From Cyanobacteria bacterium QS_4_48_99 (GTDB lineage Bacteria > Cyanobacteriota > Cyanobacteriia > Cyanobacteriales > Rubidibacteraceae), in contig PXPT01000151.1 in assembly GCA_003021505.1 (NCBI GenBank), positions 1 through 42,451 on the forward strand: a stretch of DNA of 42,451 nt, written 5' to 3'. Both the position numbers and the translations under genes were made by a program. Below, piece by piece: positions 1-42,451 of this stretch; position 1 is the first letter of the stretch, and each line of letters starts with the position of its first letter. Below the pieces are notes generated by a model. It was not told the origin of the DNA, ran no database searches, and worked only from the letters and a program-made list of their open reading frames with translations.

Positions 1-107
1 GTTGTGCCAGTATGATGGATGGGTTGCCCTGTTAAGCCTGGTCCTGCGTTCACTCATCGCCAAGTGAGTAGCCCGCTTGGGTTCCCTTAGAAGTAGATGT
101 TTGCCCC
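1..107. other. Unassigned left edge
   Basis: No gene is recognised here. The similarity to the IS5-type copies at 33893-34919 and 41881-42357 stops near position 107, so this is either unrelated DNA joined to a truncated insertion sequence or a badly decayed part of it. A short hairpin (CACT...AGTG, about 50-67) is visible. Confidence 0.4.
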
Positions 108-727
108 CAATCGGCCCGGTCGCCCCAGATGAGCCGCAGCCGATGTAACCAGCCTTGCCGGAACTGGAGCCGACGCAACAGCGGCGGCAGCCCTTGCTGG
201 TCAGCTTGGCGGCAGTAACGACCACCGCCAAGAACAGGCCCATGCTGTCCACCAGCACGTGGCGCTTGCGCACTTTGACCCACTTGCCGCCGTCAAAGCC
301 TCGGGCCCGGTGGTGAGGCAACCTAGTGGCACCGACTGCGTGTCGGCGATGGCCACCCAGGGCGACTGGGGGCGCTTGCGGTCAAGCCGCACCCAAGGCG
401 CGCAGGTAGGGGTGAATGCGCTTCCAACTGCCCTGGTCGCGCCAGGATGGGAAGTAGCCATACATAGTCTGCCAAGGCGGAAACTCCCACGGCAGCATGC
501 GCCAGGGGCAGCCAGCACGCAGGACATACAGAATGGCCTCGATCGCGGCTGGCAGGTTGGTGTTGCGAGGCCGCCCCAACTGGGAATCGGCGGCGAAGTA
601 GGCCGCGAGTGTCTCCCACTGCGTGTTGCTCAGCCGAGTGGTAGGCTGGGGTGGTAGCTTCCATGGCCTTGTTGTTCGGTAAGACAGCCTACGCTATGGA
701 AGCTCCCTGACTTTTAAAACACCCTCT
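108..727 (-). mobile_element. Truncated IS5-type insertion sequence, copy 1 (decayed transposase)
   Basis: The transposase reads leftward from an ATG at 664 (MEATTPAY..., the same start as copy 2 at 33964). Its pieces lie in different frames: an N-terminal part with [15 protein letters not shown], then ADTQSVP (first catalytic Asp region), then a GFDGGK-type stretch. At least two frameshifts break it and the C-terminal part with the catalytic Glu is missing, so it cannot encode a working transposase. The outer inverted repeat ACTTTTAAAACACCCTCT is intact at 710-727. The three copies in this window show it to be one family. The assignment to IS5 rests on the DTQSV and GFDGGKxVKGRKRH motifs. 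Confidence 0.85.
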
Positions 728-807
728 TAGAAGGGGCATTTCTGAGAGCCGCAAATTTTAATGGAAGTGAGATAATAAATCAGAACAGAGTTTATCGTCC
801 CGGAAAT

Positions 808-1809
808 ATGAAAGCGATCGCCATGACAGCAACGGGCAATCCTGAAGTCCTACAACTCCAGGAAATGCCCGATCCCAAGATGGAAAATCCCACCGAAATT
901 TTAGTGCGACTCCAGGCAGCAGGGGTTAACCCCATCGATACGAAATTGCGTCGCCGGGGCACACTCTACTCTGATTCCATGCCAGTGATTTTAGGCTGCG
1001 ATGGCGCAGGAGTGGTTGAAGCTGTCGGTTCTAGCGTGCAGCAGTTTCAAGTAGGGGAGGAAGTCTACTTTTGTCAAGGGGGACTGGGTAAATCGGGAAC
1101 GGGAAATTATGCCCAGTTTGCGGTGGTGGATGAACGCTTCGTTGCTAGCAAACCCACTTCTCTCTCCTTTGCCGAAGCGGCGGCTGCCCCGCTAGTATTA
1201 ATTACTGCTTGGGAAGCGCTCTACGACAGAGGACGCTTAGAAGCAGGGCAACGGGTGCTGGTTCATGCGGGGACTGGTGGCGTTGGTCATGTGGCTATCC
1301 AACTGGCAAAACTCAGAGGAGCTGAGGTTTGTACCACCGTTAGTACCGGAGAAAAAGCGGATTTGGCGCGGCAGTTAGGGGCAGATTATGCGATTCTTTA
1401 CCAACAAACGGATTTTGTGCAAGCTGTCAGGGATTGGACAGAAGGCAAAGGTGTGGAACTCGCCTTTGATACAGTAGGTGGCGAAAATTTTGCTCGCAGC
1501 TTCGGGGCAGTGCAGCTTTACGGCGATATTGTAACCACTCTACAACCCGACGCGCAGACAGATTGGAAAACAGCGCGATCGCGCAACCTACGCATTGGCT
1601 TAGAACTCATGCTAACGCCTCAACTGGAAGAAAATGTCGAAGCACAGCAAGCACAAGCTAGCATTCTCCAGCAGTGCGCCCGTTTAATCGACCAAGGGCG
1701 ACTGAAAATTCATTATGAAACTTTCCCCCTCGAAGAAGCCGCCGCTGCTCATCAACAACTTGAGTCTGGCTCGATGATCGGGAAAATTGCTTTAGTTATT
1801 AATCATTAG
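808..1809 (+). CDS. NADPH:quinone oxidoreductase-like medium-chain dehydrogenase
   Basis: This 333-residue protein is of normal length for the zinc-independent quinone reductase branch of the medium-chain dehydrogenase superfamily, whose members reduce quinones or enones with NADPH in the cytosol. The N-terminal GroES-like part contains GVNPIDTKLRRG-type residues (39-51). The nucleotide-binding Rossmann fold begins with AGTGGVG at 154-160, followed by IQLAK. No zinc ligands of the alcohol dehydrogenase type are seen. The ATG at 808 has only a weak ribosome binding site and a HIP1 site overlaps the first codons. The substrate cannot be told from sequence. A second member of the superfamily lies at 6509-7474, but the two are only distantly alike. 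Confidence 0.85.
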   Translation: MKAIAMTATGNPEVLQLQEMPDPKMENPTEILVRLQAAGVNPIDTKLRRRGTLYSDSMPVILGCDGAGVVEAVGSSVQQFQVGEEVYFCQGGLGKSGTGNYAQFAVVDERFVASKPTSLSFAEAAAAPLVLITAWEALYDRGRLEAGQRVLVHAGTGGVGHVAIQLAKLRGAEVCTTVSTGEKADLARQLGADYAILYQQTDFVQAVRDWTEGKGVELAFDTVGGENFARSFGAVQLYGDIVTTLQPDAQTDWKTARSRNLRIGLELMLTPQLEENVEAQQAQASILQQCARLIDQGRLKIHYETFPLEEAAAAHQQLESGSMIGKIALVINH

Positions 1810-1889
1810 TTGTGGGCGATTCGGGAGTGGCGATTGGGAATTGGGTATTTCCTTATCTCCTTGTCCCCCCATCTCTTTATCCTTCTCCT

Positions 1890-3902
1890 CCTCCTTACCT
1901 TCCCAACTCCCGCCTGGGCAGCCACCCACCTGAACGGATGACGCTGACTGGAAAATTGCTGCAAAAACACCTCAATGCGCCGATTCAGGAAGATGGTTTC
2001 TCTACAATTGACCCAAAAATCATGGGTCTCAAGCCCCTTCCTTTAGGAAGCCCTGTGATATATAAAATTAGTTCTAAGTAGGGATGGGCTATTCCGAAAA
2101 AAGCTCGCTGAGTGGTTTTGAGATCGGGGAAAGTATCTGGATTTAGTTCCGTGCTTTCTAGACTCTCCCGTAGAAGCGAGAATCCCCACGCCTTTAGGCT
2201 GGGGAGTGTCAAGCCGCTGGGCATTGATTTAAGCCAATCCTTAATTCAAGGAGAATTTAAGGCTTCCGAAATTGGGCTGCAAACACCGCTGGCTGGGGAA
2301 GCGTTGTCCTCACTTTTCACCTCAGTGGAACGGGGACTTCAAGAAGATCCCCGCCTTGCTCAATTGTCTAATTCCCAGCTACAGGCAGGGATTATCCCTT
2401 ATGTAACTGTCCTGCGTGGATCAATCAAACTGGTGGATCGGAATTTAGTGCAGGGGTGGATTTTTCCAACACTTTCTTTTTGCAACGCTTGCAGGCATCC
2501 GGCGTTACTTTTGAGCAACAGAGTGACTAGTCAAAAACTAGTTTTGGTCGTTTCGTGAACTTTGCTGAGGCAAGGTTTAGAGAAGATGCGAGGTTTAGCG
2601 AGAGTAACTTTTTGGCTCAGACCAATTTTAGCCAAGCGCAGTTTCAAGGCGTTGCCAATTTCACCGAGGCAATCTATGAAAAGGGTGCTAATTTCAAACA
2701 AGCGCATTTCTCTGGCATAGCAAACTGGGTGTGATCGCATTGGCTCGCAGATGCCGATTTCGCAAGCGTGAGTTGGGGTGATCGCGTTTTCTTCTCCAAA
2801 AGCAGATTTTCCCAGTCACTCTTGCTCTCCAGCGCCACTTTTGAGCGCACTGTCGCTTTTCGGAAAATTCGCTTCTATGCCCCGATAGACTTCCAGAGCG
2901 TCAATCTTTTGGGACAAGTCGATTTTAGCAATACCGCCTGCTTGCAAGATGCTTTCTTAAATGTGGCTGGTGTTACCTTTGATTAGGATGAGGCAAAAAT
3001 TGTCGGAGATAAGGGGAAAATTGGTGCTGCGATTTCAGTCCCCAAACTAGAAGGACATGAAAACGTTCTGCGTAATCTCATCTTTAACTTTCGCCGCTTA
3101 GAACAAGTTCCCGATGCCAACCAAATCGATTATATGATGCAGCAGCTTCGTTTGCGGCAACTCGGCGCTCGTGTTATGGGTACAACTCTCTAGCAACGTT
3201 TTTAGGGTCAGCGCATACGGGATGCTGCGCTCTGGTTGGGATTGAGCCTGCTCCTCCTGTTGAGCGACTATGGCACTAACTTTAGTTTGGTTTTGAGTGT
3301 GGGCATTGTGGCGTTAGCCTATTTCGGAGTCCTCTTTTGGTTCGTTGACAGGGTTCGTCGGCGGGTTCCCCAGCCCATTCTTCCTACTACCTACGAAACC
3401 AGTTGGGTGCTGAGTAGTTTTGCAGTGCTGACCTTAGTTGGCATGACTGCTCTTTTTCAGAGTGCGGAACGACCAGGGGTTACCCTCGTCTCGGTGTTGT
3501 TCTTTTCCCTGTGCCACTCATACTGCTGGTACGTCTTGATCAGCAAGGGCGCTATCACGACTTAATCAATCTCACCTACTTCGTTGAAAACGGAGGGATG
3601 CGCCAAATTCGCCTCTTGATCGCCCGAGTGCCGCTTATGCCCCGGTTTCCCTTTTTCGCGATCACTTTATGCCCATCCTTTAGGACCGTCGCTGGAATTG
3701 GCTCAACTATTATGACTTCAGCCTCAACAACTTGCTAAAACTAGGCTTCAATGACATCGGAGTGCGCGATCAACATCTTCCCGGCATCATCGCCACGCTA
3801 GTTTGGTATCAGTGGAGTCTAGGTCTACTCTACGTTACCCTGCTGCTGGGGACATTCTCCCGAACCATTCCGGGATTGAATATACTAATCTATCTACAAT
3901 AG
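1890..3902 (+). pseudogene. Decayed pentapeptide-repeat membrane protein
   Basis: Pieces of one long protein are spread over all three forward frames and are interrupted by stops. From 5' to 3' one can read a signal-peptide end (PTPAWA, about 1905), a segment with APIQEDGFSTID (about 1975), LGIDLSQSLIQGEFKASEIG (about 2218), a run of pentapeptide-like repeats (ANFTEA, ANFKQAHFSG, ADFAS, VDFSN; 2560-2985), a linker with LRNLIFNFRRLEQVPDANQ (about 3070), two or more membrane segments (3230-3540), and a C-terminal block ending LNILIYLQ. Cyanobacteria carry exported pentapeptide-repeat proteins with this order. At least five frame breaks or stops make it non-functional as a single protein. The interval 2020-2220 looks like foreign insert (see the separate entry). 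Confidence 0.7.
2020..2212 (+). repeat. Possible IS200/IS605-derived insert with end hairpins
   Basis: The flanking pseudogene text breaks off near 2020 and resumes near 2215. The right end reads GAATCCCCACGCCTTTAGG then CTGGGGAGTGTCAA (about 2180-2212). This is the kind of subterminal hairpin (CCCCACGCC/GGCTGGGG) and end that IS605-type elements carry. The left side has a small hairpin TTCC-TTTA-GGAA (about 2038). No transposase is present, so this would be a non-autonomous, palindrome-ended derivative. The exact ends are not fixed. Confidence 0.35.
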
Positions 3903-4037
3903 GGGCAGGGGTAAAGTTGGGAAATTAATTTGAAGCGTAGCTTTTGAGCTTTTGCAGATTGCCTCAGAACTCAAGGTAATCGCTCGTTATGTCTATGTTT
4001 CTTTTGCAAAAAAACTCTGGAAAATGATTTCCAACAC

Positions 4038-5537
4038 TTACGATTGACCAAGCTGTTGCATTTTGACAACACCCATCATTCCTAAGTCTTCGTGATCGAG
4101 AATGTGACAGTGATAAACGGCTTTACCGGGAAAGTCTTTAAAAGGAATGCGAATCCGAACGACATCGCCGGGTGGCACTGGAACCGTATCCTTCCAGCCT
4201 CGGTAGGATTCAGACTTGCCATTGCGACTGATTACCTGGAAGGCATTGGTGTGAAGATGGAAAGGGTGATCGAAGCCCATCATCATTCCCTCATTAGCAA
4301 TTTCCCAGTCTTCGACTGTATTTAGGCGAACTTGGGTATCGATGCGCTCGGAGTTAAAGGTTTTGCCATTGATGGTGAAAGCCATGCCCTGACCAGGAGC
4401 CATGCCGTGGCCTAGGGTGAAGCGTCGCACTTTCTGGGGTTCGGGTAAGGCTTCTACAGGAATAAGTTGCTCAGGGAGCGGTAGAGATTTTACTCGATCC
4501 TTGTAGGTGAGTGTTGCCAAAGTTGCGGAACGGTCTGGGCTGGTACTGCGCGATCGCCCCATCATGCCACCGCCCATCATGCCACCGCCCATCATGCCCA
4601 TATCACTTCTATCGTAGGGTAGGTTCAGCAATAGGTACTCTCCGGGTTCCCGTTCTCCCCGGATTAGCACCTCAGCCCGCTCCCCTGGAGTTAGAAGCAG
4701 CTCTTTCAATTCGACAGGTTCGCCGAGGGCACCCCCATCCGTAGCAATGAGGTAAAGCGGGTGATCCTGAAGCATCAGGCGATAGAAGCGCGAACTAGAA
4801 GCATTCAGCAAACGTAGGCGCAGCAGTCCGCCTTCTGGAATGGAGAAGTTAGGATTGACAGAGCCGTTGACTGTAACCAGCGATCCCTCTCGTCCCTGCA
4901 TCATTCGCTCCATGCGATTGGGAGGCTGGATGTGCCCATCATCTCCCAAGGCGAAATCCTTAAGGACCAGAAACTCTTCTTGAGCTGCTTGAATTTCGGG
5001 AATATCATCGAGTTCTCCGCGCACAATTAGTAATCCCGATAGACCTCCAAAAACCTGCTTTGCCACTAAACCGTGGCGATGGGGATGATACCAAAAAGTC
5101 CCGGCAGGATGATTTTGAGGAATAGTGAACTCGTAAGTAAATGTCTCACCTGGAGGAACTTCTAGAAAAGCGTTGTCAGCATTTTCGCTAGGAGAAACGT
5201 GCAAACCGTGATAGTGGAGGTTTGTCGGGTCAGGCAGATTATTGGTGAAACGGATGCGAACAGTATCTCCTGGTTTAACCTCTAGACGCGGTCCAGGGAG
5301 GCTGCCATTGTAGCTATAGAGGCGAGCTTCTCGTCCGGCTAAGTTGACAGAGCGATAGCGGGCATCTAGGGAAACATCCAGTAATCCTTCTTTGCTAACG
5401 TAGTGATCCGAACTGGGAGAGGAGGTTACTGGCTGCTCAAATGCTTGTCTAGTCAGATAGAGAGCACCGACAGTAGATGCACTGAGAGCCACGAGAAATT
5501 GTCTGCGATTGAGGAGTCGCTTTTTCATGCTTGTCAA
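4038..5537 (-). CDS. Tat-exported multicopper oxidase (CueO/CotA type)
   Basis: This laccase-like enzyme is 499 residues and complete. The start MTSMKKRLLNRRQFL gives a twin-arginine signal (RRQFL at 11-15 followed by a hydrophobic stretch), so the protein is exported folded to the periplasm. Copper ligands are all visible: HYHG (108-111), HPHRH (151-155), HPFHLH (424-429) and HCHILDHEDLGM (476-487), which hold the trinuclear cluster and the type 1 copper (Cys477). A methionine-rich loop, MGMMGGGMMGGGMMG (313-327), recalls the Met-rich segment of CueO that binds Cu(I), so cuprous oxidase activity and copper detoxification are likely. It is the last gene of a three-gene leftward cluster behind a MerR-type promoter, 24 bp after the gene at 5562-5906. 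Confidence 0.9.
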   Translation of the reverse strand: MTSMKKRLLNRRQFLVALSASTVGALYLTRQAFEQPVTSSPSSDHYVSKEGLLDVSLDARYRSVNLAGREARLYSYNGSLPGPRLEVKPGDTVRIRFTNNLPDPTNLHYHGLHVSPSENADNAFLEVPPGETFTYEFTIPQNHPAGTFWYHPHRHGLVAKQVFGGLSGLLIVRGELDDIPEIQAAQEEFLVLKDFALGDDGHIQPPNRMERMMQGREGSLVTVNGSVNPNFSIPEGGLLRLRLLNASSSRFYRLMLQDHPLYLIATDGGALGEPVELKELLLTPGERAEVLIRGEREPGEYLLLNLPYDRSDMGMMGGGMMGGGMMGRSRSTSPDRSATLATLTYKDRVKSLPLPEQLIPVEALPEPQKVRRFTLGHGMAPGQGMAFTINGKTFNSERIDTQVRLNTVEDWEIANEGMMMGFDHPFHLHTNAFQVISRNGKSESYRGWKDTVPVPPGDVVRIRIPFKDFPGKAVYHCHILDHEDLGMMGVVKMQQLGQS

Positions 5538-5561
5538 TTTTTTCTAGAAAGTCGCAACAGG

Positions 5562-5906
5562 TTATCTAGATTGAGTAGTCTGACTGCCTGTCATGCTCAT
5601 TGTGGAGTGACACCCGGATGCCATTGATTCACCGAGGAAAGTAAGCAGTCCTAGTAAAGTGACTGCAACCCCAGCAGAGATGGCAACTCCTTTAAGTGTT
5701 TCTGAACGCTTGCGAGTTTGGTTCTGCTGAGTTTGAATCTGCTGCACAGCCTGCTGGATATACTCTGGCGGAATTTTTGCCTCTGCCCCTGCCTCGATCA
5801 GTTCTGACAGAGAATAAGTCCCTTTCTGCTGGGCATATAGGCGAGATGCTAGTGCAAAGACCTCTGGTGCTGACTCTGCCGGGATACGCGGTTCTGGATA
5901 AGTCAT
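5562..5906 (-). CDS. Small one-helix membrane protein in the copper cluster
   Basis: I do not recognise a named family. The 114 residues begin MTYPEPRIPAE, followed by a region that looks helical (EVFALASRLYAQQKGTYSLSE) and may fold as a small helical domain, then a Gln/Thr-rich linker (QTQQNQTRKRSE). One membrane helix follows (about 72-91, VAISAGVAVTLLGLLTFLG), and then a short tail. The orientation is probably N-terminus inside, because of the Arg/Lys before the helix. It sits 24 bp upstream of the multicopper oxidase and 123 bp downstream of the Met-rich protein, so it is probably cotranscribed with both. A role in metal stress is inferred from position only. Confidence 0.7.
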   Translation of the reverse strand: MTYPEPRIPAESAPEVFALASRLYAQQKGTYSLSELIEAGAEAKIPPEYIQQAVQQIQTQQNQTRKRSETLKGVAISAGVAVTLLGLLTFLGESMASGCHSTMSMTGSQTTQSR

Positions 5907-5939
5907 GGCATGATTAACTTGAATTGAATGTGGCTAGGC

Positions 5940-6005
5940 TGCATCTGTCGTCACCAACTCCCCTGTAAAGCTGCGAAGCTTTCCAAGAAACAGATGCTTG
6001 CCCTG
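5940..6005. repeat. Nested inverted repeats between copper-cluster genes
   Basis: An outer pair GCATCTGT / ACAGATGC encloses an inner perfect hairpin AAAGCT-GCGA-AGCTTT with a GNRA-like loop. It lies just after the Met-rich gene on the minus strand and could act as an RNA processing or attenuation site. There is no T-run, so a classical terminator is not supported. Confidence 0.4.
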
Positions 6006-6029
6006 CACCTCAACTGATTGCCGTTCGCT

Positions 6030-6356
6030 CTATTGCCTCATATTGAAATTACTCATACCCGGTTGAGTTTCACCGTTTTTCATCATCATGCCCATCATAG
6101 AGTTACACCGCTGTGCCATTTGACCCATTGGCTCCATCGTTTCCCTCATTTGATTGAGCTGGGTGTTTTGCCGCTCCATCATTTGGTTCATCTGTCCTCC
6201 CGTCGGAACCTCCTGCGTCTGTGCTAGAGTTGTTGCCGACTGTTCGTGATTACTAGTGCGGTTGTGGTTCTGGGCAAACGCTGGAATAGCACTTAGTCCC
6301 AACAGAATTACACCAACTAATGCTCCACAGGCGATTTTTTTAGTGTGCATAGCCAT
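6030..6356 (-). CDS. Methionine-rich secreted protein, putative copper binder
   Basis: The start chosen is the ATG at 6356 (MAMHTKKIACG...). It has GAGGA a few bases upstream and begins a clear signal peptide ending IPAFA-QN; the open frame runs further upstream but without these features. The mature part is about 80 residues and rich in Met, Gln and Asn: MNQMMERQ, METMEPMGQMAQRCNSMMGMMMKNG. This composition fits a small periplasmic chaperone or sink for Cu(I) or Ag(I). It is the first gene of the cluster with the multicopper oxidase, and a MerR-family type promoter lies directly in front of it. The function is inferred from composition and context, and no named family is claimed. Confidence 0.75.
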   Translation of the reverse strand: MAMHTKKIACGALVGVILLGLSAIPAFAQNHNRTSNHEQSATTLAQTQEVPTGGQMNQMMERQNTQLNQMRETMEPMGQMAQRCNSMMGMMMKNGETQPGMSNFNMRQ

Positions 6357-6410
6357 AGAACTGATCCTCAATGAATTTGCTAGATTGATGGGCTCTTGTA
6401 GAGCAAAGAC

Positions 6411-6443
6411 TATGTTAAACTCTCCACTCCACTGGAGTGTCAA
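6411..6443 (-). promoter_or_regulatory. MerR-family (metal-responsive) promoter/operator
   Basis: Read on the minus strand, a -35 TTGACA (6443-6438) and a -10 TAACAT (from 6417) are separated by about 20 bp. This spacer is longer than normal and is filled by an imperfect dyad, ACTCTCCA-n6-TGGAGTGT in plus-strand terms (6418-6440). An over-long spacer with a dyad inside is the hallmark of promoters activated by CueR/ZntR/CadR-like MerR proteins. The transcript would run into the Met-rich gene. The regulator itself is not in the window. Confidence 0.6.
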
Positions 6444-6508
6444 GTGGAACTGTAATATTTCATTGCCAAATTCTTGGCAGGCATCGCATTAAGTTGGGAG
6501 ACTCCCCT

Positions 6509-7474
6509 ATGAAAGCAATGGTTATTACCTCCTTCGGAGAACCAGATGTCTTCGAGGAGCGCGATTGGAACCAGCCCACCCCCGGCAGAGGGGAGGTTCT
6601 TGTGAAGGTGCATGCCACCTCCGTGAATCCAGCCGACTACGGTGTGCGCCAAGGACTATTTGGGTCAGGCATCAAGCTACCAGCCATCCTCGGCTATGAT
6701 GTCTCAGGCGTGGTTGAGGAACTTGGTGAAGGTGTCGAAGATGTCGCGGTTGGCGATGAGGTCTACTACGCTATTGGTCTTCTGAGTGGTAGCGGCGCGA
6801 ATGCTGAGTATCACGTCACCCCTGCCTCTATCATTACCAACAAGCCTTCTAGCCTGTCACACGCGGAGGCAGCAAGCATACCAGTAGCCGGGGGAACCGC
6901 CTGGGCGGCAATGGTCACAAAGGCTGATGTTAGGCTCGGCGAAACCGTGCTTATCCACGGAGGTGCGGGCGGAGTAGGCTCTTTTGCCGTACAAATTGCG
7001 AAAGCGGCAGGAGCCTACGTATATGCCACCTGCGGTGGCTACAATGCCGAGCTCGTGCGCTCTATTGGGGCAGACCGCGCGATTGACTATCAAAACGAAG
7101 ACTTTGTTGGCATTCTTGAGCAGGAAACAAACCGCGTAGGAGTCGATATATGCCTGGACACCACTATGGGTAAGGTTCTAGCACCCAGTCTGAAAGTAAC
7201 CAAAGCTAATGGTCGCGCTGTCACTATAACTGGCGTTGAGGGAAGTTTAGATGCCGCCGTCTACAAAAATATTACGGTTCACTTCGTACACTTAGACAAT
7301 GTTCGCCCGAAGCTAGAAGCGCTTAGAACAATTGCAGAACGAGGTCAACTGGTTCCCGTTATTGGGAGGACATTTCCTCTCTCTCAAATTCCTGAGGCAC
7401 ACAAGCAGTTGGAGCAAGGGGGCAAAGGCGTTTATGGCAAGATTGCTATCGAAGTTGTACCAAGCAAGCCGTAA
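6509..7474 (+). CDS. Medium-chain dehydrogenase/quinone reductase-like protein
   Basis: The ATG at 6509 is preceded by GGGAGA at a good distance; the frame extends upstream from 6437, but that would overlap the divergent MerR-type promoter. The 321-residue protein has the GroES-like fold (TSVNPADYGVRQG), a nucleotide-binding motif GGAGGVG followed by VQIAKAAGA, and no visible structural-zinc cysteine cluster. It probably reduces quinones or reactive aldehydes/enones with NADPH. It is transcribed away from the copper cluster, so it may share the control region. The ilvN gene faces it with only 8 bp between the two stops. Confidence 0.85.
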   Translation: MKAMVITSFGEPDVFEERDWNQPTPGRGEVLVKVHATSVNPADYGVRQGLFGSGIKLPAILGYDVSGVVEELGEGVEDVAVGDEVYYAIGLLSGSGANAEYHVTPASIITNKPSSLSHAEAASIPVAGGTAWAAMVTKADVRLGETVLIHGGAGGVGSFAVQIAKAAGAYVYATCGGYNAELVRSIGADRAIDYQNEDFVGILEQETNRVGVDICLDTTMGKVLAPSLKVTKANGRAVTITGVEGSLDAAVYKNITVHFVHLDNVRPKLEALRTIAERGQLVPVIGRTFPLSQIPEAHKQLEQGGKGVYGKIAIEVVPSKP

Positions 7475-7482
7475 GGAACTGC

Positions 7483-8007
7483 TTACACTTTCGCTTCCAC
7501 TGTAGACTTGAGATACTCCGTGTTAACACCAGAATCTCTTACCAAAGCAAGTTTTCCCGTGCGAGCAATTTCGCGTATGCCAAACTTAGTTAACATTTGA
7601 ATAATCGCCACCATTTTGCCTGGGTCGCCCACTACTTCCAAAGTGAGTGTTTCATCCGAAATATCGACTGTGCGTGCCCGAAACACCTGAGCCAGTTCAA
7701 TCACCTCAGCTCGGTTAGCAGCACTCGCTTTCACTTTAATCAGCATTAATTCCCGCTCCACACAGGGAGTTTGCGTGATATCGTGAACTTTCAAAACATT
7801 GACCAACTTGTAGAGTTGCTTGGTCAACTGCTCGATAGTGCGTTCGTCTCCTGGCACAACCATCGTAATGCGGGAAATGCCTTCTTTTTCCGCTGGACCA
7901 ACAGCTAAACTCTCAATGTTGAAGCCCCGGCGGGCAAACAAGCCGGCAATTCGCGTCAAAACCCCAGCTTCATCTTCAACTAAGACCGAAAGCGTGTGTT
8001 TCACCAT
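7483..8007 (-). CDS. ilvN: Acetolactate synthase small (regulatory) subunit
   Basis: At 174 residues the protein has the usual length. It begins [34 protein letters not shown], a typical ACT domain (about 1-78), followed by the C-terminal domain of the family (about 95-160). It binds valine and activates and feedback-regulates the large subunit IlvB, the first step of branched-chain amino acid synthesis in the cytosol. The large subunit is not in this window. The 5' side carries a 240-bp spacer with a strongly structured element (8124-8217) before a tnpB element, so the native promoter region may have been altered by insertions. Confidence 0.93.
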
Positions 8008-8064
8008 TTTGATAAATGCTCTTAACTGTTCTATCTCCCGATAATCTTATTTTGACGCTCACCT

Positions 8065-8217
8065 CCGTTTAACGGAGACGGCGCTTTTAAAGTGGAGGGG
8101 CTGTCGCCGGAATTACTTCCGGACGGACATCTCAAGGGGCTTTCAGGGTCTCGAAATGAATTTGAGACACAGCCCCTCCGGGACCAATTTACGCCCCCTT
8201 GTCTTCCGCTTGTAAGC
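8065..8217. repeat. Structured GC-rich intergenic element, copy S1
   Basis: The core runs from CGGACATCTCA (8124) to TGTAAGC (8217). An outer stem AAGGGG / CCCCTT and an inner hairpin GTCTC / GAGAC are visible. Upstream there are two more perfect hairpins: CTCCGT-TTA-ACGGAG and CCGGAA-TTAC-TTCCGG. A second possible pairing, GGAGGGGCTGT (about 8093) with ACAGCCCCTCC (about 8169), would compete with the outer stem. The same end sequences, in the same order, recur at 28677-28775. Either strand could be transcribed. It could be a non-autonomous mobile RNA-coding element or the leader of ilvN. Confidence 0.5.
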
Positions 8218-8248
8218 CCCGTCGGAAATAATTCCGCACACAGCGCCT

Positions 8249-9512
8249 TGTGATTCTAGCTTCATAGGGAGATCCTAGAACTGGTATAGACCAGTTCCCC
8301 AAAATCTTTACCCTCAGCCAGCATTTTTCCCGTTTGCCCAACGGTACTTAAGCCACGTTCTCTTAAAACTTGGGCTGCAACCACATCTCTATTTCCCGCA
8401 TAGCCACACTCGAGACAGTGATGAGTTCTTACGCTTAGTGGTTTCTTGCCTGTATGAGTTGGGCAATTGGGGCAAATTTGGCTAGTTCCGTTGGGGTCTA
8501 CCTTGGCGAAATACACACCTCGCTTAAAGCAAACCCATCGCAGAATCTCCAAGAATTGACCAAAGCTTGCGTCCCAAGTGTGCTTACAGAGCATCCCTCT
8601 CGACATTGCTTTTAAGTTGAGGTCTTCCGCGAAGATCGCCCCCACGCCATCACAAAGGCGATGGGCTAGCTTAAAGTGCCAGTCTTTGCGCTTACAGAAT
8701 ATGTGGAAATGGAGCCGTGCTATTCGCTGCTTAACCTGATTCCAATTCCTAGACCCCTTTTTCTTAAATTTGAGCTTGCGTTGCAGCGATTTAAGCTTGC
8801 CATATGCGCTATCTAAGAACTTGGGTCTAGCAATCAATTCGTTTTCAGAGGTTGCTAAAAAACTTTCTAGCCCCATGTCGATTCCGATGGGATAACCAGA
8901 CAGTGAAACTTCTGGCACAGAAACATCGGATTGAAGACTTAAAACGACAAAGTAACCCTTAGCTTTTCTAATTACCCGTGCTTGTTTAATTTGGAATCCA
9001 TCGGGTATGGGTCTAGAGAGTCGAAGCTTCACCCACCCCAGCTTAGGAAGCTTAATATGCTTACCCTTGATGACTTCTTTTCCTAGCTCAGGAAACACGA
9101 ACGACTGCAGCCCGCCAACTTTTTTGAACATCGGAAAGCCGAAACCACGCTCCCACATTCCTACAAAGGCGTTTTCTAGTCGCTTAAGAGTCTGCTGTAG
9201 AACATGGCTTTGGGGAAATTTTAGGTCTGGATATTCCTTTTTAGCTGCTGCCAGTTCCTTACACTGACTTGCGTAGGTTGGTCGTTTGGCATCTGCTGGA
9301 ATGATGTACTCGCTTTGGATAGAGCAGGCATGGACAGAGCATTTCCTAGAGTTAACCCAAGCCTTACGAGATGCTAAAGCATGGTTGTAAACCTTACAAC
9401 AAAATTCCAGCCACTCGCCTATCTGGAGTGTTTGGGGTTTTGTCGGTTCTAGTTTGTACTCGTAGCTGAGGGTTAACACTTTTACAAAATGCTTAACTAT
9501 TTTTTAAGCGTA
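8249..9512 (-). mobile_element. IS605-type element with tnpB only (IS1341-like)
   Basis: The element contains tnpB and no tnpA. At the right end a hairpin TTCTAG / CTAGAA straddles the tnpB stop and is followed by TCAC, where the element appears to end (about 8249). At the left end a hairpin GCTTAA / TTAAGC lies at 9491-9509. The outer left boundary is approximate. The 3' part of tnpB plus the right end is where the guide (omega/reRNA) of such elements is encoded. The insertion is directly upstream of the truncated gene at 9535. Confidence 0.75.
8262..9479 (-). CDS. tnpB: TnpB RNA-guided nuclease, apparently intact
   Basis: At 405 residues the protein is full length and starts with GTG (VLTLSYEYKL). 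The RuvC-like catalytic residues are all present: Asp201 in GIDMGLE, Glu285 in FAEDLNL and Asp365 in GNRDVVAAQ. A zinc finger (Cys336/339/355/358, CPNC...CLEC) lies between the last two. The N-terminal part has the usual basic KLPKLGWVKLR block. TnpB proteins cut DNA guided by an RNA copied from the element's right end and help retain the transposon. No tnpA is beside it, so movement would need a transposase in trans, for example from a relative of the decayed element at 10854-12530. Confidence 0.92.
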   Translation of the reverse strand: MLTLSYEYKLEPTKPQTLQIGEWLEFCCKVYNHALASRKAWVNSRKCSVHACSIQSEYIIPADAKRPTYASQCKELAAAKKEYPDLKFPQSHVLQQTLKRLENAFVGMWERGFGFPMFKKVGGLQSFVFPELGKEVIKGKHIKLPKLGWVKLRLSRPIPDGFQIKQARVIRKAKGYFVVLSLQSDVSVPEVSLSGYPIGIDMGLESFLATSENELIARPKFLDSAYGKLKSLQRKLKFKKKGSRNWNQVKQRIARLHFHIFCKRKDWHFKLAHRLCDGVGAIFAEDLNLKAMSRGMLCKHTWDASFGQFLEILRWVCFKRGVYFAKVDPNGTSQICPNCPTHTGKKPLSVRTHHCLECGYAGNRDVVAAQVLRERGLSTVGQTGKMLAEGKDFGELVYTSSRISL

Positions 9513-9534
9513 GCACAATCAAAGTCGCCATAGA

Positions 9535-9783
9535 ATGGCGAGGCTTGAAACCCTAAGTTTCGGTCAATACGACCAAAGTGGACTTGCTAAACGAGTCGCC
9601 GCAGCATTCGATGAAGACCAGCAACTTGATGATCTCGATACAGTCTACATTGCTCAGACTAGCAGCACCGTCGTCCTGAAAGGAAAACCTCCTAGTCAAG
9701 ACTTTCTGGACAAGATGGTCAGTGTCGCTAAGGGAGTTGATGGGGCAACCGAAGTTAATACCGAGCAAGCCAACGTTGGTTAA
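9535..9783 (+). CDS. BON-like domain protein, probably 5'-truncated
   Basis: The open frame gives 82 residues. The second half (VVLKGKPPSQDFLDKMVSVAKGVDGATEVNTEQ) has the look of a BON domain: a strand, a Gly turn, an amphipathic helix, then GVxGATxV. The segment before it (QYDQSGLAKRVAAAFDEDQQLDDL) fits the helix that precedes such domains. There is no ribosome binding site in front of the ATG and an in-frame TAG lies 24 bp upstream. The left end of the tnpB element is only about 20 bp away. I infer that the insertion removed the original start and N-terminal part. Related cyanobacterial proteins are longer at the N-terminus as far as I recall. Confidence 0.6.
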   Translation: MARLETLSFGQYDQSGLAKRVAAAFDEDQQLDDLDTVYIAQTSSTVVLKGKPPSQDFLDKMVSVAKGVDGATEVNTEQANVG

Positions 9784-9814
9784 GCCGAGCTAGTACCTAG
9801 ATTTTTCAACGTTG

Positions 9815-10765
9815 CTATAGCTGGCTTTCTTCTTCTGTAGTCTTACTCAACCCTGCCTCTATCCAATAGAGAAGAATCTGATTAAACTGTTCAGGACATT
9901 CATCATGAGGGCAGTGCCCTGCCTTGTCTAGCTCGACTAACTCTAATTGAGGATTCAGCCCTAGGAAGGATTTTGCTAGACTAGAGGGAACCATGCGGTC
10001 TTGGCTACCCCAAATTAGAAGAATGGGATTTTTCAGGGTGGGCAGCACAGTTTTTACTGGAGGGGCAAACTGAGGTTTTCTCACTGCCTGAAACAAAGTA
10101 GAAAATGTCTTTGTGGCTCCTTCATCCTGAGCTGGCATAGCTAGAATTTCCACTAGTTCATCAGTGACGCTAGCCCGACTCGCGTAAGCGATTCCTGCCC
10201 AACGGCGAACCACACTTGGGCGTCGCAGCACTTGAAATAACGTTCTAAGTAGTGGCGGTGATGCAACCATTCCCTCAAGCCCATTAATTATGGGTTGCAG
10301 CCAACCAGGGAGTGCCTCTTCTCGCAAAGACACATCTGGTAAATTAAGCAAGGCAATTCCGCTCACCATTTCGGGATGGGCGGCGGCAGCAACTAGACAA
10401 ACCAACGAACCAATGGAGTTACCTACTAATACCACCGGCTGTCCGATGAAAGTTTGCCAGAAATCGTAAACTTGCTGCACCCAAAGGTCAACTTTGTAGT
10501 CTGCTGGCGCTTTTCTAGATGCTCCAAATCCCAATAAATCTAGAGCATAAACTGCATGCTTCTGACTTAATGCGGGTATATTCTGACGCCAGTGTTCTAC
10601 CGAGGCTCCAAATCCGTGAATGAGAATAAGCGGCGTTGTTGGCTCTCCATTTGCTTGAGAGGCACGAACATAGGTGTAGCGAGTTTGCCAGCCTCGCCAT
10701 ACCCAGTCTCGTTGAGCGCCGATGCGTTGGTGCCAGTGCCCAGGCTGAGTCACAAAAAGCCTCAA
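9815..10765 (-). CDS. Alpha/beta-fold hydrolase
   Basis: The 316-residue protein has a classic alpha/beta hydrolase pattern: the oxyanion region LIHGFG (48-53), the nucleophile elbow GNSIGS (Ser117), an acid candidate in LLIWGSQDRMVP, and the catalytic His in DKAGHCPHDE near the C-terminus. The start is a TTG (MRLFVTQPG). No signal peptide is seen, so it is probably cytosolic. Proteins of this kind are common in cyanobacteria and their substrates are mostly unknown, with esters or lactones most likely. It is transcribed toward the BON-like gene, and the decayed IS605 element begins just upstream. Confidence 0.85.
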   Translation of the reverse strand: MRLFVTQPGHWHQRIGAQRDWVWRGWQTRYTYVRASQANGEPTTPLILIHGFGASVEHWRQNIPALSQKHAVYALDLLGFGASRKAPADYKVDLWVQQVYDFWQTFIGQPVVLVGNSIGSLVCLVAAAAHPEMVSGIALLNLPDVSLREEALPGWLQPIINGLEGMVASPPLLRTLFQVLRRPSVVRRWAGIAYASRASVTDELVEILAMPAQDEGATKTFSTLFQAVRKPQFAPPVKTVLPTLKNPILLIWGSQDRMVPSSLAKSFLGLNPQLELVELDKAGHCPHDECPEQFNQILLYWIEAGLSKTTEEESQL

Positions 10766-10853
10766 CTTAAAAAAGGTTTACGCTGCCTATATATTTTAAA
10801 GGGTGCTTCTGGTGGCAGATTAACGCTTGAGTGGGGGTCTGCACACTAGTTAG

Positions 10854-11250
10854 CTAGTTAAGGCGATTCTCTACGTATTTCCTTAAAACATCAACCGTAA
10901 CGCCACCACAAGACGATATGAAGTAATAACTATTCCATAGTGTTTCTTTATTTCCATAGGTTTTACCTAATCTTTCTAAGTAGTCCCGTCTCAAAACCCT
11001 GCTGCTCACAGTCTTAAGATTATTTATTAACTTACTCAACTGCAAAGACGGCTGGTAACGGAAGAGTAGATGCACGTGGTCGGATTCCCCGTTAAACTCC
11101 ACTAGCTCGCATTCCCATTTTGCTAACACGCGGTTAATAGTAGACTTCAAGTCTACTAAATCTCTTCCGTTAAGACTTTACGCGTGTAGTTTTGTACTAA
11201 GCACTAAGTGAGCTTTTAATTTTTAAACTGACCTCGCACGGGTGTATTAA
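10854..11250 (-). pseudogene. Decayed TnpA (Y1 HUH transposase) of an IS605 element
   Basis: The readable 98-residue part (10854-11150) keeps the HUH motif DHVHLLF and the catalytic-helix Tyr region (SYYFISSCGGVTVDVLRKYVEN). Upstream the protein continues in other frames: a stretch like YTRARSVxKLKAHLVLSTK (about 11190-11250) and RKVLTEEI (about 11165), with stops between. The N-terminal third is therefore frameshifted and the enzyme cannot be made in one piece. It is divergent from the tnpB remnant at 11289, the normal arrangement in IS605 elements. Confidence 0.8.
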
Positions 11251-11288
11251 GATATCGCACTAACTAATTCTCCAATGTTTATACCACC

Positions 11289-12514
11289 ATGAGACTTACT
11301 TACCAGTACAAATTACGAACAACTAAAAAGCAAAAAGAAGTGATAGAGCATTGGTTGTCAATGCTTCAGTCGCAATACAATTTTTTGCTAGCGGATCGGT
11401 TGGACTGGTACGAAAATAGCCGCTGCCAGATTGACCGCTGCCCCTTGGTTTGCAGTATTGCAGAGCCAGGAGAGCAGCCTAACTACTACAGCCAAAAGAA
11501 AACCCTGCCGCAACTTAAGAAGAATAGACCTTGGTAGAATGACATTGATAGTCAAGTCTTACAAGACGGGTAAAGCGGGTGAAGCTGGCTTTTGAGCGCT
11601 ACTTGAAAGGCAACAGTAATGGCAGCCGCAGCGGTAAACCTCGGTTCAAGTCTCTAAGTCGCTACCAAACTTTCACTTTTCCTCAGCTAAAGCAAGATTG
11701 CTTACAAGGGAAACATATTAAATTACCTAAACTAGGGTGGTTAAAGCTAATTAAGCATCGACCTATACCGGACGGGTTTAAGCTCAAAACAGCATCCATC
11801 ACACGGAAAGCTGACGGCTATTACTTGTCTTTAAGCATTGAGTGTGAGGAGGTGCCCAACAGTAATCCCGATGTGGACTGGTCTAAAGCCGTTGGAATTG
11901 AGGTGGGGCTTAAAGATTTCCTCACTACCAGCGAAGGTGATACAGTCTCGATCCCTAATTGCTACCGGAGAGCAGAGCGCAAGTTAAAGCGACTGCAACG
12001 CCATGTGAGTCGGAAAAAGAAGGGTAGTAACAACCCTAAGAAGGCTGTAGCGAGACTAGCAAAACAACACAAAAAGGTTGCAGACACTCGGAAAGACTTT
12101 CATTTTAAGACTTCTAAGTGGCTTCTCAACAATTACGATGTGGTAGCTCACGAAGACTTAAACATCAAAGGACTAGCAAAGTCTAGGTTAAGTAAGTCGG
12201 TTAACGATGCAGGTTGGGGCAATTCCTGTCTATTCTTCCAGTCAAAGCCGAAAATGCTGGGCTGTTAAGTGTAGGCGTGAACCCCAACGGAACTACCCAG
12301 ACTTGCTCTAACTGTGGTGCTAGAGTCCTAAAACGACTAAGCGACTGCTGGCACTCATGTCCTCATTGCCATTACGAGCGAGGCGGATAGAGACGTAAAC
12401 GCAGCGGTCAATATGAAGAACTTGGCGGTGGGCATACCGTCAATAAAGCTTGTGGAGTTCGATGTGATAGCAGGACTCCACAAGCAAGAAGCCCACTGTA
12501 TAGCGCAAGCTTAG
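11289..12514 (+). pseudogene. Decayed TnpB
   Basis: The protein is split over three frames. The N-terminus (MRLTYQYKLRTTKKQKEVIE...) runs to 11537. A long middle part (11579-12268) holds KLPKLGWLKL, the first RuvC motif and the Glu motif AHEDLNIKG. The end (to 12514) has the zinc finger CSNCG...CPHC and DRDVNAAVN. The first RuvC motif reads GIEVGL where active proteins have Asp, so it is dead by substitution as well as by at least three frameshifts. Behind the stop, CCCACT...AGTGGG and GTCAC (about 12491-12530) form the right end. Confidence 0.85.
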
Positions 12515-12651
12515 AGTGGGAGTATGTCACAAATCGCAAGCTAAGTTAACATTCTTCTACACATAAACTTGACCAGACTCAGTAGAATGGCAAGTAAGTT
12601 AACCGTAATCTGTAGCTAATTGACTAATCAGAATCAAACGAGCATACGCCT

Positions 12652-13182
12652 GTGAGCAGTAAAAAACCTAATCGCTCTCTACCCCCGATTAATCAAAACA
12701 TCCGCTCTCCTCAAGTTCGTGTCATCAGCCCCGATGGCGAACAACTAGGGGTGATGCCCACAGAGGAAGGTCGGAACATCGCTGAAGAAAAACAATTAGA
12801 CCTTGTCATGGTCAGCGATAAGTCAGACCCCCCAGTTTGCCGGATTATGGACTACGGCAAATACAAATATGAGCAGGAGAGAAGGGCTCGGGACGCTAAG
12901 AAAAAGCAGCACACTGCTGATGTTAAAGAAGTGAAAATGCGCTACAAAATTGACGAACACGACTATCATGTCTGTGTCAATCGAGCGCACCGCTTTCTCA
13001 AGGGCGGAGACAAGGTTAAAGCCACTGTAAACTTCCGAGGACGAGAAATTCAACACACTGATTTAGCCGAAGATTTGCTCAAACGCCTAGCAGGTGATTT
13101 AGAGAACCTTTCCGAAATTCAGCAGGCACCGAAAAAAGAAGGTCGTAATATGATGATGATACTTTCTCCTAGGAAGTCCTAA
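12652..13182 (+). CDS. infC: Translation initiation factor IF-3
   Basis: The 176-residue protein has the full IF-3 layout: N-terminal domain ([22 protein letters not shown]), a lysine-rich linker ([16 protein letters not shown]) and a C-terminal domain with [20 protein letters not shown]-3 binds the 30S subunit, checks the start codon and keeps subunits apart. The start taken is GTG at 12652; no ATG fits better and no good ribosome binding site precedes it. Rare or non-AUG starts are typical of infC because IF-3 discriminates against them and so controls its own synthesis. The stop is only 5 bp from that of the convergent cbiA. Confidence 0.95.
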
Positions 13183-13187
13183 AAACT

Positions 13188-14678
13188 TCATCGCGGGCTT
13201 TGACCGAAGTTAAAGCAGTGCCGCAGGAAGCGAGTTGGTATTTCGGGATGCGCTCCCCAATGCAGGTGGATGTAGGAAGCATGAAGCTGGTGAGATTGCC
13301 ACCCCTCGCTCAAGGGGGAACTCTGCTTACCTCCTGCAATTTCAAAGAGGGGAGAGACTGGTGCTGAGGTAAGTTGAGAGCGATGAAACTCGTGTCCCCA
13401 AATTATTTCCCCAGTGTTGAGTAGGGGGCTGTCTCGTAAAGCCGTTGCCTGACGGTATCCCAAGGTAAGCCGTTTGCCCATTACAGCCGTGGTGGGCACT
13501 ACACCTGCCATTTGCCAAGATTGACCCGTAAAGTCAATCATCTGCTCGCATAGGTACATTAAGCCGCCGCACTCGGCATAGGTGGGCATCCCTGCCTGGA
13601 GCGCAGAGCGAACTGCCTGAAGCGCGTTGCGATTGTCCGCGAGCTGTTGGGCAAAGACTTCGGGAAAGCCGCCGCCCAAGTAGAGTCCTTGAATGTTATC
13701 GGGTAAACGCTCGTCTTGGATGGGACTCCAGGGGATGAGTTGCGCTCCGAGTTGTTGCAGGATATCTAGGTTGTCTTGGTAGTAGAAGCTAAAGGCGCGA
13801 TCGCGGGCAATGGCAATTCTGATCGGAGAGTGAGGAGTGAGGAGTGAGGAGAGGTTGCAGGTTGATGCGTTGAGATTTTCTTCCGCTGCTTCCGCTGCTT
13901 CCGCTGCTTCCGCTGCTTCCGCTGCTCCTGTGCCCTCCGTCTTCTGTGATACCTCTAGTAACGGTAGCAAACGCTCCCAATCGAAGCAATTTTTGGCAAG
14001 CTCTGCAAGCTGAGCGAAGATACCATCTAGCTGCTCAATTTCTGCGGTGGGGACTAAGCCTAAATGTCGGTCAGGAATCGTAACCTCATCCTGACGGCGC
14101 AGCACGCCTAAAACTGGTAAATTTAGGGGTTCTAGGGCATCTTGGAGCAATTGCAAGTGGCGATCGCTCCCCACGCGGTTCAGCACCACTCCTGCAATTT
14201 TCACTTTGGGGTCAAAAGAGCAATACCCATGTGCGATCGCGGCGATCGAGCCTGACAACCGGGAGCTATCGAGAACCAACAAAACAGGCAGATCCAGCAG
14301 CCGTGCCACATGCGCTGTGCTGGCAAAATCCTTGAGATGATGGGAACATTCCCCTTGTCCCCTTGTCCCCTTGTCTCTTTGTCCTCCCGCCCCACTCACT
14401 CCATCAAACAACCCCATCACCCCTTCTACCAGGGCATAATCAACCCCCTGACAATGACGAGCAAAACATTCGGGAACGTATGCCTCACTCGTCAGCATAG
14501 GGTCTAAATTCCGGCAAGGGCGACCTGTAACCGCAGTATGAAACATGGGATCGATGTAATCAGGTCCCACCTTAAATGACTGCAGGTTGCCACGCTGCTG
14601 GAACAAAAAAGAAAGGAGGGCAAGCGTAATAGTTGTCTTGCCCACTCCACTGCGATCACCAGCGATAACTAGAGCCAT
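13188..14678 (-). CDS. cbiA: Cobyrinate a,c-diamide synthase
   Basis: This enzyme uses glutamine and ATP to amidate carboxylates a and c of cobyrinate on the way to cobalamin. The N-terminal synthetase domain shows the P-loop GDRSGVGKTT (7-16) and KVGPDYIDP. The C-terminal glutaminase domain shows YLGGGFPE (333-340) and YAECGGLMYL with the catalytic Cys at 370. At 496 residues it is longer than usual. The extra length is low-complexity: residues 98-112 (octamer DNA repeats), 251-266 (AAE repeats from a 9-nt unit) and 278-286 (7-nt repeats). These lie in a surface loop and in the linker between the domains, so function is probably kept. It is last in the fbp-tal-zwf-opcA run, 47 bp after opcA. 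Confidence 0.93.
   Translation of the reverse strand: MALVIAGDRSGVGKTTITLALLSFLFQQRGNLQSFKVGPDYIDPMFHTAVTGRPCRNLDPMLTSEAYVPECFARHCQGVDYALVEGVMGLFDGVSGAGGQRDKGTRGQGECSHHLKDFASTAHVARLLDLPVLLVLDSSRLSGSIAAIAHGYCSFDPKVKIAGVVLNRVGSDRHLQLLQDALEPLNLPVLGVLRRQDEVTIPDRHLGLVPTAEIEQLDGIFAQLAELAKNCFDWERLLPLLEVSQKTEGTGAAEAAEAAEAAEAAEENLNASTCNLSSLLTPHSPIRIAIARDRAFSFYYQDNLDILQQLGAQLIPWSPIQDERLPDNIQGLYLGGGFPEVFAQQLADNRNALQAVRSALQAGMPTYAECGGLMYLCEQMIDFTGQSWQMAGVVPTTAVMGKRLTLGYRQATALRDSPLLNTGEIIWGHEFHRSQLTSAPVSPLFEIAGGKQSSPLSEGWQSHQLHASYIHLHWGAHPEIPTRFLRHCFNFGQSPR
13830..13850. repeat. Heptamer tandem repeat inside cbiA
   Basis: Three units of GTGAGGA lie within the coding sequence. The same heptamer occurs in the spacer at 33779-33830, so it is one of the short tandem repeats scattered through this genome. 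Confidence 0.85.
13881..13925. repeat. Nonamer tandem repeat inside cbiA
   Basis: Five perfect units of TTCCGCTGC, in frame, encode an (EAA)n run on the minus strand between the two enzyme domains. Unit gain or loss would keep the frame. Confidence 0.95.
14351..14384. repeat. Octamer tandem repeat inside cbiA
   Basis: Three units of CCCCTTGT plus one variant unit (CTCTTTGT) lie within the synthetase domain. Because the unit is 8 nt, gain or loss of one unit would shift the reading frame. A similar sequence is found in the spacer near 1860. Confidence 0.85.
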
Positions 14679-14725
14679 TGCTAATTGCTAATTGTCAATT
14701 GCTAATTGTTTATTGCCATTAGCCA
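14679..14725. repeat. TTAGC/CATTAGC-type spacer repeats
   Basis: The opcA-cbiA spacer consists almost entirely of short imperfect repeats (GCTAATTG, GCCATTAGC). The zwf-tal spacer (17698-17776) has the same style, including a 9-bp hairpin GCTAATGGT / ACCATTAGC. Similar text occurs near 28652 and 30405. Confidence 0.7.
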
Positions 14726-16096
14726 TTAGCTATTAGCCAACTGAACAATCTCGTGGGTAACACTCATACTTTCCTCGTAGAGAACCTCACGAGTTTGGCG
14801 TTGTAGCTGCTGAGCGAGTAACTTCTCCGTCTTTTGGTCAAACAGAGGAGTCACTTGCTCAATCCGGCAAGACTGTGCCCCACCACCTGCTTCCATACGC
14901 ATGCAACCTGTCGTTTCCGAACACAAGACAGTACAGCAGTCTGCTTCTAGATTGGTGGAACTCAGGCGTAAGCTAATCAGGTCCCCCGAGATTTCTCCCT
15001 GATCGGCAATGGGAATGGCGGCTAACTCTGCTTCAATCGAACGTTGGTTCTCGGCGCTAAATTTAATTTTTCTGATCTCATAGTCACCGCCTTCGATTTG
15101 GTAGGAAACCGGACGCCACTGCAAACGACTTGCTAACCAACCTAGATACATGAGCGCCTGCGCTTGATTCCCTTTTTCGTAATCAATCGTTACCCGATCA
15201 AGTTCACCGAGCGCCGAACGACGTTCTGGGGGATCAAACGCTTCAGCAGCTAACTCTTGCCATGCTGATAGCCGTCGCCAATTCAAATCAGCCAGGGGCA
15301 TTCCCTGCTCGATGAGGTCGCCTGCTCGCAACAGGTCAACCTCGGGATTGTTAAAGGTACTAGAATCAATCATGACCAGCTCGCTATTAGCGGCTAGTCG
15401 CTGAAACAGAGCGTATTCTGGTTGCGGTGTCGCCCTCCACCAGACAAATTTGGGAAGCTCGTTGAGCCTCAGCGTTGAGATCATGCCCCTAATTCGTTCT
15501 AGGGCGGCGGCTGTGCCACGCAGCGTAATGTACTCGCAGCATACTAAGGTGGTATTCTGGCTTTGCTGATCGATGGGGCAATAGGCTGAGACTTGAGCTT
15601 CCACTCCTTCGTCCTCCCCCAAAGTGGGGCAAAGGGTGATGATGCGGCAGGGATTAGAAGCAGCGATCGCATTAGTAACCCCACTACTTTCTAGGTCTGG
15701 AGAGGACTGTGGGGCTGCAGTTGTGCTCTCTTCAGTAGAATCGTTTTGCTTGGCTTGAGTGTATTCTTCTCGTAACTTGCTGAGTAACTCCGGCTCTGGT
15801 TTACCCGTAACTGACAGTCCGTAACCTTTCTGAGCAGCCTTGATCGCCGCTGTTGTCTGCGAACCAGCTATGCCATCCACTGAACTCTCATAAAAGCCTA
15901 GTGCTGCCAAGAGCTGTTGCGTTGCATCTGGTTCGTAAACTACTATACTGAAAGTAGTAGCGCGACTGGCAGTAAGCCCTTCTTCACTGGAACTGTAATT
16001 TTGCCAGAGTTGATGAAGTTCTGCCTCAATTTCCTCAATCGAGACATCTTTGGGCTCTTGTAGAGAAACAATGGGAGAAGATTGGGTGGTTGTCAT
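14726..16096 (-). CDS. opcA: Glucose-6-phosphate dehydrogenase assembly protein OpcA
   Basis: OpcA is the cyanobacterial partner needed for full activity and redox control of G6PDH. The 456-residue protein starts MTTTQSSPIVSLQEPKDVSIEEIEAEL. A peptidoglycan-binding-like insert follows (about 56-112, LLAALGFYESSVDGIAGSQTTAAIKAAQ), as is usual for the cyanobacterial form, then a Ser/Thr-rich linker, then the large OpcA domain with LPKFVWWRATPQPE and the C-terminal Cys-containing DCCTVLCSETTGC stretch. It lies 74 bp after zwf on the same strand, the classical zwf-opcA pairing, and is almost certainly cotranscribed. Confidence 0.95.
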   Translation of the reverse strand: MTTTQSSPIVSLQEPKDVSIEEIEAELHQLWQNYSSSEEGLTASRATTFSIVVYEPDATQQLLAALGFYESSVDGIAGSQTTAAIKAAQKGYGLSVTGKPEPELLSKLREEYTQAKQNDSTEESTTAAPQSSPDLESSGVTNAIAASNPCRIITLCPTLGEDEGVEAQVSAYCPIDQQSQNTTLVCCEYITLRGTAAALERIRGMISTLRLNELPKFVWWRATPQPEYALFQRLAANSELVMIDSSTFNNPEVDLLRAGDLIEQGMPLADLNWRRLSAWQELAAEAFDPPERRSALGELDRVTIDYEKGNQAQALMYLGWLASRLQWRPVSYQIEGGDYEIRKIKFSAENQRSIEAELAAIPIADQGEISGDLISLRLSSTNLEADCCTVLCSETTGCMRMEAGGGAQSCRIEQVTPLFDQKTEKLLAQQLQRQTREVLYEESMSVTHEIVQLANS

Positions 16097-16170
16097 AGCT
16101 AGTAGTGTTACTAACGTGTAGTTCGTAGATTAGCAGGTCGGCAGGTTAGCAGGTGATCAATTTAACCTTT

Positions 16171-17697
16171 TTACAGTCTGCGCCAGCGGCGACCATCTCG
16201 GTTCATTAAATATTCTGCCTCCCTAGGCTCCCAAGTTCCTGCCTCATACTGGGGAACCGATGCGGGGTCGGAGTATTCATCCCAAACGGAGAGAGCTGGT
16301 GTTAGCAGCCGCCATGCTTCTTCGACTTCATCAGCACGAGTAAATAGGGTTTGGTCGCCCAGCATGCAATCGAGTAAAAGTCGGTTATAGGCATCTGATG
16401 TTGCCATGCCAGAGGAGCCGTAGCTAAAGTCCATATCCACTGATCGCGTCCGCAGTTCTGGTCCTGGCATTTTTGCCTCAAAGCGCAGAGCAATTCCCTC
16501 ATTGGGCTGAATCCGCATCGTCAGCACATTCGGATTAGTCTGTTGCGCTGCCGACTGGAAAATCAACAGGGGAACTTCACGAAACTGGATGGCGATTTCT
16601 GTCACCTTCTTCGGTAGCCGCTTGCCTGTTCGCAGGTAAAAAGGAACGCCCTTCCAGCGCCAGTTATCGCATAAGAATTTCAAAGCCACAAAGGTGGGTG
16701 TGGTGGAGTTGGGATCTACCCCCTCCTCTTCCCGATACCCCGGAACCTGCTTGCCATTCATCCAGCCTGGAGCATACTGACCGCGAATCGCAGAGCGATT
16801 GAGATCGTTTACATCTGCCAGGTGTGTGGTTTCAAGCACCTTGGTTTTTTCGGTGCGAATGCTATCGGCATCCAGCGCGTTAGGTGGCTCCATTGCCGTG
16901 ATGGACAAAAGCTGCATCAGGTGGTTTTGCACCATATCCCTGAGAGCGCCGGAGGCTTCGTAGTAACCGGCTCGGTCTTCAACTCCGACGGTTTCTGCCA
17001 CTGTGATTTGCACGTGATCTACAAACTGGCGATTCCACAATGGCTCAAAAATGGCATTGCCGAATCGGAAAACTAAGAGGTTCTGAACCGTTTCTTTGCC
17101 CAAGTAGTGGTCAATGCGATAAACCTGCTTTTCGTCGCAGACGCTTTGCACCACGCGGTTGAGGGAACGAGCTGAACTCAAGTCCTTACCAAAGGGTTTT
17201 TCGATCACCAAGCGGGTTTTCATCTGGTCCTTGAGCATTCCCGCATCACCGAGCTGTTTCAAGGCAGCCTTATAGAGCTTGGGAGCTACTGCCAGATAAA
17301 AAACGCGGTTCCCTCTGGTTCCCCGTTGCCCATCTAAATCTTCGAGAAAGGAGTTCAGCTCTTGATAGCTTTCGGGTTCGTCGATGTTGCCGGAGCAATA
17401 GTACAACCCTTGAGCAAAGTCTTTCCAGAGTTCCTCACTTTCAATGCCTGTGGAAAACTGCTCGACACCCTCGCGCATCTGCTCTCGAAAGTAGTCGTGG
17501 CTCCACTTGCGACGGGCAACGCCCACAATGGTAGTTTCGGGTGGCAGTCGGTGTTCTCGCTTCAGTTCGTAAATAGCAGGAACAAGCTTGCGCTGGGTAA
17601 GATCTCCAGACGCACCGAAAATGACCATGATCAATGGTTCTGGAACTCGTTCCTGTTGCAGTCCAACCCGGAGGGGGTTTTCTAGAAGAGTCACCAT
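16171..17697 (-). CDS. zwf: Glucose-6-phosphate 1-dehydrogenase
   Basis: G6PDH catalyses the first step of the oxidative pentose phosphate pathway, glucose-6-phosphate plus NADP+ to 6-phosphogluconolactone, and is the main source of NADPH in darkness. At 508 residues it is full length. [12 protein letters not shown] (27-38) is the dinucleotide site and RIDHYLGKE (194-202) the substrate and catalytic motif. Cysteines occur at 101, 187, 343 and 444; 187 and 444 sit where the thioredoxin-sensitive pair of cyanobacterial enzymes is reported, so redox inactivation in light is expected. The gene lies between tal (79 bp upstream) and opcA. Confidence 0.97.
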
Positions 17698-17776
17698 ATT
17701 TGTTAATGGCTAATGGCTAAGGGCTAAGTGCTAATGGTAGGCGAACCATAAACCATTAGCAACTAGCATCACGAGT

Positions 17777-18931
17777 TTACACGGTGGCGAGCCGCTTAAC
17801 TTTTTCATCAAGGGATGACATTAGGGACTCATAGGGCTTGACAAATTTGTTAATCGCCTCTGCGAGAAGTTCATCCATGACAGCATTGATATTGATATCC
17901 ACGTCGGGATCTTTAAGATTTTCCATCAACTGGTAAGCTTCCTCGACGTTAGTTTCAATCCGATTAGCTTCGGGGGAGCAGTGATCAGCGCAGGCTTCGA
18001 TGGTGTCGGGAGGCATGGTGTTGACGGTGTAGTTCCCCACCAGCCCATCAACGTACATAACATCGCTATACTTGGGGTTCTTGGTTCCGGTGCTTGCCCA
18101 GAGCAAGCGCTGCACATGAGCTCCTTTCTCTTCTAGTGCCTTCCAGCGATCGCTTCCGAAAATCTCTTTGAATTTCTGGTAGGCAATTTTGGCGTTGGCA
18201 ATGGCAACTTTGCCTTGAATATCGGTGAGCTTCGACTCTTGATCTTGCCGATCAGTACCCTTGAGCTTCTCCTCAATGTAACCGTCAACTTTGACATCAA
18301 TGCGGCTGAGGAAGAAACTTGCCACTGACGCAATTTTGCTGATGTCTTTCCCTGCGGCTGCCCGCTTTTCTAAGCCTCGGATATAAGCCCAAGCGGTATC
18401 GACATAGCTTTGTACCGAAAACAGCAGGGTGACATTGATATTGATTCCTTCACTGATTGCCTGCTCGAAAGCCGGGATGCCTTCTGGCGTTCCCGGAATC
18501 TTAATCATTACATTCTCGCGATCAATCTCGTTGAAATAGCGCCTTGCTTCCGAGATGGAGCTTTCGGTGTCTTTGGCGATCGTGGGTGGGACTTCGATAC
18601 TGACATAACCGTCCAGTCCGTTGGTTTCATCGTAAACCGGCTTTAATTGATCGCAGGCATCGCGAATATCTTTAAACACCAGGGATTCATAAATCTGTTG
18701 AACCGATTTGCCTTCTTTAATTCCTGCTTCAATGTCGGCATCATAGGTTTGATTTCCCGAGATCGCTTTTTCAAAAATCGTCGGATTAGACGTGATGCCA
18801 TGAATCCCTCGACTCTGGATCAACATCTTGAGTTCACCCGACTCAATGATGTCACGGCTCAAGTTATCCATCCAGATACTTTGACCGTATTCTTTTTCAA
18901 TTTGGAAAATGGGATTTTGTGCGGTAGTCAT
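17777..18931 (-). CDS. tal: Transaldolase
   Basis: Transaldolase moves a dihydroxyacetone unit between sugar phosphates in the non-oxidative pentose phosphate pathway. The start chosen is ATG 18931 (MTTAQNPIFQIEKEYGQSIWMDNLSRD), which has GGGA just upstream; the frame is open for 29 further codons, but those are not transaldolase-like and would fill the fbp-tal spacer. The Schiff-base lysine is Lys144 in ENVMIKIPGTPEG. GITSNPTIFEKAISG (44-58) is the typical N-terminal motif. At 384 residues it fits the long bacterial class found in filamentous cyanobacteria. It lies between fbp and zwf. Confidence 0.96.
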   Translation of the reverse strand: MTTAQNPIFQIEKEYGQSIWMDNLSRDIIESGELKMLIQSRGIHGITSNPTIFEKAISGNQTYDADIEAGIKEGKSVQQIYESLVFKDIRDACDQLKPVYDETNGLDGYVSIEVPPTIAKDTESSISEARRYFNEIDRENVMIKIPGTPEGIPAFEQAISEGININVTLLFSVQSYVDTAWAYIRGLEKRAAAGKDISKIASVASFFLSRIDVKVDGYIEEKLKGTDRQDQESKLTDIQGKVAIANAKIAYQKFKEIFGSDRWKALEEKGAHVQRLLWASTGTKNPKYSDVMYVDGLVGNYTVNTMPPDTIEACADHCSPEANRIETNVEEAYQLMENLKDPDVDININAVMDELLAEAINKFVKPYESLMSSLDEKVKRLATV

Positions 18932-19018
18932 AGTTTTCCCTTTTGATTGTTTCTCTATTGTAAATTTTGCCGCTTGGTTGCGTTTTTTATGGTGACAAGC
19001 GTTACAAACTTTTCCCAA

Positions 19019-20089
19019 TTAAGTCTGTGAATGCGCCATAGCAGTTTCTTGGGATTGAGCTGGCATGAAAGATTCCACCAGCTTCACGTTTTCTCGACTG
19101 CCAATAATTAGTGGGGTTCGCATGTGAATCTTGTCAGGAATAACATCTAAAATTTCTTGAGTTCCTGTCGTTGCCCTTCCCCCTGCTTGTTCGGTTAAAA
19201 AGGCAAGAGGAGCAGATTCATAAAGTAGGCGTAGTTTTCCTTCTGGCTTTTTGACAGTGCCCGGGTAGAGGAATACACCCCCCTGCAAGAGAATGCGGTG
19301 GAAGTCTCCCACTAAAGCCCCGCCATAGCGGGCACTATAACCTTCATTGCGATGGACATAGCGTACGTATTCCCGCAGGGGTTCTTCCCATTGCCAGAAA
19401 TTCCCCTCATTAAGGCTGTAAATTGCCCCATATTCGGGAATTTGAATGTTTTCTTGTGCCAGGATAAACTCACCTAAGCTGGGATCCAGAGTGAAGGAGT
19501 GAACGCCATTCCCGGTCGAGTAAACTAACATCGTGCTTGCCCCGTAGAGAATGTAGCCCGCTGCAACTTGTTTGCGTCCAGTTTGCAGAAGATCATTGGC
19601 ATTGCCATCAACGTCGTTGCCCTCTTGCTGGCAAATGGAGAAAATGGAACCAACGTTGAGATTAGTATCAATGTTCGAGGAGCCGTCTACGGGATCGTAA
19701 AGTAAGGTATAGCGTCCGATTGGGCAATTTTCGGGAATATAGTAGGGCTTCTCCATTTCCTCGGATGCCAAGCGGCAAACTAAACCGCTTTGCTCGAACA
19801 CGGAGATAAACACGTCATTGGCGTAGACATCCATCTTTTTGACGGATTCTCCTTGGACGTTTTCTTCGCCTGTCACGCCTAGCGCGCCTTCCATGATCCC
19901 AGCGCGGCTGAGGCGTCTAGAGATAAGCTTTGCCGCTAGGGCGATCCGATTCATGATTGCGCTGAGATCCTGTGCCTCCTGCGAAAAACTCTGGAATTGC
20001 TGCAAAACGTGATGCGACAAAGTTCTACAATCTCTCTCCAGGGCGGAATTCTGAGCCTGGGATTGCTCAACGTTAGTCATGGGATTCAT
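19019..20089 (-). CDS. fbp: Fructose-1,6-bisphosphatase, class I
   Basis: This enzyme hydrolyses fructose-1,6-bisphosphate in gluconeogenesis and the sugar-phosphate cycles. The metal and phosphate site [13 protein letters not shown] (132-144) is intact, as are the N-terminal helices ([12 protein letters not shown]) and the C-terminal [16 protein letters not shown] with the catalytic Glu region. The 356 residues are of normal length. The start is either Met1 or Met4. It is the first gene of the leftward fbp-tal-zwf-opcA run, known as an operon in Nostoc-type cyanobacteria, so the promoter should lie in 20090-20450. Confidence 0.96.
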
Positions 20090-20104
20090 CCTCCACTTGC
20101 GCTA

Positions 20105-20446
20105 ATTTGATTCGAGGATAGCCTCTATCGGGCAAAAGCTCTACGAGTTTTTCTTCCTTGCTCCTGCGATCTAATTGCAATCATAGGAGGACATATCTCC
20201 ACCGTCCTCTAACTTTAGACTAAATTTGGGTTTACACTCTTCATCAAGAAGGTAGTAAACTCAGACAGCGCTTGCGTAGGAAGCGTATAGCGCAAGCGAT
20301 TCCCTGCCGGGCTAAAAAGGGCTACGCTTGGCAGTTAGTCTGAAAATTTGTATGTTATGAAAATTTGAGTTATTAGGGCGCATGCAGGGAACTGAGAGCG
20401 CCCATACTTTCCCACCTACTACACGAGCGGTTGAGGTTTGGTGAGT
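20105..20446. other. fbp upstream region
   Basis: No gene is seen in this spacer. It should hold the promoter for the fbp run. A hairpin CGCTTGCG...CGCAAGCG occurs near 20267-20300, of a type repeated in cyanobacterial spacers. A stretch TTTAGACTAAA (near 20214) is palindromic, but I cannot assign a regulator. Confidence 0.5.
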
Positions 20447-20665
20447 TTACTCAATCGAAATTGACTGAGGTCCCTGGCTACCGTTGTCGCTAACGTTAGT
20501 CCCCACTGTGCTAGCAGGACTAGAGCCTGTCTGTTTCTCTAGCCAACTCTTGAGCGGATCTTCTGAAAGGCTAAGCCGAAACACTCCAGAAAACAATCCC
20601 CCCGTAAAAGCCAGCGGTTGCTGAGTAAGTTCTTTAAAGATGGGTGTCAGTTCGTCGAGGAACAT
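20447..20665 (-). CDS. Conserved small cyanobacterial protein, unknown function
   Basis: The start chosen is ATG 20665 (MFLDELTPIFKELTQQPLAF...), which has AGGAGA about nine bases upstream; a longer frame starts at 20704 but lacks a ribosome binding site. The 72-residue product has a compact N-terminal half (FKELTQQPLAFTGGLFSGVFRLSLSEDPLKSWLEKQ), which I recall as conserved in cyanobacteria, and a Ser/Gly/Asn-rich tail. The FTGGLFSGVFRL stretch may touch a membrane. Function is unknown. It is divergent from the DUF4352-like gene at 20786. Confidence 0.7.
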   Translation of the reverse strand: MFLDELTPIFKELTQQPLAFTGGLFSGVFRLSLSEDPLKSWLEKQTGSSPASTVGTNVSDNGSQGPQSISIE

Positions 20666-20785
20666 GGAAGGTCTCCTGGCAAAGAACTGGAAACAACGAA
20701 ACAATTCACACTGTTAATTTTGCGGAATGTCAGGGAATTCTATAACCATAGCTGCGGAAATTTTTGGTCAACAAGTAAAAATTCC

Positions 20786-21616
20786 ATGACTTCAGACAAA
20801 GTTCAAAACGATACTAAAGTAGACAAGGTTCAAAACGATACTAAAGACTATGTAATTTCTTCTATCACTGGTTTGTTCACAGGTGGTCCCTTAGGGCTAA
20901 TTGCTAGCCCTTTTTCGCTCAAACTATTTGCTAACCTGAGCAAAACTGATCGTGGTAAGTGGATAAAGTGGGCTTTAGCTGGTTTAATTGGTTCTCCTCT
21001 CTGCTTAGGCATTACTGCGGGGTTTCTGCCGTCTGAGGAAACTTCACAGATGGCGCAGGAATCATCATCTGAAACTGAAAGTGGTTCTCAAGGTAAAGCA
21101 ACTTCAACTCCGCCTACAGATTCTCAGGAAACTTCACAGGCTACGCAGAAATCATCGTCTGAAACTGAAAGTGGCTCTCAAGGTAAAGCAACTTCAACTT
21201 CGCCAGGGGCTAATGGCGTTGGTGATCAGGTCGAAGTAAGCGGACGAGCTATTCGAGTCGATAATGTGCAAATTACCGATTTTTTAGGTATCAACAACTC
21301 ATACTACGAGAACATTCCTACAAAAGGGAAGTTTGTCGTAATTGATATGACTTGGTGGAATACCTCCAATGAAACTGGCGATATGCTTTGGTCTAGTTTC
21401 ACCCTCAAAGACTCGAAGGGTCGAGAGTATGGTGAAATAGATGGCTCCGATAGAGATGCTTTCTATCGCTATGAAGAGGAGAATGGTTATGGGAGTATGG
21501 ATGATTCTCTTTTTCCTGGTGGTTCAGCCAAAGATGGTGTAGTTTTTGAAGTTCCACCTAATGCTACTGACTTCACGCTTGTTTGGAAGGGTAAAGAGAT
21601 TAATTTGGGTAAATAG
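20786..21616 (+). CDS. Membrane-anchored protein with DUF4352-like Ig domain
   Basis: The start taken is ATG 20786 (MTSDKVQNDTK...); the frame opens earlier, at 20618, but that part overlaps the divergent gene. The 276 residues comprise a short N-terminal repeat (DKVQNDTK twice), a glycine-rich region, one membrane helix (WALAGLIGSPLCLGITAGFL) and a Ser/Thr/Glu linker made of two 30-residue repeats (90-bp DNA repeat, about 21038-21217). The C-terminal domain resembles DUF4352: VEVSGRAIRVDNV, KGKFVVIDMTWWNTSNE, DSKGREY, FEVPPN. Such domains are extracytoplasmic and often bind proteins or ligands. The role is unknown. Confidence 0.7.
   Translation: MTSDKVQNDTKVDKVQNDTKDYVISSITGLFTGGPLGLIASPFSLKLFANLSKTDRGKWIKWALAGLIGSPLCLGITAGFLPSEETSQMAQESSSETESGSQGKATSTPPTDSQETSQATQKSSSETESGSQGKATSTSPGANGVGDQVEVSGRAIRVDNVQITDFLGINNSYYENIPTKGKFVVIDMTWWNTSNETGDMLWSSFTLKDSKGREYGEIDGSDRDAFYRYEEENGYGSMDDSLFPGGSAKDGVVFEVPPNATDFTLVWKGKEINLGK
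21038..21217 (+). repeat. 90-bp tandem duplication in coding sequence
   Basis: Two units offset by exactly 90 bp (GGAAACTTCACAG at 21038 and 21128) encode near-identical 30-residue linker segments, differing in a few codons. Confidence 0.9.
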
Positions 21617-21651
21617 AAAACGGTTCCATATTAAGCCCTTTTAACACCCAG

Positions 21652-21696
21652 GCGGCGCGGAGCTTCCTTCTAGAAGGCTAGAGGCTGCCGCGCCGC
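21652..21696. terminator. Hairpin between convergent genes
   Basis: A perfect 9-bp GC stem, GCGGCGCGG / CCGCGCCGC, encloses a second hairpin CCTTCTAGAAGG. It lies between the DUF4352-like gene and nrdJ, which converge. No T-run follows on either side, so it may stop transcription by structure or be an RNA processing site. Confidence 0.5.
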
Positions 21697-21750
21697 TATC
21701 TAATGACAGTGCTATCCTTACTTATCGGCAATCCAACCCTTTTGGATTAA

Positions 21751-24700
21751 TCACTGTTCAGGAAAGAGGCACTTGTCCGAATCGCAGCCTGCTGGACCAG
21801 CTTCTGCGAACTCGCCTGCATCATAGCGACTTAGGGCGGTTTGAAAATCGGACTGCTTGCGTCGCCTTTCTACCCCTTGCATGAGCTGCTCGTACTGCTG
21901 TTGGGTGATGGGTTCAAACGGCAAACGCGGGAAGCTTTGATGGGCATCAAACCGTGCTAAAAGCGCCGCTGAGATATAGCCCTCATCGTCTCGAATGGCT
22001 TCGTAAATACGAGTGCCGAGGGCTTCGATTTCATTCTCCCGGAGTTCAATGGTGGCAGAGGTATTGTGTGTTGTCCAAAAACGTTGCACATTGAGGTAAA
22101 AATCCATCTGCGCGATCGCGCTAAATTGATTAATATCGATTTGATCAGCACCAGGCAAATCTGCCCAAGGCAAAGCCACAGGAATTTCCACTAGCCATTC
22201 CGTGCAGCGCTCATCAAAGGGATCATTGAGCAGATTCCCATTTTCATCCTTATCCGACTGAGAAGGGATGACATTGTAGCCGTAGTCAATGCAGGCAAGC
22301 GCCACGGGGTCATTTTTGCCAAAGGTAATCCGGCGAATGTAGCGCACAGCTTTGGGGGGATGCCACCCCGGAGAAGCATTGGTTAGTAAGGATTTAGTAC
22401 CAGAGGGTTGGACACAAGTGCAGCGGTTGGGGAGTTTTAATCCGTGGCGATCGCAATACTCCCAGATTACCCGATGCACAATTTCTTGCCAGCGACTTAG
22501 GTACTCCTGTTCTTGCCGCTTAAATGCCAGTCCTTGGGAAGTTTCTGGTCGTCCTTCTTCCCACCAGCGCAGCCAAGGATAGCCAAAGGCATGGACGAAA
22601 AAGTCAAACAAGCCTGTGAAGGATACCCCCACAATGGGATCGAGTTCGCGGCTATATTGATAGCGCGGCTCAATAAACTGGTGATGGAGGAGTGCTGCTA
22701 CCGAGAGCGCACCCGCAGTGAAGGCTTCTTCTTGTTCTTGATCGTTTTGTGGATCAATCTGATTGAGATGTACTTCACTGAGATTGCAATTACCAGTCAA
22801 CGTATTGCCAAAAACACCTTTGTTAAATTCTGGTTCGTTGAAACAATAGGTATCATGTAATCCTGGTAATTCCTCTACACATTGAACGATTTGTTCTTTC
22901 CCCTTAAATTTAGGTTGATGTCCTTTGCTAGTATCTAGCCTTTGGCAAGGAATACCTGCACAATCATTAATTTGCAAGTAGTAGATGTCTTGAGACCTCT
23001 TACCTAAATTGGTAGAAGATTGTCGCTGTGCCATGAAGTTGACAGAGCATCGAATTCCACATTTGCACAAAAGCAGTTGCAGGCATCGCGCCCTTTCGTA
23101 GTCAGAAACATAAATGCGGATGCCATTGCTGGAAGTATTAGAACCATCTGTGTCAGCTAATCCTGCTATAAAAGCAAGAATCGCTTGTTTGTTCCAACTT
23201 CCAATCAGATTTAATGCCTCAGCCTCGGTTTTTAGGCGACGCAGCAACTCTCCTGAAAAGTCTAGTTCTGTAATATCTACCAAGGGGAACAAATAATCAT
23301 AGTTTCGCGAACTTGATTTTTTTCCAGCAACTGCCAGTTCAGGTTGTTGAGAGTAAAGCCGCACTTTAGCATTCCCGTTTTGGTCTAGAGTTCCATCACC
23401 TGCCGCGACTCCTAATGTGTAAGCACGATTCAGGTCAATTTCCTTTCCATCTTCATACTCAATGGTAAACGGTTCAGTGTGTATTCTGTATTTGCTGTGG
23501 TTCGATAAATCCTTCGTTTGTACCTCTTGATAGCTTTTACCAAATCTATCTTTGACGAAAAAGCGATGGTATTCTGTCGCATCTAAGTAGGAACCATCAC
23601 CAAACCAAACCCTGTATAATTTTTGCCCTGTATTAGTTTGAAATGGCGTTACTTGGCTCCAGCGCTTCCCATTCCAAACTTCAACTTCTTGCCCCACAAC
23701 ATCCTTAATTTGGTGGATGCCATCACGAGTAATTAACCAAGTATCACCAGAGACACAATGAAAATTGGAACCAATTATTTCACCGCAGTTGTGAGCAACT
23801 ATGCCGTTAGCATCAAACCTTGATACTTGTGGAACTGTGCAATCATAAACGGGTTCGACGCCATCAGAAATAATCTCAGCAACCGTGACAGTAAAGCGTT
23901 CTCGGTTTAATTGACCTTGGTAGTCTCCGAGTATTTTTTGGAGTCTTGCTCGTTTAGATTCATCTTGAAAATTAACTAGGGCTTGAAACTCGTAAAGATT
24001 ATCTCTTGAAACGATGAGTTCATGCTGTGCCTGACAATGATCGGATTTAGTTTTTCCTTTACCGTCAGGAGGACAGCGATCATGCTCAGTGCGACGATTT
24101 TGATCGATTACAGAAACAATTCCTAGACGTAGAAGCATTCGCTGAACTGCTTGAAGGAGTTCCAGATTACTCTGAGCTAAACGAACACTCGCTCCTTTTA
24201 TTTGATTTCCCTGTACACTTCCATTAGCATCAAAAACGCCCTGAAGGAATCCCTTATAGAAATCGTAACTTGCCTGTTCAATTTTTATCGTGTTATTGCC
24301 ATGACTTAAATCGAATTCATGGGCAAGTTCGTATAAAGTTGCTCCTCCTACTTCCATGTAGTCATTTTTATCTAGAGTGGTTGGAATTAAGCTAGCAGCA
24401 TGGGAAGCTGTCTTTTGCTGGTATTCTCCCCAATAGTGAAGTACGGCTTTTCTCTGATAGGAAGTTTGATTAATGCTATAGCAACCATCACCGATAAAAC
24501 TTCCAAGCAGCCATCCTTGCTCAAATGTTCCTTCTCCATACCAAGGCTGTAAATCTCTATGGTTGTGGATTAGAATCTTATCCCCAGGTTTCAGGTTCTT
24601 GAGCTTAACCCACTCAGAATACTGCTTTTTCTGAGTCTGGGCAGTCACTTTCAATAGTTGATGGTTATCTGTCAACCGCAAAGAGATTCCTTCGGTGGTG

Positions 24701-27288
24701 GTTAACTGGTGAATCGGCTTAATACCACTCTGGTAGAAACCTTCTGGGGTAGTGCTAAACAGCTCTCCATTGACGTAAACGCTCACCTGCTCGCCGATGA
24801 GATCTTTAATTTGTCTCGCGCCAAATTCGGTGTGAATCCAGGTATCTGCACTCAGACACGGGTTAAGCCCGTAACGAGCTAAGCGATGCTCTAGCTCATC
24901 GGCATCTAGGTTGGGATAGCTTTTCTGCAACCACTGTTTTGCTGTCCCTCGTTCATAAACTTTTAAAAACTCAGCTTTCATATCCGGGGTGGCTAGCAAA
25001 TCACGGTTGGCTCTAGCGACAGCTTCACCAGCCCACTGAATCGCTCCCTCGCCGGAGTAGTATTGGCTACGGACAGCATCAACACATTCTTCTAGTTTCG
25101 GCTTGTGGTGGTAAACGCGGGAGTGATTTGCCATCCTGAGCGCATCCCGTTCTGGATCAATGCGCCAGTTCCCTTCTTCGTCTGGTTGCCAAAGGTTTTG
25201 CTTGAGCAGCGGAGAATCGGCATTGAATTGTCTCATGCCCGCACTGTTGTGGGTTAAATACCCATCACAATAGAAGCAGTGAGCCTCTTCAACTTCAATG
25301 TCATAAGTTTTGAGGTAATCGCAGCTCCCTACGCCTTGTACTGTTACAGGAATATCAAGAGTGACATCGGATTCAGCAACGTAACGCTCATAGTTGGAAT
25401 CGACAAAGCGAAAGCCTTGAAAGCCCCACTCTCTCATTTCGCTGTAGGTATAAGCCTCACGCATCATTTCACCAGCAATAGTGAAGCCATACATCTTTAG
25501 TCCTTGATGTAATTTTCCTTTGACAGCGTGAGGCGCAATTAAATCGTTATAGCGGTCTTTTAGTGCTGGAATCGTCAGGTTGTATTTGGGTTGCCAATTT
25601 TGTTGTTTCGGAAGAGTAATTTTCAATCGACCTGCAATTCCCAAGCTAGACAGAACACTAGATACCTGTCTGGCAAATGATCTGTAAACTGTAGTTACTA
25701 GATGAGGGGGTTGATTGTTGATTGCACCATCACTATCCATTAGACCTGCTAAATAGGCAGCTCTAACATCGGCCATTCCTTGCAAGATGAAGCTGGGAAC
25801 TGCAATCGGTTTATGGGGTTGCTTGATATGTTTCGAGAAGTATTCAGCTAATCGGATCGATGAACAGACTGAGAGAATAGTGTTTTCGCCATTTAATTGG
25901 TTGTGACGAGCGCGTAAACCAAACTTAGCTAGAGCAGAGTCTAGTTTAGTCTGTATTTGGGGGGAAATTTTTTCGTCTAAGGCGTTGGTTGCCCAATAAA
26001 CGTAACCATAAGGTTTGTCGTGTTTATTACGACCCAATGAAACGTAGCCGTCACCATGAGTGAAACCAATTAGCCAAGCAATCTCAGGGGTCAAATGTGG
26101 AACTACTAACGATTTAGCTGTTCTACTACGAGCAGGTCTTTTCTCGGTAAAGTCATCGGGCAAAGAGGTGGGTATCCCTGGCAACACTTGCGTGTTGTGC
26201 ATCAGCCTGTCGCCTTCACTCAAGTTGGAAACTTGCTTCCAAGCAACAGACCCGGTGGCATCAGCTAAAACTGCTTGCCTGTGATTGAGGGTAGCTCTTG
26301 GGAGAGTCGCATTAGTCTCGATTTCGTGAACTTCCTGATCCCCCTGGTCAAACTTATCTAGCACTTTTCTGAAGCCTACAGGAGTCTGCACCAGATCTCC
26401 TACCTGGATCTCCTTAATCGGAATAAGACCCTCCGATGTATGAACGAGTGCGTCTTCAGGGAGGCATCTTCTGATATTTCCGGCAACAACACTTGCTGCT
26501 GCTTCGTCGATTAACAAGCAGCATTCTTCAGGATTCAGTTGTCGCCCCACTGCCCGATTCAGAATCTTTGCAATGCGGGGGAACAAGTCAGGGAATTTAA
26601 TGGGATTGGCAACGCCGCCAAAGCCTTTGAGGAGTTCCCCAGCAGGACGTACATGACTGGGATCGACTTTAACTTCAACTTCTTTGGCAAACTGCCCATC
26701 ACTGGATAGTTCCAGCAGGGCTTGATATGACTGAATCCAGCCGTTTCTGGAGTCTCCGACGCTAATTTGAACGCAACCTGCGCTCTCTACCTTAACTTCT
26801 GTTTGTTCCCGACGGGCTTGAGGCGAAACTGAGCCAATCTCGCCGATGAGCTTGACGTTGAGGCGATTGCGAATAGGAGGGAGTTGGTTGATGTATGGGG
26901 TTTCGAGAACAGCACCCGTGCCACAACCCATCATGGCTAAATCCATCATTAAGCCGAAGGCACGCCAGTCTACAACATTGGTTGAGGTGCAGTTATATGC
27001 GCCTGAGAAGTTCTTCTGTGCCTCTAGCCACTCCGTACCGCCTACCCATAGCCAGCGACCAGAGGGAAGGCTTTTTAGGGAGCGCATTGTCCGCTCTAGA
27101 AGTTCTTGTTCTTGGGGGGTGAGTTTGCCGAGGTTAACTAGCCCTTCGATGGTGCGATCGCAAACTTGCTCCCAACTCTCTCGACCTTCCCCAGTGCGAC
27201 GACTGTAGGTTCTGAAAAAGACTGGGTTAGCAGCGGGTGCAGCGGGAGGAAAGCCAACCGTATGTTTGCTCTCAAGCTCTCTGGTCAT
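21751..27288 (-). CDS. nrdJ: Adenosylcobalamin-dependent (class II) ribonucleotide reductase with three inteins
   Basis: The precursor is 1845 residues. Removing inteins 275-681, 811-1167 and 1178-1500 leaves a 758-residue reductase like monomeric RTPR, which reduces ribonucleotides using a cobalamin-made thiyl radical. Key cysteines: Cys100 (YNCTSTN) and Cys1501 (SNFH-CNLSE) form the redox pair, Cys1168 (NP-CGEI) is the radical cysteine, and Cys1835/Cys1840 (CDSDKC) are the C-terminal shuttle pair. Two of the three inteins sit directly before active-site cysteines, at highly conserved positions as inteins usually do. Without splicing the enzyme would be inactive. A candidate pair of NrdR boxes lies upstream. 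cbiA in this window belongs to the pathway making its cofactor. Confidence 0.95.
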   Translation of the reverse strand: MTRELESKHTVGFPPAAPAANPVFFRTYSRRTGEGRESWEQVCDRTIEGLVNLGKLTPQEQELLERTMRSLKSLPSGRWLWVGGTEWLEAQKNFSGAYNCTSTNVVDWRAFGLMMDLAMMGCGTGAVLETPYINQLPPIRNRLNVKLIGEIGSVSPQARREQTEVKVESAGCVQISVGDSRNGWIQSYQALLELSSDGQFAKEVEVKVDPSHVRPAGELLKGFGGVANPIKFPDLFPRIAKILNRAVGRQLNPEECCLLIDEAAASVVAGNIRRCLPEDALVHTSEGLIPIKEIQVGDLVQTPVGFRKVLDKFDQGDQEVHEIETNATLPRATLNHRQAVLADATGSVAWKQVSNLSEGDRLMHNTQVLPGIPTSLPDDFTEKRPARSRTAKSLVVPHLTPEIAWLIGFTHGDGYVSLGRNKHDKPYGYVYWATNALDEKISPQIQTKLDSALAKFGLRARHNQLNGENTILSVCSSIRLAEYFSKHIKQPHKPIAVPSFILQGMADVRAAYLAGLMDSDGAINNQPPHLVTTVYRSFARQVSSVLSSLGIAGRLKITLPKQQNWQPKYNLTIPALKDRYNDLIAPHAVKGKLHQGLKMYGFTIAGEMMREAYTYSEMREWGFQGFRFVDSNYERYVAESDVTLDIPVTVQGVGSCDYLKTYDIEVEEAHCFYCDGYLTHNSAGMRQFNADSPLLKQNLWQPDEEGNWRIDPERDALRMANHSRVYHHKPKLEECVDAVRSQYYSGEGAIQWAGEAVARANRDLLATPDMKAEFLKVYERGTAKQWLQKSYPNLDADELEHRLARYGLNPCLSADTWIHTEFGARQIKDLIGEQVSVYVNGELFSTTPEGFYQSGIKPIHQLTTTEGISLRLTDNHQLLKVTAQTQKKQYSEWVKLKNLKPGDKILIHNHRDLQPWYGEGTFEQGWLLGSFIGDGCYSINQTSYQRKAVLHYWGEYQQKTASHAASLIPTTLDKNDYMEVGGATLYELAHEFDLSHGNNTIKIEQASYDFYKGFLQGVFDANGSVQGNQIKGASVRLAQSNLELLQAVQRMLLRLGIVSVIDQNRRTEHDRCPPDGKGKTKSDHCQAQHELIVSRDNLYEFQALVNFQDESKRARLQKILGDYQGQLNRERFTVTVAEIISDGVEPVYDCTVPQVSRFDANGIVAHNCGEIIGSNFHCVSGDTWLITRDGIHQIKDVVGQEVEVWNGKRWSQVTPFQTNTGQKLYRVWFGDGSYLDATEYHRFFVKDRFGKSYQEVQTKDLSNHSKYRIHTEPFTIEYEDGKEIDLNRAYTLGVAAGDGTLDQNGNAKVRLYSQQPELAVAGKKSSSRNYDYLFPLVDITELDFSGELLRRLKTEAEALNLIGSWNKQAILAFIAGLADTDGSNTSSNGIRIYVSDYERARCLQLLLCKCGIRCSVNFMAQRQSSTNLGKRSQDIYYLQINDCAGIPCQRLDTSKGHQPKFKGKEQIVQCVEELPGLHDTYCFNEPEFNKGVFGNTLTGNCNLSEVHLNQIDPQNDQEQEEAFTAGALSVAALLHHQFIEPRYQYSRELDPIVGVSFTGLFDFFVHAFGYPWLRWWEEGRPETSQGLAFKRQEQEYLSRWQEIVHRVIWEYCDRHGLKLPNRCTCVQPSGTKSLLTNASPGWHPPKAVRYIRRITFGKNDPVALACIDYGYNVIPSQSDKDENGNLLNDPFDERCTEWLVEIPVALPWADLPGADQIDINQFSAIAQMDFYLNVQRFWTTHNTSATIELRENEIEALGTRIYEAIRDDEGYISAALLARFDAHQSFPRLPFEPITQQQYEQLMQGVERRRKQSDFQTALSRYDAGEFAEAGPAGCDSDKCLFPEQ
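22789..23757 (-). other. Intein 3 of NrdJ (323 aa, LAGLIDADG endonuclease)
   Basis: Residues 1178-1500. It starts CVSGDTW and has block B T-x-x-H (ATEYH). Endonuclease motifs are LGVAAGDG and IAGLADTDG, with both acidic residues present. It ends GNTLTGN, with Cys as the next residue. The residue before the terminal Asn is Gly rather than the usual His, which can slow Asn cyclisation unless compensated. It interrupts SNFH|CNLSE. Confidence 0.93.
23788..24858 (-). other. Intein 2 of NrdJ (357 aa, LAGLIDADG endonuclease)
   Basis: Residues 811-1167. It starts CLSADTW, has block B LTDNH, and ends GIVAHN followed by the catalytic Cys of the host. Endonuclease motifs are LGSFIGDG and LQGVFDANG; the second has Asn in place of the catalytic Asp, so double-strand cutting is doubtful. 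The host residue before it is Pro (GLNP), an unusual neighbour for the first splicing step. Confidence 0.93.
25246..26466 (-). other. Intein 1 of NrdJ (407 aa, LAGLIDADG endonuclease)
   Basis: Residues 275-681. It starts CLPEDALV, has block B TLNH, and ends GYLTHN followed by Ser. Endonuclease motifs are LIGFTHGDG and LAGLMDSDG, both with intact acidic residues, so this one could still be a homing endonuclease. It interrupts NIRR|SAGMRQF. Confidence 0.95.
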
Positions 27289-27332
27289 AGTCTCAGTCTG
27301 TTTTACATTTGTGCCAGACCTTGACTATAAAG

Positions 27333-27391
27333 CATCTGCATCTAGTGGTAAAGGTGTTGAATTTTTAGAAAAATTACGCTATATGTGGAGC
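27333..27391. promoter_or_regulatory. Candidate pair of NrdR boxes
   Basis: ACGCTATATGTGGAGC (27376-27391) fits the NrdR consensus (about ACACwATATaTwGwGT) well. A second, weaker site CATCTGCATCTAGTGG (27333-27348) has a good right half. Their centres are 43 bp apart, about four helical turns, and they lie 45-103 bp upstream of the nrdJ start. Pairs at whole-turn spacing are typical of NrdR-repressed reductase genes. Confidence 0.45.
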
Positions 27392-27518
27392 GCTACTGAA
27401 TATCCTCCCCTTTTTGCTATCGCCGGGAGGCACACGCTAATTTTGTGATTAACCACGAAGACGAGGACACGGGCGCCTGTAAGGGCAAGCCTGCGGAACC
27501 CCCTTAATTCCGCGCAGT

Positions 27519-27553
27519 GAGCTGTCCGTAGCGAAGGCTGTCCGTAGCGAAGA
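27519..27553. repeat. Short direct repeat
   Basis: GCTGTCCGTAGCGAA occurs twice in tandem in the nrdJ-cysE spacer. The rest of 27400-27575 shows nothing I can assign. Confidence 0.8.
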
Positions 27554-27575
27554 ACGCAAAGAATAGAAAGTAGCG

Positions 27576-28352
27576 TTAGATTCCTGAGCCGTTGAGAAAC
27601 TCTTGAATTTCTTTATCTTCTAGGCGGCAACTTTGATCAGTATGGTCAGTATGGTTTGAGTTCTCGGAACCATTTGAGTCGGAAGACACTGTAGACACCA
27701 CAGAAGCCGTCCAAGATTGTTGGCGCTGCAAGTCTTGCAGTTGCCCTTCTAAAGATTCAATGCGATCCACTAAAGCTCGAATGACATTTGCTTCGGAGTC
27801 AGGTAAGCTCCCATGTTCCAAGGGATCGACTCGCACGCCGGAGCGATAAATGATTCTGCCTGGAACTCCCACAACTGTGCATTCAGAAGGCACGTCTCGC
27901 AGCACGACTGAGCCTGCACCAATGCGAACGCTGTTCCCGATTTGGAGATTCCCAAGCACTTTTGCTCCTGCCCCAACGACAACATTTTCGCCCAATGTAG
28001 GGTGGCGCTTACCGCTTTCTTTACCAGTTCCGCCGAGGGTTACTCCTTGATAAATGAGCGCGTAGTTGCCTACAATTGCCGTCTCGCCAATCACAACGCC
28101 CATACCATGGTCTATAAAAACCCCCTTGCCGATATTTGCCCCTGGGTGAATTTCAATCCCGGTTAAAAAGCGGGCAATGTTGGAAATAAATCGGGGAATA
28201 AAGGGGAGTCCGAGGTTATATAGCCAGTGGCACAGACGATAGAAGAGTAGTGCTTGTAAACCGGGATAGCAGAGTAAAACTTCTAGCCAATTACGAGCGG
28301 CAGGGTCACGCTCGAAGATAATGCGAAAGTCAGCAGATAGGGTGGCTCGCAC
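27576..28352 (-). CDS. cysE: Serine O-acetyltransferase
   Basis: CysE acetylates serine with acetyl-CoA, the entry step of cysteine synthesis. The 258-residue protein starts with GTG ([22 protein letters not shown]). It has the helical N-terminal part ([23 protein letters not shown]) and a left-handed beta-helix of hexapeptide repeats ([24 protein letters not shown], then [13 protein letters not shown]). The catalytic His is in [12 protein letters not shown]. The C-terminal 60 residues are a helical, Gln/Ser-rich extension. A divergent small membrane gene lies upstream. Regulation by cysteine feedback is usual for the family. Confidence 0.93.
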
Positions 28353-28477
28353 GGGTATCTCTATCTTTGCTCCAACAAGTCATTAACTATCCTATCGTTA
28401 TAAAGGTTTTTTGCGGACAGAGGGGGAAAGGATTGGAAGTATCCTAGTCCCTAAAGCCATCGATTCAAAAAAAGATT

Positions 28478-28642
28478 ATGCTTTTACTTATCTTTGTAGC
28501 TTTGCTGGTAGTTGGCAACTGGCTTTTCTCAACAGCTTTGGTGTTTATTCCTGTCGCTCTCTCCGAATTAGCGAGATCAGCGATCGCGTTTGGTTTGGCA
28601 ATCACTCTGGTGCTCTTACTTAGCTGGAGTTTTGGCGAGTAG
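28478..28642 (+). CDS. Small hydrophobic membrane protein (54 aa)
   Basis: An ATG at 28478 opens a 54-codon frame ending at TAG 28642 with two membrane segments: MLLLIFVALLVVGNWLF and IAFGLAITLVLLLSWSF, joined by a short loop with SELARS. There are charged residues only in the loop and at the end. A HIP1-like GCGATCGCG lies in frame. It is divergent from cysE. I do not recognise a family, but the even hydrophobic pattern and absence of stops suggest a real small protein. Confidence 0.6.
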   Translation: MLLLIFVALLVVGNWLFSTALVFIPVALSELARSAIAFGLAITLVLLLSWSFGE

Positions 28643-28676
28643 TGAGAGATTAGTCATTAGTAACTAATCGTCACAA

Positions 28677-28775
28677 CGGACATCTCACGGGGGCGAAATA
28701 ATTGAGGGCGCGTCGTCCGAGGAAACCTCGGACACTTGTGCCGCCCGTCGCCCCCCTGTTTCCTCCCCTGTAAGC
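28677..28775. repeat. Structured GC-rich intergenic element, copy S2
   Basis: It begins CGGACATCTCA and ends TGTAAGC, like S1 at 8124-8217. Nested stems are perfect: GGGGGCG / CGCCCCC, GGGCG / CGCCC, and GTCCGAGG-AAA-CCTCGGAC. The 5' internal loop (AAATAATTGA) is larger than the 3' one. The flanks (ATTAGTCATTAGTAACTA and TGTAAGCGTTAG) also occur at 30405-30445 without the structured core, as if it were inserted or lost. It may encode a structured RNA or be a mobile palindromic element. Confidence 0.55.
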
Positions 28776-28846
28776 GTTAGTACTAAGGACCAAGGACTAT
28801 GGACTAATGACTGTCCCGATTAGGGGATCGAAAACTGCTGTAAAAG

Positions 28847-29911
28847 CTATTTCCTTGCAGGCTGATAATACTCGTGCGTTAAAAACGGTACATCCACCAA
28901 TTCTCCTTCTGCTGAACCGAGTTGCACTTTCAAGCCTGCACCACCAGCCTTGCTACGGACGTAGGCTAAGCCAAACCAACCCTGTTCCGTTTCGGTGTAA
29001 CTGGTGAGCTTGCCGACTTTTTTACCTTCTGCCATGATGGGCGTTTCCGGTTCGGCGGGAGCGCTTAATCGCACGCCCCAGAGTTGTTGTTTAACCCCTT
29101 TGTAGGTGTTTAAGCGGGCAATGGTTTCCTGACCAATGTAGCAGCCTTTTTCAAAGGAGATTGACTGCCAAAGCCCTGCTTCGAGGGGGTTGTAATCTTC
29201 GGTGAGTTCTCGATCTGGGGCGGGGCGTCCCTGTTGAATGCGTAGTGTCTCCCAGAGGCGATCGCCCATAGCAACTGCTCCAGATGTGGTGATTTGCTCC
29301 CACAGTGCCGCTGCTTGCTCGGCAGAGACAATCAGGGTGTAACCTGGCATTGCCAGCCCACTGCCCACTGCCACGCGCACGGGGATATCGGCTATCTGGA
29401 CTAACTTGTGAGTTCCCTCCGGTTGAGCGGCAATTTCTTCAACACCTGATTCTTTTAAAACGGTGTCGCTTTCTAAGCCAATCAGGCTAAAAACAGCATT
29501 TGCCTCGGACACATCTGCTAGTTCTACCCGATCCATTGGGAAGAGGAAACGATCCAGCCATTCCAGAAGCTGCTGACGCCGAGAGGGAGAAACCAACAGG
29601 AATACTGCCTCTTCAGTGACATAAGCTGTCGCTAGCTCAATCATTCGTCCTGTGGCGTTGGTAAAAACGGTGTGGCAGCCTTGTCCCGGTTGGAGTCGAT
29701 TGAAATCGTTGGTGCTTTGGTTGTTGAGAAAACGCAAGCAATCAACGCCTGCGAGTTTAATCAGTCCCCAGTGGGAGCGATCGCACACTGCCACTCCTTC
29801 CTGTGCTGCCCTCCAGGCTTGGGCATCGTTGCCGAAGCTGGTTGGTGCACGATTCTCCTCATCAAAAGTTGCTCCGCTTATAACTTGGGCATCGTGTAAT
29901 TCCTGAATCAT
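28847..29911 (-). CDS. ygfZ: Folate-binding YgfZ/GcvT-like protein
   Basis: The 354 residues have the aminomethyltransferase-like fold and the YgfZ signature KGCYIGQET with its redox-sensitive Cys. They also have RSHWGLIKLAGVDCLRFLNNQSTNDF near the start, where YgfZ and GcvT bind the folate. YgfZ (IBA57 in eukaryotes) helps assemble or repair certain iron-sulfur proteins. True GcvT (glycine cleavage T protein) is excluded by this signature. It follows the gene at 29948 by 36 bp on the same strand and is downstream of ftrC, itself an iron-sulfur enzyme. The gene symbol is by family. Confidence 0.9.
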   Translation of the reverse strand: MIQELHDAQVISGATFDEENRAPTSFGNDAQAWRAAQEGVAVCDRSHWGLIKLAGVDCLRFLNNQSTNDFNRLQPGQGCHTVFTNATGRMIELATAYVTEEAVFLLVSPSRRQQLLEWLDRFLFPMDRVELADVSEANAVFSLIGLESDTVLKESGVEEIAAQPEGTHKLVQIADIPVRVAVGSGLAMPGYTLIVSAEQAAALWEQITTSGAVAMGDRLWETLRIQQGRPAPDRELTEDYNPLEAGLWQSISFEKGCYIGQETIARLNTYKGVKQQLWGVRLSAPAEPETPIMAEGKKVGKLTSYTETEQGWFGLAYVRSKAGGAGLKVQLGSAEGELVDVPFLTHEYYQPARK

Positions 29912-29947
29912 ATGCCTGCTTTGAGAATAAAACTCATTCCAGAAGGG

Positions 29948-30361
29948 CTACACCGTCGGTAATTTAGCAAAAACTTGCTCCACTTGCTCCCTTGCTCGCT
30001 CATCTAAACGCTGCCAATCGATTTCCCCAGTTTCATCATCAAGCAAACTGGTATCAATTTCTACCTCATAACTCGATTCTACGTCTTCACTAGAGAAAGT
30101 GGAGGGACTGAGTTCGGGATTGTAATTGAGAAAACAAACTTGAAAACAAAGATCCCAAATGTTCACCCGGACTGATTTGTCTTGATAGGTCAAGCATAGC
30201 TCGTAGCCTGGATAGGGGGTCTGTACTTCTTGATAAGTTTCCTTCCATGTAGATTGCTCAAGCTGTTTGCGAATGTTATCGATTACCCGGATAAAAGCGG
30301 GTTGCATTAAAAGATTCGCCTGTTCCCACGCCAGTGCCGTGCTGAATTTTGGTTTAATCAT
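29948..30361 (-). CDS. Conserved cyanobacterial protein of unknown function
   Basis: The start chosen is ATG 30361 (MIKPKFSTALAWEQANLLMQPAF); the frame also opens three codons earlier with TTG. The 137-residue product is acidic and soluble, with no signal peptide or membrane segment. It looks like a single alpha/beta domain: a helix with PAFIRVIDNIRKQLEQS, then strands (YELCLTYQDKSVRVNIWDLCFQVCFLNY), then an acidic stretch with SLLDDETGEIDW and a C-terminal helix. I recall similar proteins across cyanobacteria but no function. It is 36 bp upstream of the ygfZ-like gene and likely cotranscribed. Confidence 0.8.
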   Translation of the reverse strand: MIKPKFSTALAWEQANLLMQPAFIRVIDNIRKQLEQSTWKETYQEVQTPYPGYELCLTYQDKSVRVNIWDLCFQVCFLNYNPELSPSTFSSEDVESSYEVEIDTSLLDDETGEIDWQRLDERAREQVEQVFAKLPTV

Positions 30362-30370
30362 GGCAAGCAA

Positions 30371-30538
30371 TTAAAAAATTTAAATTAAAAATTAAAAATT
30401 GTTATTAGTCATTAGTAACTAAGAGTTAAATTTTGTAAGCGTTAGCACTACGGCCTGATGACCAAGGACTAATGACCAACTGATTTTGCATTTTGCATTC
30501 GGAAGCGTTGCCGAGGTGGCTAAACTTCCCCAACTGTA
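30371..30538. other. Repeat-rich spacer
   Basis: It contains the ATTAGTCATTAGTAACTA and TGTAAGCGTTAG words also found around S2 (28652-28780), plus ACCAAGGACTAATGAC-like repeats. No gene is seen. Confidence 0.7.
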
Positions 30539-30931
30539 CTAGGAAGCATCGACGCGAGCGATTTTAGGGAATCCAGATGTAGCAGCAATCTCTAGCTGCT
30601 CGGCAAAATCTCCCATTCCGTCTTCACCCACCTGTTGCAGCGCATTTAACAGTTGCAGGCTTTCTTCAAGCAAGCGGGTGAGATCAATGCCCTCGTGTAC
30701 GGGTTGATAATCCTCCAGGCGTCCGATTCCCTCGCCCAATAAAATAACTGCCCCACGCCAGTTATGATTACTGAGGTGGTGGCAGCCGACAGCAATTTGC
30801 AAAATCCCTTGATAGAAATTTTTTTCGGGTTGTGAGGCTTCCATCCACAGAGCCTCTAAAGTATCGTGACAGGCGTAAAACGCTTGCTGGTTAAACTCCT
30901 CGACACCCTGCCAAAACGCTTGCGGTGGCAT
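30539..30931 (-). CDS. DUF309-family protein
   Basis: The 130 residues show the DUF309 signature: EFNQQAFYACHDTLEALWMEA, PEKNFYQGILQIAVGCHHL and a GAVILLGEGIGRL helix. The family is all-helical and probably metal-binding through His and Glu residues, and its function is not established. The gene starts 8 bp after the ftrC stop, so the two form an operon, an arrangement that hints at a plastid- or redox-related role without proving it. Confidence 0.92.
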   Translation of the reverse strand: MPPQAFWQGVEEFNQQAFYACHDTLEALWMEASQPEKNFYQGILQIAVGCHHLSNHNWRGAVILLGEGIGRLEDYQPVHEGIDLTRLLEESLQLLNALQQVGEDGMGDFAEQLEIAATSGFPKIARVDAS

Positions 30932-30939
30932 AACTTAAA

Positions 30940-31329
30940 TTAGGACATGCTTTCTCGCACCTCTTTGATGTATTCCTGATCGATTTCCTGTTGATCGCCA
31001 GCAAATTCGTGATCTGGGGTTAAGAATAACAGGCAGTGGCACTCCTTGCGCTCGCGCATGGGAACACAAGGACAATTCCAGTACCCGTCTTTTACTTCCG
31101 CTTCTTTGTCTTCGTAATGACGACAGGGGCACAGGGGAGCACCTAACTCCTCTTTATGCTTTGCTAGTCCCTCAACAACAACCGCTGTAATAGAGGGATC
31201 AGCGCAGAAGTAAGTATCGGTGCGCTTGGCATAAGTTTCGGAAAACTTCCTCATCAGATTGAGGTTTTTTTCCTTGCTTACGTTAGGATTTTGCTGTTGT
31301 TGTTGGTTCTCTGCTTCTTGTGAAGTCAT
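30940..31329 (-). CDS. ftrC: Ferredoxin-thioredoxin reductase, catalytic (beta) subunit
   Basis: FTR passes electrons from photosynthetic ferredoxin to thioredoxin. The 129-residue protein has all the conserved cysteines in exact spacing: CPC (67-69), x16, CPC (86-88), x8, CHC (97-99), plus Cys42. In the known Synechocystis enzyme these form a [4Fe-4S] cluster next to an active-site disulfide. The N-terminus is Gln/Asn-rich and poorly conserved. The pathway it feeds controls G6PDH and FBPase, both encoded in this window. An 80-bp MITE-like repeat lies 57 bp upstream of its start. Confidence 0.96.
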   Translation of the reverse strand: MTSQEAENQQQQQNPNVSKEKNLNLMRKFSETYAKRTDTYFCADPSITAVVVEGLAKHKEELGAPLCPCRHYEDKEAEVKDGYWNCPCVPMRERKECHCLLFLTPDHEFAGDQQEIDQEYIKEVRESMS

Positions 31330-31386
31330 AATTTAAAACAGTCTTCAATGAACGAGTTTTTACTATTTTTTCCTGAAGGAGGTTTA

Positions 31387-31466
31387 TAGCAGAAGGTAGA
31401 ACAATAATTCCTAAACCGTAGGGATTTTGGGTCCCGATTGTGTACTAACCTTTTTGACCACTGCTA
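31387..31466. mobile_element. 80-bp TA-flanked inverted-repeat element (MITE-like)
   Basis: It begins TAGCAGAAGGTAG and ends CCACTGCTA, with TA on both sides (31385-31386 and 31467-31468). The termini are imperfect inverted repeats (TAGCAG, then AGGTxG and ACAAT in common). It has the same first five bases (TAGCA) as the 128-bp family, but the rest differs. The TA duplication suggests mobilisation by an IS630/Tc1-type transposase. It lies between ftrC and the divergent comF. Confidence 0.6.
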
Positions 31467-31747
31467 TAGTTGTTGACTCTTCTGTCTCTCTAGTATAAAA
31501 AGATGTGCAACATCCCTAGGCTTTTTTTTGCCAGCGTACAATCCTTTCTAAGAACTCTACTTCAGGTAAGAGAGTTCCCGTTGCGATCGCTCGCTAATTG
31601 GCTGGGATCGCTTAGTTTAGTTACTTTCAAGTTAACATAAAGCGCCTACAAAACTTTTCTTCTCTTCCGCTTTTGCGATCAGTTTGATTAGAATTAGCTC
31701 AAGATTAAGCGTCTGATTTTTTCCTGCAACGGCGCGTTATCCTTTCC
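31467..31747. promoter_or_regulatory. Spacer upstream of comF
   Basis: A possible sigma-70 promoter, TTGACT (about 31473) and TATAAA (about 31494), is visible on the plus strand, but the spacer is only 15 bp. A HIP1 site lies near 31583. The rest of the spacer holds no recognised gene. Confidence 0.3.
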
Positions 31748-32437
31748 ATGCCTATGATTCGTTGGCGCGATCGCGTGTTAGAAGAGTTAACCTCTCTGTT
31801 TCTGCGCTCAAGCTGTCCACTTTGTGGACGCTCTGCCGAGCAAGCGTTTTGTTCATCTTGCCAGCGACAGTTGCAGCGCTGCCAGTTGCCCAATCCTTGC
31901 CAAAATTGGCGAGGAGATCTACCTGTGTTTGCCTGGGGCAATTACGGAGGAACACTGAAAAGAGCGATCGCAGCACTCAAATACGAAAATCACCCTAAAC
32001 TCGCTCAACCGCTAGGGCATGAGTTAGGTAAAGCCTGGTTAGATGTCTCCCAGTTTACCAGCACTCAAAAAATGATTGTAACGCCCATTCCCATCCACCC
32101 CAAAAAAATACAGCAACGGGGATTTAATCAGGCAGAGTTGCTAGGGCGGAGTTTTTGCCAATTCACTGGCTTACCCTTTCAACCACTGGGGTTAGAGCGA
32201 ACTCACCAAACTGAGGCGCAGTTTGGTTTAGGGATGACAGCAAGGGAAGAAAACCTCAAGCACGCCTTTAGTTTGGGAAAAGGCTTTCGGCGGTGTCATC
32301 CGGTATCGCCCGTATTACTACTAGATGACATTTACACCACAGGCGCAACTGCACGCTCGGCTGCCCAAGCCCTGCGGCAACGAGGAATTGCAGTCTTGGG
32401 AATCGTAGCGATCACACGAACTATGAGAAATAACTGA
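31748..32437 (+). CDS. comF: ComF-family phosphoribosyltransferase-like protein
   Basis: The 229-residue protein begins with a zinc-finger-like part (CPLCGRSAEQAFCSSCQ, about 20-36), followed by the linker and a type I phosphoribosyltransferase fold ending in the PRPP loop LLLDDIYTTGATARSAAQAL. QQRGFNQAELLGR is the usual ComF middle motif. ComF is needed for DNA uptake in naturally competent bacteria, cyanobacteria included, probably in handling incoming single strands. It is followed 47 bp later by the dnaJ-TPR gene on the same strand. Confidence 0.92.
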   Translation: MPMIRWRDRVLEELTSLFLRSSCPLCGRSAEQAFCSSCQRQLQRCQLPNPCQNWRGDLPVFAWGNYGGTLKRAIAALKYENHPKLAQPLGHELGKAWLDVSQFTSTQKMIVTPIPIHPKKIQQRGFNQAELLGRSFCQFTGLPFQPLGLERTHQTEAQFGLGMTAREENLKHAFSLGKGFRRCHPVSPVLLLDDIYTTGATARSAAQALRQRGIAVLGIVAITRTMRNN

Positions 32438-32484
32438 GGATTTACTAAGGCGATAAAATCGAAAGTAATCCTCGTTTAAAGTCC

Positions 32485-33774
32485 ATGCCGCATCATCGGA
32501 ATTACTACGAAGTTCTCCAAATCTCCACAGACGCGACAATCGAGGAGATTAAACAAGCCTTTCGCAATCTTGCTCGCCGCTACCACCCCGACTTAAATCC
32601 AGAAAATCCCGCTGCACAAGAGAAATTCCGCGAAATTCGGGAAGCTTACGAAGTCCTCTCTGATTCCCACCAACGCCGCGAGTATGACCAAGCTTTTAGG
32701 AACCAGCAGACAACGCAACCGCTGAGTCCTCAATATTTCTATGTTCGCGGTGTAGAAAAAGCACTGGAGAAAAATTATCAGGATGCGATTGAAGATTATG
32801 CGCGAGCCCTCAAGCTCGATTCTAATTTCATCGAAGCTTATATCAAGCGGATTGAAGCTCGCTACAAACTAGGCAATGATCGTGGCGTGCTAGAAGATTG
32901 TCACCAGCTTCTCCAACTTGATCCTAGCTCCGCTCACGCTTACTATTACCGAGGACGCGCCCGTTATCGCCTCGGGGCAACTAGCTCGGCGCTTGAAGCT
33001 TATACCCAAGTGCTTCGCCTGGAACCAGATCATCCCCAAGCTTACTATTATCGGGGGATAGCAAACCATGATTTAAAAGAACGCTCCCAAGCAGTTGCAG
33101 ATTTACGTGCCCACGCCGCGCTTTGTCGCCAAAAAGGGGATAGGATTGGTTATCAGTTAGCGCGAGATACGCTAGCTCGGATCAGTGGGACGAGGCTTAG
33201 TTTCGGCAGGGATGCGGTTGAGGAACTGAGCGCGGGAGCTAGGGATGCCCTCAAGTCGTTTCAGACGTTGATTGTTAATCCCGTTGGGGGAATGCTGCCT
33301 GCTTTTGCCCGTCTCGATTCGCAACGAGCAGCAGTGGTAGGAGTTATCTTTGCCGCACTCGCCAATTTAAGTTTTGTCTTGGGGGTTTATATAGGTGGGG
33401 AGGTGGGAATATTTTCCCTGTGGAAGCTCATTCTAGTCGGTTTTGTGCCCTTTGTGAGTCTAGCAGTAATCGGCGCGATCGCGCGTTGGCTTGGTCGCCG
33501 TCGTGCCCATTTAGCTGGCGATCTTTTTCTGGCTGGTGCTTCTCTTTTACCCATAGGATTTCTGGCACTCGCTAGCGGTTTCTCAGTGAATGTTTCCAGT
33601 GCATTTATGCTAATTTTCACTGTTTTTGCAAGCTGCTACACCATACTCACTCTTTACGGTGGCTGCACTCAGATTGCCAATCTCCCCGAAGCGACGGCAG
33701 CAATAACTGTCCCCGTGATGTTGCTAGTGAGTGGCTTGCTCTCCTATTTTGCTTTTACTGCCATGCTTATGTAA
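32485..33774 (+). CDS. DnaJ-domain protein with TPR repeats and C-terminal membrane region
   Basis: The 429 residues hold three parts. A J-domain (6-70) has the HPD motif at 34-36 that stimulates Hsp70 ATPase. Four or so TPR-like repeats (about 82-215; for example [40 protein letters not shown]) should bind partner proteins. The C-terminal third has several hydrophobic helices ([82 protein letters not shown]). Such proteins are typical of cyanobacteria and probably recruit DnaK to a membrane. Client proteins are unknown. Confidence 0.9.
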
Positions 33775-33778
33775 GGAA

Positions 33779-33830
33779 GTGAGGAGTGAGGAGTCAAAGA
33801 GGTGAGGGAGTGAGGAGTGAGGGGTTATGG
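33779..33830. repeat. GTGAGGA heptamer repeats
   Basis: Several perfect and imperfect heptamers (GTGAGGA, GTGAGGG) lie between the dnaJ-type gene and the insertion sequence; the same unit occurs inside cbiA. Confidence 0.8.
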
Positions 33831-33963
33831 GGTAGCTTGTTTGAGAGAAAATCTTATTCCTATTCCCAACTTTCTCACGCTCTCACGCTCTCAGAGGGTG
33901 TTTTAAAAGTCAGGAAGCTTCCATGGCGTAGGCTGTCCTACTGGAGATCAAGGAGGACAGGCC

Positions 33964-34907
33964 ATGGAAGCTACCACCCCAGCCTATCCCACGCGGCTGG
34001 GCGACGCTCGCGGCCAACTTCGCCGCCGATTCCCAGTTGGGGCGACCCCGCAAGATCCATCTGCGAGGCGTCGTCGAGGCCATTCTGTATGTCCTGCGTG
34101 CCGGTTCTGGCGCATGTTGCCGTGGGAGTTTCCGCCTTGGCAGACTGTGTATGGCTACTTCCGACGCTGGCGTGACAACGGCACTGCGCGCGAGAATCGC
34201 GCGCATTGGCAGCGCATTCACCGCTAACTGCGCCAGTGGGTGCGTCTCCGCTGCAAGCGCCACCAGTCGCCCAGCGTGGCCATCGCCGATACGCAGTCGG
34301 TGCCGCTGGGCTACCTCACCCACCGGGGCCGAGGCTTTGACGGCGGTAAGCGGGTCAAAGGGCGCAAGCGCCACGTGCTGGTGGACAGCATGGGCCTGCT
34401 GCTGGCGGTGGTCGTTACCGCTGCCAATATCGCTGACCAGCAAGGGCTGCCGCCGCTTTTGCGTCGGCTCCAGTTCCGGCGAGGCTGGTTCCATCGGCTG
34501 CGGCTCATCTGGGGCGACCGGGCCGATTGGGGCAAATGCTGGGCGAGTGGGTATTGGAACACGTCCACTGCATGCTGGAAGTGCTGGAGCGTCCCCGAGG
34601 CCATGGTTTCCGATTAGTCCCCCGAGCTTGGGTGGTGGAGCGCACCTTGGCCTGGATTTTCCGGTGCCGGCGGCTCAGCCAGGATGATGAAAAGCTGCCA
34701 CGCACTTGGGAGACTTTCATCTATCTGGCTATAGCAGTCGTAGACCATACGTGAACGTTAGTTGCCTGCGATGCAGATTTCCAAAACTCTCTCGAAAAGG
34801 AAAATTTAGGCGTTTAAGCATGGGCGCGCTTTCCGTTCACGAATCAGGTAGTTTTGCTATATGATTCAGCTCATGCTCAAGCGACTGGCTTGACTCTCGC
34901 TACTTTT
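33964..34907 (+). pseudogene. IS5-type transposase, broken
   Basis: It starts [17 protein letters not shown]. The frame is lost early, then a small deletion removes part of the CPWRMLPW region (copy 1 keeps it). A stop at about 34226 and another frameshift near 34545 follow. The recognisable order is [53 protein letters not shown]...CRRLSQD. The last eleven codons (after IYLA) are separated from the rest by MITE A; joining the flanks with one TA restores IYLAMIQLMLKRLA and a stop, exactly as in copy 3. Confidence 0.9.
34732..34859. mobile_element. 128-bp MITE, copy A (inside IS5 copy 2)
   Basis: It begins TAGCAGTCGTAGACCA and ends GTAGTTTTGCTA, and is flanked by TA at 34730-34731 and 34860-34861. 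Terminal inverted repeats are imperfect: TAGCA at the tips and CGTGAACG about 18 bases in. There is no coding capacity. It sits between codons of the transposase C-terminus. Confidence 0.9.
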
Positions 34908-34920
34908 AAAACACCCTCTG

Positions 34921-35209
34921 AGCTCGACTTTTGCCCTTTTACCGTTTCGGTCTCTTCAGTGCCGTGGCGTTGATGTTTGCCCAGTTGTATCGCAAGTACC
35001 CAGCTCCAGCTCGCTCTGGGCCAGGGTATGCCAAGCCTGAGCCACCTTAACTGATACCCTGGCTGCTGTCCGGCGAGAGCTGGGATCGGGATTTTTGCAA
35101 CCCCCGGCCCTCCCCCAACCGTGGCAACATCCACCACCGCCAGTCCTCGATACGCTGCTGGACCGCCTCTGCTACGCTGCCTAAAATTCAAAAGGGCAAA
35201 AGTCGAGCT
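34921..35209. mobile_element. 289-bp IS derivative with perfect 20-bp inverted repeats
   Basis: The ends are a perfect 20-bp inverted repeat, AGCTCGACTTTTGCCCTTTT (34921-34940, complement at 35190-35209). Inside on the plus strand is a short coding remnant, TDTLAAVRRELGSGF...VLDTLLDRLCYAA followed by TAA (about 35050-35182). It has the look of a transposase C-terminus, with an in-frame TGA just upstream. Most of the transposase is deleted. It abuts the right end of IS5 copy 2 almost base to base. Confidence 0.7.
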
Positions 35210-35211
35210 GA

Positions 35212-35506
35212 GAGGACTTGCCTTATTTTGCTGGTTCAGCGGATATAGTAATCGTAGACCACACGTGAACGGAGCTAGCCTGTTGGGCAAAACTTTAGGA
35301 TTCCCTCGAAATGGGGGTCAAGGCTTTTAAGTATAAGCGCACTTATCCGTTCACGATTCATGTGGTTTTGCTATAGTGTTAACCATATGGGTTTCTCCAT
35401 AATAATTGATGTAGATGCCAGTGGCGAGATTTGCGCCATTACGCTCGAGCATGCCAGTCGCCGGACGGATATGCCCCACTTTTCCTTCGAGCAGGTTTCG
35501 GCATAA
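35212..35506 (+). pseudogene. DUF2283-like gene split by MITE B
   Basis: Joining the DNA on both sides of MITE B (with one TA) gives one frame, LPYFAGSADSVNHMGFSI then IDVDASGEICAITLEHAS, ending QVSA and a stop at 35506. The VDxDxxGEIxxIxLExAS pattern is that of DUF2283, small proteins often found in two-gene toxin-antitoxin-like pairs. The N-terminal part is missing because the 289-bp element ends at 35209. A start inside (ATG 35387) would give only 39 residues. It is non-functional. Confidence 0.65.
35246..35373. mobile_element. 128-bp MITE, copy B
   Basis: It begins TAGTAATCGTAGACCACACG and ends TGTGGTTTTGCTA, and is flanked by TA at 35244-35245 and 35374-35375. It has the same length and layout as copies A and C, with inner CGTGAACG and CGTTCACG. 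Confidence 0.9.
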
Positions 35507-35539
35507 AGCAAGAATCTCCCGCTTTTAGGATAGAGGACA

Positions 35540-35872
35540 TCAAGACGGCTCCTCGCCATCAAGCTCGCTCAACCCTTTAAGCCGCACGGCCGGACGGTCT
35601 GGAAATTCAACCACTAAATGAGGGCTGCCGCCAAGCCCTCGGATGTAAGACTGCAGCGTCGAAAGGAGCAGATCGCTACGTTGCTCCAAGCGAGACACGC
35701 TCTCCTGGTTAACCGCCAGCATGTCGGCCAAGCGCTCTTGCGTTAGCGAGCGCGCTTGCCGAAGGTCCTGCAACGTTCGTTCCTCAGCAATTAACTCGGC
35801 AGCACGGTTGGAAACCTCTGCTTGCTGCTCGGGCGGTAGCGCCTGAATCATTTCTTCGAGCGTTGTTGCCAT
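35540..35872 (-). CDS. XRE-family antitoxin (HigA-like)
   Basis: The start is ATG 35872 with AAAGGGGG just upstream; the frame continues upstream into toxin debris. The 110-residue product has a helix-turn-helix of the XRE type (LRQARSLTQERLADMLAVNQESVSRLEQRSDLLLSTLQSYI) in the middle and a C-terminal strand region (PHLVVEFPDRPAVRLKGL). Such proteins bind their own promoter and neutralise a RelE/HigB mRNA interferase. The partner toxin is only a fragment here (35873-36010), so this is an orphan antitoxin, perhaps acting on toxins encoded elsewhere. Confidence 0.85.
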   Translation of the reverse strand: MATTLEEMIQALPPEQQAEVSNRAAELIAEERTLQDLRQARSLTQERLADMLAVNQESVSRLEQRSDLLLSTLQSYIRGLGGSPHLVVEFPDRPAVRLKGLSELDGEEPS

Positions 35873-35875
35873 TAG

Positions 35876-36010
35876 TCCCCCTTTGAGTACACCTGACTGG
35901 CCACCCGCCGCCAACAATACAGCTTGCCGTTGCGGATGGAAGGCAAACGCAACGCGCCACTCGCTATCGGCTTTAAAAGCCTCGTGGAAAAGCACCGTCC
36001 AGGCTATACC
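35876..36010 (-). pseudogene. Fragment of RelE/HigB-type toxin
   Basis: A stretch HEAFKADSEWRVAFAFHPQR then QAVLLAAGGQSG matches the central strands of RelE/HigB toxins (…RIAFAFDPxRQAVLLVAGDKSG…, as I recall the family). Both the N-terminal part and the C-terminal catalytic part are missing, and the fragment runs in frame into the antitoxin. The toxin is therefore dead. Confidence 0.7.
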
Positions 36011-36025
36011 TGGATTATAAACCTA

Positions 36026-36039
36026 AAGTCATATGACTT
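36026..36039. promoter_or_regulatory. Perfect 14-bp palindrome, possible antitoxin operator
   Basis: AAGTCATATGACTT lies upstream of the toxin fragment and antitoxin on their 5' side. Palindromes of this size are typical autoregulatory operators of XRE antitoxins. A nearby TATAAT (minus strand reads GGTTTATAATCC) could be the -10. Confidence 0.5.
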
Positions 36040-36114
36040 CAAGTGCATAAAACGGCCAAGACAGCAAACTAGGGCGCGTTCGCCAAGGCGGTAGAGCGGC
36101 CTAAAGTGGGCCGC

Positions 36115-36264
36115 ATGAGCGAATTTGACCTGGCCGATCCCAACAATCGATCCGGACTCGGCCAACGACAGGCTTGCGGTTACCTAGGGCGGCGCGATCG
36201 CGAGCGGGCGGAGCAACTGGCTGAACGGTTGCGTGCGAAGGGCATGGATCCGGATGCGGAGTAA
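36115..36264 (+). CDS. Small charged ORF (49 aa)
   Basis: ATG 36115 to TAA 36264 encodes MSEFDLADPNNRSGLGQRQACG and then an Arg/Glu-rich helix (RRDRERAEQLAERLRAKGMDP). There is no strong ribosome binding site. It contains a HIP1 site in frame. It is not recognised, and may be a small regulatory protein or spurious. Confidence 0.4.
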   Translation: MSEFDLADPNNRSGLGQRQACGYLGRRDRERAEQLAERLRAKGMDPDAE

Positions 36265-36368
36265 GGGACGGACGCCTTTGCCCCTGGGTAGCCGGTTCCG
36301 GAAGCAGGCGGGCGCGGGCTGCGAGTGGGGCAGTTGGGCAGTGGACTCCCCCGAGCGGCTGCGTGGGG

Positions 36369-36397
36369 TTGACGGCTGGGGAGGGCGCTGCTACCAT
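36369..36397 (+). promoter_or_regulatory. Candidate promoter for the ABC exporter
   Basis: TTGACG (36369-36374) and TACCAT (36392-36397) are separated by exactly 17 bp, 65 bp upstream of the exporter start. Confidence 0.45.
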
Positions 36398-36461
36398 CTT
36401 GCTTGTTATGTGCCTATGTGCCCGCTGGCATGCAGCGGGATAGCTAGTGTGAGGCCGCTCC

Positions 36462-38255
36462 ATGCCCAAGGTGCTGCGCAAGCTGCTGGATTTGCTCACG
36501 CGGCGCGAGCGCTGGCAGCTGCTGGGCTTGCTGGGGCTGCTGCTGGTGGGCGGCGGCCTGGAAACGCTGGGCGTGGGCGTGGTGTTTTCGTTTGTCTCGG
36601 CGCTGGATGACCCGGAGCTGGTACAGCAGCAGCCGCTGTTGCGCGGGCTCTACGCGGCGTTGGGCGAGCCGGCGCTGGCGACGTTTTGGCTTGGGTTGGG
36701 CGTGGCACTCATGGCGGTGTATGCGGGCAAAAACGCCTACCTGGCGGGCATGTACTACCTGCAGTACCGCTTTATTTGGAACAAACAGGTAACGCTCTCA
36801 GACCGGTTGTTCCGCCAGTACCTGTACGCGCCCTATACGTTCCACCTGCAGCGCAATACGGCGCAGCTGCTGCGCAATGTCACCAATGAAATTCAGCAGT
36901 TGTTTCTGCAGGTGCTGACGCCGGTCGCCATGCTGCTCACCGAGTTAGTGGTGGCTGGGTGCCTGGTTGGCTTTTTGATTGTCATGGAGCCGGTGGCTTC
37001 GCTAGCAGCCACGGGCGTGCTGGTAGCGGCTATGGGGGCATTCTACGCAATTTTCCGCCGCTGGATAGGGGGCTTGGGGCAGCAGTGCCAGTACCACAAC
37101 GGGCAGCTCTTTCAGCAGGTCAACCAGGGGCTGGGCGGCATTAAAGAAGCCAAGGTGCTGCGGCGGGGACCGTTCTTTGTCCAGCAGCACCGCTACCATC
37201 GGCGCGCGTTCGCGCGCGCGTGGCGTTTTAACCAAACGCTACAGCAGATGCCGCGCCTGTATGTGGAGACGGTGGCAGTAGTAGGGCTATTGACGATTGC
37301 AGTAGCCCTGCTGTGGCAAGGGCGCTCGGCAGCGGCGGTCATTCCCACGCTGTCGCTTTTTGCGGCGGCGGCGTTCCGGCTAATGCCCTCGCTCAACCGC
37401 ATTATCGGCTCGCTTAATAAGATTCGGTTTGGGACGCGCGCGCTGGATTTGGTCCACCACGAGTTGGTGGCAGGCGAGGTGCCCACCGAGCGTGCCAGCG
37501 GTGGCGACCGGGCTGTCCCGGCGTTGCAGCAGCAGCTAGCGCTGCGTGGTGTGAGCTACCGCTACCCCAATGCGGCGGCGGAGGCGCTGCAAGATGTTTC
37601 GCTAACGGTGCCCAAGGGCCACTCGGTGGGGTTTGTGGGCAGTACGGGGGCGGGCAAGACAACGCTGGTGGATGTGCTGTTGGGGCTGCTGGCACCCACG
37701 CAGGGGCAGGTATTGGTGGATGGCGCTGACATCCAGGGGGATTTGGCGGGGTGGCAGCGCCAGATGGGCTACATTCCGCAGCAAATTTATTTGTGCGATG
37801 ACACCCTGCGGGGCAACATTGCCTTTGGCGTGCCGGAGGCCCAAATAGAGGAGGCTAACGTACGGGCCGCGGTACGGGCAGCGCAGTTGGAGGCATTGGT
37901 GAGCGAGCTGCCCAACGGGCTAGATACGGTCGTGGGCGAGCGGGGCGTGCGCCTCTCGGGCGGGCAGCGGCAGCGGGTGGGCATTGCCCGGGCGCTCTAC
38001 CATAACCCGCAGGTGCTGGTGATGGATGAGGCGACGGCGGCGCTGGATAATGAGACGGAAGCGGGCGTTATGGCAGCGGTGGAGCAGTTGAGCGGCGAGA
38101 AGACGCTCATTATTATTGCTCACCGGTTTAACACTATTGAAAACTGCGATCAGCTCTTCTACTTAGAAGGTGGCAAACTAGAAAACGAGAATCTGTCTGC
38201 AGAATCATCAATAAACAACAAGAGAGCCTCACAAACAGCACAAGGAACCACTTAA
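36462..38255 (+). CDS. ABC exporter with fused membrane and ATPase domains (glycan/lipid type)
   Basis: The 597 residues form a half-transporter: six hydrophobic helices in the first 320 residues, then the ATPase with Walker A GSTGAGKT (393-400), PQQ Q-loop (439-441), LSGGQ signature (498-502), Walker B VLVMDEA (518-524) and the H-loop His554. It works as a dimer. The domain order and helix lengths resemble MsbA/PglK-like flippases, which fits export of a glycolipid or glycan precursor given the sulfotransferase and glycosyltransferase nearby. GAGG precedes the start. Most of the gene is very GC-rich with long GCG/CTG codon runs, but the last 50 codons (after about 38105) are AT-rich and end in an unusual Asn/Ser/Gln-rich tail. 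Confidence 0.9.
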   Translation: MPKVLRKLLDLLTRRERWQLLGLLGLLLVGGGLETLGVGVVFSFVSALDDPELVQQQPLLRGLYAALGEPALATFWLGLGVALMAVYAGKNAYLAGMYYLQYRFIWNKQVTLSDRLFRQYLYAPYTFHLQRNTAQLLRNVTNEIQQLFLQVLTPVAMLLTELVVAGCLVGFLIVMEPVASLAATGVLVAAMGAFYAIFRRWIGGLGQQCQYHNGQLFQQVNQGLGGIKEAKVLRRGPFFVQQHRYHRRAFARAWRFNQTLQQMPRLYVETVAVVGLLTIAVALLWQGRSAAAVIPTLSLFAAAAFRLMPSLNRIIGSLNKIRFGTRALDLVHHELVAGEVPTERASGGDRAVPALQQQLALRGVSYRYPNAAAEALQDVSLTVPKGHSVGFVGSTGAGKTTLVDVLLGLLAPTQGQVLVDGADIQGDLAGWQRQMGYIPQQIYLCDDTLRGNIAFGVPEAQIEEANVRAAVRAAQLEALVSELPNGLDTVVGERGVRLSGGQRQRVGIARALYHNPQVLVMDEATAALDNETEAGVMAAVEQLSGEKTLIIIAHRFNTIENCDQLFYLEGGKLENENLSAESSINNKRASQTAQGTT

Positions 38256-38289
38256 ATCTAGATTGCAATTGACAAAAATTAAGTTCTCC

Positions 38290-39120
38290 ATGCAAAGCAT
38301 ACTAGTAAAAAAAAGTCTGCGGTCAAGCGAAAAGTTTAGGGGGTTACTTAATTACCCTAAATGGCTCCTAAACAAGGACAAGTATGAATCTGTATTTTTT
38401 TATACTTTCCATAAGTGCGCAAGCAGCTTATTCTCCGGATATGTGCTGCGAAATATTGAAGGACTCCGCAATATAGACTACGCATCTAGGTTATATCAAG
38501 GAAGAGAGCCAAAAACTATCAAGTTTGAGAAGTATGGCTATATTTATGGCCCCATCAGATTGTCAGCAGATCCCAGCTCAATAGTTTACCAACAACTAGT
38601 ACAGCCTCTATTAGATAAAGATCTTATGAAAGATAAAAAGATAATTTTCATGATAAGAGATCCGCGTGATATTTTAGTTTCTAAATATTATTCGGATGGC
38701 TTTTCACACGGACTAAGTCCTTCTTGGGAAAATCGTCAACGTCAATTAAACAGAAGAGAAAAAGTCAAGAATATGACCGTTGATGAATATGTTTTGGAGC
38801 TAGCCCAAAATATAAAATGGGGGTTCGATAAAATGCATGAGCTATATCAGTCGTGTCCCAAAAATAAAATCTTAAAATATGAAGATATGATATACAGGTG
38901 GAATCTTTTTGCAGAAGATTTTACTGAGGTGGTGTCTGTCAAGAAAAAAATATTGACACAAATTTATAATAAATCGCGCCCTTCCAAATCTGACAATAAG
39001 TGGTCACATTTAAGATCGGGAATAGCGAGAGATTTCGAGAGAAAACTAAAGAAAGATACAGTTAGATACTTAAACGAATATCTAAAACCTGTTTTAGAAA
39101 CTTTTGATTATGACGTGTAA
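38290..39120 (+). CDS. Sulfotransferase-family protein
   Basis: The start taken is ATG 38290; the frame also opens with TTG at 38263. The 276-residue protein has the PAPS-binding loop YTFHKCASSLFSGYVL (the KxxSS type) near the N-terminus and the 3'-phosphate motif IRDPRDILVSKYYS in the middle. SHLRSGIARDFERKL near the end matches the last conserved block. It should move sulfate from PAPS to a sugar or lipid. The gene is strikingly AT-rich compared with the exporter that ends 34 bp upstream, so the two were probably acquired separately, although their pairing suggests a joint role in surface glycan modification. Confidence 0.85.
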   Translation: MQSILVKKSLRSSEKFRGLLNYPKWLLNKDKYESVFFYTFHKCASSLFSGYVLRNIEGLRNIDYASRLYQGREPKTIKFEKYGYIYGPIRLSADPSSIVYQQLVQPLLDKDLMKDKKIIFMIRDPRDILVSKYYSDGFSHGLSPSWENRQRQLNRREKVKNMTVDEYVLELAQNIKWGFDKMHELYQSCPKNKILKYEDMIYRWNLFAEDFTEVVSVKKKILTQIYNKSRPSKSDNKWSHLRSGIARDFERKLKKDTVRYLNEYLKPVLETFDYDV

Positions 39121-39153
39121 GAAGCAATTTAAAGCTTCTTATTGTAAATAAGA

Positions 39154-39281
39154 TAGCAATCGTAGACCATGCGTGAACGGAGCTAACCTGCTGGATGCGA
39201 CTCTAAGAAACGCCCAAAATGGCCGTTAAGGCTCTTAGACATGAGCGCGCCCTGATGTTTACGATTCAACTAGTTTTACTA
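39154..39281. mobile_element. 128-bp MITE, copy C
   Basis: It begins TAGCAATCGTAGACCATGCG and ends CTAGTTTTACTA, again exactly 128 bp. The dinucleotide on both sides is GA (39152-39153 and 39282-39283) instead of TA, so either the target was GA or both copies changed. It lies just after the sulfotransferase stop. Confidence 0.88.
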
Positions 39282-39328
39282 GATTTTCCAGTAATAATGA
39301 TACTCACAAAAACTGTTCTGAAAGACTA

Positions 39329-39391
39329 ATGATGTACTCAAAGATTTTAAAGCAGAAACTTTTTAACAGTGCAAACCTATTAAATTTCAAA
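39329..39391 (+). pseudogene. 5' stub of an AT-rich gene cut by an insertion sequence
   Basis: GAAAGACTAATGATG starts an AT-rich frame, MMYSKILKQKLFNSANLLNF, in the style of the sulfotransferase gene. Near 39392 the composition switches abruptly to the GC-rich transposase. This looks like the first 21 codons of a third cassette gene. The identity cannot be told. Confidence 0.35.
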
Positions 39392-40449
39392 ACCGAGCCC
39401 ACCCATCGCCGTCAAGCCGTCATGCTCATCCAGCAAGCTCAGGCCGATGGAGCTTCGTTGCACTCGGCTTGTGCCGAGCTAGGGCTCACCCGGCGGACCT
39501 ACACCGCTGGTGTGCCCAGGGCAGTGTCGCCGTGGATGGCCGACCGGGGGCCATCCGTCCCACCCCACGCAACAAGCTCTCGCCAGCCCAGCGCCAGCAG
39601 CTGCTGGACACAGCCCACCAGCCCGCCTTTGCCAGCCAACTGCCAGGCCAAATCGTGCCGGGTCTGGCGGACGACCAGGGCGTCTATCTAGCCTCAGAGT
39701 CAACCTTCTACCGCGTCTTGCGCGCTGCCGGGCAACAACACCACCGCGGCCGGTCGAGCCCCCCTGTCCGCCCTGCAGCGCCGGCAACCCATGTGGCCGA
39801 GGCAGCCAACCAGGTCTGGGTGTGGGACATCTCGTGGCTGCCGAGCTGCGTGCGCGGGCAGTTCTTCTATCTCTACCTGGTCCTCGACCTCTACAGCCGC
39901 AAGATCGTTGCTGCTGAGGTGTTCGAGGCGGAAAGTGGGCGTTGGGCTAGCGAGCTCATCCACCGTGCCGTGCTGCGAGAGGGCTGTATTAACGCCCCGC
40001 CCGTGCTGCATGCCGACAATGGCGTCCCCATGAAAGGCCGAACCCTGCAGGCAACGCTTGACTGGCTGGGCATCGAGCTCTCCTTCTCGCGGCCGCGCAC
40101 CTGTAACGACAATGCCTACGCTGAGGCCACCTTCCGCACGCTCAAGTACCGACCTCACTGGCCGGTCCATGGCTTCGACTGCCTCCAAGCAGCCCGCGAG
40201 TGGGTGGAATCGTTCCTGAGTTGGTACAACCAGTTGCACCGGCACAGCGGGCTCCGGTACGTGACCCCACAGCAGCGCCATGCTGGTGAAGACCGGGCCA
40301 TCCTTGAGGCCCGCAGCCAGCTCTATCGGCGGGCTAGGGACCAACACCCCGAGCGTTGGTCTGGTCCCATCCGGGACTGGTCTCCTATCGGGCCCGTCAC
40401 GCTGAATTCGACTGGAAGGGCACCAGCTCAAGTATTACAGAGCTCATGA
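39392..40449 (+). pseudogene. IS3-type transposase (OrfB-like), one frameshift
   Basis: The N-terminal helix-turn-helix part (HRRQAVMLIQQAQADGASLH then CAELGLTRRTYT) is in one frame, and the DDE catalytic part (39505-40449) in another. The loss of one base near 39504 (expected TYTRWCAQG) accounts for it. The catalytic acids are present: Asp in VWVWDISW, Asp in LHADNG and Glu in NDNAYAEATF. LHRHSGLRYVTPQQRH is the usual C-terminal motif. Repair by ribosomal slippage cannot be excluded, since IS3 elements use frameshifting, but the site is not a typical A-run. No clear terminal repeats were found. Confidence 0.8.
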
Positions 40450-40614
40450 GCCGATGTGACAACTTCCTTGACAGACACCGCAGTCGTGCATTGCCAAGAT
40501 GGATAACCGGCTCCCGATCCGCGACTGTAGTACTAACTCCATCCTCAGAGCTTGAACCGCAACCCCTATTTTAACTACTTATCGCATGGATTAATAATAA
40601 TGGGTTAACGATTA
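40450..40614. other. Spacer after the IS3-type transposase
   Basis: No gene is recognised here. It presumably contains the right end of the insertion sequence and the 3' flank of the convergent glycosyltransferase. Confidence 0.5.
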
Positions 40615-41861
40615 TTAGCTGCAAGCAGTGGCTTGGCGATATACTTCCAAGTGCTGACTTGCTACAGTTTCTGGATGCCAAAGTGTATTGGCACGCTGGC
40701 GTGCTGCTTTCCCCAAAGATGCGAAACGTTCGGGGGTGCCTAGTATCCAATCAATACCAGCTGCCAAATCCGTGGTAGAGAATGGCTCAGCTAGGTAGCC
40801 CGTTTGATAGTGAACGACAATATCCTTCAATCTTGAAGCATTAAAGGCCACAACTGGAGTGCCGCAGGCTTGAGCTTCGGAAGCTGTTTGTCCAAAAGCT
40901 TCGCGTCTGGAAGGAACTACCATAACGTCAGCTGCATTGTAGAGCCGTGCCAAGTTGGCCTTATCATAGAGTGGACCAATTGAATGGACGGCTGGCGCAT
41001 TTCCCTGCAAGGAATCCGTTGGCCTATCCTGACCGAATACAACAACCAACGTGTTCTGTAAAACGGAACGGCTTTCCCGTATAGCTGCAGTCAATAGGTC
41101 AATCCCTTTAACCCAATCACCTGCACTTCGAGCTCGACCGAATAAAATTATCCGCTTGTTTTGGGGCAACCCGAAAGTATCGCGTGCGACTTCTTTTGAA
41201 AGAGGTTTAAAGGTTTGCAAATCCAGAGCATGCGGAATGATATGGATGTCCCAATTGGCCATGAGCGCGCTCTGGCAAGCACAATTAGCTAGCCAACTCG
41301 ACGGGCATATAATGTGACCTCTCTTCCAAGCGCGTCGCTTGCGTTGCCACGTCCAGTGATCGATGTCCAGACCGCGCAACTCCTGAGGCTTATTGCTACG
41401 TGTATATCCTTCCTGCCAGCGGCAGTCTTGGTCAAATGGTGTGTAATGTTCGGTACCGCAAAATCCCCACATATCATGAAGGGTCATTACAGTGGGTTTA
41501 CGCAGCCGCGCAACGTCCTCTATAGAGAGGGTCTCATTGCCAATCCAATGCAGATGTACGAGGTCAGCACTACTACGATTTGCCAGGCGTGAAAGCCGAG
41601 ATGGGAGCCAGTTGGCCGAAGCCAGTGCCATCCTATTTTGCTTCTGTAATTTGAAGATCTGCTTCCCCAAGTAGGACCGCAATTTACTTTGAAATACGTT
41701 GAACTTAGCTTGGGGAACGCTTACGTCTTGGCTATTCGAGAGCTGCCTACGTACTAGCATATCGATATCGACACCGCTATAGCCCAAAGCAGCCGCCAGC
41801 CGCTGCATAGCATGTACGGCACCTCCCCTTCATTCTTGAAGGCCAAAAAAATAACTTTCAT
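40615..41861 (-). pseudogene. Family GT4 glycosyltransferase with an N-terminal frameshift
   Basis: The long frame (40615-41808) encodes 397 residues with VHLHWIGNETLS, LTLHDMWGFCGTEHY, the donor-binding part (IILFGRARSAGDWVKGIDLL) and the GT4 end motif EAFGQTASEAQACGTPVV. Its apparent start, MQRLAAALGYSG, is internal. The true start is ATG 41861 (MKVIFLAFKNE), and adding one G in the GGGG run at 41825-41828 would give the classical GGGAVHAMQRL opening of this family. As written it may produce a protein lacking the N-terminal strand and Gly-rich loop, which is probably inactive. An IS5-type end lies 20 bp upstream of the start. It probably built the glycan handled by the exporter and sulfotransferase. 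Confidence 0.8.
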
Positions 41862-41880
41862 TGCATAACTTGTCGCTTTA

Positions 41881-42357
41881 AGAGGGTGTTTTAGAAGTAG
41901 CGAAGGTCAAGCCAGTCGTTTGAGCATGAGCTGAATCATGGCCAGGTAGATGAAGGTCTCCGACGTCCGTGGAAGCTTTTCATAATCCTGGCTCAGCCGC
42001 CGGCACCGGGAAATCCAGGCCAAGGTGCGCTCCACCACCCAACGCCGGGGGACCACTCGGAAACCACGGCCTCGGGGACGCTCCAGCACCTCTAGCATGC
42101 AGTCGAACTGCTCCAGGACCCACTCGAACAGCAGGTGTCCCCCATAGGCCCGGTCGCCCCAGAGGAGCCGTAGCCGATAAAACCAACCTCGCCGGAACTG
42201 GAGCCGACGCAACAGCTGCGGTAGCCCTTGCTGGTCAGCAATATTGGCAGCGGTAACGACCACCGCCAGCAGCAGGCCCATGCTGTCCACCAGCACGTGG
42301 CGCTTGCGGCCTTTGACCCGCTTGCCACCGTCAAAGCCTCGGGCCCGGTGAGTGATC
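41881..42357 (-). mobile_element. Truncated IS5-type insertion sequence, copy 3
   Basis: One end, AGAGGGTGTTTTAGAAGT, is at 41881-41898, preceded by TTTA (a TNA target). The transposase 3' part is intact in one frame (41907-42355): GFDGGKRVKGRKRHVLVDSMGL, LLWGDRAYGG, VVERTLAWISRCRRLSQDYEK, ending KRLA. Similarity to copy 2 stops at CTCACCGG near 42357, so the N-terminal half with the first catalytic Asp is lost. The transposase is dead, but this copy gives the best C-terminal sequence of the three. Confidence 0.88.
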
Positions 42358-42451
42358 CCATTTTTCATCAATTCTGCACTTGATTGAACGTCGGGACCGC
42401 CCGGCGAATGAAGCTTCGGCTGGTCAGCGAACGAATCTCTCGGTTCGAGAG
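42358..42451. other. Right edge, unassigned
   Basis: This sequence does not match the insertion sequence. It ends in a perfect hairpin, CTCTCG-GTT-CGAGAG, at the window edge. No gene can be assigned. Confidence 0.4.

Follow-up and report, generated by a model that had tools for sequence, protein, structure and literature searches.

Two inteins ten residues apart at the radical cysteine of a cyanobacterial NrdJ: an extreme but recurrent arrangement

Results

Three inteins in the only ribonucleotide reductase found

We analysed a 42,451-nt stretch of DNA (the window; contig PXPT01000151.1, positions 1 to 42,451) from Cyanobacteria bacterium QS_4_48_99. On its minus strand lies an nrdJ gene whose open reading frame runs through 1845 codons without a stop (Table 1). 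The host part of the product scored 686 bits against TIGR02505 (cut-off 340), the C-terminal CDSDKC is present, and profile models for LAGLIDADG, intein N-terminal and intein C-terminal regions matched at the expected stretches. The three inteins account for 1087 of the 1845 residues, and once they are excised the 758 host residues form a continuous protein; parsing of the ORF reproduced exactly the intein boundaries and residue counts given in an earlier note on this DNA. The same host enzyme in Anabaena PCC 7120 differs in carrying a single intein, which Gleason and Olszewski (2002, cited in PMC12702839) reportedly described as 407 aa long, the length of intein 1 in the window (the two were compared by length only). 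Near nrdJ there is also an fbp-tal-zwf-opcA cluster (window positions 14726-20089), which is conserved and ordinary for cyanobacteria.

Table 1. The window nrdJ gene and its parts (a slash marks the point of insertion)
Feature	Position	Strand	Description
nrdJ, monomeric AdoCbl-dependent (class II) ribonucleoside-triphosphate reductase with three inteins	21751..27288	-	1845 aa; TIGR02505
Intein 1, 407 aa	25246..26466	-	inserted NIRR/SAGMRQ; +1 Ser; LAGLIDADG endonuclease
Intein 2, 357 aa	23788..24858	-	inserted GLNP/C; Cys1, block B TDNH, C-terminal HN; LAGLIDADG, second motif DANG
Host segment CGEIIGSNFH, ten residues	23758..23787	-	first residue is the +1 nucleophile of intein 2 and aligns with Cys408 of 1L1L
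Intein 3, 323 aa	22789..23757	-	inserted NFH/C; Cys1, block B TEYH, C-terminal GN; LAGLIDADG motifs intact

The genome that contains the window (3.62 Mb in 196 contigs, 99.9% complete) encodes one NrdJ. Models for the two class I subunits, large and small, and for NrdD (PF02867, PF00268 and PF13597, respectively) found nothing in it, and control genomes were positive. Apart from NrdJ, no ribonucleotide reductase was thus found at this level of completeness, and inteins 2 and 3 would therefore both have to splice for growth; if the sole-reductase status holds in a closed genome, the production of deoxyribonucleotides would require the splicing of all three inteins. That the pair persists in a reductase that is both essential and the only one speaks for the splicing of both members.

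Inteins 2 and 3 flank ten residues that begin with the radical cysteine

The stretch GLNPCGEIIGSN-FHCNLSEV of the window protein aligns with GTNPCGEISLANgEPCNLFEV of PDB 1L1L. In this alignment intein 2 is followed by the counterpart of Cys408 and intein 3 by that of Cys419, the spacing between the two cysteines being one residue shorter in the window NrdJ than in 1L1L. We take Cys408 of 1L1L to be the thiyl-radical Cys and Cys419 to be a redox-active Cys of the Lactobacillus enzyme, and the alignment supports the same identities for the two window cysteines, as the earlier note had proposed.

The ten-residue piece would have to be redrawn if a related intein-free NrdJ had a longer segment between these positions. 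We looked for such a case among 62 intein-free cyanobacterial NrdJs, and in every one of them the first Cys up to the second spans exactly ten residues, so the window boundaries stand and their misplacement is ruled out. These empty alleles are also contiguous at both sites (62/62), i.e. the insertions are precise, in-frame and missing from relatives. The same spacing was present in all 96 single or paired alleles that we parsed (the patterns for paired and site-3 alleles themselves required ten), and intein ends at both positions in 33 further loci from two collections exclude chance. The downstream extein of intein 2 consists of ten residues plus another intein, as previously suggested, unless intein 3 splices first. 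In the literature searched we found no discussion of the ten-residue spacing.

An intein directly before a cysteine that occupies the radical-cysteine position by motif is also present in bnrdE of the Bacillus phage SPbeta (SNL/C...TGN/CSEV). That host protein (NrdE) is, however, a class I enzyme with a single intein, whose termini (CVTGETLLLT, TGN) are nearer to those of intein 3 than of intein 2.

Both inteins carry splicing residues, and intein 3 probably splices first

The residues of class 1 inteins are present: Cys or Ser at position 1, block B TxxH, a C-terminal Asn or Gln and a +1 Cys, Ser or Thr. Across 24 aligned pairs Cys1, TxxH, the C-terminal HN or G[N/Q] and the +1 Cys were invariant or nearly so. 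The penultimate residue is His in intein 2 (HN) and Gly in intein 3 (GN), relatives of the latter having GQ; inteins without a penultimate His, or with a terminal Gln, are known to splice, according to titles cited in PMC4031507.

The AlphaFold prediction (mean pLDDT 69) contains two separate modules whose strands and helices are as expected for Hint plus LAGLIDADG domains, and their best structural matches were the TliVMA and PI-PfuI inteins. At the intein 2/intein 3 junction the pLDDT was under 50 and the model is uninformative there. Each intein probably folds as its own Hint/endonuclease module, and two inteins that almost touch might be expected to meet steric difficulty.

Inteins usually splice over minutes or more. 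As intein 3 would be translated in under a minute, most precursors should carry both inteins before either of them splices. The residue at position -1 of intein 2 is Pro, which slows the first acyl shift in other inteins (literature on Pro at -1 was not found in our search). Because this Pro precedes Cys1 of intein 2 and usually slows the first step, intein 3 would probably splice first, and intein 2 would follow once its C-extein had been restored. Only after both have spliced is the barrel core that surrounds the radical cysteine predicted to form. Splicing itself, its order and the dependence of folding on it are inferences.

A different outcome is conceivable, in which the N-terminal half of intein 2 and the C-terminal half of intein 3 sometimes cooperate and excise the decapeptide, yielding a dead enzyme and hence a brake on dNTP supply. 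Recognisable splicing halves are common to both inteins (30% identity over about 130 aa) and the catalytic residue does sit in the decapeptide, but cross-pairing is unlikely at 30% identity, no product is known and nothing in the sequence requires one; we therefore regard this outcome as highly improbable.

The intein pair recurs in cyanobacteria and in phage contigs

The presence of inteins at these sites was compared across cyanobacteria, as the earlier note had suggested, in a census of 388 genomes of the class, 323 of which contained the C-terminal part of NrdJ. An intein was found at site 3 in 25 genomes and at site 2 in 64 (60 of type A and 4 of type B), and 14 of the 323 had both. A search with a DNA pattern (intein end, ten codons, intein start) then yielded 29 stretches in named genomes (7 of them from the same genomes as census members) and 4 viral contigs, i.e. 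33 further loci. The named genomes that bear the pair belong to Okeania, Trichodesmium (including T. erythraeum), Leptolyngbya, Nodosilinea, Calothrix, Plectonema, Limnothrix, Laspinema, Microcoleus, Chlorogloea, Halothece and others. The 29 named and 4 viral contigs rule out that the window pair is unique.

Site 2 houses two unrelated inteins, one ending in DANGxVAHN (type A, as in the window) and the other in IANGCxTHN. As both occur beside the same site-3 family, pairs have formed more than once. In T. erythraeum (contig L102) both sites are likewise occupied and CGEIIGSNFH again separates the inteins, whereas its site-2 intein is of the unrelated type (it ends in IANGCLTHN) and further inteins are present. 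Since this contig has the very same pair, the arrangement was already in databases; the RIR1/NrdJ of this species had been listed with four inteins by 2006, as cited in PMC1635734. The inteins themselves are thus ordinary, and their arrangement in the window is extreme but recurrent.

Additional inteins were observed in the NrdJ of Trichodesmium and Okeania (L099, L102 and L091), at PSG/C in L102 and at HN/C in L099, with open frames of up to 2240 codons. Two of the viral contigs (L103 and L104) encode an NrdJ with the intein pair, with further inteins in L103 at site 1 and PSG/C; in a search of GenBank phages nothing reached 60% identity to the phage pair. A type-A site-2 intein also lies before an NP/C cysteine (TxTNP/C) in five loci (L142, L145, L150, L154 and L155). 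The host protein there looks like a different B12-dependent reductase, which suggests that the element crosses between reductase types.

Inteins at the two sites are gained and lost repeatedly and have moved both singly and together

On a host tree of 163 rows the fewest changes were 25 for site 3, 55 for site 2 and 20 for the pair; these counts are rough because the tree is short and weakly supported. Each site appears to gain and lose inteins repeatedly in cyanobacteria, so that pairs would keep arising. The raw counts contained an excess of pairs (14 of 25 site-3 carriers, odds ratio 6.3, p 3e-5). This excess vanished in phylogenetically independent pairs, where we found no association of the two sites, and a positive association was rejected. 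In the 24 type-A pairs the distances of intein 2 and of intein 3 correlated beyond host distance (partial r 0.40, 0/5000 permutations), in partial Mantel tests that run liberal.

Transfer was assessed by comparing the identity at third codon positions of conserved residues between inteins and flanks in 528 pairs of loci. Both inteins were significantly above the flanks in 1 of the 528, the Calothrix loci L089/L090, where third-position identity was 0.98 in intein 2, 10/10 in the mini-exon and 0.94 in intein 3, compared with 0.81 in the flanks (p 3e-12 and 1e-6). Nucleotide identity was 96-100% in the block, 91-93% in the adjoining sequence and 87% further out. This is a clear sequence signature of inteins 2 and 3 and the ten-residue exon having moved as a block, which sequential conversion from one donor would resemble. 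Intein 2 alone was elevated in L082/L108, and intein 3 alone in L109 paired with L110 and with L111. Thus both block and single transfer happen; the sites are only 30 bp apart, which also allows the inteins to travel as a block with the mini-exon.

These data also bear on the alternative that the pair is a purely vertical relic, which arose on one or a few occasions and is now inherited passively, neither intein being cleanly removable without the other. Vertical sharing does account for some pairs (L110/L111, host distance 0.01), but at least 20 pair changes on the host tree, the different site-2 intein types and the transfers visible at synonymous sites all make this explanation unlikely.

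Intein 2 of the window genome seems to have a disabled endonuclease

In intein 2 of the window a catalytic Asp is lost (FDADG to FDANG), so its endonuclease looks disabled in this genome, whereas both motifs of intein 3 are intact. The inteins had been called parasitic, which is a fair term for their origin but fits intein 2 less well here, given the D to N change. The catalytic aspartates were kept in 40 of 42 intein 3 sequences. Among type-A site-2 inteins, one or both were lost in 6/24 pairs (the window included) and in 5/39 that occur alone, which is not a significant difference (p 0.31), and pairing was accordingly rejected as the cause of endonuclease loss. Wherever the type-A site-2 endonuclease of a pair was damaged (besides the window, in L040, L041, L087, L114 and phage L103/L104), the site-3 motifs were intact, a combination compatible with hitchhiking.

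It is therefore worth considering that the pair homes as a single cassette, one endonuclease (here that of intein 3) cutting empty alleles and the endonuclease-dead intein 2 being co-converted. The motif pattern just described agrees with this, as does the block transfer in L089/L090, and the inteins of phage L103 and the Nostocales MAG L082 are closer to each other (0.16/0.17) than are the host parts (0.29). On the other hand, the L082/L103 comparison fails the corrected synonymous-site test, site-2 endonucleases are not lost significantly more often in pairs, transfers of single inteins occur too, and co-homing of two inteins was inefficient in haloarchaeal MCM (PMC10643990). We consider co-homing a tentative possibility. 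A stronger version, in which intein 2, the mini-exon and intein 3 would form a composite mobile element, with the intein 3 endonuclease cutting and the dead intein 2 spreading along, including between phages and hosts, would follow from the 30-bp exon being too short to part the inteins during repair, and seems to us rather doubtful.

The haloarchaeal MCM-a/MCM-d system resembles the nrdJ pair: an essential replication protein carries two active inteins close together at conserved sites, and these are often gained and lost (PMC10643990). It differs in the host protein and in the absence of a co-homing signal along with the inefficient co-homing, whereas nrdJ shows at least one block transfer. 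The same study leaves open how often an endonuclease-free intein homes with the help of its neighbour, and the nrdJ pair bears on whether adjacent inteins promote or impede one another's spread. It has the closest intein spacing met in this analysis. Numerous natural replicates have or lack one partner or the other, and in some cases one of the two endonucleases is dead. The pair is therefore useful as a natural experiment on how neighbouring inteins splice and spread, and it is a stringent test of the minimum extein length between two inteins, in an enzyme that the cell cannot lack.

Overall, we think it probable that the window contains two independent class 1 LAGLIDADG inteins at two insertion sites 30 bp apart in the active site of the only reductase, that such pairs arise recurrently and are occasionally transferred as a block, and that intein 3 splices first.

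A group I-like insert lies close to site 2

A further kind of element was observed at this position: a group I-like intron after nrdJ codon 405, 6 nt downstream of the site-2 intein boundary (L043-L051, L038 and L039). The insert (TGTGGT^...ACTG^GAA) is 246-1181 nt long, and the call of 'group I-like' is based on exon-intron ends and compensating stems only; Rfam gave nothing for it at the gathering threshold and a chance match at a relaxed threshold. Its signature was present in at least 18 census genomes, none of which had a site-2 intein, and in L038 and L039 it lies 8 codons upstream of a site-3 intein. A group I intron has been reported in RIR of Nostoc punctiforme (Meng 2007, cited in PMC12702839). 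This element, too, is self-splicing and lies in the same cyanobacterial gene, although it splices RNA and not protein. In L048 the long form of the insert contains an open frame of 344 aa that weakly matches NUMOD3 and has a KPDF...VEIKG motif; it is perhaps a PD-(D/E)xK homing endonuclease.
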